46,146 bases of DNA from contig CALCUN010000026.1 in NCBI GenBank assembly GCA_937906975.1, positions 1 through 46,146 on the forward strand. Direction: 5' to 3'. The position numbers and the translations under genes are program-made. The DNA comes from an uncultured Bacteroidales bacterium. GTDB lineage: Bacteria; Bacteroidota; Bacteroidia; Bacteroidales; P3. Under the pieces are notes generated by a model. The model did not search any database and was not told where the DNA came from. It saw nothing but the letters and a program-made list of their open reading frames with translations. Below are positions 1 to 46,146 of the stretch, one piece after another. How positions within the stretch are numbered: position 1 is the first letter of the stretch; each line of letters begins with the position of its first letter.

Positions 1-61
1 CACGCCACTTTGAGGGGGTGGTGTCAGTTTTGACGTGCAAGTTCAAGTCTTGTCCCGGGCA
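1..61 (+). tRNA. tRNA-Leu(GAG), 3' part only
   Basis: The window opens inside a tRNA. The anticodon stem CCACT/GGTGG (8-12 and 20-24) encloses loop TTGAGGG, giving anticodon GAG, and a long class II variable arm follows. Next come the T arm GCAAG-TTCAAGT-CTTGT and the acceptor 3' strand CCCGGGC with discriminator A at 61. CCA is not encoded. The 5' acceptor strand and most of the D arm lie outside the window. Confidence 0.93.
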
Positions 62-85
62 CATTTATCTTTTTTTAAAAGTTTT

Positions 86-700
86 ATGTTTTTCCCTATT
101 TATGATAATGGTTTTGATAAGCAGATTATTGATTCTATAATTAGGATTTTAGAATCAGATGGCCTTGTTATCATTCCAACCGACACGTTTTATGCTTTTG
201 CATGCGATGTTAATTCTCCAAAAGCCGCTCGCAGACTTGCCGATTTAAAAGGGAAAAAACTCGAAAAGTCAGATTTTTCAATTATTTGTCATAGTATAAG
301 TCAAGCATCTTCTTATACTAAACCTATTTCAAACGATTTTTTTAAGCTTTTAAAAAACAACACTCCCGGTGCTTTCACTTTTGTTTTTGAGGCAAGCAAT
401 TTGGTGCCTAAAATCTTTCAAAACAAAAAGAAGTGCATAGGTATAAGGATTCCTAACTGTGATTTCACTCTTGAACTTGTAAAAGAATTTGGCAGACCTT
501 TGCTTGTCAGCTCTATTCCTGTGGAGGATAGAAATTTTGAGGACTATTCTAATGCGGAATTGGTCTTTGAAGAATGGGAAAATAAGGTTGAGGCAATGGT
601 TGGCGGAGGAAGTTTAAACTTTGAGCCTTCTAGCGTTGTTAAATGTGTAGGAAATGATTGTGAAATCCTTAGAGAGGGTTGTGGCGAATTGATATTATGA
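86..700 (+). CDS. YciO/YrdC-domain protein (Sua5/TsaC superfamily)
   Basis: 204-residue protein made of a single YrdC domain. Visible family blocks are the N-terminal GLVIIPTDTFYAFACD, a Lys-rich KGKKLEKS segment followed by FSIIC, KNNTPGAFTFVF, IGIRIPN and PLLVSSIP. These spacings resemble YciO more than TsaC or full-length Sua5, and no C-terminal Sua5 domain is present. TsaC/Sua5 makes threonylcarbamoyl-AMP for tRNA t6A37; the role of the YciO branch is less settled. The frame is open from inside the upstream tRNA, so the start is taken as ATG at 86, 25 nt after the tRNA. The stop overlaps the next start (ATGA), suggesting coupled translation with the TPR gene. Confidence 0.85.
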   Translation: MFFPIYDNGFDKQIIDSIIRILESDGLVIIPTDTFYAFACDVNSPKAARRLADLKGKKLEKSDFSIICHSISQASSYTKPISNDFFKLLKNNTPGAFTFVFEASNLVPKIFQNKKKCIGIRIPNCDFTLELVKEFGRPLLVSSIPVEDRNFEDYSNAELVFEEWENKVEAMVGGGSLNFEPSSVVKCVGNDCEILREGCGELIL

Positions 701-2040
701 AATCGTTTATTTGTTTTATTGGATTTATTCTAAGTATTGTTTTTTCTTTTTCACAAAACAAGTTTTACGCCTCTGATATTGTGCAAGCAAAAATCGACTC
801 TGCTCGCTATATGTCTGCAATTACATATATTGAAGGTGTAGAAAAGGTTGATATTGACACCGCTTGGAGTCTTTATCCTCAAAAGGCATTTTGTTATTAC
901 AAGATTGGAAAGCACAAAGAGGCTCAAGCCTGTCTTAAAATCGTAGAAAGAGAGGATTATCAAAACGATTTGAGTGAGATTTTATCTATTTTTTATCTTT
1001 CTACCAAGCCTAAAGAAATGCAAGAAACGATTGATAGACTTGAATACTTGCTTGATGAAGGAGAAAAGGAGTTTTTTAATAAGATAACTATACTTAGTAC
1101 AACGGATTTAAAGAAAGTTGCAAATTGCATTAACGGCTACATTGCCTTTCTTGATGAAGATGACGATAAGACAAAGTATAATTTAATGGGAGCTTACGTT
1201 GATTTTCGTGCAAAGGAGAGTATGAGTGCCTACAACAAGTTATCTACCTTTATTGACGAGGAGCCTACTGCATTGTCTTCGTTTTTGATGGGGATTGTAA
1301 AGCGTGAGCAAAAGGAATACTTCTCTTCTATTTCTTATTTTAATCAAGCGGAAAATTTAGGCGACAATTCAGGAGATTTGTATTTTAATAGAGCTATTTC
1401 AAAGGGATTTGAAAAAGATTACTTCGGAGCAATTGATGATTTAAACTCAGCTTTGGAAAGGAATGCTAAGTCTGAGTATTATTATGTGCGAGGCATTTGT
1501 TTTAATCACATCTTTGAATACAAACACGCTTTAGATGATTTGAATATTGCAATAGATATGTGTGATACTATTGCAGAATATTTCAATCATAGAGGTATTG
1601 TTTTCACGAATTTGGAAATGTTTGCTGATGCTCTCTTTGAGTTTCAAACCGCAATCAAGATGAAACCTGATTTAGAGTTTATAAACAACAACATAGGCTT
1701 AGCCTACGAGCATACAGGTAATATAAATAAGGCTGTTGAGCATTATAAAGTTTCAATAAAGAAAGAGCCATATTATAGTGATTCGTATTTTAATTTAGGA
1801 AGACTCTATTACGAAATTGGAAAATATAAAACGGCTATAAAATATTTAAAAGAGGCTTATCTTCTCAATGCAAACTTTGGAGATATTACACACATCTTGG
1901 GTTTGTGTTATGCAAAAACTGATGATATAGAAACAGCCTGCTACTATTTACAAATTTCAATAGAGGCAGGCTGTAAACCAGCTATTAATTCACAAAGCGA
2001 ATTTTGTCAAAAAGAAGCTGTGGAAGAAGAGGAAGAATAA
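697..2040 (+). CDS. secreted/periplasmic TPR-repeat protein
   Basis: 447-residue protein with an N-terminal signal peptide (MKSFICFIGFILSIVFSFSQ) and a C-terminal half of tetratricopeptide repeats, roughly residues 200-430, with recurrent A..DL..A and G....A..Y..A patterns. The tail is acidic (EAVEEEEE). TPR arrays are protein-protein interaction scaffolds; nothing here names a partner. An in-frame GTG lies 18 nt upstream at 679, but ATG at 697 puts the signal peptide at the N-terminus and gives a 4-nt overlap with the upstream gene. The stop codon abuts the stop of the convergent gene at 2041 with no spacer. Confidence 0.8.
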   Translation: MKSFICFIGFILSIVFSFSQNKFYASDIVQAKIDSARYMSAITYIEGVEKVDIDTAWSLYPQKAFCYYKIGKHKEAQACLKIVEREDYQNDLSEILSIFYLSTKPKEMQETIDRLEYLLDEGEKEFFNKITILSTTDLKKVANCINGYIAFLDEDDDKTKYNLMGAYVDFRAKESMSAYNKLSTFIDEEPTALSSFLMGIVKREQKEYFSSISYFNQAENLGDNSGDLYFNRAISKGFEKDYFGAIDDLNSALERNAKSEYYYVRGICFNHIFEYKHALDDLNIAIDMCDTIAEYFNHRGIVFTNLEMFADALFEFQTAIKMKPDLEFINNNIGLAYEHTGNINKAVEHYKVSIKKEPYYSDSYFNLGRLYYEIGKYKTAIKYLKEAYLLNANFGDITHILGLCYAKTDDIETACYYLQISIEAGCKPAINSQSEFCQKEAVEEEEE

Positions 2041-2502
2041 TTACTTCTTGTCTTCTGAATGATCGTGAGAGTGATCATGTCCACAACCATCGTGATGCTC
2101 GTGAGAGTGAGAGTGATCGTGTCCATGGTGATGTCCACAACCAGATTCTAATCCTCTTGCTGTGTTTTTGCAACAGTTAGGCAACTTAGCAACCGCTCTT
2201 TCGTTTGGTAAAAAGTTTGTAGTTTCAAATCCTGCTTGTGCTAATGCCTTTTCTATCTTCTCTTGATTTGTTTTCTTTGTTTTGAATGTTACAAGAACTG
2301 ATTTTGTTATTGGGTTTATTTGAAAACTCTTAACTCCCTTTTCGTATGCTAAGGTTTTTTCAATTAAAGGATCAGATTCTGAACAACAATATCTTGGTAA
2401 AGAAATTTGAACTGTTTGTTCTTTTGGTTGTTCTTGTTCTTGTGCATATCCAAATGTTAATGCAATAATTGCCAATACGGCAAATAAGAAAATCTTTTTC
2501 AT
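2041..2502 (-). CDS. secreted HMA-like metal-binding protein with His-rich tail
   Basis: 153 residues. Signal peptide (about residues 1-20, ending TFGYAQ), then a fold resembling a heavy-metal-associated domain, about residues 30-95. It has PRYCCSES where classical HMA domains have MxCxxC, then LIEKTL, GVKSF, a beta-strand KSVLVTFK, and the terminal helix KIEKALAQAGFET. The last 40 residues are a His/Cys/Asp-rich tail (GCGHHHGHDHSHSHEHH, then a second GCGHDHSHDH block) expected to bind Zn, Ni, Cu or Co. It lies 19 nt downstream of a TonB-dependent receptor on the same strand and is probably co-transcribed, which suggests periplasmic metal capture or sensing. Metal identity is not determinable from sequence. 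Confidence 0.8.
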   Translation of the reverse strand: MKKIFLFAVLAIIALTFGYAQEQEQPKEQTVQISLPRYCCSESDPLIEKTLAYEKGVKSFQINPITKSVLVTFKTKKTNQEKIEKALAQAGFETTNFLPNERAVAKLPNCCKNTARGLESGCGHHHGHDHSHSHEHHDGCGHDHSHDHSEDKK

Positions 2503-2521
2503 ACTTATTTTATTCTTTTAA

Positions 2522-4780
2522 TTATTTAATATTCCAACGTAAACCTGCGTAAATCAATCTTCCCATTACAGGTGCATATACCACAGAGGCATCAAATTTT
2601 CTTGTAAATATTTCATCTACTCCTATAACAGGAACTTCTTGTGTGTGGTTAGTGATGTTTTCAACTCCTACATATATATCTAAATTCTTGAATTTTCTTG
2701 TGATTTGTCCTAACATATATATGTATGGGTCTGCATATCCTTGTTTCTCTCCTACGTTTAGTGGTATTCTTTGTTTGCCATTGAATTGTGTTGTAAGGTC
2801 AAACATCCATTTATCATACTTTGTCTTGTATGAAAGCACTACTAATCCTTTCCATTTTGCAACGTATGGTTTTTCCATCAATTCTCCGTGATATGTAGTC
2901 TTTACATCGTTGTATCTTCCTGCTAAGGTAATATTAAATCCTTTAAAAGCCTCTACATTAACATCTAATTGTGCTGCATTAGAGTAGCTCTTTCCTTCAA
3001 GATTGTAAAAATGTACTTGATTAGCATCTTGGTCTAAGTCCATTACAACTTGATTTACAAAGTTTGTGTGATAGTAATCTAAGGCTATTGTCATTTCTCT
3101 GTCGTCTGAAAGTGGTAATGAATACGATAGATTCACTCCTGCATTGTATGCTTCTTCCATTTCTAAGGCTTCTTCTATGATTATATCTCTTGAAGATGCT
3201 AATATACCGAAGTTATCTGCTATTAGATTTGCTGAACGAAAGCCTTTTCCTGCTGCTCCTCTAAAAATCAAATCATCTGTTATCTTCCAACGGAAATGAA
3301 GTCTTGGTGTAATTATGTGTTTTGCGTATGCTGTGTTGTAATCGTAACGAACACCTGCTGTTGCTACGAATATTTTATCATAAATAAAGTTAAATTGTCC
3401 GAATACTCCAGGTACGATTTCTTCTTTAACGAAATTGGTACGCAAATCCCCTATTTGATTATTAGAAGAGAAAAGATTTGCTCCTAAATATGGCATTGAG
3501 TAAAGATTTTCTTGCACATCAGTATAGCGGAAACTTGCTCCAAAGTCCACATTGTGTCCTCCACGAACCATTGTATTTACAAGAGCATTTGCATATACGT
3601 CTGTTTCTATTCCTTCGTAATTTGTAAGTCCATAATATGCGTCTTGTTTAAAGTATGTTGCAGAAAGTTGTGTTCCAAATGAAGATGTATTTCCAAGAGG
3701 TGCGCCATTCTTTGTAAAGAAGTGTACTCTATCAACTGTTCCTCCTAATCCGTAAATAGAATCACTTCCTCTCATATCTTCTGTGAAAGCCATTTGTCCT
3801 CCTAAGCGTTCTTCACGAGTGTAATTGATTAAGGTTTGACTACATAGTCCGTCATGAACTTCATAGTTCCAACGATTTGCAACGTTAATTTGTGTTTGAG
3901 AAGGATAATCTCTAAATCCATCTCCTTGTCCTGCGTTTCCAAGATGGTCAAAGGATTTAAAATTATTATATGTTCCGTAAACAAATATTCCTGTTGCTAA
4001 ATTATCGTTTATAATGTGGTTGGCCTTAACGTTAAATTCGGTTTTCAATTCGTTATTCAAATAAGCATTGAAAGAAAACAAGTCCGCTTTTTGAGGTTTG
4101 TCATATTCCAAATCTATAATTCCTGTAATGGTTTCGTAACCGTGCTTAACTGTTGCAACACCTTTACTAACTGATATGCTTTCCATCCAATTTCCTGGAA
4201 CGTATGAAAGACCAAACGGAGCGGATAGCCCTCTTAAAAATGGCATGTTTTCTAATAGGATTTGAGAGTAAACACCTGTCAATCCCAATAATTGAATTTG
4301 TTTACTACCTGAAACAGCGTCTGAATAACCTACATCAACTGATGCAGAATTTTCAAAACTTTCTCCAAGATTACAACAAGCCAAATGCTTTAATCCTTCT
4401 CCTGAAATTATTTCTTTGTTTTCTAATGAAGTTTTTGAAAGATATGTACTTTTCATCCTTTCTCTTACCTCAAAGGTTGAAAGGACTGTTCCTGTTTGTT
4501 TAAGGTAAATTTTTAGATTTGTGTTGTCTTTTATTTCAACTGTGTCATTTGCATAACCTGTATAACTAAATATTAGTTTTGTTTGGTTAGCTTTCTTTTT
4601 TTCTATTGTGAAATTTCCATCTATATCGGAAATTGTTCCACCTCCTCCTTGTAACCAATAAATATTTGCTGAAGGTAGAGTTTCTTTTGTTTTGTTATCG
4701 TAAATTACTCCTGTAATTTTTTGTGATAAAGCACCTAATGATATACTTAAAAAGGCTGCTAAAAATAAATATTTCTTCAT
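2522..4780 (-). CDS. TonB-dependent receptor, probable metal-related
   Basis: 752-residue outer-membrane receptor. Signal peptide at residues 1-19; CarboxypepD_reg-like domain about 20-105 (ITGVIYDNKTKETLPSANIYW); plug domain about 115-230 with an ACCNLGESFENSASVD segment; then a 22-strand-type barrel ending in an aromatic/basic C-terminus (YAGLRWNIK). The CC pair in the plug parallels the CC pair in the downstream HMA-like protein (gap 19 nt). This receptor type with a neighbouring HMA protein recurs in Bacteroidota, so a heavy-metal or metallophore substrate is a reasonable inference. No SusD partner is present, which argues against a glycan role. The length is normal for TBDRs. Confidence 0.87.
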   Translation of the reverse strand: MKKYLFLAAFLSISLGALSQKITGVIYDNKTKETLPSANIYWLQGGGGTISDIDGNFTIEKKKANQTKLIFSYTGYANDTVEIKDNTNLKIYLKQTGTVLSTFEVRERMKSTYLSKTSLENKEIISGEGLKHLACCNLGESFENSASVDVGYSDAVSGSKQIQLLGLTGVYSQILLENMPFLRGLSAPFGLSYVPGNWMESISVSKGVATVKHGYETITGIIDLEYDKPQKADLFSFNAYLNNELKTEFNVKANHIINDNLATGIFVYGTYNNFKSFDHLGNAGQGDGFRDYPSQTQINVANRWNYEVHDGLCSQTLINYTREERLGGQMAFTEDMRGSDSIYGLGGTVDRVHFFTKNGAPLGNTSSFGTQLSATYFKQDAYYGLTNYEGIETDVYANALVNTMVRGGHNVDFGASFRYTDVQENLYSMPYLGANLFSSNNQIGDLRTNFVKEEIVPGVFGQFNFIYDKIFVATAGVRYDYNTAYAKHIITPRLHFRWKITDDLIFRGAAGKGFRSANLIADNFGILASSRDIIIEEALEMEEAYNAGVNLSYSLPLSDDREMTIALDYYHTNFVNQVVMDLDQDANQVHFYNLEGKSYSNAAQLDVNVEAFKGFNITLAGRYNDVKTTYHGELMEKPYVAKWKGLVVLSYKTKYDKWMFDLTTQFNGKQRIPLNVGEKQGYADPYIYMLGQITRKFKNLDIYVGVENITNHTQEVPVIGVDEIFTRKFDASVVYAPVMGRLIYAGLRWNIK

Positions 4781-4830
4781 TTAACTACTTTTTTTTCTTT
4801 TATAGACAATCTGGTTTCTAAAACCTTACA

Positions 4831-5805
4831 TTAATACAATCGTTTTTCTTTATTAAAGTTATAGATATTGACGTCTATTTCATCTTTTTTCTTTGAATTA
4901 CGCGGTATTAAATTATCTACTCTACGCCATTTTCCTCTCTCAAACTTTAATCCTACAACTTTTCCCGAAGGAACGCTTAGATTTTTCACCATTCCCAATC
5001 CATCATACATAGGCTCTAATTCCTCATAGAGTATCATCCAATTTTTTTCTACCTTTTGGGCTTCGGTTTCAAAAGGTTTTGCTTTTTTTACTCCCTTTTG
5101 CTTTGCTTTTTTTATGCCTCCCTCTGTATGGAATTGATTATCCCATTTCAAATTGAAAGAAGCCGTTGGTGCGTACTCAAATATTTTTCTTTGTAATTGT
5201 TTTTCCTTGTAGAAAATAGAAGCTCCAAAGTATGGTCTTCCTGAATTTCTTTTGAAAGTGATAGGTTCTATGATTTTTCTTTTAGAATAAATATCCTTAC
5301 CGTCCCATCCTAAAAGGGTATAATAGGTAATATTTTCGTTTTTTGTTGTAATCAAATCAAAATACACTGCTCCAAACCAAGAAGTATCGGTAAGTTTTGC
5401 TTCTTCTGGAGAAAACACATCATCACTTCTATCAAAAAGACGATAAATCTCGTATTCCTCTGTATTTTCATTACGAGCCTGAATTATTCCAAAGTTATCA
5501 TAATTTCCTTCGTTAGAGAAAATCGCCCAAGTGAATATTTTAAATCTTTTATCCGAAGAAGAAAGAATGCTAATCTTGTCTAAACTTTTAAAAGGATAGT
5601 CAAAACTGTGAGGATATTCCAATACGTTATCTAGAATATTAATAAATTTTTCGTTGGCGTTAAACCTTTCATTATCGTCTCTTGAAGAGAACATCACGTT
5701 CATTAAAGAACTCAATTCCTTTTCCGCATTTTGCAACATAATACTTTGAGAGCGCAACTCACTTGCGAAAAACGAAACACATATTAACAGTATAAATTTT
5801 TTCAT
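4831..5805 (-). CDS. conserved hypothetical secreted protein
   Basis: 324 residues with a clear signal peptide (MKKFILLICVSFFASELRSQ) and no further membrane segment. The body alternates short beta-like segments with Trp/Tyr-rich stretches (TSWFGAVYFDLIT, YYTLLGWDGKD) and contains a Lys-rich linker around residues 235-255. I do not recognise a named family; it resembles Bacteroidota periplasmic proteins of unknown function. It lies 21 nt after priA and 50 nt before the TonB receptor gene, probably within the same long minus-strand unit. Confidence 0.7.
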   Translation of the reverse strand: MKKFILLICVSFFASELRSQSIMLQNAEKELSSLMNVMFSSRDDNERFNANEKFINILDNVLEYPHSFDYPFKSLDKISILSSSDKRFKIFTWAIFSNEGNYDNFGIIQARNENTEEYEIYRLFDRSDDVFSPEEAKLTDTSWFGAVYFDLITTKNENITYYTLLGWDGKDIYSKRKIIEPITFKRNSGRPYFGASIFYKEKQLQRKIFEYAPTASFNLKWDNQFHTEGGIKKAKQKGVKKAKPFETEAQKVEKNWMILYEELEPMYDGLGMVKNLSVPSGKVVGLKFERGKWRRVDNLIPRNSKKKDEIDVNIYNFNKEKRLY

Positions 5806-5826
5806 AGTGCAAAAATAATAAATAAT

Positions 5827-8292
5827 TTAAAAAGGATCTACATCTATTATAGCTCTTACATTTTTATATTCTTTTTTACTTAAAATTTCTTCATTAAGTT
5901 GCATTATCATCTTTTTAGCTTGTGAATAGGAAATCGTTTTTTCTAATTTTAATATAAATTGTTTTTGAAACATTCCTTTCACTTTGAATATCGGAGGATA
6001 CTCAGGGCCCAAGATTCTTTGAGCAAAAATCTTTCTTATCTCATTTGCGTATTCTGCGCACAAGGAATCTAAAATTTCCTTATCCTTTGATTGAAATAAA
6101 ATCTTAGTTAAATAAACAAAAGGCGGATAAGAAAATATTTTTCTCTCAACTATCTGATTTTTATACATAGAGGCGTAGTCGTAATTTAAGACCTCTTTAA
6201 AGATTTGATGGTTTGGATTGAATGATTGTATGACTACGTTTCCTTTTTCTCTTAATCGTCCTGCCCTTCCTGCAACTTGAGTTAGCAAATCAAAGGTTTT
6301 TTCATACGCTCTAAAGTCTGGATAATACAAAAGCGAATCTGCATCTATCACTCCTACTAATCCCACATTTGAAAAGTCTAATCCTTTTGTGATTATTTGA
6401 GTTCCACAAAGAATATCTATATTTCCTTTTTCAAACTCTTGAATAATCTCCATATAATCATTCTTTTTGCGAGTTGTATCTAAGTCCATACGTTTTACTC
6501 TCGCATTAGGGAAAAATCTTAAAGTCTCTTCCTCTATTTTTTCACTACCATTACCTGTTTGCACAAGGCTATGACTATGGCAAGCTGGACATTCATTTAA
6601 TATAGGTAAGGTTAAGCCACAGTAATGACAGTTTAATGAATTTAAATGTTTATGATAAGTTAAGGAAACATCACAATTTGGACATTTTGCCACCCAACCA
6701 CAAACCTCACAACGCACATTAGAGGCATAACCTCTTAAATTCTTAAACAAAATCACTTGTTTGTGATTTTCCAACGCTTGAGATATTTTTCCATATAGCA
6801 AGGACGAAAAAATAGAATAGTTCTTTTTGTTAATATATTCCTCTTTCATATTTGCTATCTCTATCTCTGGCATAGGAGTATTAAGGAATCGTTCTTTCAA
6901 GGCAACGTATCCATATTTTTCTATTTGAGTATTGAAAAATGTTTCTAAACTTGGTGTTGCCGAACCTAAAAGAACCTTTGACTTATGCAAGGTTGCAAGA
7001 TATATTGCTGCATCTCGCGCATTGTAACGTGGAGCTGGCTCTCTTTGTTTAAAGCCATTATCATGCTCTTCATCTACAATAATTAAGCCAAGTTCAGAAA
7101 AAGGTAAAAAGACCGCAGTTCTAGAACCTATTATTATTTGATAACGTTTTTCTTTGTCGTTTTCCTTAACTCTATTCCATATCTCAACTCTTTCCTCCTT
7201 AGAAAAACGAGAATGATATATGCCAATTTTATCTCCAAAGTACTTTTCTAATCTAGAAAGTAGTTGAATACTTAATGCAATTTCGGGTAAAAGATAAAGA
7301 ACTTGTTTACCTTCTCTAATAGTTCTTTCAATTAACTTGATATATATTTCAGTTTTTCCACTCCCTGTTACACCGTGCAAAAGAGTTACCTCATTTGTTT
7401 GCCAAGAATTAACAATAGAATCAAAGGCTTTTTGTTGTAAAGAAGAAAATTTAATATCGCTTGTATCAAAACAAGACGCTCTTTCACTAAGACGTGAATG
7501 CACAAGATATTTAACTTCAAAAACATTCTTCTTAATAAGAGTTTGAAGCGTATTTTTATTACATTTTTCTAAAAAAGCAGACTTTTCCACAACGTTTCTG
7601 CCTTGCGATTCGCTCAAAAAAAGCAAAAATGTTTGCAGTTGGCTTTCCGTTGTTTTTTTACTACTTAAACTTTGAATTAATTCTGCTTTTTTTTCAGCAG
7701 TTTCATACTCCGAGGAAAGAACTATGTAGGGCTGAAGTTTAGGTTTGTATTTTTCTTCAAGTTGTTCGTCAATGGCTAATATTTTTTCATTAACCATTTT
7801 TGTAATTTCAGGCAATATTCCTTTTTCTGAAACTCTTGATTTTAGTTCATCAATAGAAATATTAACCTTTTCATCAACTATTTTTAAAATTTCAAGTTGT
7901 CTTGGAGTCAGACTATCAATTTCGGCTGTAAATTCATCAGATACAATAAGTTTGCTTTCACTTCTAAGTCTTAAAAGCGCAGGCATCGCCGCTGTTATCA
8001 CATCTCCTATATAGCACATATAATAAGAGGCTACCCAATCATAGAAAGCAAGCGTCTTTTCCGAAATAATGGGTTCTGAGTCTATGATTTCTAAAACGTA
8101 TTTAACGCTTGTAACACTCGGAACCCTTTCGTGAATTTCGGAAACTATACCACTATAAATTTTCTTTGCACCAAATTGAACTGCTACCCTTACTCCTACT
8201 TTTATCTTATCATATAATTCAAGCGGTATTCGATATGTAAATCCCCTTGGTAGGTGTAAAGGCAATAAAACTTCGCAAAATAAAGTCTGCAT
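5827..8292 (-). CDS. priA: primosomal protein N' (PriA), replication-restart helicase
   Basis: 821-residue 3'-5' superfamily 2 DNA helicase that reloads the replisome at stalled forks. N-terminal 3'BD domain (VLLPLHLPRGFTYRIP, then GVRVAVQFG). Walker A GVTGSGKTE about residue 315, DEEH box (VDEEHDNGF), and GSATPS. The zinc-binding insert is CEVCGWVAKCPNC then CHYCG and CPACHS. QVAGRAGR is helicase motif VI. ATG at 8292 is chosen over the TTG at 8307 because it gives the usual N-terminus and leaves 4 nt after the preceding stop. It sits in a tight minus-strand run with the META lipoprotein upstream. Confidence 0.96.
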   Translation of the reverse strand: MQTLFCEVLLPLHLPRGFTYRIPLELYDKIKVGVRVAVQFGAKKIYSGIVSEIHERVPSVTSVKYVLEIIDSEPIISEKTLAFYDWVASYYMCYIGDVITAAMPALLRLRSESKLIVSDEFTAEIDSLTPRQLEILKIVDEKVNISIDELKSRVSEKGILPEITKMVNEKILAIDEQLEEKYKPKLQPYIVLSSEYETAEKKAELIQSLSSKKTTESQLQTFLLFLSESQGRNVVEKSAFLEKCNKNTLQTLIKKNVFEVKYLVHSRLSERASCFDTSDIKFSSLQQKAFDSIVNSWQTNEVTLLHGVTGSGKTEIYIKLIERTIREGKQVLYLLPEIALSIQLLSRLEKYFGDKIGIYHSRFSKEERVEIWNRVKENDKEKRYQIIIGSRTAVFLPFSELGLIIVDEEHDNGFKQREPAPRYNARDAAIYLATLHKSKVLLGSATPSLETFFNTQIEKYGYVALKERFLNTPMPEIEIANMKEEYINKKNYSIFSSLLYGKISQALENHKQVILFKNLRGYASNVRCEVCGWVAKCPNCDVSLTYHKHLNSLNCHYCGLTLPILNECPACHSHSLVQTGNGSEKIEEETLRFFPNARVKRMDLDTTRKKNDYMEIIQEFEKGNIDILCGTQIITKGLDFSNVGLVGVIDADSLLYYPDFRAYEKTFDLLTQVAGRAGRLREKGNVVIQSFNPNHQIFKEVLNYDYASMYKNQIVERKIFSYPPFVYLTKILFQSKDKEILDSLCAEYANEIRKIFAQRILGPEYPPIFKVKGMFQKQFILKLEKTISYSQAKKMIMQLNEEILSKKEYKNVRAIIDVDPF

Positions 8293-8296
8293 CTTA

Positions 8297-8737
8297 TTAT
8301 TGAACAAAAATCAATAGCACCTTATCTGCTTTTCTAAGATGCAATTCTCCATCTTCTGTAATAATAAAATTATCAACCTTATCTAATTGAGTAAGATAAC
8401 GTCTTTCAAATTCCATTGTTTGATTAGGACACATCATTGCCGTAGAAGCAATATCCTTAAAGGTAAGTTTACCTTTTTTGTAAATGAATTTACCAAAATA
8501 TCTATTACATGCAGAAAATCCACTTACGTTTTCAGGCTCAGAGGTCATCAAAAGAGTTATCGCCTCATTGTCTTCGGTATATTTTACTTCTCTAGTTCCA
8601 ATTTTTTTCAAAGTCCATTCCACTCCAAAAGCAGATGCAATATCCGAATCTTGATTTTGATTTTCCATGTCTTTATTTAAAATTGAACAAGAAGAAAATA
8701 CCAAAAATAAAGCAAAGAAAAAAATTATTTTTCTCAT
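8297..8737 (-). CDS. META-domain lipoprotein (HslJ-like)
   Basis: 146-residue lipoprotein. The signal peptide ends in lipobox FSSC (Cys at residue 17). The rest is one META domain: EWTLKKIG, then GFSACNRYFGKFIYKKGKLTF, then ASTAMMCPNQTMEFERRYLTQLDKV, and a final strand LHLRK..LLIFV. The N..G and MAC/MMCPN blocks are the family hallmark. META proteins are envelope proteins linked to stress in a few species (HslJ and novobiocin resistance in E. coli), but their biochemical role is unknown. It is 11 nt from meaB upstream and 4 nt from priA downstream. Confidence 0.85.
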   Translation of the reverse strand: MRKIIFFFALFLVFSSCSILNKDMENQNQDSDIASAFGVEWTLKKIGTREVKYTEDNEAITLLMTSEPENVSGFSACNRYFGKFIYKKGKLTFKDIASTAMMCPNQTMEFERRYLTQLDKVDNFIITEDGELHLRKADKVLLIFVQ

Positions 8738-8748
8738 AAGATATTAAA

Positions 8749-9852
8749 TTATTTACGTATTTCAAAAAAATATTCTTCGATAAGATTTTGAGCAGCCACG
8801 TATGCAGAAATTTTATCCTCTATTATATCAGATTTCATCTTTTCTAAATCTTGCTGAATCCTTTCATTAGAATAAAATCTCTCCATTAAGGAAGAATTTA
8901 TCGTTTCAGACAAAATTCTAAGGTTTTGTTCATTTCTTTTTTTATGGAAATGACCATTAGATTTTGTTAAAACAATATAATCCATTATAGTTTCCCAAAT
9001 CTTTTCTATACCATCGCCCGTATAAGCTGAAGAAGTAAAGACCAAAGGCTTCCAACCATTTTCATTATGTGGGAAAAGACTCAAGGCATTGCGATACTGA
9101 GTTGCCGCAAGCTCAGCACGATTTGGGTCTAACTCAGCTTTATTAATAGAAATCGCGTCAGCCATTTCCATAATTCCACGTTTTATTCCCTGCAATTCAT
9201 CACCCGCATTTGCAAGTTGTAGCAATAGGAAAAAATCTACCATAGAATGAGCAACAACTTCCGATTGTCCAACACCAACTGTTTCAACTAAAACAACATC
9301 AAAGCCAGCTGCTTCACACAAAATAATGATTTCTCTTGTCTTTCGTGCAACTCCACCTAAGCTTCCTGCAGAAGGCGAAGGGCGAATAAAGGCATTAGGA
9401 TCGTTTGCTAAGGTTTCCATTCGCGTTTTGTCGCCAAGAATACTTCCTTTCGTCTTTTCGCTTGTTGGATCTATTGCAAGCACTGCCAATTTATGTCCCA
9501 TAGCAGTAAGTTTCACGCCAAGAGCCTCTATTGTCGTACTTTTACCAACACCAGGCACGCCTGTAATACCCACTCTTATGCTTTTGCCAGCATAAGGCAA
9601 ACACCTTTCAATTATTTGTTGAGCTTTATGTTGATGATCCACGCGATTGCTTTCAACAAGTGTAATAGCCTGTGAAAGAATTATGCGATTTTGTTTTAGG
9701 ATTCCATCAACAAATTCATCAACGCTTAGCTCCTTACGTTTTTTTAGCTTAAAAACATAATCCTTATTAACTTGTGCAGGCTGTTCTGATAGAGCTGCCT
9801 GCACTTTTAATGCTGAATTAGGATTATCTTTATCGATTATTCTATCGTACAT
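8749..9852 (-). CDS. meaB: MeaB/ArgK-type P-loop GTPase, methylmalonyl-CoA mutase chaperone
   Basis: 367-residue G3E-family GTPase. P-loop GITGVPGVGKST about residues 95-106, switch region DPTSEKTKGSILGDKTRM, DVVLVETVGVGQSE (G3), and NKAE (G4). The C-terminal helices AYVAAQNLIEEYFFEI resemble the MeaB dimerisation arm. MeaB loads and protects the adenosylcobalamin-dependent methylmalonyl-CoA mutase. No mutase genes lie in this window, so the partner is presumably elsewhere. The gene follows the SDR gene by 2 nt. Confidence 0.93.
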   Translation of the reverse strand: MYDRIIDKDNPNSALKVQAALSEQPAQVNKDYVFKLKKRKELSVDEFVDGILKQNRIILSQAITLVESNRVDHQHKAQQIIERCLPYAGKSIRVGITGVPGVGKSTTIEALGVKLTAMGHKLAVLAIDPTSEKTKGSILGDKTRMETLANDPNAFIRPSPSAGSLGGVARKTREIIILCEAAGFDVVLVETVGVGQSEVVAHSMVDFFLLLQLANAGDELQGIKRGIMEMADAISINKAELDPNRAELAATQYRNALSLFPHNENGWKPLVFTSSAYTGDGIEKIWETIMDYIVLTKSNGHFHKKRNEQNLRILSETINSSLMERFYSNERIQQDLEKMKSDIIEDKISAYVAAQNLIEEYFFEIRK

Positions 9853-9854
9853 AT

Positions 9855-10610
9855 TTATTGTTTAAAAAAATGTGAAGAATCTGCTTGTGCTGTCGGCATA
9901 ATAGTTAAGTCGTTTATGCAAACGTGTGCAGGAAGCGAAACGCAATAGAATATTGTCTCAGCAATATCCTCTGCAGTCAAAGGTTGAAATCCTTTATACG
10001 TTGCATCGGCTTGCTCTTTATTACCATGGAATCTTACAATTGAAAATTCTGTTTCCACGGCACCAGGACAAATATTTGTAACCTTTATTCCATATTTCAA
10101 ACAGTCAATTCTCATTGCTAAACTCAAAGCATCAACAGCATGTTTGCTTGCGCAGTAAACATTTCCATCAGAATAAACTTGCTTTCCTGCGATAGAACAA
10201 ATATTAACTACGTGTCCTTTTTGTCTTTTGCACATTTTATTAAGAATTATCTTGCTAACATAAAGCAAACCCTTTACATTAGTATCAATCATTCTTTCCC
10301 AATCATCAAGACTTCCCTCAATTATTGGTTCTTTTCCTGCTGCAAGACCTGCATTGTTAATAAGTAAATCTATTTCTTCCCATTTTCCTGAAAGCGTTCC
10401 TAAGTATTGTTCTACCTCTGCGTTATTTCTTACATCAAAGTTAAGACTCAATACATCTGCTCCAAGATTTTTCAATTCATTTTCTAACTCTTCAAGACGT
10501 TCTTTTCTACGTCCTGTAATTATTACATCGTAATCGTTTTTTGCAAGCTTAATTGCACAAGCCTTTCCTATACCTGAGGTTGCTCCTGTTACTAATGCTA
10601 TTTTTTTCAT
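9855..10610 (-). CDS. short-chain dehydrogenase/reductase (YdfG-like)
   Basis: 251 residues, classical SDR. NAD(P)-binding TGATSGIGKA at 8-17, an Arg-rich GRRKER after beta-2 that favours NADPH, NNAG at 85-88, catalytic Ser139, and YCASK with Tyr152/Lys156. Members with this pattern (YdfG type) reduce or oxidise 3-hydroxy acids such as L-allo-threonine or serine, with broad specificity, so the exact substrate is unknown. It sits 15 nt downstream of pgk and 2 nt upstream of meaB. Confidence 0.88.
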   Translation of the reverse strand: MKKIALVTGATSGIGKACAIKLAKNDYDVIITGRRKERLEELENELKNLGADVLSLNFDVRNNAEVEQYLGTLSGKWEEIDLLINNAGLAAGKEPIIEGSLDDWERMIDTNVKGLLYVSKIILNKMCKRQKGHVVNICSIAGKQVYSDGNVYCASKHAVDALSLAMRIDCLKYGIKVTNICPGAVETEFSIVRFHGNKEQADATYKGFQPLTAEDIAETIFYCVSLPAHVCINDLTIMPTAQADSSHFFKQ

Positions 10611-10625
10611 ACCTAATTCGTTTTT

Positions 10626-11813
10626 TTACATTATAGCTTTTATTCCTGGAAGTGTTTTCCCTTCTAAGAACTCTAACATTGCTCCACCGCCTGTTGAGAT
10701 ATAAGAGATTTTATCTGCAAATCCCGATTTGTTTATCGCAGAAACTGAATCTCCTCCTCCTACTGCTGAGAATGCTCCTTTGTCTGTTGCTTCTGCAACT
10801 GCCTTTGCAATTGCGTCTGTTCCCTTTGCAAAAGTTTCAAACTCGAATACGCCAACAGGACCATTCCAAAGAATAGTTTGAGACTTTAAAATAACATCTC
10901 TAAACAAATCTCTTGTTTTTTCTCCTGCGTCCATTCCTTCCCAACCATCAGGAATATCAACTTCAGGACAATATTTCACATTGCAATCGTTAGAAAAACC
11001 ATCTCCAGCTACTATGTCAATAGGTAAATATAAGTTTACGCCTCTATTTTTTGCTTCTTCTATCAAATCCAATGCCACTTGCATTTTATCATCTTCGCAA
11101 ATTGAGTTGCCAATTCTCTTACCCCTCGCTTTTGCAAAAGTATAACTCATTCCACCTCCGATAATCAAATTATCAACCAATGGTAATAAATTTTGAATTA
11201 CATCTATTTTAGATGAGATTTTACTACCTCCGATTATTGCAGTAAAAGGTTTTTTTGGTGAAGACATTAAACGATTAAGGTTTACTATTTCATTTTCCAT
11301 CAACAAACCAAAATATTTTGCTTCTGGGAAGAATTTTGCAATTGTAGCTGTAGAAGAATGTTCTCTATGCGCTGCTCCGAAAGCGTCATTCACATAACAA
11401 TCTCCTAAACTCGCAAGGTTTTTTGCTAATTCTTCATCTCCTTTTGTTTCTCCTGGATAAAAGCGAATGTTTTCCACCATCATAACATCACCAGCCTTTA
11501 ATCCATCAGCCAAAGTCTTTATATCAGCAAAATCTAAGCTTTGAGTGAAAGCAACTTCTTTACCAATCATTTTTGAAAGGTATTCAACCACAGGTTTAAG
11601 CGTTAATTCTGGTTCAAAACCTCCTTTTTTTGGTCTTCCAAAGTGTGCCATCAAAATAACAGAAGCGCCATCTGAAATAAGTTTTTCAATAGTTGGCAAT
11701 GCTTCTCTTATTCTTGTATCATCAGTTATTTGACCCTTATCAACAGGCACGTTAAAATCTACTCTTACCAAGGCTTTTCTGCCTGCAAAGCTAATATCTC
11801 TTATACTCTTCAT
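10626..11813 (-). CDS. pgk: phosphoglycerate kinase
   Basis: 395 residues, a standard bacterial length. N-terminal domain VRVDFNVPVDKGQITDDTRI, substrate-binding HFGRPK and the DAFGAAHREHSST loop. The nucleotide-binding domain has IGGSKISSK, GGGMSYTF, NGPVGVFE and the C-terminal GGGDS and STGGGAMLEFLEG. It catalyses 1,3-bisphosphoglycerate + ADP to 3-phosphoglycerate + ATP. It is the first gene of the 11813-to-2041 minus-strand run. A TATCTTTG -7-like element lies 24 nt upstream of the start (11837-11844), without a convincing -33 box. Confidence 0.97.
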   Translation of the reverse strand: MKSIRDISFAGRKALVRVDFNVPVDKGQITDDTRIREALPTIEKLISDGASVILMAHFGRPKKGGFEPELTLKPVVEYLSKMIGKEVAFTQSLDFADIKTLADGLKAGDVMMVENIRFYPGETKGDEELAKNLASLGDCYVNDAFGAAHREHSSTATIAKFFPEAKYFGLLMENEIVNLNRLMSSPKKPFTAIIGGSKISSKIDVIQNLLPLVDNLIIGGGMSYTFAKARGKRIGNSICEDDKMQVALDLIEEAKNRGVNLYLPIDIVAGDGFSNDCNVKYCPEVDIPDGWEGMDAGEKTRDLFRDVILKSQTILWNGPVGVFEFETFAKGTDAIAKAVAEATDKGAFSAVGGGDSVSAINKSGFADKISYISTGGGAMLEFLEGKTLPGIKAIM

Positions 11814-11836
11814 AACATTAATATTTAATTATTTTA

Positions 11837-11844
11837 CAAAGATA
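11837..11844 (-). promoter_or_regulatory. possible -7 element of pgk operon
   Basis: CAAAGATA on the plus strand reads TATCTTTG on the minus strand, matching the Bacteroidota -7 consensus TAnnTTTG, 24 nt before the pgk ATG. I see no TTTG at the expected -33 distance, so this is a weak call. Confidence 0.45.
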
Positions 11845-11874
11845 ACACAAATTATTAAATGGCGTTCATTTTTC

Positions 11875-11937
11875 CTAAGAATAAAAAAAATAAAGCTAAG
11901 AAAAAAAATTCTAAAGCTAAGAATAAAAAAAATATTT
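11875..11937 (+). repeat. three 21-bp A-rich tandem repeats (CTAAG core) upstream of corA
   Basis: Three exactly 21-nt units (11875-11895, 11896-11916, 11917-11937), each starting CTAAGAA and continuing as an A-tract. Units 1 and 3 share CTAAGAATAAAAAAAATA. The array ends 1 nt before the -33 box of the corA promoter. The same core and period recur at three other intergenic sites in this window. Confidence 0.85.
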
Positions 11938-11938
11938 C

Positions 11939-11969
11939 TTTGACTTTTCAAGTTTTATTTTTACCTTTG
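11939..11969 (+). promoter_or_regulatory. corA promoter (TTTG-N19-TACCTTTG)
   Basis: TTTG at 11939-11942 and TACCTTTG at 11962-11969, separated by 19 nt, match the Bacteroidota housekeeping promoter. The predicted start near 11975 leaves a leader of about 24 nt that contains AAAGGAGGTG. Confidence 0.85.
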
Positions 11970-11998
11970 CAACGATTTTGAAAGAAAGGAGGTGAGAA

Positions 11999-12943
11999 AT
12001 GATTGAAACAATAAATTTTGACGAGCTACAATGGCTACATATCCTTAATCCAGAGGAAGAAGACTACACATACCTATTAGACACCTACGCATTTCACCCC
12101 TTAGACATAGAGGACTGTCGTGCAATCAATCAACGACCAAAAATAGACGAGTACGACGATTATTATTTCCTTATATTACATTTTCCTTACCTTGACAAGA
12201 GCAACAAATTCATTAGAATGAAAGAAGTAAAAATCTTTTGGGGAAAGGATTACATCATAACAATCGGACAAAGTCATTGGGCTGTAAAAAATCTCTTTAA
12301 ACAAGCCCAAGAAATGATGCTTAACTACAAAAATGGTAAAGCAAGCAAAGACGAATGTGAAACAATAGAAAAAATAGGCACCTCATCGGATGCCCTACTC
12401 TACAACATACTCGACAGACTTATGGTAGAGACTTACACTCTCATACTAAGAATAGGCTCAGAGGTAGATAGCATAAACTACGACATATTTACAAAAAAAC
12501 CACAACGAGTAATTGAGCACCTAAGCTTAACAAGAAAAAACATTATCTTATTAAATACAACATTTAAACCACAATTAAAAGTCTTCTACAAGTTTGAGAG
12601 CGGGGGAATCAAAGGCTACGCCGAAGATATGGAAGACTACTGGGGAAATATACTTGACCAATATCAAAAGATGTTTGACTTGGTGGAAGATTATGGAGAG
12701 TTGATTGAGGGATTGAGCAAGACGTTTGATTCTTTACAGACAAACAAAACAAATGAAATAATGAAAGTGCTCACTTTCCTTTCAACTATCATGCTCCCTC
12801 TTACAGTGGTTTCCTCCATTTACGGAATGAATGTGATATTACCTTTCCAAAAATCACCCTACGTGTTTATGGGAATAGTAATTGCGATGCTTATTATTGT
12901 AATTGCATTCTTTATTTATTTCAAAAAAAGAAAGTGGTTATAA
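11999..12943 (+). CDS. corA: CorA-family magnesium/divalent cation transporter
   Basis: 314 residues. Acidic cytoplasmic N-terminal domain with a long helix bundle, then two C-terminal membrane helices (about 255-275 and 285-305). The signature YGMNV follows the first helix and the basic tail KKRKWL is on the cytoplasmic side. It is a pentameric Mg2+ (or Co2+/Ni2+) channel of the inner membrane. The start is supported by a full anti-SD match (AAAGGAGGTG, ending 5 nt before ATG), which is unusual in Bacteroidota. The stop is only 4 nt from the downstream tRNA-Arg, so both probably share a transcript. Confidence 0.93.
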   Translation: MIETINFDELQWLHILNPEEEDYTYLLDTYAFHPLDIEDCRAINQRPKIDEYDDYYFLILHFPYLDKSNKFIRMKEVKIFWGKDYIITIGQSHWAVKNLFKQAQEMMLNYKNGKASKDECETIEKIGTSSDALLYNILDRLMVETYTLILRIGSEVDSINYDIFTKKPQRVIEHLSLTRKNIILLNTTFKPQLKVFYKFESGGIKGYAEDMEDYWGNILDQYQKMFDLVEDYGELIEGLSKTFDSLQTNKTNEIMKVLTFLSTIMLPLTVVSSIYGMNVILPFQKSPYVFMGIVIAMLIIVIAFFIYFKKRKWL

Positions 12944-12947
12944 ACTT

Positions 12948-13020
12948 GCCTTCGTAGTTCAATTGGATAAAATATCAGATTCCGGTTCTGGCGATGTGGG
13001 TTCGAATCCCGCCGAGGGCA
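12948..13020 (+). tRNA. tRNA-Arg(CCG)
   Basis: 73 nt. Acceptor stem GCCTTCG/CGAGGGC with a G-U pair, D arm with AATTGGATA, anticodon stem TCAGA/TCTGG around loop TTCCGGT (anticodon CCG), and T arm with GTTCGAATC. Discriminator A at 13020; CCA not encoded. It starts 4 nt after corA. Confidence 0.96.
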
Positions 13021-13040
13021 CAAATTAAATTATAAAATCA

Positions 13041-13889
13041 ATGAAACTACTTACAAAAGAATCCTCACCTACAGTAAAGATATTGATGTCAATTGCGATT
13101 TTGATGAGTTCAATCTCCTTTACCTCATTATTATTTTCCTTTTTTAAATACTTAATGCCTGTTTTCTCTCAAACAAATGCAGGAGCGTTATGTCTTCAAG
13201 CCGTTGGCTCAATTTTTATGTTTGGTCTTTCTGCTTGGCTGTGCATTTTGCTTTTCTCAAAAGACTTTAAATCAAATTTTACTCCAATAAAAAATAAACG
13301 ATGGCTTATTTGGGCAATTTTAATACCTATTATAAGTATTCCTTTCAATGATTGGCTACAAATTTTAAATAACTCTTTTCATTTTTCAGCAGAAGAAATT
13401 TTCCGACAAATGCAAGCAGCCTCAGAAAAAGAAAGCGAGCGCTTATTAACAAGCAATTCCTTTGGAGGATTATTAGCAGTAAGTTTTGTTTTAGCCTTAA
13501 TTCCAGCCGTTGTTGAAGAATTATTTTTCAGAGGTGTTATTCAAAATTACTTTAACGAGCTTTGCAAAAACTCTATTCTTGCAATAATTCTCACTTCTGT
13601 GTTTTTCTCTTTAATGCACTTTGAAATCTTTTCTTTTCTTCCACGTTTTGTACTTTCTTGCTTTTTAGGATACTTATTTATTGCGACAAAAAATTTAATT
13701 ATCCCTATAATATGTCATTTTATCAATAACTTTGGAGTATGTTTATTGTACTTTTTACATTCAAAAGGGATAATTACCACAGGAAATAGCGCAAATTTTT
13801 CTCAAATACCTATTTTAATAATATTAAGCGTAGTAATACTTGTATTCATCTTTGTTTTTGAAACAAAAAAAGCCAAACACTCACACTAA
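13041..13889 (+). CDS. CPBP-family intramembrane metalloprotease (CAAX/Abi type)
   Basis: 282-residue polytopic membrane protein with about 8 hydrophobic segments. The CPBP motifs are present: EELFFRG (Glu159, Glu160, Arg164), FFSLMHF with His192, and the third motif CHFINN near residue 227. These residues form the putative glutamate/histidine active site of the Rce1-like family. Bacterial members act in bacteriocin maturation or immunity, or have no known substrate; none is indicated here. It starts 20 nt after tRNA-Arg. Confidence 0.88.
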   Translation: MKLLTKESSPTVKILMSIAILMSSISFTSLLFSFFKYLMPVFSQTNAGALCLQAVGSIFMFGLSAWLCILLFSKDFKSNFTPIKNKRWLIWAILIPIISIPFNDWLQILNNSFHFSAEEIFRQMQAASEKESERLLTSNSFGGLLAVSFVLALIPAVVEELFFRGVIQNYFNELCKNSILAIILTSVFFSLMHFEIFSFLPRFVLSCFLGYLFIATKNLIIPIICHFINNFGVCLLYFLHSKGIITTGNSANFSQIPILIILSVVILVFIFVFETKKAKHSH

Positions 13890-13916
13890 TTGTGTGATTT
13901 ATGAAAATTTCTTTGT

Positions 13917-13924
13917 ATTTTTGC
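13917..13924 (+). promoter_or_regulatory. possible -7 element for pcrA
   Basis: TATTTTTG matches TAnnTTTG, 22 nt before the pcrA ATG. A TTG at 13891 is 23 nt upstream, longer than the ideal 19, so the promoter call is moderate. Confidence 0.45.
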
Positions 13925-13946
13925 GAAAAAAGTAACTAAGTTTTTA

Positions 13947-16268
13947 ATGCTATTAGACGGATTAAATCAACAGCAACGTGAAGCGGCCTCACAAATCGAA
14001 GGAGCCGTAATGATAATTGCAGGAGCAGGTTCAGGAAAAACACGTACACTAACCTATAGAGTAGCAAACCTATTAGAACATGGCGTTTCTCCATATTCAA
14101 TTATGGTTTTGACCTTTACAAACAAAGCCGCAAAAGAAATGGACGAAAGAATAGTAAGACTTATAGGTGAAAAATCAAGAGGAATGATGATGGGAACATT
14201 CCATTCCGTGTTTTTGAGAATTTTAAGAGTAGAATGTGAAAGAATAGGTTATATAAGAAATTTCTCAATCTATGATACCGCTGATAGCAAATCGCTAATT
14301 AAAAACATAGTTAAAGACCTTAATTTAGACGAAAAGGTATATAATTCTTCTTTTGTTTTAGATAGAATTTCAAAAGCAAAGAGTAGTCTTATTTCCTCTG
14401 AAGAATATGTATCAGACAATGTATTTTTAACAGAAGATACCGTTGCAGGCAAACCCGAAATCGGCAGAATATTTCAAGAATACAATGCGAGGTTGAGAAA
14501 AAACATGGCAATGGATTTTGATGACTTGCTCTTCAATATGTACACCTTGCTTTGCACTTGCCAAGACGTAGCAGAAAAATACCAAAACCGCTTTAAATAC
14601 ATTTTAGTTGATGAGTACCAAGACACAAATCACGCTCAGTATGCTATTATCAAAATTTTAGCAAAAAAGCACAAAAACATCTGTGTTGTAGGTGATGATG
14701 CACAAAGCATTTACGCTTTTAGAGGAGCAAATATCCAAAATATACTAAATTTTAGAAAAGACTATCCCGATGCTTACACCTTTAAACTAGAACAAAACTA
14801 TCGTTCAGTTTCCAATATCGTAAATGCAGCAAATTCTGTCATAGACAAAAATGTAGAACAAATAAAGAAATCCGTTTGGACCTCTAACCCTGAGGGAGAA
14901 AAGATAGTTTTCAAATCATTAGAAAGCGACAGAGAAGAAGCAGAATTTGTTTGCAATAAAATAAGAGAAAGACTCCTATTAGAAGAAGAAAAAAACTATA
15001 ATAATTTCGCAATTCTATATCGTACAAACTCGCAATCAAGAGCATTTGAAGACGCTTTAAGATTAAAAAACATACCTTATAAAATTTATGGTGGTATTTC
15101 GTTTTATTCTCGTCAAGAAATAAAAAACGTTTTAGCCTATTTCAAATTAGTTGTCAATAATCAAGACAACGAAGCCTTTGAAAGAATCATTAATTATCCA
15201 GCAAGAGGAATAGGACAAACCACAATCAGCAGATTAAAAATAGCATCTGCAGAAAACGACCTTTCACTTTTTGATACTATCTATAGAGTTGATTTAAAAA
15301 ACTACAATATCAACGCTTCAATTCAAAGCAAACTTCTTGCCTTTTGCGATTACATCAAGGCTTTTTCTGCAAATTTATATAACAAAGACGCATTTGAATT
15401 AGGAGAATCAATAGTTCGCACTTGCCGAATCAAAGAAGCCTTAAAAGAAGAAAATACAGCAGAGAATTTAGACCGCATAAACAATATTGATGAATTAGTA
15501 AACAGTTTACAATCCTTTATAGAAAGCGAACAAGAATCAATATTAGATGAAGCAACAGGTGAAGAAATTCAGACAAGCAATAAATCCTTAGACGTTTTCT
15601 TGCAACAAATTTCTCTTTTCAGCGAAACAGACACAATGGATCAAGAGCAAAATGTTGTATCCCTAATGACAATACACTCTTCCAAAGGATTGGAATTTGA
15701 TAATGTGTTTATTGTTGGAATGGAAGAAAACCTTTTCCCTTCAACTCTTGCCTTGAGCTCAAAAAAAGAAACAGAAGAAGAACGCAGACTGTTTTATGTT
15801 GCAATGACTCGTGCAAAACTCACTCTAACTCTTAGTGCTGCAACAATGCGTTATAAATATGGACAAATAATCTTTTCAGAAAAAAGTCGTTTTATAAGTG
15901 AAATTGATAGCAAATACATAGATAGCGGACTTGTAGCAAAGAAAACTCTTCCTAATCTTTACACCAAAACTGAAAAATCTTCATCTTACCCAAGTTTTGT
16001 AAAGAAAGAAAAAAAACAATTACCAATAACAAGTTTAAAAAACAACGTAATAACAAGACAATCTCACAACAGCCCAATAAATGCCAAGTTAATAAATCCT
16101 GACAACTTAGAGACAGGAATGCAAGTCTATCACGACAAATTTGGACACGGCATTGTATTAGACATAGACAATAACTACGATGACAAAAGAGCCGTTGTGG
16201 ATTTTGAAAAAGAAGGAAAGAAAACACTCGTTTTAAAGTTTGCTAAGTTGAAACAAATAGAAAAATAA
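13947..16268 (+). CDS. pcrA: UvrD/PcrA-type ATP-dependent DNA helicase
   Basis: 773-residue superfamily 1A 3'-5' helicase. Motifs in order: Q motif LNQQQREA, Walker A AGAGSGKTRT, TFTNKAAKEM (Ia), DEYQDTN (II), GDDAQSIYAFRGA (III), QNYRS (IV), VSLMTIHSSKGLEF (V), VAMTRAK (VI). The C-terminal 50 residues (YHDKFGHGIVLDID) resemble the Tudor-like RNAP-interaction domain of PcrA/UvrD. Roles are repair, plasmid replication and removal of stalled RNA polymerase. The stop overlaps the next start (TAATG). Confidence 0.96.
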   Translation: MLLDGLNQQQREAASQIEGAVMIIAGAGSGKTRTLTYRVANLLEHGVSPYSIMVLTFTNKAAKEMDERIVRLIGEKSRGMMMGTFHSVFLRILRVECERIGYIRNFSIYDTADSKSLIKNIVKDLNLDEKVYNSSFVLDRISKAKSSLISSEEYVSDNVFLTEDTVAGKPEIGRIFQEYNARLRKNMAMDFDDLLFNMYTLLCTCQDVAEKYQNRFKYILVDEYQDTNHAQYAIIKILAKKHKNICVVGDDAQSIYAFRGANIQNILNFRKDYPDAYTFKLEQNYRSVSNIVNAANSVIDKNVEQIKKSVWTSNPEGEKIVFKSLESDREEAEFVCNKIRERLLLEEEKNYNNFAILYRTNSQSRAFEDALRLKNIPYKIYGGISFYSRQEIKNVLAYFKLVVNNQDNEAFERIINYPARGIGQTTISRLKIASAENDLSLFDTIYRVDLKNYNINASIQSKLLAFCDYIKAFSANLYNKDAFELGESIVRTCRIKEALKEENTAENLDRINNIDELVNSLQSFIESEQESILDEATGEEIQTSNKSLDVFLQQISLFSETDTMDQEQNVVSLMTIHSSKGLEFDNVFIVGMEENLFPSTLALSSKKETEEERRLFYVAMTRAKLTLTLSAATMRYKYGQIIFSEKSRFISEIDSKYIDSGLVAKKTLPNLYTKTEKSSSYPSFVKKEKKQLPITSLKNNVITRQSHNSPINAKLINPDNLETGMQVYHDKFGHGIVLDIDNNYDDKRAVVDFEKEGKKTLVLKFAKLKQIEK

Positions 16269-16906
16269 TGGAATACAACGTTAATCGTAAGAAATTAGAG
16301 ATACCAGAATACGGACGTAACATACAAAAAATGGTAGATTACGCCTTGACAATAGAGGACAAAGAAAAGCGAAACGCATTTGCACAAATCATAATTACAA
16401 CCATGTCGCAAGTAAATCCAAACTGCAAAGAAGTAGCAGATTTCACACACACACTTTGGGATCACTTGCATATAATGGCAGATTATAAGTTAGATGTAGA
16501 TTCTCCTTACGAAAAACCAAAACCAGAAGACCAAAACAGCAAACCAGATAAGATAGGATATAAAAATTCCAAAATACGCTTTCGTCCATACGGCAAAAAC
16601 ATTGAAAATATGATAGACAAAGTAATAGAAATGCCAGATGGAGAAGAAAAACAAGCCTTAATTGAGATGATAGCTCAGCAATTAAAAAAATCATATCTTC
16701 AATGGAATATAAATAGTTGCGATGATGCTATGATACTTCAACACTTTGAAGCCCTATCTCACGGACAACTAAAATTACAAGAAGACTTTAAACTTCATAG
16801 CACAAAAAAACTTCTTGGCGGAGCGACAAATGCTCAAAAAAAGAAAAACAATCAAAAACAAAAGCAAAACAACAATAATAAAAATAGACATCAAAAGAAA
16901 AATTAA
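16268..16906 (+). CDS. DUF4290 protein
   Basis: 212 residues, cytoplasmic, no signal peptide. Repeats a motif around IPEYGRNIQKMVDYAL (14-30) and FRPYGKNIENMIDKVI (about 104-120), with helical stretches after each, and ends in a Lys/Asn/Gln-rich tail. This matches DUF4290, a Bacteroidota-restricted family usually found beside murA; its function is unknown. Start and stop overlap or adjoin pcrA and murA, so the four genes 13947-19389 are very likely one operon. Confidence 0.85.
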   Translation: MEYNVNRKKLEIPEYGRNIQKMVDYALTIEDKEKRNAFAQIIITTMSQVNPNCKEVADFTHTLWDHLHIMADYKLDVDSPYEKPKPEDQNSKPDKIGYKNSKIRFRPYGKNIENMIDKVIEMPDGEEKQALIEMIAQQLKKSYLQWNINSCDDAMILQHFEALSHGQLKLQEDFKLHSTKKLLGGATNAQKKKNNQKQKQNNNNKNRHQKKN

Positions 16907-16918
16907 ACCCCAATAATT

Positions 16919-18223
16919 ATGAGCTCTTTTGAAATAATAGGTGGGCAACCTTTGAGTGGAGAAATCGTTCCACAAGGTGCAAAAAACGAAGCATTGCAAG
17001 TAATATGTGCAACCCTTCTTAGCGATGAAGAAATCACAATAAACAATATTCCAAACATTAGAGATGTAAACAAACTAATAGAGTTGTTAGAATATCTCGG
17101 TGTAAAGGTTAATAAATTAGGCAAAGAATCATATAGTTTTCAAGCAAACAGAGTAGATATTAGCCGTATTTATACAGAAAGATACTCACAAATGGCAGCC
17201 TCTCTAAGAGGTTCTATTATGCTTGTCGGACCTATGCTTGCTAGATTTAAAGAAGCATATATTCCAACACCAGGTGGAGATAAAATTGGCCGAAGACGTC
17301 TTGACACTCACTTTACAGGATTTGAAAAATTAGGAGCAGACTTCCGTTATGACTTTGATACAAAGGCCTATCACGTAAAAGGCGACAAACTAACAGGCTG
17401 TTACATGCTTTTAGATGAAGCCTCCGTTACAGGAACTGCAAACATTGTAATGGCTGCCTGCATGGCAAAAGGTACAACTACGATTTTCAATGCAGCATGT
17501 GAGCCTTACCTATTGCAACTTTGCAAGATGTTAAATTCAATGGGTGCAAAAATTCAAGGAATAGGCTCTAATCTATTAACAATTGAAGGAGTTGATTCGC
17601 TAAAAGGCTGCACTCACAGATTACTTCCTGATATGATTGAGGTCGGAAGCTTTATTGGTATGGCTGCAATGACACAATCCTCCATTACAATAAAGGACGT
17701 GCAGTATCAACACCTTGGAATTATTCCAGAAGTATTCAAAAGATTAGGTATAGCAATAGAAAAAAAAGGAGACGACATATTTATTCCAAAGCAAGAGGTA
17801 TATGAGGTTGAAAAATTCATGGACGGCTCCATTATGACTATATCCGATGCACCTTGGCCTGGATTTACTCCTGACCTTATAAGTATTGCTCTTGTTGTTG
17901 CAACACAAGCAAAAGGCAGTGTATTGATTCACCAAAAGATGTTTGAATCTCGTCTTTTCTTTGTTGATAAATTGATTGATATGGGTGCACAAATCATTCT
18001 TTGCGACCCACACCGTGCAACCGTTATCGGCTCTGAAAGAAAGTATCCTTTAAAAGGAGTTAGAATGACCTCGCCTGACATTAGAGCGGGTGTAGCATTG
18101 CTAATTGCAGCCTTGTCAGCAGAAGGCACAAGCATAATAGACAATATTGAACAAATAGACAGAGGTTATCAAGATATAGATATAAGATTAAATAACCTTG
18201 GAGCAAAAATAAGAAGACTATAA
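16919..18223 (+). CDS. murA: UDP-N-acetylglucosamine 1-carboxyvinyltransferase (MurA)
   Basis: 434 residues, EPSP-synthase fold. Catalyses the first committed step of peptidoglycan synthesis, PEP + UDP-GlcNAc. N-terminal GAKNEAL carries the catalytic Lys22, followed by RGSIMLVGPML. The active-site loop reads TPGGDKIGRRRLDTH, so the position of E. coli Cys115 is Asp121. Cys-to-Asp at this site is the known basis of intrinsic fosfomycin insensitivity in several bacteria. GSFIGMAAM and DIRAGVALLIAALSAEGTS are also intact. The stop overlaps the next start. Confidence 0.95.
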   Translation: MSSFEIIGGQPLSGEIVPQGAKNEALQVICATLLSDEEITINNIPNIRDVNKLIELLEYLGVKVNKLGKESYSFQANRVDISRIYTERYSQMAASLRGSIMLVGPMLARFKEAYIPTPGGDKIGRRRLDTHFTGFEKLGADFRYDFDTKAYHVKGDKLTGCYMLLDEASVTGTANIVMAACMAKGTTTIFNAACEPYLLQLCKMLNSMGAKIQGIGSNLLTIEGVDSLKGCTHRLLPDMIEVGSFIGMAAMTQSSITIKDVQYQHLGIIPEVFKRLGIAIEKKGDDIFIPKQEVYEVEKFMDGSIMTISDAPWPGFTPDLISIALVVATQAKGSVLIHQKMFESRLFFVDKLIDMGAQIILCDPHRATVIGSERKYPLKGVRMTSPDIRAGVALLIAALSAEGTSIIDNIEQIDRGYQDIDIRLNNLGAKIRRL

Positions 18224-19389
18224 TGGAAATATTAGATTTATTTGAAAAAATAGATATTGCGAAATTAAATCTTCTAAACAACGAAGAAGGTTCAATAAGT
18301 AATAATATTCTTTGTAATTCAACGCTGAAAAACCTTAATCTTTCCGATTTTGAGGCTGATATGGCTTTGATAGGACTTAGCGAACGCCGAGGAGCAGATT
18401 TAGAACCAAGCACTCTTGCAGCGGATAAGATAAGAGAGGAATTTTATAAACTAAAACAACACAACAATACCTTAAAAATAATAGACCTTGGTAATATAAA
18501 AACAGGGCAAACTCTAAAAGACACATACTTTGCCTTAGCAGAGGCTTGCTCATTCTTGTTGCAACACAAAATAATTCCAATCATCATAGGCGGAAGCAAC
18601 GACAATGCAATAGGAATCTATAAAGGCTACGAACAAATTGGTCAAATCATCAATTTAGTCAATATAGACTCTCGCATAGACATAAAAGACCTTGATAAAG
18701 ATGCGAAAGATGATAATTTTCTCTCACACATCTTTTGCTCCGACCCTAACTACCTATTCAATTACACACACCTTGCATACCAATCCTATTTTGTAGAAAA
18801 CAATGTCTTACAACTCCTACAAGATATACGCTTTGAGTCTTATCGCTTAGGTGAAATACAGAGAAATATTGCAAACACCGAACCTCTAATACGCAATTGC
18901 GATATGTTAATTGCCGATATAAATGCCATAAGAGCGAGCGATGCTCCTGCAAACGACTCTCCTCATGGATTGTATGGCGAAGAATTTTGCAAACTTCTTC
19001 ACTATGGAGGAATGAATGATAAACTCACCTCATTAGGACTTTTCAATTACCAAGCAGAAGAGGATATAAAAAATCGCACAGCGAAGTTAATTTCTCACGC
19101 TATTTGGTATTTCATTGACGGATACCTATGGCGTAAAAACGATTTCCCATATAAGGATTTGAATAACTACTATCGTTTCAACGTAATAATGGAAAATCAA
19201 GACACAATAGTCTTTTACAAAAGCAAGAAAAGTGAACGCTGGTGGATGCAGGTGAATTGCAATAGCGAAACACAGCAAAAATATCTTAGACACTATCTAG
19301 TGCCTTGTACTTATGAGGATTACAAATCGGCAATGGAGAATAAAATTCCCGATCGTTGGATAATAGCTTACAACAAAATGAACTTGTAA
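18223..19389 (+). CDS. ureohydrolase (arginase/agmatinase) superfamily protein, active site degenerate
   Basis: 388 residues. The fold is recognisable from MALIGLSERRGADL, IIPIIIGGSNDNAIGIY, INLVNIDSRIDI and CDMLIADINAIRASDAPAN, which align with the four metal-ligand blocks of arginase and formiminoglutamase. Key Mn ligands are changed: GGxH gives GGSN (Asn126), DAHxD gives DSRID (149-153, His lost) and SxDxD gives ADIN. The protein is therefore probably not a Mn-dependent ureohydrolase. It starts within the murA stop codon (TAATG). A Bacteroidota-specific paralogue with a structural or unknown role is my inference. Confidence 0.75.
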   Translation: MEILDLFEKIDIAKLNLLNNEEGSISNNILCNSTLKNLNLSDFEADMALIGLSERRGADLEPSTLAADKIREEFYKLKQHNNTLKIIDLGNIKTGQTLKDTYFALAEACSFLLQHKIIPIIIGGSNDNAIGIYKGYEQIGQIINLVNIDSRIDIKDLDKDAKDDNFLSHIFCSDPNYLFNYTHLAYQSYFVENNVLQLLQDIRFESYRLGEIQRNIANTEPLIRNCDMLIADINAIRASDAPANDSPHGLYGEEFCKLLHYGGMNDKLTSLGLFNYQAEEDIKNRTAKLISHAIWYFIDGYLWRKNDFPYKDLNNYYRFNVIMENQDTIVFYKSKKSERWWMQVNCNSETQQKYLRHYLVPCTYEDYKSAMENKIPDRWIIAYNKMNL

Positions 19390-19414
19390 AGTTAGTTCAA
19401 ACACAATAATTAAT

Positions 19415-19472
19415 AAAAAAATCAAAGACTTTTTCTTAGCCTTAAAAACGCAAAAAAAGTCTTTGATTTTTT
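19415..19472 (+). terminator. terminator of the pcrA-murA operon
   Basis: Inverted repeat AAAAAATCAAAGACTTTT (19415-19434 region) with AAAAGTCTTTGATTTTTT (19455-19472), followed by T-rich DNA. It lies 26 nt after the ureohydrolase-like gene. Confidence 0.8.
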
Positions 19473-19535
19473 AATTTTTTTCTTTGCTTTTTCAAATTTT
19501 TTCTTAGCTTTTTTAAATTTTTTCTTAGGATTTTT
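19472..19535 (+). repeat. 21-22-bp T-rich tandem repeats (CTTAG core)
   Basis: Three units, 19472-19493, 19494-19514 and 19515-19535, of the form AAATTTTTTCTTAGCTTTTT. This is the same family as 11875-11937 in inverse orientation. Confidence 0.8.
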
Positions 19536-19558
19536 TTTCAAAGACTTTATTTCAGATT

Positions 19559-19667
19559 TTTATCCTCCGTTGGTAAAGTTTTATCCTCGGAGGATAATTT
19601 GTTACCATCGGAGAGTAATGCACTTACCATCGGAGAGTAATAGTGTTACGATCGGAGCAAAATTTTC
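19559..19667 (+). repeat. five 22-bp tandem repeats (TTACCATCGGAG core)
   Basis: Units at 19559-19579 (21 nt), 19580-19601, 19602-19623, 19624-19645 and 19646-19667. Units 3 and 4 share TTACCATCGGAGAGTAAT. Unit 2 contains the palindrome TTATCCTCGGAGGATAA. Units 1 and 5 are diverged (CCTCCGTTGG, CGATCGGAGC). The array ends 22 nt before the -33 box at 19690. Confidence 0.85.
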
Positions 19668-19689
19668 TAAAACAAAGCAAGGACTTTTT

Positions 19690-19720
19690 TTTGTCGTTAT
19701 TAAAAAATGTTATACCTTTG
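19690..19720 (+). promoter_or_regulatory. strong Bacteroidota promoter for the leader/orphan genes
   Basis: TTTG at 19690-19693, a 19-nt spacer and TACCTTTG at 19713-19720. The predicted start near 19727 gives a leader of about 330 nt before the ATG at 20055. Confidence 0.8.
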
Positions 19721-19802
19721 TGGGCAGAAATTTAAACCATAAAAAAGGAGGAATAAAAGGAGACAAAGAATAATTATTATTTAGACTGAGTAAATTTTAA
19801 TA

Positions 19803-20048
19803 CGACATAAAAGCGTTTTTGCTTATACTTGGTTGTCTGAAATCTGGAAAATTTCACACAAACTAACCATATGTAAAGCAGTAAACGCTCACGAACAATC
19901 TTCGTGGGCTTTACTTATTTGGTTAGTTAGGTATTCCAGAACCTCAGACAACGATAAGAAAAAAGTCCCACGTTTTTTTATGCCTTGAAGTCAAAGAGAG
20001 AAAATAAGTAATCGCCATTCGGGACTTGGGCAAAGAAAGAAAATAAGT
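19803..20048 (+). ncRNA. candidate structured RNA / 5' leader with alternative helices
   Basis: Nested complementary arms form a long interrupted hairpin: CATAAAA/TTTTATG (outer), CTTAT/ATAAG, GTTGTCTGA/TCAGACAAC, TCTGGAA/TTCCAGA, ACTAACC/GGTTAGT, GTAAAGC/GCTTTAC and the tip CACGAA/TTCGTG at about 19888-19905. Downstream, GGGACTT near 20020 can pair either with AAGTCCC near 19963-19969 or, as GACTTGGGC, with GCCTTGAAGTC near 19982-19992; the two pairings exclude each other. The extended-hairpin shape and size of the first domain (about 180 nt) recall 6S RNA, but I cannot identify it. It is downstream of a strong promoter and upstream of an orphan gene. It could be a stand-alone sRNA, a cis-regulatory leader, or both. 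Confidence 0.55.
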
Positions 20049-20054
20049 TAAAAT

Positions 20055-20726
20055 ATGATAGAAAAAAAATGGGAAAATAGTGGAATAATACTTAATGAAG
20101 TATTTGGTACTAATAATAATCAATTATTGCCAGAAATAATTAATTTTAAAAAAGCTGATAATTGTAAAATATATATTCATTTGAATAGAGATAGCAATAC
20201 AACCAACGATGTAATAGGTAAATATTGTAATAAATTTGAATGGATGTTAATGATAAAAAAATTATATGAGAATAAAGGCATATATGAAGTTATTGGATTA
20301 GCATCTGAATTGTTTGGAAACATAAGAGAAACTCACAAAGAAAGTTATGATTTGATTTGTGAAAATCCAAAAGATATATCGCCTATATACAATGGTGTAC
20401 ATATTAATAAAATATTCTCTAATATAGATATAGTATATACTGCAGAACATGTTTTTATTCCTAAAAATAATTTAAGAATATTTATTATTACAAATGAAAA
20501 TGACATAGGATTATCTAAAACTTGTTTTAATACTTGTCACTCCGTTTTTGTAACTAATATTAAGAATAAAAAACAATTTAATGAAGAAATAAGTAATGCA
20601 GATTATATGAAACTAAAAGATATGATACTTGAATATGATTTATGGCAAGAGGTACAACTTTTTAAAAATATTGATTTAAAAAACATGTCAAATCTTTTTG
20701 AGGTGAAAATAAATGAATTAAAATAA
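20055..20726 (+). CDS. orphan hypothetical protein
   Basis: 223 residues, acidic/Asn-rich, without signal peptide or membrane helix. No family recognised. Noticeable parts are KIYIHLNRD, a Cys pair SKTCFNTCHSVF near residue 155, and a helical C-terminus. Base composition is lower in GC than the flanking housekeeping genes, which suggests an acquired gene. The start is the ATG after AAAATAAGTTAAAAT; there is no SD. It follows the structured leader and may be controlled by it; the next gene starts 32 nt later on the same strand. Confidence 0.6.
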   Translation: MIEKKWENSGIILNEVFGTNNNQLLPEIINFKKADNCKIYIHLNRDSNTTNDVIGKYCNKFEWMLMIKKLYENKGIYEVIGLASELFGNIRETHKESYDLICENPKDISPIYNGVHINKIFSNIDIVYTAEHVFIPKNNLRIFIITNENDIGLSKTCFNTCHSVFVTNIKNKKQFNEEISNADYMKLKDMILEYDLWQEVQLFKNIDLKNMSNLFEVKINELK

Positions 20727-20758
20727 TAAGTAAAAATAATTAAACAAAAAAAATAGAT

Positions 20759-22306
20759 ATGAAAAATTTAAAAGTAATTTTATGCATTATTGCTATGATG
20801 ATGATTTCTGTTGTAGCAAATTCTCAAAACATTCAAACATATAGTGGTAATATGACTAATCCTAGATGGCTTGCTGATTTAACACCTCCTGACTATAAAG
20901 CAATAGAAGGAATTTACTCTTATTATGAAGATGAAGAAGGAAATAGAATTATTCATGGTAAATTTACCGTAAAATTTAAATATCAAGGTTATCCTGGTAT
21001 GGGTATGGAAAGAATAATTTCCGGAGACTATATTCATGGGAAACGTAGTGGTAAATGGAGTATAATAATTGACGGAGATTACATTTCAGAATTTCAATAT
21101 AAGGAAGGTGTTTTAGATGGTCCATTTTCTGTTTATGGATCGAATGGTGAGAAAATTTTCCCTTATGCTGGCACACTATTTAATAGTGCAATTTACAAAG
21201 GTCAATTTTCTAATGGTATAATTACAGGAGATTTAACTATCGAATACCTGCTAGATGAATCTAAGGATGTTAAAATAGAAACAGGTCTACTTGATTATGT
21301 GGGTCGTAAACAAGGAGAATGGAAAAGTGTACTAAAAGGTAGAAATGTTAATCCTTACGAAATATATACATTATATTATAACGATATAAAATTATATGAA
21401 AAAGTAAAAGATATTTCTTCGGGTAATATTAAGTATAAATACAAAATTTCAGATGAAATAACAAAACCTGCCGATACAATTAAAATCAGTATAACAGGAA
21501 AAAAATGTGAATTTTTAGGAGAAGATTTATTTAATGTCGGTGGAACATTGTGTGTAGCCAATTGTAATGAAGTTTATTATGGGGCATATGATGAATATGG
21601 TTTTAATGTTTTAAGAAATATTTGCAAAAAACGGACAATGTGTCAATTTATTGATATAGAAAGTGAAAAATATAAAGAGTTAATAAAAACAACAGATGTA
21701 TATTTAGAACGTGAAAGAATAGAGCAAGCACGTGAAGATAGCATTCGTAACGCTGAGAAAGCACGTAAAGACAGCATCTATAAAGCTGCTATAGAACGTA
21801 AAAGAATAGAGAGAGAACGTCAAGACAGCATCCGTAACGCTGATATAGAATATAAAAATAATTTATCTATAGTATTAAGAGATATATTTGCAATAGAAGG
21901 GTTTTACAAAAATAAACATTCAGCAATAGTATCATCTGTTGTTAATAAAGATGTTAGAGGATTGAAATCTGTTTCTAATGAAAAACAACGTTTACCAGAG
22001 CATAAAAAAATAAAAAAAGGTAAAATAGAGAATGAATATATCGTTTTAATTACGGAAGAGGGAGAAGAAATTCGGGAAGTATTCAAAGAAGAATATTTAA
22101 AAACTTGCAAAGGTATAATTGGACAAAATTATTTTAAAGAATATAACGTTAATGTAGCATCAAATAAAGATTGTACTTTATTGATTGTATATGATTTAAA
22201 TGATAAAATACCATTTATGCTTGTAAAAGTCAATAATAAATGTCAAGCATTAATGTATTATACTATTAAATCAAAGATTGGTAAAAAACTAATAACTAAA
22301 GAATAA
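20759..22306 (+). CDS. secreted MORN-like repeat protein with coiled coil
   Basis: 515 residues. Signal peptide at residues 1-22 (to VVANSQ). Residues 60-215 contain MORN-like strands (HGKFTVKFKYQG, GDYIHGKRSGKWSII, YKEGVLDGPFSVYG, YKGQFSNGIITGDLTIEY, GRKQGEW). A charged coiled coil, about 318-370, repeats ERxRxDSIRNA-type heptads typical of Bacteroidota envelope proteins. The C-terminal 130 residues form a separate unrecognised domain. MORN repeats here are likely structural; function unknown. AT-rich like its upstream neighbour. Confidence 0.7.
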   Translation: MKNLKVILCIIAMMMISVVANSQNIQTYSGNMTNPRWLADLTPPDYKAIEGIYSYYEDEEGNRIIHGKFTVKFKYQGYPGMGMERIISGDYIHGKRSGKWSIIIDGDYISEFQYKEGVLDGPFSVYGSNGEKIFPYAGTLFNSAIYKGQFSNGIITGDLTIEYLLDESKDVKIETGLLDYVGRKQGEWKSVLKGRNVNPYEIYTLYYNDIKLYEKVKDISSGNIKYKYKISDEITKPADTIKISITGKKCEFLGEDLFNVGGTLCVANCNEVYYGAYDEYGFNVLRNICKKRTMCQFIDIESEKYKELIKTTDVYLERERIEQAREDSIRNAEKARKDSIYKAAIERKRIERERQDSIRNADIEYKNNLSIVLRDIFAIEGFYKNKHSAIVSSVVNKDVRGLKSVSNEKQRLPEHKKIKKGKIENEYIVLITEEGEEIREVFKEEYLKTCKGIIGQNYFKEYNVNVASNKDCTLLIVYDLNDKIPFMLVKVNNKCQALMYYTIKSKIGKKLITKE

Positions 22307-22495
22307 TAATTATTATAATAACCACAAAAAAATATAGATATATTATGCTACAAATCACTAAATTTGTGTTATAACAAAAGATGAGTTATATACTTAATTA
22401 TTTTCAAGTTATTCTGTTTCTAAAAAAGAAAAAATAAATGGTTATGAATATTTGTAGAATATCTAGATTAACAATTGAATAATAAAAAACTAAGA
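22307..22495. other. AT-rich spacer, no gene seen
   Basis: No open frame with coding character on either strand and no RNA gene recognised; it ends at the hairpin at 22496. Confidence 0.6.
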
Positions 22496-22540
22496 AAAAC
22501 GCTCGTGAGTCTTTGTTTTATTTTGACTTACGAGCGTTTT
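22496..22540 (+). terminator. terminator of the orphan gene pair
   Basis: AAAACGCTCGTGAGTC (22496-22511) pairs with GACTTACGAGCGTTTT (22525-22540) with a single G-U; a T-run follows. Confidence 0.8.
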
Positions 22541-22557
22541 GTTTTTGGAATATAAAG

Positions 22558-22582
22558 AAAGCGGAGAAGATTTCTCCGCTTT
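22558..22582 (-). terminator. terminator of the PAS gene (bidirectional)
   Basis: AAAGCGGAGAA/TTCTCCGCTTT, 11-bp perfect stem with a 3-nt loop, 4 nt past the PAS gene stop on the minus strand and flanked by T/A runs. Confidence 0.8.
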
Positions 22583-22586
22583 TGTT

Positions 22587-22922
22587 TTATCTTTTATAGT
22601 GTGGAATGTCGTTTGGTATGACTATTGACATTTCAACTAAGCCTGCAAATTGCCCATCTTGATACCAAGGTGTTTGATAAATCAATTTCTTTACTCCCTC
22701 CTTCTCTATTGTATATGTATTAGTGTTTTCGGAGTTCATAAGGTGCTTTATCATTTCTTGTGCACGTTGTGGGTGGCAGTCAAATAAGGGTTTTCCTATT
22801 AAGTCTTTGCCTCCGCTTTTTGCAAAGGTCATTTGACTGCGTTGGTTCATATCTAATATTTTGCCATCTTTGTCGCAAACGGTTATTGCTACGAATGGCA
22901 ATTCATTTGACCAATTTTCCAT
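22587..22922 (-). CDS. stand-alone PAS-domain protein
   Basis: 111 residues forming a single PAS fold: NELPFVAITVCDKDGKILDMNQRSQMTF, GKDLIGKPLFDCHP (with the typical GK.L.D.HP turn), then strands KLIYQTPWYQDG and FAGLVEMSIVI. It has no output domain or signal peptide. PAS domains sense ligands or redox through bound cofactors; a cofactor cannot be assigned. It starts 4 nt after ptb on the same strand, so it is translationally linked to Ptb and could tune butyrate or branched-chain acid metabolism (inference). Confidence 0.8.
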   Translation of the reverse strand: MENWSNELPFVAITVCDKDGKILDMNQRSQMTFAKSGGKDLIGKPLFDCHPQRAQEMIKHLMNSENTNTYTIEKEGVKKLIYQTPWYQDGQFAGLVEMSIVIPNDIPHYKR

Positions 22923-22926
22923 TTTC

Positions 22927-23832
22927 TTATTTGCAAGATAATGCAGCTAATGCTATTGAATACATTTTTGTTTTTGTGCTGTCGCCTCTTGAAGACAACA
23001 CGCAAGGAACTTTTGCTCCTACTACCATTGCTGCAAGCTCTGCTTTTGCAAATTTTGTGCAAGATTTGTAGAATACGTTTCCTGATTCGATGTTTGGCCA
23101 TACTAAACAGTCTGCATCTCCTGCTACTTCGCCTTTCAATTTCTTGATTTGTGCAGATTCTTTGTCGATTGCTACGTCTAATGCCAAAGGTCCATCAATT
23201 ATAGCTCCTTTGATTTGTCCTCTATTTCCCATTGCTGCAATCAATGCTGCATCTACGCATGATGGTATTCCTACTGACATTTGTTCGGTTGGTGCTATCA
23301 TAGCAACTTTTGGAGTTTCGATTCCAAGAGTCTTAGCTGTGTTGATAACGTATTGTGTGATTGCTGTTTTTTGTTTAAAGTCTGGTGCTGGGATAACTGC
23401 AACGTCAGATGTTACAAGTAATTTGTGGTATGTAGGTATTTCAAATACTGTAACGTGTGAAAGAACTGGTTTTCCACCAGGCATTAAACCTTTTTCTTTG
23501 TTAAGGATTGCTCTCATGTATTTGTCAGTTGAGCAAAGACCTTTCATCAATATATCGCCTTCTCCTGCGTTGATTAGTTCTACTGCTTTGTTTGCTGCAA
23601 GTTGTTCGTTAGCTTCTTGAACTAATTTGAATTTGTTTACATCGATTCCTTCTTCTTGGCAAACTTTATTGATAGTGTCTATATCTCCAACTAAAGTTGC
23701 TTCAACTACTCCAAGGTCCATAGCCATTGAAGCTGCTCCTATTGTGTGTGAATCGTTAGCATAAGCTGCTACTAATCTTTTTTTGCCTTTTACTTTTACG
23801 GCTTCAATGATTTCGTCTAATTTTGTAATCAT
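22927..23832 (-). CDS. ptb: phosphate butyryltransferase (phosphotransbutyrylase)
   Basis: 301 residues of the PTA/PTB family. Motifs: AYANDSHTIGAA, GDILMKGLCSTDKYMRAILNKEKG, SHVTVFE, ITSDVAV-like LVTSDVAVIPAPD, APTEQMS, GPLALDVAID and the C-terminal VPCVLSSRGDSTKTKMYSI, all as in Ptb rather than the longer Pta. Converts butyryl-CoA (or branched acyl-CoA) + Pi to acyl phosphate, normally for substrate-level ATP with butyrate kinase. No buk gene lies in the window. It is 26 nt downstream of cstA, with a TAACTTTG element inside the cstA 3' end (23879-23886, minus strand) that may be its own promoter. Confidence 0.92.
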   Translation of the reverse strand: MITKLDEIIEAVKVKGKKRLVAAYANDSHTIGAASMAMDLGVVEATLVGDIDTINKVCQEEGIDVNKFKLVQEANEQLAANKAVELINAGEGDILMKGLCSTDKYMRAILNKEKGLMPGGKPVLSHVTVFEIPTYHKLLVTSDVAVIPAPDFKQKTAITQYVINTAKTLGIETPKVAMIAPTEQMSVGIPSCVDAALIAAMGNRGQIKGAIIDGPLALDVAIDKESAQIKKLKGEVAGDADCLVWPNIESGNVFYKSCTKFAKAELAAMVVGAKVPCVLSSRGDSTKTKMYSIALAALSCK

Positions 23833-23858
23833 TTTTCTTTTTGTTTTTATGTTAATAT

Positions 23859-25277
23859 TTATAAATTTCCTTTGTGTGCAAAGTTAATACTTTTATTCCA
23901 AATAATGTAAAGAATTAAAGAAATTATGGTTGCAACCCCTCCTACTGTGTATGAAATCGTTGGAGAAAGAGAAAATCCCTCTGGTGCTATGAAAATATAA
24001 CTTACACACACCATTGTCATAAATAAGGCTGGGATTAGGGTTATGATGTAGTTGCTTTTTTCTTTTGTTAAATAGACTGTGATTGTCCAAAGCGTGAAAA
24101 CTGCAAGGGTTTGATTGCACCAAGCAAAGTAACGCCAAAGAATATCAAAGTTTATTTGTAGAATAAGAAAACTTGCTATGAAAAGAGGTATTGAAATCAA
24201 TAATCGTTTGTAGATTTTCTTTTGTGGGATTTTCAAAATGTCTGCAACAATCAAGCGAGCTGAACGAAAGGCTGTATCTCCCGAAGTAATTGGTGCAAAT
24301 ATCACGCCAAGCAAAGCAAGAAACGCACCCGCAATTCCAAGCCACTCTTTTGTAATTGTATCAACTATGACAGCGGCGTTGTTTTCTTCCATTCCGTTTT
24401 CATAGAAGAAAGCACTTGCAGCCGCAGCCCATATAAGAGCTACTATTCCCTCTATTATCATTGCTCCATAAAAGACAGGGCGTCCGTGTTTTTCGTTTTT
24501 CATACAACGAGCCATCATTGGAGATTGTGTTGCGTGAAATCCCGAAATCGCACCACAAGCAATGGAAACAAACATCATTGGAAAAATAGGATTACCCTCA
24601 GGAGATGTGTTTTTAAGACTTGAAAGGCTATTTATTTCTGGCAAAACAGGGTTATTCCATATTAACATCACTAATATTCCCACTGCCATAAAGAGTATTG
24701 CTATTGCAAAGATTGGATAAACCTTTCCTATGATTTTATCAACAGGCAAAAGAGTTGCAAGAATATAGTAAACGAAAACAACAACTGCCCAAAAAGTCAT
24801 ATCTAATGACTCGGGTGTGAGTTTTGCAAGCAAGCCTGCTGGCCCTGAAACAAAGACTGCTCCCACCAAAACCATAAGCAATATTGTAAAAACTCTCATT
24901 GTTTGTTTTGCACCATTGCCTAAATATTTTCCTATAAGCTCTGGAAGGCTTGCTCCTTGATTTCTGATTGATAACATTCCAGAAAAGTAATCGTGAACAG
25001 CACCTGCAAAAATACTTCCAAAGACAATCCAAATGTAAGAGGCAGGTCCGAATTTCGCTCCCATGATTGCTCCAAATATTGGTCCTAATCCCGCAATATT
25101 TAGAAACTGAATCATAAGGATTTTCCACGTTGGCATTGGAATATAATCAACTCCATCATTCAACTCTGTGGCTGGGGTTATGCGTTGAAAGTCTGGCTTA
25201 AATACTCTTTCAACAAATTTTCCGTAAACAAAATATCCTGCTACCAAAAGAGCAAGAGCAACTAAAAATGTTATCAT
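23859..25277 (-). CDS. cstA: CstA-family carbon-starvation / pyruvate or peptide transporter
   Basis: 472-residue polytopic inner-membrane protein with about 13 hydrophobic segments. It carries the CstA signatures LNIAGLGPIFGAIMGAKFGP, GSIFAGAVHDYFSGMLSIRNQGASLPEL, GFHATQSPMMARCM and ITSGDTAFRSARL. It is the short form (E. coli CstA is about 700 residues). E. coli CstA and YjiY/BtsT transport pyruvate, and peptide uptake has also been proposed for CstA. Linkage with ptb suggests amino-acid or pyruvate catabolism. Confidence 0.92.
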   Translation of the reverse strand: MITFLVALALLVAGYFVYGKFVERVFKPDFQRITPATELNDGVDYIPMPTWKILMIQFLNIAGLGPIFGAIMGAKFGPASYIWIVFGSIFAGAVHDYFSGMLSIRNQGASLPELIGKYLGNGAKQTMRVFTILLMVLVGAVFVSGPAGLLAKLTPESLDMTFWAVVVFVYYILATLLPVDKIIGKVYPIFAIAILFMAVGILVMLIWNNPVLPEINSLSSLKNTSPEGNPIFPMMFVSIACGAISGFHATQSPMMARCMKNEKHGRPVFYGAMIIEGIVALIWAAAASAFFYENGMEENNAAVIVDTITKEWLGIAGAFLALLGVIFAPITSGDTAFRSARLIVADILKIPQKKIYKRLLISIPLFIASFLILQINFDILWRYFAWCNQTLAVFTLWTITVYLTKEKSNYIITLIPALFMTMVCVSYIFIAPEGFSLSPTISYTVGGVATIISLILYIIWNKSINFAHKGNL

Positions 25278-25294
25278 ATCCTTGTATTTTTATG

Positions 25295-25322
25295 CAAAGA
25301 TACTATATTTTTCATAACTTTG
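25295..25322. promoter_or_regulatory. divergent -7 elements of cstA (-) and GNAT (+)
   Basis: Minus-strand TATCTTTG (25295-25302) faces cstA and plus-strand TAACTTTG (25315-25322) faces the GNAT gene, only 12 nt apart. The GNAT ATG at 25327 would lie at about +1, so its mRNA may be leaderless. -33 boxes are not convincing. Confidence 0.5.
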
Positions 25323-25326
25323 CATT

Positions 25327-25833
25327 ATGAAATTAAGAGCAGTAGAATTAGATGACGTGGATTTACTCTACGAATGGGAAAACGATATGGAATTATGGGA
25401 ATTTGGCAACACAATGCGACCTTTTTCCAAATACGCCTTAGAGAATTATGTCCTTAACTCTCAAAACGAAAGCCTTTATAGTGCAAAACAAATGAGGTTA
25501 ATGATTGATGTAGAAAGAAATAATGCCATTTATACATTAGGTTGCATAGATGTGTATGACTATGAGGCGAAAGACGCAAAAGCAGGCATAGGAATATTTA
25601 TTTGCAAAAGCGAACGCCAAAAAGGATATGCACAAAAGGCAATTTCTTTGCTTGAAAACATAATGCAAAACACCTATAACATTCATCAACTCTATGCTTT
25701 CATTACCGAGGATAATGAAAAAAGCATAGCTTTGTTTGAAAAATGTGGATATAAATTCAATGCAAGCTTAAAAGATTGGGTTTTAGTAAATAGAAAATTT
25801 AAAAACGTAAATATTTATCAAAAAATATTCTAA
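25327..25833 (+). CDS. GNAT-family N-acetyltransferase
   Basis: 168 residues, RimJ/RimL/SpeG-like. Pattern: MKLRAVELDDVDLLYEWEND, WEFGN, LGCIDVYDYEAKDAKAGIGIFI, the acetyl-CoA P-loop-like ERQKGYAQKAI, HQLYAFITEDNEKSIALFEKCGY. The WEND/YEWEN start and KCGYK end are typical of spermidine- or alanine-acetyltransferase relatives; the substrate is unknown. Followed after 3 nt by mltG. Confidence 0.85.
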   Translation: MKLRAVELDDVDLLYEWENDMELWEFGNTMRPFSKYALENYVLNSQNESLYSAKQMRLMIDVERNNAIYTLGCIDVYDYEAKDAKAGIGIFICKSERQKGYAQKAISLLENIMQNTYNIHQLYAFITEDNEKSIALFEKCGYKFNASLKDWVLVNRKFKNVNIYQKIF

Positions 25834-25836
25834 TAT

Positions 25837-26835
25837 ATGAACAAGAAAACAATAATTATCTTAGCAATATCAGCCATTGTTTTGATTAGCGTGGGTGCTT
25901 TCGGCTTTTCACTACTAAATAAGAAAGTAAGAAATAGCGAAATAGTAGAATTATACATCTATCCTTCGGAGGATTATCAAACTCTATTAGAAAAACTTGA
26001 AGAAAACAAAGTAATAAATAAAGACGACAAAGCCTTTTCTATTTTTTCCAAAGTAAAGAAATTAGAAAACAATGTAAAATCGGGACACTACACCATAGAG
26101 CCAAACTCAACTCAAAAAGACTTAGTAAGAATGCTTGCAAACGGATTGCAAACCCCTGTAAAACTTGTCATTAACAAAGTAAGATTAAAGGAAGACTTTG
26201 CAAAAAAAGTAGCAAATCAATTAATGCTATCGGAAAACGATATTTTACTTGCAATAGACAACACATCGGATTCAAAAAACTTCTTTGACAGAGTTGTTTG
26301 CAATACTTACGAAGTTTATTGGAACATTTCAGCCGAAGGACTCTTAGAACGCTTAGAGAAAGAGGCAGATAAATGGTGGGAAAATCAAGAAAATCTTCTT
26401 AAAAAAACAGGACTTTCACGTCATGAAGTTGTGGTTTTGGCCTCCATTGTAGATGAAGAAACAAATATGAGTAATGAAAAACCTACCATTGCTGGAGTTT
26501 ACATCAATCGTTTAAAGAAAGATATGCTTCTTCAAGCAGATCCAACCGTAAAATACGCCGTTGGCGATTTCGCAATAAAGAGAGTGATGTATAAACACTT
26601 GCAAACCGAATCGCCTTACAACACATATTTATATAAAGGCTTACCTCCTACTGCAATTTGTTTGCCTAATGTTTCTTCTTTAAAGGCTGTGTTGAATTTT
26701 GAAAAGCATGACTATATCTTTTTCTGTGCTAAAGAAGACTTTTCGGGCTATCACAATTTTGCACGCACACCTGCGGAACATTATCGTAACGCTGAAAGAT
26801 ATAAAAACGCATTAAATAAATTGGGGATACGATAG
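25837..26835 (+). CDS. mltG: endolytic murein transglycosylase MltG (YceG-like)
   Basis: 332 residues. One N-terminal membrane helix (4-26), a LysM-like subdomain (YPSEDYQTLLEKLEENKVI..SGHYTIEPN, about 41-90), then the YceG catalytic domain with ASIVDEETN (202-210, catalytic Glu), AGVYINRLKKDMLLQADPTVKYA, SPYNTYLYKGLPPTAICLP and FFCAKEDFSGYHNFARTPAEH. It cleaves nascent glycan strands in the periplasm, setting strand length. The end abuts the SRP RNA terminator, coming from the opposite strand. Confidence 0.94.
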   Translation: MNKKTIIILAISAIVLISVGAFGFSLLNKKVRNSEIVELYIYPSEDYQTLLEKLEENKVINKDDKAFSIFSKVKKLENNVKSGHYTIEPNSTQKDLVRMLANGLQTPVKLVINKVRLKEDFAKKVANQLMLSENDILLAIDNTSDSKNFFDRVVCNTYEVYWNISAEGLLERLEKEADKWWENQENLLKKTGLSRHEVVVLASIVDEETNMSNEKPTIAGVYINRLKKDMLLQADPTVKYAVGDFAIKRVMYKHLQTESPYNTYLYKGLPPTAICLPNVSSLKAVLNFEKHDYIFFCAKEDFSGYHNFARTPAEHYRNAERYKNALNKLGIR

Positions 26836-26840
26836 GGTAC

Positions 26841-26945
26841 AAAAAAAAGGGCAAGCTACTTATATCGCACCGCTACAACCTCCTTACCTTGCTGCGTTCC
26901 CGCCCTGGGGAGATTCAGAGGGAGCTGGTCGTACAAGACTTACCC
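26841..26945 (-). ncRNA. ffs: signal recognition particle RNA (4.5S-like)
   Basis: On the minus strand the conserved SRP helix 8 core CCAGGGCGGGAACGCAGCAA is present (asymmetric loop with GGAAC/GCAGCA). The ends pair (GGGTAAG near 26945 with CTTGCCC near 26849) and a T8 tract follows (terminator). About 97 nt plus tail, the bacterial small type. It has its own strong promoter and is convergent with mltG. Confidence 0.92.
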
Positions 26946-26949
26946 ACTG

Positions 26950-26980
26950 CAAAAGTACTACTTTTTTGATTACCGACAAA
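26950..26980 (-). promoter_or_regulatory. SRP RNA promoter (TTTG-N19-TACTTTTG)
   Basis: On the minus strand, TTTG (26980-26977) and TACTTTTG (26957-26950) are 19 nt apart, and the RNA starts about 5-7 nt later. A TTTAAGAAAAAG tract precedes the -33 box. Confidence 0.85.
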
Positions 26981-27000
26981 CTTTTTCTTAAAAAAATTAG

Positions 27001-27008
27001 TAACTTTG
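27001..27008 (+). promoter_or_regulatory. -7 element for the flippase gene
   Basis: TAACTTTG, 36 nt before ATG 27045 and back-to-back with the SRP promoter. No clear -33 TTTG at 19 nt. Confidence 0.5.
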
Positions 27009-27044
27009 TAGTCTATATCGCATAACTTGAAGACTTATTTGACT

Positions 27045-28556
27045 ATGAATCAATTAAAATCAGGAGCAGTCTTATCTTACTTAACACTTATTCTAAATAG
27101 TGTTATAGCCTTGCTTTATACACCTTTTATGACTCTAAAACTCGGTCAAAGCGAGTACGGTCTTTATTCTTTGGTAGCCTCTATCATAAGCGTGCTTACA
27201 GTAATGGACCTTGGTTTTGGCAATGCCGTCATTCGCTATACGGCAAAGTATAGAGCCGAAAACAAACAAGAGGAAATCAATAAGATGTTTGGAATGTTCT
27301 TTGTGATATTCTCAATAATTGCCTTGATAACACTTGGAATTGGAGCTGTGCTTTATTATAATTTAGACACTATTTTCTCTCAAAATATGAGCGAAAGCGA
27401 GCTTGGAAAGCTAAGAATAATGTTCCTACTTCTTATCTTCAACCTTGCTTTTACCTTTATAATGAGCATTTATCGCTCTGCAATCGTAGCATACGAAAGA
27501 TTTGTATTTCAAAAACTTATAAACCTAATTAGAATCATTCTAAACCCAATAGTAATGGTTGTCCTCCTCTCCTATGGTCACAAAGCAATCACAATGGTAG
27601 TTGTGCAAACAATCTTTAACGTGCTTACACTACTTTTAGATTACTATTACTGCAAAAGTAAGCTAAACATAAAACTACAATTCGCTAAATTCGATTTCAA
27701 ATTTCTTAAAGAAGTAAGCGTTTACTCCTTTTGGGTATTCTTAAACGTAATAATGGATAGAATTTATTGGAGTATGGGACAAAGCGTTGTAGGAATTTAT
27801 TGTGGAGCAAAGCTTGTAGCCGTTTATGGCATAGCAATACAAATCCAACAAATGTATATGTCATTCTCAACCGCCATTTCGGGAATCCTACTTCCAAGAA
27901 TAACCTCTATGACAAGCCAAAAAGGAAGTGAAAAACAAGTATCGGATTTATTTATCAAAACAGGACGATTACAATTCATAATAATGAGTTTCATACTTTC
28001 GGGCTTTGTGGTTTTTGGTCGTCAATTCATAAACCTTTGGGTAGGAAACCAGTATGATTTAGCCTATTACGTTTGCGTTCTCTTCTTTGTACCATTATTA
28101 GTTCCGCTAATTCAAAACGTAGCCATAAGTATTTTGCAAGCACGCAATCAAATGAAATTTCGTTCCTTGCTTTATCTTGGAATCTCCTTAGCAAGTTTCG
28201 TTGCAAGCCTACCTTTAACAAAATATTACGGAATTTTAGGATGTGCAACCGCCACTTCAATCGCCCTTTTCTTAGGACACGTCTTAATAATGAATGTATA
28301 TTATCACAAAAAAGTAAGTTTAGATATTATATCTTTTTGGAAAGAAATATTAAAAATGTCATTCGCCCCTATCCTACTTAGTTTGATAGCATTTTATCTA
28401 ATAGATTATTTAATAATAAACACTTGGATTGAATTTATTGTTAGTATTGTTGTTTTTTCTCTTGTTTATGGAATAATATTTTGGCTATTCTCTATGAACA
28501 CTTACGAAAAAACATTGGCGTTAAGCCTTGTAAATAAAATCAAAAAAAAGAGATAG
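27045..28556 (+). CDS. Wzx-type oligosaccharide/lipopolysaccharide flippase (MOP family)
   Basis: 503 residues with about 14 membrane segments. Opens with the polysaccharide-exporter pattern GAVLSYLTLILNSVIALLYTPFMTLKLGQSEYGLYSL and MDLGFGNAVIRYTAKYRAE. These transporters flip undecaprenyl-linked glycan units across the inner membrane. ATG at 27045 is preferred to a TTG 18 nt upstream because family homology starts there. It lies 4 nt before the FrhB-like gene, forming a two-gene surface-glycan unit without local glycosyltransferases. Confidence 0.88.
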   Translation: MNQLKSGAVLSYLTLILNSVIALLYTPFMTLKLGQSEYGLYSLVASIISVLTVMDLGFGNAVIRYTAKYRAENKQEEINKMFGMFFVIFSIIALITLGIGAVLYYNLDTIFSQNMSESELGKLRIMFLLLIFNLAFTFIMSIYRSAIVAYERFVFQKLINLIRIILNPIVMVVLLSYGHKAITMVVVQTIFNVLTLLLDYYYCKSKLNIKLQFAKFDFKFLKEVSVYSFWVFLNVIMDRIYWSMGQSVVGIYCGAKLVAVYGIAIQIQQMYMSFSTAISGILLPRITSMTSQKGSEKQVSDLFIKTGRLQFIIMSFILSGFVVFGRQFINLWVGNQYDLAYYVCVLFFVPLLVPLIQNVAISILQARNQMKFRSLLYLGISLASFVASLPLTKYYGILGCATATSIALFLGHVLIMNVYYHKKVSLDIISFWKEILKMSFAPILLSLIAFYLIDYLIINTWIEFIVSIVVFSLVYGIIFWLFSMNTYEKTLALSLVNKIKKKR

Positions 28557-28560
28557 GAAA

Positions 28561-29745
28561 ATGTGTATAATAAATAGAGTTGCCAAAACGGATTGTTGTG
28601 GTTGTAGTGCGTGTGTTAGCGCTTGCCCTAAGCAATGCCTTGAAATGAAAAGCGACAATCAAGGTTTCTTACAAGTAAAACTTTCAAAAAACAACTGCAT
28701 TGAATGTGGAATATGCGAAAAGGTATGCCCTATTCTTGCAGAGAAAAACGAAAACGAAAGAGAGATAGAAGCCTTTGCCGTAAAAAACAACTCAGAAAGC
28801 GAAAGAAACTTATCATCATCGGGAGGCGTTTTCGTAGCCCTTGCAAATAACGTATTAGACAAAGGAGGCGTTGTTTGCGCAGCAAGATTTGATGAAAACT
28901 TCCACTTAATTCACGACTTCTGCGAAAGAAAAGAAGACTTAAAACCATTTCTTGGCTCAAAATACCTTCAAAGCGATATGAGGGATTGTTTCAAAAAAAC
29001 AAAAGAGCTACTAAACGAAGAAAGATTAGTGCTTTTCGTTGGAACACCTTGCCAAATAATGGGATTGAAACTCTATCTTAGAAAAGAATATCAAAACCTT
29101 ATTGCAACAGAAGTCGTATGCCATGGAGTACCTTCGCCAATGGTTTGGGAAAAATACTTAGACGAAGTATGCAAGCAAAAGAAAATTTCCTTAAACGAGG
29201 TAAAAAACATATCATTCCGCAACAAAGACAAATCATGGAGGGTGTTTAATCTAAAAATTGAAGGAAAAGAAAAAACAATCCTAAAAGAAAGCCTACACGA
29301 TAACATATATATGAGAGGATTTCTAAAAAACCTTTTCCTAAGACAAAGCTGTCATCATTGCCCTGCAAAGAATTTCGCTTCAATGGCGGATATAAGCCTT
29401 GCAGACTATTGGGGCATTGATAGATTTCACCCAGAAATGGACGACAACAAAGGAGTTAGTGCAGTAATCCTTTACAATAAGAAAATATCTCTTAGCTTTA
29501 AGAAATTATCTCTTAGCATTAAAGAAACAAACCTAAGAGATATTTTATCAAATAATTCAGCCCTTGCAATATCTGCAAAAGCCCACCCTAAAAGAGATGA
29601 GTTTTTTGAAAAAATAAACAAAGAAGAATTTCACAAATTAGCAAACGAATTTGTCGGAGAACCAACATTAGAGAAGATAAAACGAAAAACAAGATGGTTT
29701 CTTTCGGACATAAAATCTAAGATATTAAAAAAGGGAGGTTTTTAG
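28561..29745 (+). CDS. FrhB-like (coenzyme F420 hydrogenase beta-subunit family) iron-sulfur protein
   Basis: 394 residues. N-terminal double 4Fe-4S ferredoxin domain (CCGCSACVSACPKQCLEM and CIECGICEKVCPI, residues about 12-60). Then the FrhB N and C domains: LSSSGGVFVALANNVL, FVGTPCQIMGLK, CHGVPSPMVWEKYL and SCHHCPAKNFASMADISLADYWG. In bacteria without F420 such proteins sit in exopolysaccharide clusters and are thought to be flavin- and FeS-dependent reductases acting on glycans. The last codons (KKGGF-stop) form the left arm of the terminator. Confidence 0.87.
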   Translation: MCIINRVAKTDCCGCSACVSACPKQCLEMKSDNQGFLQVKLSKNNCIECGICEKVCPILAEKNENEREIEAFAVKNNSESERNLSSSGGVFVALANNVLDKGGVVCAARFDENFHLIHDFCERKEDLKPFLGSKYLQSDMRDCFKKTKELLNEERLVLFVGTPCQIMGLKLYLRKEYQNLIATEVVCHGVPSPMVWEKYLDEVCKQKKISLNEVKNISFRNKDKSWRVFNLKIEGKEKTILKESLHDNIYMRGFLKNLFLRQSCHHCPAKNFASMADISLADYWGIDRFHPEMDDNKGVSAVILYNKKISLSFKKLSLSIKETNLRDILSNNSALAISAKAHPKRDEFFEKINKEEFHKLANEFVGEPTLEKIKRKTRWFLSDIKSKILKKGGF

Positions 29746-29765
29746 CCTCCCTTTTTGATTTATTT
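29719..29765. repeat. 47-bp direct repeat, left copy
   Basis: Perfectly identical to 30796-30842. It contains the hairpin AAAAAGGGAGG/CCTCCCTTTTT (29728-29738, 29746-29756) and runs from AAGATATT to GATTTATTT. The two copies are 1077 bp apart and bracket the nuclease gene. Confidence 0.97.
29728..29756 (+). terminator. terminator of the flippase/FrhB unit
   Basis: 11-bp perfect stem AAAAAGGGAGG/CCTCCCTTTTT with loop TTTTTAG. It overlaps the FrhB-like stop codon and also works for the minus-strand nuclease gene. Confidence 0.88.
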
Positions 29766-30774
29766 ATTTAAGATTATCTTCTATAAGTTGTTTTAATTCT
29801 TCTTTACTTGGCAAATAAGTTTGGTATTTGCTTGCAAAAATTTGATTATTATCCTTTGGCAAAGTGATTTCTACTATTGCATCACTTTTATCCGTGCAAA
29901 GCAAAATTCCTATTGTAGGGTTTTCTTCTTCTGTCTTTACAAAGCGATCGTAATAGTTTACATACATTTGCATTTGTCCCAAATCCTGATGTTTAAGCGT
30001 ACCTCTCTTTAAGTCAATCAATACAAAAGCCTTTAATAAGCGATTATAAAAAACTAAATCTACCCTAAAATGTTGTTCATCAAAAGTAAACCTAACTTGT
30101 CTTCCTACAAAAGTAAATCCTTTTCCTAATTCCAATAAAAATGTCTGCAAATTATCTATCAAACGTTGCTCTAATTCACTTTCACTGTATTGAGGTAATT
30201 CTTGCAATCCAAGAAATTCCAAAATATATGGGTCTTTAACAACATCCTCTGCTTTTTCTATAATTTGCCCTTTTTGAGACAATTCTTTTATTCCTTCTTT
30301 ATCACGACTTAATTGTAAGCGTTCGTATAATGAACTATCAAATTGTCTTTGTAATTCTCTCAAACTCCAATTGTTTTCTATTGCTTCTATTTCATAAAAC
30401 CTACGTTCTTCTGGGTTATCTATACGCATAAGTTTCAAATAATGAGACCAACTAAGAGAAAATTGTAAATTCGTCAACAGTGTTGACGAATTTGTTTTGG
30501 AATATGTTTTATAAAAATATCTCATCCTATCAAGATTTTCAACAGAAAAGCCTTTTCCAAATTTATTTGTTAAACGTATAGAGAGTTCTTTTAACACAGC
30601 TTTTCCATATTCGGCACGCAGTTTTCCTTTTTGCTCTTCTTCTACAATCATTCGCCCTATCTCATAATAGGTATAAACCATTGCAGTATTTATTGTCGCA
30701 ACTGTTCGTTTTTTTGTTTCCTCTATCAATTGCTCTATACGTTCTGCTAAATCTGTTTTTACAATCTCGCTCAT
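29764..30774 (-). CDS. YhcG/DUF1016-family PD-(D/E)XK nuclease
   Basis: 336 residues. N-terminal DUF1016_N winged-helix/helical domain (ATINTAMVYTYYEIGRMIVEEEQ, FSVENLDRMRYFYKTY, LSWSHYLKLMRIDNPEERRFYEIEAIENNWSLRELQRQ). The C-terminal nuclease domain (about 190-330) has candidate residues Asp239 (FRVDLVFYN), Asp254-x-Lys256 (VLIDLKRG) and the QMQMYVNYYDR helix. Members occur near restriction-modification and other mobile defence genes; the catalytic substrate is unproven. Both ends overlap or adjoin the 47-bp direct repeats, so the gene looks like a cassette inserted between the FrhB-like and S46 genes. A perfect 12-bp inverted repeat lies inside the gene (30467-30493). Confidence 0.88.
   Translation of the reverse strand: MSEIVKTDLAERIEQLIEETKKRTVATINTAMVYTYYEIGRMIVEEEQKGKLRAEYGKAVLKELSIRLTNKFGKGFSVENLDRMRYFYKTYSKTNSSTLLTNLQFSLSWSHYLKLMRIDNPEERRFYEIEAIENNWSLRELQRQFDSSLYERLQLSRDKEGIKELSQKGQIIEKAEDVVKDPYILEFLGLQELPQYSESELEQRLIDNLQTFLLELGKGFTFVGRQVRFTFDEQHFRVDLVFYNRLLKAFVLIDLKRGTLKHQDLGQMQMYVNYYDRFVKTEEENPTIGILLCTDKSDAIVEITLPKDNNQIFASKYQTYLPSKEELKQLIEDNLK
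30467..30493. repeat. 12-bp inverted repeat inside the nuclease gene
   Basis: AAATTCGTCAAC (30467-30478), loop AGT, GTTGACGAATTT (30482-30493). It encodes the NSSTLLTN segment in a variable region just before the conserved LSWSHYL block. Confidence 0.85.
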
Positions 30775-30793
30775 ACTCTTTTATTTTCTCTTG

Positions 30794-30801
30794 CAAAGAT
30801 A
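30794..30801 (-). promoter_or_regulatory. possible -7 element of the nuclease gene
   Basis: Minus-strand TATCTTTG lies 19 nt before the nuclease start and at the edge of the right direct repeat. Its -33 region falls inside the terminator hairpin, so activity is uncertain. Confidence 0.4.
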
Positions 30802-30842
30802 TTAAAAAAGGGAGGTTTTTAGCCTCCCTTTTTGATTTATTT
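30796..30842. repeat. 47-bp direct repeat, right copy
   Basis: Identical to 29719-29765. It overlaps the stop codon of the S46 peptidase gene (30837-30839) and places a terminator between that gene and the nuclease. Confidence 0.97.
30805..30833 (-). terminator. terminator of the S46 peptidase gene
   Basis: Same AAAAAGGGAGG/CCTCCCTTTTT hairpin as at 29728, immediately after the peptidase stop on the minus strand. Confidence 0.85.
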
Positions 30843-32987
30843 TACGATTTTCATTTCTTTTATCAAGTTTGTTGCTCCTGCATACTTGTCTATTATGAAT
30901 AGAACGTAACGTATATCTACTGAAATACATCTTTGAAGATCTGGATTGAAAGCTATGTTTCCGCTCATTGCTTCCCAGTTTCCGTCAAATGCTATTCCGA
31001 CTAATTCTCCCTTAGCATTGATTGTTGGAGATCCAGAGTTTCCTCCTGTTATGTCAAGGTCTGCTATGAATGCCACAGGAACGCTTCCGTTTTCTGCGTA
31101 TTGACCATAGTCTTTTGTTTCATAAAGAAGTCTAAGCTTTGAAGGAACGGTAAATTCCCAAGAAGAGTTGTCTTCTTTTGCCATTACTCCGTCTAATGTT
31201 GTGATATACTTATAGGTAATTCCGTCTTTTGGTTCGTATGGACGTACTGTTCCGTATGTGTAACGGATTGTAAGGTTTGCATTTGGTGCAAAATGTTTGT
31301 TTTTATCCATTTCCATTACTCCTTTTACGAACAAACGATTTGAACGATTTAGGCTTTCTCTTTCTTCTCTAACAGAGGCAAGTTTTTCGTTAAGGTTTGA
31401 AATGAATTGGTTTGTTAATATGTAAGCTGGGTCGTTAGTGATTTGTGTTACATCAAGGTTGTCTAATAGTTTGTTAAGATTTTCTTGTTCTACTAATAAT
31501 GATGTTTTGAAAATATCGTTTGCTATTTGCTTGAAGTCGTAACCGTTTGCAAAGGCATTTGATAAAAATTCTGGTGATTGGTGAAGGATTGGAACGTTAC
31601 GGAAGAATACGTCAAGACCTGCTGCAAATAATTTTTCTTCTGTTATAATGTTGTAATCCTTAAACACACCTGCAAATTGTGTTTTAAGTTTTGCTGCAAT
31701 TTCTTTTGCTTTTTCTGATTTTCCGTTTTTGCTTAATTCTTCTTCAAGCGGTCTTAGTTGTCTTGCTATTGAGAATACTGATGAGCCTCTTAGGATTGCT
31801 TCGTTAGTGTAAACTCTTAACAATTCATATTCGCCTGTTGCTTTATATGCTGCTGCAAGATTTTTCAATACTTCGCCATATTCTGCTTTGCGAGATGCGT
31901 CTTTTTCAATCCACTGTGCAAAACGGTTTTCTAAGGCTTGTTTTGAGCTTTTTACATCAAGGTTTTTCAAACATGTTGTTTGTCCTTGGTAGAATTTCCA
32001 ATAGTTTGAAAGTGATGCAAACTTACTTGCGTATTGTATTCTTACTCTTGGCTCTTGTAACATATCGGCTTGCATTACGTTTCTTAAAGCTGTACGAGCT
32101 GTTACAACAGATGGGTTGTAAGTATCTATGGCTTGTTCTACACCAAACGATGTTAAGAAACGGTCTGTTGTTCCTGGATAACCTATTATCATAACAAAAT
32201 CATTTTCTTTTACACCTTTCAATGAGATTGGTAAGAAATGTTTTGGTTTCAAAGGAACATTGTCTTTTGAATACTTAGCTGGCTTTCCGTTTTTGTCAGC
32301 ATAAACTCTAAATACTGAGAAATCGCCTGTGTGTCTTGGCCACATCCAGTTGTCTGTATCGGCTCCGAATTTTCCGATTGAAGAAGGTGGAGCTCCTACT
32401 AAACGTACGTCTTCGTAAACCTCATATACAAATAGTATGTATTGGTTTCCGTTGAACATTGTAGAAACTTCTGCTGTGTAGGTTGTACCTTTTTCTGTTT
32501 CTTCTTTTATTTTCTTAGAGTTTGCTCTAATTATTTTTGCTCTTTCATTCTCATTCATTTCGTTTGTTACGCCTTTTAATACTTGGTCTGTAACATCTTC
32601 CATTCTGATAAAGAATTTAGCTGTCAATCCTGGGTTTGGAAGTTCTTCACTTTGGTTATACGCCCAAAATCCATTGCTTAAATAATCGTGTTCTACGGTT
32701 GAGTGTTGTTGAATTTGAGGATAACCGCAGTGGTGATTAGTTAAAATCAATCCTTGGTCAGAAACAATTTCTCCTGTACAACCTCTACCAAATTGAATGA
32801 TAGCATCCTTTAAAGAAGCGTTGTTAATGTCGTAGATTTGTTTAGAGGTAAGTTTCAAACCTTTCTTTTTCATTTCTTTATATGTCTGTTTGTCAATCGA
32901 CATCAACAGCCACATTCCTTCATCTGCTTTTACCAATGGTGAAAAAGCAAATAACGCTAATAAAAATAACGTTGTAATTCTTTTCAT
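30837..32987 (-). CDS. S46-family dipeptidyl-peptidase, DPP7-like
   Basis: 716 residues, periplasmic/surface serine exopeptidase. Signal peptide to about residue 21. GCTGEIVSDQGLILTNHHCGY carries the catalytic His (85/86). NWMWPRHTGDFSVFRVY is the conserved Asp region. TGGNSGSPT has nucleophile Ser651. Residue 669 in FDGNWEA is Gly, the position that distinguishes DPP7 (Gly, hydrophobic P1) from DPP11 (Arg, acidic P1) in Porphyromonas. The enzyme removes dipeptides from oligopeptides, suiting a peptide-fermenting lifestyle. A strong promoter lies at 33023-33053. Confidence 0.92.
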   Translation of the reverse strand: MKRITTLFLLALFAFSPLVKADEGMWLLMSIDKQTYKEMKKKGLKLTSKQIYDINNASLKDAIIQFGRGCTGEIVSDQGLILTNHHCGYPQIQQHSTVEHDYLSNGFWAYNQSEELPNPGLTAKFFIRMEDVTDQVLKGVTNEMNENERAKIIRANSKKIKEETEKGTTYTAEVSTMFNGNQYILFVYEVYEDVRLVGAPPSSIGKFGADTDNWMWPRHTGDFSVFRVYADKNGKPAKYSKDNVPLKPKHFLPISLKGVKENDFVMIIGYPGTTDRFLTSFGVEQAIDTYNPSVVTARTALRNVMQADMLQEPRVRIQYASKFASLSNYWKFYQGQTTCLKNLDVKSSKQALENRFAQWIEKDASRKAEYGEVLKNLAAAYKATGEYELLRVYTNEAILRGSSVFSIARQLRPLEEELSKNGKSEKAKEIAAKLKTQFAGVFKDYNIITEEKLFAAGLDVFFRNVPILHQSPEFLSNAFANGYDFKQIANDIFKTSLLVEQENLNKLLDNLDVTQITNDPAYILTNQFISNLNEKLASVREERESLNRSNRLFVKGVMEMDKNKHFAPNANLTIRYTYGTVRPYEPKDGITYKYITTLDGVMAKEDNSSWEFTVPSKLRLLYETKDYGQYAENGSVPVAFIADLDITGGNSGSPTINAKGELVGIAFDGNWEAMSGNIAFNPDLQRCISVDIRYVLFIIDKYAGATNLIKEMKIVK

Positions 32988-33022
32988 CTTGATTCGCTTT
33001 TAGTTAATAATTATTTAAACTA

Positions 33023-33053
33023 CAAAAATAAACCTTTTCTTTGATTTTACAAA
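33023..33053 (-). promoter_or_regulatory. S46 peptidase promoter (TTTG-N19-TATTTTTG)
   Basis: On the minus strand, TTTG (33053-33050), a 19-nt spacer and TATTTTTG (33030-33023). Predicted leader about 30 nt. 21-bp repeats start within 10 nt upstream. Confidence 0.82.
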
Positions 33054-33061
33054 AACTAAGA

Positions 33062-33124
33062 AAATTATTTCTTTGCTTTAAGAAATTTTTTCTTTACTTT
33101 AAGAAATTTTTTCTTTGCTTTTTT
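33062..33124 (-). repeat. three 21-bp repeats upstream of the S46 promoter
   Basis: Units 33062-33082, 33083-33103 and 33104-33124 share AAATTTTTTCTTTGCTTT on the plus strand (A-rich on the strand of the downstream gene). A CTTAG-containing stretch follows to about 33145. The acyltransferase stop codon (33094) lies inside unit 2. Confidence 0.83.
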
Positions 33125-34241
33125 TCTTTTTTTCTTAGAAAAAAATCCTCAAAGTAACGTTTTGATAAAGAGGATATTACAATCGTAAGTGAAAAGACTG
33201 AAATTAGAAAGGTTATTATTAACAAACTATTTGGAATAAAGGCTTTTAGTTTGGAGAATATAAGGACTACGAAAAACATAACGCCCATGTGATACATATA
33301 AATGCCGTATGAGATTTCTCCTAAAAAGAATAAGGCTTGGTTTTCTTTCTTTTCTTTGAATGAAAGGGTATATGAAATTATTATATAAAGATATAATAAA
33401 GAGATTATCAAAGGTGAAAGAACGGGTGTTTTGAAAACGAAATTCCAAATAGGGTTATCAATATTTATATTAAAACAAAGGTAGATTATTACTAAAAGAT
33501 AGATAGTATATTTTATAGGTTTACTAAATAATATCTTGGTTTCCAATCGTTTATAGGGGGGGTAATAAATAAAAGATAAGCTCCTAAGGCTCCTATTGCC
33601 ATTGTTTCAAAGCTGTAATTGTGAATTAAAAATGCGTAAACGTTATTTGAAATATCTATTCCTTGAATTTGTATATAGATTGCAAGTAATAGTTTTATTG
33701 CTATAATAAATAAGATTGGTATAAGGCTTTTTTTGATAAATTTAAACAAGGGTGCCCAAATTAAATAGAAGACTTCCTCTACTCCTATTGACCATAATGG
33801 TTCTAAAAAGTGATTTCCGTAATGGAAAAGTACGAGTATGGGGAAGAAAAATAAGAAATAGTACCATGTTTGAGTGAGTGTGTAAGGCATTTCATATTCT
33901 ATGTTAAATATGGAAAAGAAAAATGGTAGAAAAATTGTACCTACGAAAATCAAAAGAAAGTAAAGAGGCCAAATCCTCTTTACTCTCCTTAAATAAAACT
34001 GCTTTATAGCTATTGTTTTTGTTTGATTCTTTTCTTTTAAAAGAAGATATGTTATAAGAAATCCGCTTAAAACAAAGAAAAAACTAACTGCATTTGCTCC
34101 GTTTCTAAACAAGCTGAAACTTTCTATGTCAAATAATTCATATTTTCTTCCAATAGTTGCACTATGATGAAGCACCACCAAAGAGGCTGCAAGAAATCGT
34201 AAAGTATTTAACCCTTTGAAATGAGTTATGCTTTTATACAT
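33094..34241 (-). pseudogene. acyltransferase-3 (OafA-like) gene split by a C7 tract; probably phase-OFF
   Basis: Two overlapping frames together encode one membrane O-acyltransferase. The N-terminal part (34241-33513, 242 codons) has FKGLNTLRFLAASLVVLHHS, NAVSFFFVLSGFLITYLL, RRVKRIWPLYF and PLWSIGVEEVFYLIW. The C-terminal part (frame ending 33094) has LFFLGEISYGIYMYHMGVMF. The switch is at a run of seven C (G on plus, 33556-33562). Adding one C, or removing two, would join the frames into a 383-codon gene of normal family length. As written, the product stops after LFITPPINDWKPRYYLVNL. The family transfers acetyl or other acyl groups to surface glycans. The start overlaps the upstream lipoprotein stop. 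Confidence 0.85.
33556..33562 (-). repeat. homopolymeric C7 (G7 on plus) slippage tract
   Basis: Seven identical G/C bases in otherwise AT-rich coding DNA, exactly at the point where the acyltransferase frame shifts. Confidence 0.85.
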
Positions 34242-34419
34242 TTTGTGCAGTTAGGTAATAGGTGTTTTGTTGTTGTGGTTTTTGGTAAGAAAATGTTGGA
34301 CAATTACATTTTTTCTTTCTTGTCTTTTGCATCTTTGCCCCTCTTGAACTTGTAGAGCAAGAGAGACAAAGAATTGATGCTAATAATAATATTGCTATAC
34401 TTGTTATTCTTATTCGCAT
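34234..34419 (-). CDS. small lipoprotein
   Basis: 61 residues with signal peptide MRIRITSIAILLLASILC and lipobox LCLSC (Cys about 21). A short basic mature part follows, including KKKCNCPTFSYQKPQQQ. No family named; the CNCPTF motif looks conserved in type. It overlaps the protease stop upstream and the acyltransferase start downstream (8 nt), so translation of the four genes 36655-33094 is probably coupled. Confidence 0.7.
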   Translation of the reverse strand: MRIRITSIAILLLASILCLSCSTSSRGAKMQKTRKKKCNCPTFSYQKPQQQNTYYLTAQNV

Positions 34420-36062
34420 AATATGACTTGTTGTGTTTGTATTGCGTTATCTGTTATTACTTTAATGGTATAAACTCCTTTTGTTAAGTGTTTTAAGCTC
34501 AATTGTTGGTTTTTGTTTGTTGTTGCGTGTTCTTCTATCACTCTTCCTGCTTGGTCATAGATTTTTATTATAGTTGAGCTTGTTGGTTCTGTGATTGCGA
34601 TATTTATTACGTCTTTTGTAGGATTTGGATATAGTTTTACTGAATTGTTTTCTGCGTTTACATCTGATAATCCTGATTCATAATCCATTCCATATACGTT
34701 ATTAGTTCCTGTTTCTGCTGGGTCTAACCATGGTTTTAGTTTTCTTGCATTTGCATTGCCGTTTGATTCCCAGTGATACGACATTTTTCCGTATAAGTCA
34801 TATTTGTAACTTGCAGATACATCACAACCTGATGCTCCTCCTGTAAGTGTGCCTATGATTTGTCCGTTTTCATTAAATAATGCTGAGCCAGAAGAACCGC
34901 CTTCCATAATTCCCCAACCGTTTTCAGTCTCTACCCAATCTACATACCAGTGTGTGGCTGAGTTTGAACCGTATGATGAACTTTGTATGCGAGAGGTGAA
35001 TGTGGAAATCTTTTTAACGTCTCCGCTTGGGTGGTGTATGCCAACGCCGCTATTGACTGCTGTATTTCTTCTATCCCATCCGCACCAGTATGGGTCGTAT
35101 GTTTGTGGTATGTCATCGTTTAATAAGAACAATGCAAAGTCTGAACCATTTGAAGCATAAGTATTGTCGTATGCTTTTACGCTTGTTCCTGTCAAAGATT
35201 TAGAACGGCTTGGTTCTACTCCTGCTGTGCTACAACCACTGTTTTCATATTTAAAATAAAATACAAATTGGCTGTAATAACTGTTTGAAGCAACGTCTTC
35301 AATGCAGTGTGCTGCACTTAAAACGTATGGTGCAAAGTCATAATTTGTGTTGTTTACCAATGTTCCTGTACACCAACCTATGTAATAACTGCTCATTCTT
35401 ACTTGTATTCTACACACTCCTCTTTGTTGGTTACGGAAATTATCTCCTTCTGAACAGTTTACGTTTACATTACAGTCGCCTGAGGAACGATATTCGTCAG
35501 ATAGTTTTGTTATGCTACGATATGCGTAACCTATTTCTGTAAGTTCTATTTGTGGTTGTTGGATTTCTGTGTTTGGTTGATAGTATTCAAGAATTATTTT
35601 ATCGCCTTCTATGTATTCTGTTGCGAATGTGTTAAATTCGTTGTTGTTTCTGTGTGTGAAAGCTCCTAAAATTTTTGTTCTCTCTGGGTTATAGACAAAG
35701 AATTTACCTGTGCGTGGTAGTTGGAAGTTGTCTGAGTAAAAGATTAAGGCTTGTGCGTCTTGGCTTTCTACGCTTAGCGTCCACACAGTAGCGTCTGCGG
35801 TTTGTTTTTTATCGGCTAATTCAAAGAAGTCTTTGTAAATAGGCATTATAACTCCAAAGCGCATCATCTTATTCTCTAAATCATTTTCTAAATCCTCTGC
35901 TATAACTTCTGTTAAGTCGGGTTTGTCAATTTTTAACGTTGTTATATTTTGATAATCAAATCCTTCTAATTTGTAAGTGTAAGGATTTTCATTAGTGCTT
36001 AATTGAGAAAAAGCACTAAAACTCATAATGAGTGAAATAATTGCAAAAATTGTTTTTTTCAT
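34410..36062 (-). CDS. secreted trypsin-like serine protease with T9SS type A sorting domain
   Basis: 550 residues. Signal peptide (to FSQ, residue 20). Unrecognised N-terminal region about 25-180. S1-type catalytic domain about 205-455 with LSAAHC (His252), GSDFALF (Asp308) and EGGSSGSALFN (Ser391), plus several Cys pairs, resembling lysyl-endopeptidase/Achromobacter protease I relatives. The C-terminal type IX secretion signal, about 475-550, has LYPNPTKDVINI, IYDQAGRVI and LTKGVYTIKV. Predicted to be exported by T9SS and surface-attached or released. The start overlaps the coaE stop (ATGA). Confidence 0.9.
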   Translation of the reverse strand: MKKTIFAIISLIMSFSAFSQLSTNENPYTYKLEGFDYQNITTLKIDKPDLTEVIAEDLENDLENKMMRFGVIMPIYKDFFELADKKQTADATVWTLSVESQDAQALIFYSDNFQLPRTGKFFVYNPERTKILGAFTHRNNNEFNTFATEYIEGDKIILEYYQPNTEIQQPQIELTEIGYAYRSITKLSDEYRSSGDCNVNVNCSEGDNFRNQQRGVCRIQVRMSSYYIGWCTGTLVNNTNYDFAPYVLSAAHCIEDVASNSYYSQFVFYFKYENSGCSTAGVEPSRSKSLTGTSVKAYDNTYASNGSDFALFLLNDDIPQTYDPYWCGWDRRNTAVNSGVGIHHPSGDVKKISTFTSRIQSSSYGSNSATHWYVDWVETENGWGIMEGGSSGSALFNENGQIIGTLTGGASGCDVSASYKYDLYGKMSYHWESNGNANARKLKPWLDPAETGTNNVYGMDYESGLSDVNAENNSVKLYPNPTKDVINIAITEPTSSTIIKIYDQAGRVIEEHATTNKNQQLSLKHLTKGVYTIKVITDNAIQTQQVILCE

Positions 36063-36655
36063 TGTGCGTTGTTTTTGATTTGTTTTAAAATATCTTCGTG
36101 AATTGCTATTATTTGTGGTAATAGCATCGTCTTATTGTCATGATAAATGTTGTAATCCGATAGTTGTTTTTTGGTTTCTGGGTTCATTTGATTGTTTATG
36201 CGTTGTAAGACTTGCTCTTTGGAAATTTTATCGCGAAGTTTTACTCTTTCTATTGCGATTTCTATCGGTGTTTCTATGTTTATGATTTTGTCAAAGTGTT
36301 TTTGCCATGAGGTTTCAAAGATTATGGCTGATTCTAATATGGTATAGGGAGTGGTTTGTTGGCTTTGCCATTTTTTGTATTTGTCTAATACTTTTGGGTG
36401 AATGAGTTGGTTTAGTTTTTCAAGTGCTTGGCTATCGTTAAAGACTATATCGGCAAGTTTTTGAGCACGAAATTCTCCGTTTTCTATGATGGTGTTTCCA
36501 AAGGTTTGGATTATTTCTTGCAAAAACTCTTTTTCTTTGTAGAGTTCTTTGGCTTGCAAATCAGAGTTAAAGACTGGTATTCCAAATGATTTGAATACAT
36601 TTGAAATCAGCGTCTTTCCGCAACCTATTCCGCTTGTTAATCCGACTGAATACAT
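36059..36655 (-). CDS. coaE: dephospho-CoA kinase
   Basis: 198 residues. P-loop GLTSGIGCGKT (5-15), VFNSDLQAKELY, LIHPKV, ESAIIFET and the lid region RVKLRDKISKEQVLQRINNQM. Phosphorylates dephospho-CoA at the 3'-OH, the last step of CoA synthesis. It leads the coaE-protease-lipoprotein-acyltransferase run. The HU terminator lies just upstream, but no promoter is clear. Confidence 0.94.
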   Translation of the reverse strand: MYSVGLTSGIGCGKTLISNVFKSFGIPVFNSDLQAKELYKEKEFLQEIIQTFGNTIIENGEFRAQKLADIVFNDSQALEKLNQLIHPKVLDKYKKWQSQQTTPYTILESAIIFETSWQKHFDKIINIETPIEIAIERVKLRDKISKEQVLQRINNQMNPETKKQLSDYNIYHDNKTMLLPQIIAIHEDILKQIKNNAQ

Positions 36656-36667
36656 TCTTTAACGTAA

Positions 36668-36698
36668 AAAAGGACTACTTGTGTGTTGTAGTCCTTTT
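36668..36698 (-). terminator. terminator between HU and coaE
   Basis: AAAAGGACTAC (36668-36678) pairs with GTAGTCCTTTT (36688-36698); 9-nt loop, A/T flanks. Confidence 0.85.
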
Positions 36699-36727
36699 AT
36701 TTCACATTTTATTATTAAGCCTTATTA

Positions 36728-36997
36728 TTATAAGTTTGAAGATAATTCAGAACCTGCTTTGAATTTCACAACTTTCTTTGCAGGAACTTTTACTATTTCT
36801 CCTGTACGAGGATTTTTTGCTGTTCTTTCTGCTTTTTCTTGTACTGAAAATGCTCCAAATCCTAAGAATGATACTTTTTCTCCTGCTTGTAAATATTCTT
36901 TTGTTACGCCTAAAAATGCTTCATACGCTTTTTGTGCATCTATTTTTGACATTCCAGCTCTTTCAGCCATTTTGTCTGTAAATTCTTTTTTTGTCAT
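36728..36997 (-). CDS. HU-family DNA-binding protein
   Basis: 89 residues, standard HU/IHF size. MTKKEFTDKMAERAGMSK, VSFLGFGAFSV and the DNA-contacting arm RTAKNPRTGEIVKVPAKKVVKFKAG. A nucleoid architectural protein that bends and stabilises DNA. Monocistronic, with its own strong promoter and terminator. Confidence 0.95.
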   Translation of the reverse strand: MTKKEFTDKMAERAGMSKIDAQKAYEAFLGVTKEYLQAGEKVSFLGFGAFSVQEKAERTAKNPRTGEIVKVPAKKVVKFKAGSELSSNL

Positions 36998-37035
36998 ATC
37001 TATTTGGTTTTTAATTTGTTTTATTTATATCGTTG

Positions 37036-37066
37036 CAAATGTAATTGTTTTTTTAATATCTACAAA
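37036..37066 (-). promoter_or_regulatory. HU promoter (TTTG-N19-TACATTTG)
   Basis: On the minus strand, TTTG (37066-37063), 19 nt and TACATTTG (37043-37036). Leader about 32 nt. CTTAG-type repeats lie directly upstream. Confidence 0.85.
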
Positions 37067-37126
37067 ATAATCCTAAGAAAAAAATTTATTTTTCTTAGGA
37101 TTATTCAATTTTTCCTTAGGATTATT
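37066..37126 (-). terminator. fmt operon terminator built from CTTAG repeats
   Basis: A perfect 17-bp inverted repeat, AATAATCCTAAGAAAAA (37066-37082) with TTTTTCTTAGGATTATT (37089-37105). A third arm TTTTTCCTTAGGATTATT (37109-37126) runs over the fmt stop. The CTTAGG cores at 37094 and 37115 are 21 bp apart. Confidence 0.8.
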
Positions 37127-38087
37127 TTACGTTTTCTAAGACTTCTGATTGCAATTTCAATCCTTTGATTAATTCTTTTGCAGGCATTCGTTTTTTTCCA
37201 CTTAGTTGCAAATCAAGCAATTGAATATATCCATCTTGACAGCTAACAATTATTGTTTCTTTGTCTTGGATTTTAAACTGCCCACAAGTATTTGCTTCTG
37301 TATTCTTTGGAATAAATTTCGCTTTAAAGACCTTAAATTGATAAATCTTTTCATCTACTTTGTCTATAAACTGTGTTGTTGCAGCAGGATATGGACTCAT
37401 TCCTCTGATTAGATTGATAATTTTTTCACCTTTTTCATTCCAATTTATAATTGTTGTTTCTTTGAAAATTTTTGGTGCTGGTTTAAGGTTTTCACTTTGA
37501 ATTTGAGGGGTGGTTTGCAGATTTGGACTTAGCAGTCTTTCAATTGTTTTTTCAATTAAGTCAAAGGCTGTGAACATCATTTCATCATGCAAATCTCCTG
37601 CTGTGGTTTCTGGATTGATTGCTATGGTTTGTTGCAAAATTATCTCTCCCTCATCTGTTTTGTCATTAAGAAGAAAGGTTGTCATGCCTGTTTGCTCTTC
37701 TCCGTTTATGATTGCCCAATTGATTGGAGCGGCTCCGCGATATTGTGGCAAGAGTGAGGTGTGAAGATTAAAGGTTCCGTATTTTGCAAGGCTGTATATG
37801 CTTTTTGGTATCATACGAAAGGCCAACACAACTTGTATATCGGGTTGCAAAGCTGTGATTTGGTCTATGAAGTCTTGTTGATTTAACTTTACAGGTTGAA
37901 ATAACGGCAAGTTATTATCTATTGCGTATTGTTTTACGGCAGAATAATTAATTTTCTGTCCTCTTCCCGATGGTTTGTCGGGCTGTGTAACTACCGCAAC
38001 TATGTTATAATTATTTTTATGCAACTTCTCTAATTGATATGCTGCAATTTCTGGTGTTCCGTAAAAGATTATCTTTTTGTTTTTCAT
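37122..38087 (-). CDS. fmt: methionyl-tRNA formyltransferase
   Basis: 321 residues. Formyl-THF domain with YGTPEIAAYQLEKL, TQPDKPSGRGQK, FNLHTSLLPQYRGAAPINWAIINGE (catalytic His and SLLP loop) and DEGEI. The C-terminal OB-like tRNA-binding domain follows IRGMSPYPAA. Formylates initiator Met-tRNA. The start overlaps the ribH stop by 4 nt; it is the last gene of the manC-to-fmt run. Confidence 0.95.
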   Translation of the reverse strand: MKNKKIIFYGTPEIAAYQLEKLHKNNYNIVAVVTQPDKPSGRGQKINYSAVKQYAIDNNLPLFQPVKLNQQDFIDQITALQPDIQVVLAFRMIPKSIYSLAKYGTFNLHTSLLPQYRGAAPINWAIINGEEQTGMTTFLLNDKTDEGEIILQQTIAINPETTAGDLHDEMMFTAFDLIEKTIERLLSPNLQTTPQIQSENLKPAPKIFKETTIINWNEKGEKIINLIRGMSPYPAATTQFIDKVDEKIYQFKVFKAKFIPKNTEANTCGQFKIQDKETIIVSCQDGYIQLLDLQLSGKKRMPAKELIKGLKLQSEVLENVK

Positions 38088-38563
38088 AATGCAGCCATTT
38101 TTAACGCTGTGATAGCGGCTTCAACTCCTTTGTTACCGTGTTTTCCTCCGCTACGGTCAATGGCTTGTTGCATATCGTTTGTTGTAAGTACGCCAAAGAT
38201 GATTGGAACTTCTTGTTTAAGTCCTAATTGCATGATTCCGTTTGCTACTGCATCGCAAATAAAATCGAAATGACGTGTTTCGCCTTGAATAACACAGCCT
38301 AAACAAATGATAGCACTAAATCTTCTGTTTTTTTCTAATAGTTTTGCTGCTCCAAATGGTAGTTCAAAACTTCCTGGAACGTGTATGATGTCGATGTCTT
38401 TTTCATCTACTTCATACTTTAAAAGTGTGCTTACTGCTCCTTCTAATAAACTATCTGTAATTTGATTGTTCCATTCAGAAACTACGATTCCGAATATTTC
38501 CTTTTCGCCCGAGGGCACTTCGTCTTGGTTGTATGACGAAAGATTTTTAAGTTGTGATGACAT
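38084..38563 (-). CDS. ribH: 6,7-dimethyl-8-ribityllumazine synthase
   Basis: 159 residues. FGIVVSEWNNQITDSLLEGA, VPGSFELPFGA, LGCVIQGETRHFDFI (catalytic His) and FGVLTTNDMQQAIDRSGGKHGNKGVEAA. Penultimate riboflavin step; the family forms pentamers or 60-mers. Embedded between the M23 peptidase gene (3-nt gap) and fmt. Confidence 0.95.
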   Translation of the reverse strand: MSSQLKNLSSYNQDEVPSGEKEIFGIVVSEWNNQITDSLLEGAVSTLLKYEVDEKDIDIIHVPGSFELPFGAAKLLEKNRRFSAIICLGCVIQGETRHFDFICDAVANGIMQLGLKQEVPIIFGVLTTNDMQQAIDRSGGKHGNKGVEAAITALKMAAL

Positions 38564-38566
38564 AAT

Positions 38567-39694
38567 TTATTTTATTCTTATTTTGGTTTCTTCTTGTAAT
38601 ACGTTTGTTTTTATAGTTGGATTCATTTTTTTCAATTCTTCAAACGACACTTTAAAGCGTCTGGCTATGTCTTTTAGTTTTTCGCCTTTCTTTGCCACTA
38701 TAAATTGTTGTCCTGCTCTGTTTGATTGATTGGATTTTGATGTCCTTACGTTGTATTGTGGTATTTCGCCTTTTTTTATCCTTGCCATTTCTTTTGCAAT
38801 TATGGTTGCAGGTTTTATGTATGGCTTATCTTCAAAGTAAACATTAACTTTTGAGAGTTTACTTTTTTGAGTTTTTTTGTTGGCTTTTTGTTCTGAGGAT
38901 TCTACTCCAAAGTATGTTTTGTCTATTCTTAGAAATGAGGTCTTGATGTTGTAGGTTTCTAAATCAAATATCCATTCTGGGTCAAAACATGCGTACATTA
39001 ATCTACATTCAAAGTGAAGGTGTGGACCTGTTGAGCGTCCTGTGTTTCCACCAAGGCCAATCACATCTCCCGCTTTTACTTCTTGTCCTACTTTTACGTT
39101 GATTTTTGAAAGGTGCCCGTAAAGGGTTTCAAGATTGTTGTAATGGCGTATGACAATGCAGTTTCCGTATCCGCCATTGTATTTTGCTAATCTTACAACT
39201 CCGTCAAAGGCTGCATGAATTGAGTCTCCTACATTGAGGGCTATGTCAATTCCTGAGTGGGGTCTGCCCCATCGCCAACCGTATGAGGAGGATTTGCGTT
39301 TTTTTATAGGAAAACAAAAGTTTTGTCCTTTATCTGGATTGATAAGTCTTAAAACTACTTCATCGGGTACGTTTTTGATAGAGAAATTTGGCACTTTCAC
39401 CCTTTCGGTGTACCAAGTGCTTTCGTATAATGTGGAAGATGGTATTTTGGAATCGTTTGTTATAAAATTAGGCTTTATATTTGTTTTAGCCTCTTGCGTT
39501 TTGGTTAAATCTATTTTACCTTCTAATTCTTGTTTTTTCTCTTGTTGTTTTTGTGGTTTTATGGTATGTATATAGTAAAGAGAGTCTGCAAAGCGTCTAG
39601 CAGCGGATTTTTCTTTTTTCTCATTGTTTTGAGCAAAAGAAAATACACTTACTAAAAGTAATGTTAGATATAATATTATTTTTTGTATGTTCAT
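38567..39694 (-). CDS. M23 peptidase with C-terminal LysM
   Basis: 375 residues. Signal peptide to residue 21, a Lys/Gln-rich linker, then the M23 lysostaphin-type domain about 128-245 with zinc ligands His146/Asp150 (PHSGID) and HLHFE (His227) plus YGHL (His193). C-terminal LysM about 325-373 (KKGEKLKDIARRFKVSFEELKKMNP). A periplasmic peptidoglycan endopeptidase, or an amidase activator if inactive; the ligands are intact here. It starts directly after the rpoN stop. Confidence 0.92.
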   Translation of the reverse strand: MNIQKIILYLTLLLVSVFSFAQNNEKKEKSAARRFADSLYYIHTIKPQKQQEKKQELEGKIDLTKTQEAKTNIKPNFITNDSKIPSSTLYESTWYTERVKVPNFSIKNVPDEVVLRLINPDKGQNFCFPIKKRKSSSYGWRWGRPHSGIDIALNVGDSIHAAFDGVVRLAKYNGGYGNCIVIRHYNNLETLYGHLSKINVKVGQEVKAGDVIGLGGNTGRSTGPHLHFECRLMYACFDPEWIFDLETYNIKTSFLRIDKTYFGVESSEQKANKKTQKSKLSKVNVYFEDKPYIKPATIIAKEMARIKKGEIPQYNVRTSKSNQSNRAGQQFIVAKKGEKLKDIARRFKVSFEELKKMNPTIKTNVLQEETKIRIK

Positions 39695-41056
39695 TTATTT
39701 TATTTTTCGCTTTCCTGCTGATTTTAAACCGATTTGTTGTCGGTATTTGGTGATTGTACGTCTTGATAGCGTGATTCCTTGTTCGTTTAGTTTGTTTTGT
39801 ATTTCTTGGTCTGTGAGTGGTAAAAGGGAGTCTTCATTGTTTATTAATTCTGTTATGATATTGCGTATTGAGTCTGAGGATATGTGTTCTCCTGCTTGGT
39901 TTTCTATTGATTTTGTAAAGAGTTTCCTTATTTTAAAGTTACCAAAATGTGTCTGCATATACTTATCGTTAGCCAAACGCGAAAGTGTTGATTCGGAAAA
40001 GCCTGTTCGTAGTTTTATGTCTTCATATTTCATAGGTTTTAACAACATTACATCACCCTCTTGAAAGTATTCTTCTTGGAAAGATATGATTTCTTTTACG
40101 AATGTGTCGAAAGTTTGCATTCTATTGTTGTATGCGTCTATGAAAAGCTTGGCTGAGGAAATTTTCTCTTTGAGAAATTTTATCGTTTCTTTGTCCGATT
40201 GTTTTTTTTCTTCTAATTCTTGTAGCAGTTTTTGTCCTTCTTTGCTTATTTGTAGTCTTCTGTTAGAAATTTTTGTGAGTCGGTATTTGATTTTGCCATT
40301 ATCATTCCAAATTGTTACATCTGGTGTTATGTATTGTTCTTTTTCGTTTTGCGACTCTATATATCCTGGTGATAGATTAAGGCTTTGTATTAGTTTAAAG
40401 GCTTTTTCCAACTCTTCTTCTTTGCAAGAGAGTTTTGTTTGCAAGGTTTTTAGATTTTTATTGCAAAATTCGTCCCAATATTCCAATATTATTTTTTTGG
40501 AAATCTCAACTATTGGCTGTTTATTATCAAGTCTTTTTAATTGTAAATAAAGACATTCTTGATGATTTCTTGCTCCTATTCCTGCGGGTTCAAAGCCTTG
40601 GATTACTTTTAACACTTTTTCTATAAGGGAAACCTCAATTTCTTTATAGGTATCAAAGTAAATATCATCTGCTACTGCGGTTAGACTTCTTGTAAAGTAG
40701 CCTCTTTCGTCCAAATTGCCTATAAGGATTTCTCCTATTTGATATTCTTCTTCGTTTATATTACTTAAACGAAGTTGATTTATCAAATCTTCTGATAAAG
40801 TCTCAGTTGAGGCTGTGTTTAGGCTGATTTGGTCTTTGTAATTATTGTTTGTGATGTGGATATTTTCGTTTGAGGAAGAAAACCAATGATTTGAGTAATC
40901 GTTTTCTTCTTCAAGATAAGGGTTGTCTTCTTTTTCTTTTTCTATTCTTTTGTCCAAATCCTCGGAAGCCAACTCCAACAATTCCCCACTAAGTTTTTGT
41001 AGTGGGGAAAGTGCTTGTCGTTGTATTTGTTTTAAGGCTGTTTGGGATTTTGCCAC
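39695..41056 (-). CDS. rpoN: RNA polymerase sigma-54 factor
   Basis: 453 residues. Gln-rich region I (ALKQIQRQALSPLQKLSGELLELASE), an acidic linker, the core-binding domain with GNLDERGYFT and GFEPAGIGARNHQECL, the HTH region DIKLRTGFSESTLSRLAN, and the RpoN box SRRTITKYR near the C-terminus. It needs AAA+ activators, none of which is in the window. GTG at 41056, 7 nt after the asnS stop, is preferred; an in-frame ATG at 41107 would add 17 residues inside asnS and before region I. Confidence 0.92.
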   Translation of the reverse strand: MAKSQTALKQIQRQALSPLQKLSGELLELASEDLDKRIEKEKEDNPYLEEENDYSNHWFSSSNENIHITNNNYKDQISLNTASTETLSEDLINQLRLSNINEEEYQIGEILIGNLDERGYFTRSLTAVADDIYFDTYKEIEVSLIEKVLKVIQGFEPAGIGARNHQECLYLQLKRLDNKQPIVEISKKIILEYWDEFCNKNLKTLQTKLSCKEEELEKAFKLIQSLNLSPGYIESQNEKEQYITPDVTIWNDNGKIKYRLTKISNRRLQISKEGQKLLQELEEKKQSDKETIKFLKEKISSAKLFIDAYNNRMQTFDTFVKEIISFQEEYFQEGDVMLLKPMKYEDIKLRTGFSESTLSRLANDKYMQTHFGNFKIRKLFTKSIENQAGEHISSDSIRNIITELINNEDSLLPLTDQEIQNKLNEQGITLSRRTITKYRQQIGLKSAGKRKIK

Positions 41057-41063
41057 TTGAAAA

Positions 41064-42467
41064 TTAATAGTTTGCGTTCTTTGGATAACGTGGGAAAGGT
41101 ATAACATCTCTGATGTTGCTCATTCCTGTTACAAATAGAAGTAAGCGTTCAAAACCTAAGCCAAATCCTGAGTGTGGAGCTGAGCCAAATCTTCTAGTGT
41201 CAAGATACCAATCCATATCTTTTGCTTCTATTCCAACTTCTGCCATTCTTGCAAGAAGTTTATCCATATTTTCTTCTCTTTGTGAGCCTCCTATGATTTC
41301 ACCTATTAGAGGGAATAAAACGTCCATACCTCTTACTGTTTTGCCATCTTCGTTTTGTTTCATATAAAAGGCTTTTATTTCCTTAGGATAGTCAGTTAAG
41401 ATAACAGGTGATTTGAAATGTTTTTCAACAAGGTATCTTTCGTGTTCGCTTTGCAAATCTACTCCCCAATGTATTGGGAATTCAAATTTTTGTTTTGCAT
41501 TTGAAAGAATTTCTATCGCTTCTGTATAAGTAAGTCTTACAAATTGATTGTTTACAACAAAGTTCAATCTTTCAATTAATTCTTTATCGTACATTGATTG
41601 CAAGAATTCCAAATCATCTTGACAGTTTTCTAAGGCGTATTTTACAAGATATTTTATGAAATCTTCAGCTAAATCCATATTATCTTCGATTTCATAGAAT
41701 GCCATTTCAGGTTCTATCATCCAAAACTCAGAAAGGTGACGTGGAGTGTTTGAATTTTCAGCACGGAATGTAGGTCCAAAAGTATAAATCTTACCTAAAC
41801 TCATCGCACCTAATTCACCTTCTAATTGTCCACTTACAGTTAAAGATGTATGTCTGCCATAAAAATCTTGAGAATAGTCAATTTTACCATCAACTCTTGG
41901 AAGATTATCAAGATCTAATGTAGTTACTTGGAACATTTCCCCTGCTCCTTCGCAGTCGCTCGCAGTTATAAGAGGAGAATGCCAATAAAAGAATCCTCTA
42001 TCGTTAAAATATTTGTGAATTGCGTACGCCATAGCGTGTCTTACTCTGAAAACAGCTGAAAAAGTATTGGTTCTTGGACGCAAATGAGCTATTTCTCTAA
42101 GGAACTCTAAGGTATGACCTTTCTTTTGTAAAGGATAAGTTTCCACATCTGCCTCTCCGTAAATTTCTATTTCACTTGCTTGAATTTCTACGCTTTGTCC
42201 TTTTCCCATAGACTCAACTAACTTTCCGTTTACTTTCAAACAAGCTCCTGTTGTTATTCTTTTCAAAGTATCTTCCGAAAATTTTTCAACATCTGCTACA
42301 ATTTGAATATTTTTTATTGTAGAACCATCATTCAAAGCAATGAATGCAACACTTTTATTACCTCTTTTTGTTCTCACCCACCCTTTTACACAAATTTCTT
42401 GACCTATTGTCTCTTTTATTGTGTCTTTAAACAAATCTACTATCTCTATTCTCTTAATGTTTTCCAT
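41064..42467 (-). CDS. asnS: asparaginyl-tRNA synthetase
   Basis: 467 residues, class IIb. N-terminal OB fold ([25 protein letters not shown]), motif 2 [24 protein letters not shown], and motif 3 [43 protein letters not shown] is AsnS-type rather than AspS. Charges tRNA-Asn. In the manC-to-fmt run, 17 nt after manC. Confidence 0.96.
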
Positions 42468-42484
42468 ATTATATATTTGTTTTT

Positions 42485-43573
42485 TTATAAATAATCATTT
42501 CCTTTTTCTACTTCAACATCTGTTACGAATTGTTTAATTCGCTGTTCTTCGCTTTTCTTACAAATCATCAATATATTGTCTGAATCAACTACGATATAAT
42601 CTTCCAAACCCTGTAAGATAACCAACTTATCCTTTGGAGTATTAATCAAACAATTGCTAACCTCGTATGTCATTACATTCTTTCCCAAAGCAGAATTAGC
42701 ATTTTCATCTTTTTCTCTTTGCTCATACAAAGCATTCCAAGTACCAATATCACTCCAACCAAAAGAAGAAGGAATCACATACACATTTGAGGCTTTTTCC
42801 ATCACACCATAATCAATAGAAATCGAAGGACAAGCCGAATAAGTTACATCTATAAAATCATTTTCCTCTTCCGAATCATAGAAATCTCTACCTTGATCAA
42901 ACAAATCGTGTATTTCTGGTAAAAATTCACTCATTGCATTTTCTATACTCTTCAAAGACCAAATGAAAATCCCTGCATTCCACAAGAAATCACCACTCTT
43001 TATAAATTGAAGAGCCATTTCATACTCAGGTTTCTCAGTGAAAAGTTTCACTTTCTTTACCTCAGAAGAAAGAGTATCATCATCATTATATTGAATATAA
43101 CCAAATCCTGTATTAGGATAAGTAGGCTCAATTCCAAGTGTTATCAAAACATCATTGTTTTCAACAATAGAAAATCCAAGTTCAATCTTTTTTATAAATT
43201 CCTTTTGATCCAAAATCAAATGATCACTTGGAGCAACAACCACCTTTGCATTTGGATTTTTCTTTTTAATCTTTGCATTAGCGTATGCAATACATGGAGC
43301 AGTATTTCTTCTAATTGGCTCAGTAATTATACACTCTGGATTAATCATTGGCAGTTGTTCCAAAACCAAATCCCTATACAATCTGCTTGTTACAATATAT
43401 ATATTTTCGATTGGGCAGATAGATTCAAATCTTTTAAAAGTCATTTGAAGGAGAGTTTCACCTACTCCCAATATATCTATAAATTGTTTTGGTTTTTTCG
43501 TTCTACTGAGTGGCCAAAAGCGGCTTCCAATTCCGCCCGCCATTATAATACAATAGTTATCCTTATTTATCAT
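42485..43573 (-). CDS. manC: mannose-1-phosphate guanylyltransferase (single-domain)
   Basis: 362 residues. Nucleotidyltransferase signature [68 protein letters not shown] and [13 protein letters not shown]. It lacks the C-terminal cupin isomerase domain of the bifunctional form. Makes GDP-mannose for surface glycans. First gene of the run; a TAACTTTG -7-like element lies 34 nt upstream. Confidence 0.94.
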
Positions 43574-43606
43574 TTCTAAGATGTATTTCTTTTATCTTAT
43601 AACTTG

Positions 43607-43614
43607 CAAAGTTA
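43607..43614 (-). promoter_or_regulatory. possible manC operon -7 element
   Basis: Minus-strand TAACTTTG, 34 nt before the manC ATG. A TTG at 43638-43636 gives a 21-nt spacer. Confidence 0.5.
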
Positions 43615-43832
43615 AGGATTATTTTAACAATAACACAATTTTTTCACGAATTTGCGTTATATAAATAAACACTTACAACGAATAAAACAAAATTTCACAA
43701 ACCACTATTTCGATAAAGTCAGAAGAAAAAAGAAGAAAGAAAACCTTTGTTTTATCAAACAAAAACAAAAACAAAGAAACAATAAAAAACTAAATTGTTA
43801 ATAAGTAAGTTATTAACTTTTTTCAAAGACTA

Positions 43833-43863
43833 TTGCAAGAATTTTTCTTTGACAATACCTTTG
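43833..43863 (+). promoter_or_regulatory. primary sigma factor promoter
   Basis: TTG at 43833-43835, a 20-nt spacer and TACCTTTG at 43856-43863; leader about 35 nt. Confidence 0.7.
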
Positions 43864-43904
43864 CACGTTGATAAACTCTATATTTAAAGTATAAAGACAA
43901 AGAC

Positions 43905-44771
43905 ATGAGGCAGTTAAAAATAATAAAATCAATCACCAATCGTAACATAGGCTCATTAGATAAGTTTCTGCAAGACATAAGCAAAGAAGAGTTAATCTCA
44001 CCTGAAGAAGAAGTAAAATTAGCTCAAAGAATAAAAGCAGGTGATCAAATAGCCTTGGAGAAATTAGTTAAATCCAATTTAAGATTTGTGGTATCTGTCG
44101 CAAAACAATACCAAAATCAAGGTCTATCTCTACCAGATCTTATCAACGAAGGTAACATTGGATTGATTAAAGCTGCTCAAAAATTTGACGAAACAAGAGG
44201 ATTCAAATTCATCTCTTTTGCTGTGTGGTGGATTCGTCAGAGTATTCTTCAAGCAATTGCAGAAAAATCAAGAATGGTACGATTGCCTCTCAACCAAGTC
44301 GGTGCTTTAAACAAAATTAAAAAGTCCTCCTCTTTACTTGAACAACAATTAGAACGCACACCTTCAGACGAAGAACTTGCGGACTTTATGGATTTGAGTT
44401 TTGACAAAGTAAAAGAAGCCATGCACATAGGCTACAAACCTATTTCTATGGACGCACCACTCATTCAAGATGAAGACCTAAATTTAATAGACGTTTACGT
44501 AGAAGAAGATGCCAAAACAACAGACGATTCCATGATGAAAGAAAGCCTTTCAACAGAAATAGCGATGCTACTATCAGAATTGAACGAAAAAGAAAGAAGC
44601 ATCATCTATCAATACTTTGGAATAGGCATGGCACACGGCATGACACTTGAAGAAATCGCCATTGCACAAAACATAACACGCGAAAGAGTAAGACAAATCA
44701 AAGAAAGAGCCCTAAAAAGAATAAGAGCAAGCGAACATTGCAAGAAACTTGCAGCCTATTTAAACGAATAA
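43905..44771 (+). CDS. rpoD: RNA polymerase primary sigma factor (short Bacteroidota RpoD)
   Basis: 288 residues. Short region 1.2 (NIGSLDKFLQDISKEELISPEEEVKLAQRI), region 2 LRFVVSVAKQYQNQGLSLPDLINEGNIGLIKAAQKFDETRGFKFISFAVWWIRQ, region 3 and region 4 HTH (MTLEEIAIAQNITRERVRQIKERAL). The long 1.1 domain is absent, as expected for sigma-A of Bacteroidota, which reads TTTG/TAnnTTTG. Followed by a terminator. Confidence 0.94.
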   Translation: MRQLKIIKSITNRNIGSLDKFLQDISKEELISPEEEVKLAQRIKAGDQIALEKLVKSNLRFVVSVAKQYQNQGLSLPDLINEGNIGLIKAAQKFDETRGFKFISFAVWWIRQSILQAIAEKSRMVRLPLNQVGALNKIKKSSSLLEQQLERTPSDEELADFMDLSFDKVKEAMHIGYKPISMDAPLIQDEDLNLIDVYVEEDAKTTDDSMMKESLSTEIAMLLSELNEKERSIIYQYFGIGMAHGMTLEEIAIAQNITRERVRQIKERALKRIRASEHCKKLAAYLNE

Positions 44772-44796
44772 TACTTTATTTTTTCATAATTATTAA

Positions 44797-44828
44797 AAAG
44801 GTTCTGTACAATTAAGTACAGAACCTTT
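44797..44828 (+). terminator. terminator of the sigma factor gene
   Basis: AAAGGTTCTGTAC (44797-44809) and GTACAGAACCTTT (44816-44828), 13-bp perfect stem, 6-nt loop, T-rich 3' side. Confidence 0.9.
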
Positions 44829-44835
44829 ATTTTTA

Positions 44836-45009
44836 TTAATTACTACTTTCTTTCTTTATTGGTGCATCTTGTCTTTTGTATATATTATAAAATTTATCAA
44901 ATCTTTTATATTTATAATCCTCAAAACTTTCTATCAACGTATCATTAAAACAATCATAATAATTGACAAACTCAGAAAATTCATCTTGAGTATAATTAAT
45001 AATATTTGA
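44836..45009 (-). other. 57-codon in-frame extension after the DUF4234-like stop
   Basis: Directly after the TAA of the DUF4234-like gene the same frame stays open for 57 codons to a TAA at 44836. The predicted peptide is charged and aromatic (YTQDEFSEFVNYYDCF, EDYKYKRFDKFYNIYKRQD) and looks protein-like, but it has no ATG, GTG or early TTG start. It may be a C-terminal remnant after a nonsense mutation, a readthrough extension, or a small ORF starting at ATT. Confidence 0.45.
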
Positions 45010-45627
45010 TTATTCCCCTTTTTGGTTGTAGTCTGCGTTTAATAAATTCATTGCCTTTATTAACTTAAACATAAATGTATAGTATAAAATATAACCAGGT
45101 AAACAAATAACGTATACCCAAACAAGTTTAATTCCTAAAACATCACAAACACCAGAACAAATCATCTCATACACAAAATAAACAAAATAGAAAAGCCAAA
45201 AAGTTTTAGCACAGAATTTAGCATCTATGTTTCTAACACTTAATTCGTTTGAAATTCTTTTAGTAATACGACACATCCAAACAATGATACTTATACCAAT
45301 TATTATAATTAGTAAAAACCCTAAAAGAGCAACAAACGAACCTGTAATCACTGTTGTTAAATCCTTTTCACTCCATAAGTCTGGGTCAATAACCAACAAA
45401 TTCTTTGTAAGAAAATACACAATAACCCAAAGCATAACACCACCAACAAACATTAAAAATAGTGGCAAATAATTCATTGTACGTTTTCCGTCTTTTGAAA
45501 TCAAGTTTATTTCTTTTGAAATATTAGAAAGCATAAACGCTTCATAAAAACCAAGAGTAATAATATCTAATAATAAATATTTAATAAACTCTCTCTTATC
45601 TCTTAACTTTCTTTCTTGTTGTTTCAT
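45010..45627 (-). CDS. DUF4234-like membrane protein
   Basis: 205 residues. N-terminal basic segment RDKREFIKYLLLDIITLGFYEAFMLSNISKEINLIS is the DUF4234 hallmark (YLLL.IITLGIY). Four hydrophobic segments follow, about residues 50-72, 92-115, 138-160 and 165-190, ending in MNLLNADYNQKGE. Inner-membrane, function unknown. Its frame continues past the TAA (see the 44836-45009 entry). No clear promoter upstream. Confidence 0.75.
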   Translation of the reverse strand: MKQQERKLRDKREFIKYLLLDIITLGFYEAFMLSNISKEINLISKDGKRTMNYLPLFLMFVGGVMLWVIVYFLTKNLLVIDPDLWSEKDLTTVITGSFVALLGFLLIIIIGISIIVWMCRITKRISNELSVRNIDAKFCAKTFWLFYFVYFVYEMICSGVCDVLGIKLVWVYVICLPGYILYYTFMFKLIKAMNLLNADYNQKGE

Positions 45628-45693
45628 TTTATTTTAATTTTTTTATTAGTATATTACTTTGATAGATTTTACACCTTACATACGAAATAATAA

Positions 45694-45745
45694 GTGTAAA
45701 GCAATTTACACATCAGCTGATGAAACAGACGTCTCGCGCATATGC
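45694..45745. repeat. cluster of four palindromes
   Basis: GTGTAAA-GCAA-TTTACAC (45694-45711), CATCAGCTGATG (45711-45722), AGACGTCT (45727-45734) and GCATATGC (45738-45745) lie in 52 bp just before the ECF sigma start, where base composition changes. Confidence 0.75.
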
Positions 45746-45759
45746 AAGAAGGGATTATT

Positions 45760-46146
45760 ATGAAAATAAATGAACGAAATTTTATTGCACAGCTTTGCAA
45801 TGGCAATGAGAAAGCGCTGGAATACGTGATCCACACTTATGGTGGATTGATTTATTCTGTAGTGCGTAAGCAGTTATCTGCATTGCCTGAACTGCAGCAG
45901 GAATGTGTTAATGATGTATTGCTGGCAATCTGGCAACATTGCGATCGCTTCGATGCAACACGCAGTACATTTGCCAATTGGGTTGCAGGGATTTTTCTCT
46001 ACAAAGCCATAGATTATCGTAGAAAATGGCTAAGCAAAATGGAGGCCAATTCTCTAGAATCTATAGAATGGATGGCAGATACCAAAGCAGATGCAGCGCT
46101 ATTAGAACAAGAAGTATTTGAAGAAGTCGAACAAATGTTGAACTGC
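45760..46146 (+). CDS. ECF-type sigma-70 factor, 3' truncated by the window end
   Basis: 129 codons open to the window edge. Region 2 is recognisable: NEKALEYVIHTYGGLIYSVV, QQECVNDVLLAIWQHCDRFD and STFANWVAGIFLYKAIDYRRKW (2.3-2.4). The rest is region 2-4 linker; region 4 is outside. The wording resembles Bacillota ECF factors that precede DUF4179-type anti-sigma genes, not Bacteroidota ones. GC (by eye above 40%) and codons such as CTG, CGC and CAG differ from the rest of the window. ATG 45760 follows AGAAGGG at a good distance; an in-frame ATG lies at 45742. Confidence 0.75.
   Translation, partial: MKINERNFIAQLCNGNEKALEYVIHTYGGLIYSVVRKQLSALPELQQECVNDVLLAIWQHCDRFDATRSTFANWVAGIFLYKAIDYRRKWLSKMEANSLESIEWMADTKADAALLEQEVFEEVEQMLNC

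What the first reader, a model, noticed from the sequence alone, without database searches (positions are those of the whole stretch)
33094..34241. Acyltransferase frameshifted at a C7 tract: probable phase variation of a surface glycan modification
Seen: two frames with the N- and C-terminal halves of one acyltransferase-3 family protein meet at C7 (33556-33562). One extra C or two fewer restores a 383-codon ORF of normal family length. Established: slipped-strand mispairing in poly-G/C tracts switches surface genes, including O-acetyltransferases, in many host-associated bacteria. Inference: this gene is in the OFF state in this sequence.
Basis: partly seen in the sequence, partly recalled or inferred. 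Interest (0 to 1): 0.75.

Follow-up and report, generated by a model that had tools for sequence, protein, structure and literature searches.

The report
Switchable sugar-decorating enzyme, caught off
A gut bacterium's gene for a membrane enzyme that probably adds small acyl groups to surface sugars is cut in two at a run of seven Cs, and because close relatives carry the same gene both whole and cut, it most likely flips on and off by copying slips at that run.

Summary
In detail: an acyltransferase-3 (AT3, PF01757) gene is split at C7, 33556-33562; the upstream frame matches profile positions 2-200, the downstream frame 219-324. The host is an uncultured gut Bacteroidales. Phase variation is supported, not proven. 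Two of 6 congeneric genomes carry the same split at C7. Fourteen protein clusters at 90-94% identity are unbroken; one split allele's downstream half equals an unbroken relative's, 149 of 149 residues. On a tree of downstream halves the state changes at least 6 times, 5 forced by supported branches. Both halves show purifying selection. Against: C7 is short; one such run per window is not beyond chance; one congener keeps a remnant and three show no match; no reads or DNA of unbroken alleles were reachable, so recurrent loss remains possible. AT3 phase variation is known (oafA of Haemophilus influenzae), and C-run slippage in an acetyltransferase-related gene was already suggested for Bacteroides fragilis. 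The wider lead is an excess of long poly-G/C runs in this genus.

The parts
33556..33562 (-). C7 homopolymer (G7 on +) at the frame break; lies in the codons of a Thr-Pro-Pro loop that is particular to this clade
   Evidence: Thr-Pro-Pro in 11 of the 14 closest unbroken clusters (Thr-Pro in P0011 and P0014, neither in P0013) and in none of 11 further relatives looked at
33513..34241 (-). upstream frame of the AT3 acyltransferase, 242 aa, with R15-X10-H26 and RXXR (86-89); its last residues, after the tract, are out of frame
33094..33546 (-). downstream frame of the AT3 acyltransferase (remaining C-terminal part), 150 codons from the first TTG
34234..34419 (-). small lipoprotein-like ORF (my reading of its N terminus), 61 aa, overlapping the AT3 start by 8 bases
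   Evidence: a similar small ORF precedes AT3 in G003
34410..36062 (-). trypsin-like secreted protein with T9SS sorting tail, overlapping the small ORF by 10 bases; first gene of the apparent operon
   Evidence: open homologue beside AT3 in G003 and G005
30837..32987 (-). S46 peptidase (Dpp7-like) downstream of AT3; its C-terminal 150 aa served as control
27027..29745 (+). two genes of possible glycan export/modification (flippase-like; Fe-S protein), the nearest such genes, about 3.3 kb from AT3
   Evidence: matches far below the curated cut-offs

Best explanation
The locus is a simple-sequence contingency gene: an AT3 membrane acyltransferase switched on and off by slipped-strand changes in a poly-C tract that encodes a short loop about 60% along the protein. 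In this sequence it is in the OFF phase. Translation runs through the N-terminal part with the R-X10-H and RXXR motifs, leaves frame at C7 and stops after 242 residues, so the remaining C-terminal part of the domain is not made. In relatives the frame is continuous (363-390 aa), and that enzyme probably acylates an envelope or secreted glycan. Shown: the split, its place, the coexistence of split and unbroken alleles, and selection on both halves. Inferred: slippage as cause, reversibility, glycan acceptor and any fitness benefit.
For: Two parts of one PF01757 domain meet at the tract. Two of 6 congeneric genomes carry the same gene split at exactly C7, both halves otherwise open. Fourteen clusters at 90-94% identity to the N half are unbroken, 363-390 aa. 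Of the 9 database C-half ORFs at 80% identity or more, 7 begin at the same codon just after the tract (P0123 among them reads the same as G005's half, so 6 are new) and 7 have a longest contig over 5 kb. The control piece of Dpp7 listed 6 fragments at 80% or more, 115-225 aa with 4 different starts, 0 of 6 with a longest contig over 2.5 kb. Split/unbroken partners: P0122 v P0001 149/149, P0125 v P0010 137/139, G003 v P0012 133/138. C-half tree: at least 6 changes of state, 5 forced by supported branches. dN/dS of the C half 0.12-0.20, of the N half 0.11-0.13. P0011 differs by one codon at the tract loop. A 66% ortholog (G181) is split at (TA)9 instead.
Against: C7 is short for a fast switch (recalled). 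All 3 alleles read as DNA have the same length; tract lengths of unbroken relatives are unknown, only their proteins were seen. One G7/C7 per window is not improbable. The gene is dispensable: G001 keeps a remnant with a large internal deletion and 3 of 6 congeners show no match, though MAGs may be incomplete. Split/unbroken labels are slightly clustered on the tree: as few changes in 32 of 500 shuffles for the unbroken group, 77 of 500 for the split group; without P0013 and P0014 the count is 5. The window's own best unbroken partner is only 129/139. Low dN/dS shows past selection, not present switching. In the control, fragments below 80% identity do occur on long contigs (e.g. P0153 79%, 12,965; P0191 69%, 231,195). 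The gene is not in a glycan cluster.
Confidence: 0.7

Rival explanations
1. Recurrent irreversible loss: the enzyme is often disadvantageous, the C tract is simply its most mutable spot, and split alleles are young dead ends that never revert.
For: G001 remnant and no match in 3 of 6 congeners. Other splits elsewhere in related AT3 genes: G181 at (TA)9, P0015 and P0021 with shifted C termini (by eye), C-half ORFs P0132-P0141 with unbroken counterparts (P0134 v P0026 136/137). Low dN/dS fits young losses too.
Against: Splits in the closest genomes fall at repeats (3 of the 4 genomes with a match of at least 60% identity; the fourth is open), though the G001 deletion does not and the DNA of P0015, P0021 and P0132-P0141 was not seen. 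The loop at the tract is particular to this clade and kept in 11 of 14 unbroken clusters. Long G/C runs are in excess genus-wide.
Confidence: 0.22
2. Sequencing or assembly error in the homopolymer; the gene is really unbroken.
For: Homopolymers are error-prone on some platforms (recalled); the window's source and platform are unknown.
Against: The same split recurs in G003 and G005 and in 7 database clusters with the same start, one of them G005's; the T9SS neighbour is open in both genomes.
Confidence: 0.05
3. Programmed -1 frameshifting (or transcriptional slippage) makes the full protein from the C7 allele.
For: C CCC CCT in the upstream frame formally fits the X XXY YYZ slippery pattern (recalled) and is kept in all 3 C7 alleles.
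Against: No consistent downstream structure: z 0.00, -1.76, -0.24 (nested structures only). Unbroken relatives exist at 90% identity or more, so the shift is not a required part of expression.
Confidence: 0.03

Closest known systems
oafA of non-typeable Haemophilus influenzae (lipooligosaccharide O-acetylase, an AT3 protein)
   Same: AT3 enzyme, phase-variable through a repeat; ON and OFF alleles between isolates; some alleles lack the repeat (passages seen in PMC3938747, PMC9558356 and PMC11868660)
   Different: There a 5'GCAA tetranucleotide repeat in a pathogen; here a short poly-C inside the coding sequence at a late loop, in an uncultured gut Bacteroidales
Acetyltransferase-related genes of the PSI/9 polysaccharide locus, Bacteroides fragilis 638R v YCH46
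   Same: Same order of bacteria: an acetyltransferase-related gene frameshifted by a length change in a run of Cs in one strain; the authors suggest slippage could vary the polysaccharide (passages of PMC3090145)
   Different: A run of 4 Cs in a polysaccharide cluster, two strains; AT3 membership not stated in the passages seen; no allele series
oafB of Salmonella
   Same: AT3 acetyltransferase under phase variation (passages of PMC9558356)
   Different: Epigenetic switch, not a frameshift; carries an SGNH domain
Homopolymer contingency genes of Campylobacter, Helicobacter and Neisseria
   Same: Homopolymer frameshift switches (listings with abstract starts)
   Different: Different phylum; tracts there are usually longer (recalled)
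Invertible promoters of Bacteroides capsule loci
   Same: Phase variation of surface glycans in the same order (passages of PMC11868660 and PMC3090145)
   Different: DNA inversion, not repeat slippage

Membership tests
Acyltransferase-3 (PF01757) | Profile match across the domain | tested here: met
   N half 2-200 at 69.9 bits (cut-off 31); C half 219-324 at 25.6 bits, below the cut-off alone
Acyltransferase-3 (PF01757) | R-X10-H motif in helix 1 and RXXR motif (as given in passages of PMC9833829 and PMC9558356) | tested here: met
   R15-X10-H26 and R86VKR89
Acyltransferase-3 (PF01757) | Ten transmembrane helices, acyltransferase activity | not tested
   No structure was predicted; no PDB sequence match at E 0.01 for the N half
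Simple-sequence contingency (phase-variable) gene | Repeat tract in the reading frame with the frame break at the tract | tested here: met
Simple-sequence contingency (phase-variable) gene | Both states occur in near-identical relatives, no other inactivating change | tested here: met
   (state of database alleles inferred from ORFs; the window's own closest unbroken partner is 129/139)
Simple-sequence contingency (phase-variable) gene | Tract length differs between states at the DNA level | tested here: inconclusive
   3 of 3 alleles read as DNA are C7 and split; unbroken alleles seen only as protein
Simple-sequence contingency (phase-variable) gene | Reversible, frequent switching within a clone | not testable with these tools
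   needs reads or cultures
Programmed -1 frameshift gene | Stimulatory RNA structure downstream of a slippery site | tested here: not met
   pseudoknots not tested

The most novel reading that the evidence does not exclude
This gut Bacteroidales genus has a multi-gene poly-G/C switching repertoire, a strategy chiefly known from pathogens: tracts in AT3, PglD-type, glycosyltransferase, fibronectin-domain surface-protein and restriction-specificity genes, plus tracts inside promoter spacers that could tune expression by changing the distance between promoter boxes.
Probability: 0.4. Interest if true: 0.7.

Novelty: new member of a known kind. Interest (0 to 1): 0.45.

Why it matters
Phase variation in gut Bacteroidales is mostly described as DNA inversion. 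A repeat-slippage switch on a probable glycan-modifying enzyme, with an allele series behind it, would strengthen a second mechanism that was only suggested for one Bacteroides fragilis gene (PMC3090145, passages). It bears on a question that a 2025 review leaves open: whether multi-locus phase-variable genomes are really restricted to pathogens (PMC11868660, passages). Tract lengths are directly countable in metagenome reads.

Tried and rejected
Own-genome search: none is held. Relatives in viral contigs: 14 pattern hits, none a relative. PDB by sequence, N half: nothing at E 0.01. Programmed frameshift: no consistent structure. Contig ends as the source of C-half ORFs: unlikely, because 7 of 9 share one start; the Dpp7 control gave 6 fragments at 80% or more among the 120 listed of 3852, with 4 different starts (two pairs share one) and short contigs, but fragments on long contigs below 80%. 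Promoter-spacer poly-G scan: 9 distinct sites in 8 of 190 genomes, against 4 genomes for the reversed control pattern; a weak excess, so no claim. Clustering of split/unbroken labels: close to random, as switching predicts but no proof. Rows left out of the tree: P0123 (reads the same as G005's half), P0128 (75%, N-truncated), P0129 (later start), P0130 (102 aa), and P0131-P0148 (47% or more... 35-55% identity, distant). Literature: searches; listings only, often partial (20 of 97, 15 of 32, 12 of 23, 12 of 18), open-licence library. The one relevant Bacteroides statement found is in PMC3090145 (passages); I first missed it and corrected the novelty text.

Full report
Observation. The coding strand is minus. 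C7 (33556-33562) is where two frames of one acyltransferase-3 protein meet. The upstream frame covers PF01757 positions 2-200 and the downstream frame 219-324. The upstream product would be 242 aa and carries both motifs reported as essential in the family, R15-X10-H26 and R86VKR89 (motifs from passages of PMC9833829 and PMC9558356). The downstream TTG is only the first usable codon. By itself one G7/C7 per window is not remarkable (28 of 100 shuffles), though it is the only G/C run of 6 or more in the window.

Host and surroundings. The nearest relative found is a yak-rectum MAG of a Bacteroidales bacterium (95% protein identity in the S46 peptidase; L001). No genome is held for the window. 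AT3 follows a T9SS-tailed trypsin-like gene and a 61-aa lipoprotein-like ORF; successive ORFs overlap by 10 and 8 bases, so the three look like one operon. The next gene downstream is Dpp7-like. A flippase-like gene and an Fe-S protein lie about 3.3 kb away on the other strand (weak matches). AT3 is therefore not inside a glycan cluster, and the acceptor is an inference.

Split alleles elsewhere. Of the 6 genomes held in the genus of L001, G005 (95% identity to the N half) and G003 (89%) have the gene, and both are split at exactly C7; G001 keeps a remnant with a large internal deletion; G002, G004 and G006 show no match with either half. G001 and G003 also hold a distant, open AT3 paralogue at 30% identity. 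In the family (190 genomes, 30 with any match), the 4 genomes with a match of at least 60% identity are G005, G003, G181 and G166; the first two are split at C7, G181 at a (TA)9 repeat, and G166 is open. Of the 28 rows at 43% identity or less, 27 have no stop inside the match.

Unbroken alleles and the switch pattern. The N half has 14 clusters at 90-94% identity with one continuous frame of 363-390 aa. The C half as query found 28 clusters; of the 9 at 80% identity or more, 7 start at the same codon directly after the tract (P0121-P0127; P0123 reads the same as G005's half) and 7 have a longest contig over 5 kb. The equal-sized piece of Dpp7 listed 6 fragments at 80% or more (120 listed of 3852), of 115-225 aa, with 4 different starts and no contig over 2.5 kb; below 80% some control fragments do have long contigs, such as P0153 and P0191. 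So the C-half ORFs are most likely true splits. P0122 (split) and P0001 (unbroken) agree at 149 of 149 residues; P0125 and P0010 at 137 of 139; G003 and P0012 at 133 of 138. The window's own best unbroken partner is further off, 129 of 139. On a tree of 25 C halves (14 unbroken, 9 split, 2 outgroup; left-out rows under Tried and rejected), state changes at least 6 times, 5 of them forced by well-supported branches; 5 without P0013 and P0014. Shuffled labels need 8.5 (unbroken) or 7.5 (split) changes on average; 32 and 77 of 500 shuffles were as low.

Selection. Between the three C7 alleles, dN/dS is 0.127, 0.121 and 0.113 for the N half and 0.196, 0.166 and 0.120 for the C half (the last with a high dS of 1.36). 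The C half stays open for 142-153 codons, and the gap counts (10, 11, 1) equal the differences in length. The half that is not translated in the OFF state has been kept. This speaks against old pseudogenes but does not separate switching from young, repeated losses.

The tract. Thr-Pro-Pro stands at the tract in 11 of the 14 closest unbroken clusters; P0011 is one codon shorter, P0014 has Pro to Phe, P0013 has another loop; none of 11 further relatives looked at has it, one of which (P0021) could not be placed.

Genus context. G/C runs of 7 or more number 3, 3, 4, 4, 13 and 10 in G001-G006. In G001-G005 the 27 runs are 11 of length 7, 7 of 8 and 9 of 9; with decay ratios of 0.15, 0.2 and 0.28 per base (0.13-0.28 seen for short runs in the same loci) 0.6, 1.1 and 2.1 runs of 9 or more are expected (P 5e-9, 6e-7, 1.4e-4). 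Some flanks are GC-richer (up to 0.47 in G002) and may be contaminants. Of 10 ORFs at or beside runs scanned: a restriction specificity protein (G9), two fn3-domain proteins (G9, G8), a PglD/hexapeptide protein (G8), and both pieces of a G006 glycosyltransferase split at G11; but also a NusG-domain ORF, an M17 peptidase and two without a family. Many runs are intergenic or in ordinary genes, so not every run is a switch. Three runs end 10-11 bases before a TAnnTTTGC box; a family-wide scan gave only a weak excess over its control.

Mechanism and verdict. The best reading is an OFF-phase allele of a slippage-switched AT3 gene (0.7). Recurrent irreversible loss is the serious rival (0.22). The closest known cases are oafA of H. 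influenzae, an AT3 gene switched by a tetranucleotide repeat (passages, PMC3938747), and in the same order an acetyltransferase-related gene of Bacteroides fragilis frameshifted in a C run, for which slippage was suggested (passages, PMC3090145).

Noticed in passing
L093 (G181), minus-strand position 2076: A 66%-identical AT3 ortholog is split at a (TA)9 dinucleotide repeat a little upstream of the C-tract position, both halves otherwise open.
   Followed up: partly
L179 (G006 C15), 2511-2521: A glycosyltransferase (weak PF13439 part, then PF00534) is split into two frames at a G11 run.
   Followed up: partly
L148 (G002 C28), 2532-2540: G9 run in frame after the first recognition domain of a restriction specificity protein (PF01420; Specificity models in PADLOC), a place where slippage would drop the second half.
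   Followed up: partly
L153, L160, L173 (G003, G001, G005): Surface-type proteins carry in-frame G8-G9 runs near the N terminus; fn3 domains found in L153 and L173, L160 is alike by eye and was not scanned.
   Followed up: partly
L159, L167, L171: G8-G9 runs end 10-11 bases before a TAnnTTTGC promoter-like box, i.e. inside a presumed spacer (promoter consensus recalled).
   Followed up: partly
L152 and L172 (G003, G005), about 2471-2499: A C9 run lies in the same gap in two species, between what reads like aspS and a secreted-protein-like gene (names by my reading; no Pfam match for the latter in L172).
   Followed up: no
L158 (G001), 1497-3203: A gene that reads like mutS2 (recalled, no family call) ends at 569 aa with a further piece downstream in another frame.
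   Followed up: no
window 29764-30774 (-): YhcG/DUF1016-type PDDEXK nuclease (PF06250, PF17761), best PADLOC match to candidate defence family PDC-S02.
   Followed up: no
window 20001-22000: GC drops to 0.27 with strong positive GC skew around two uncharacterised ORFs.
   Followed up: no
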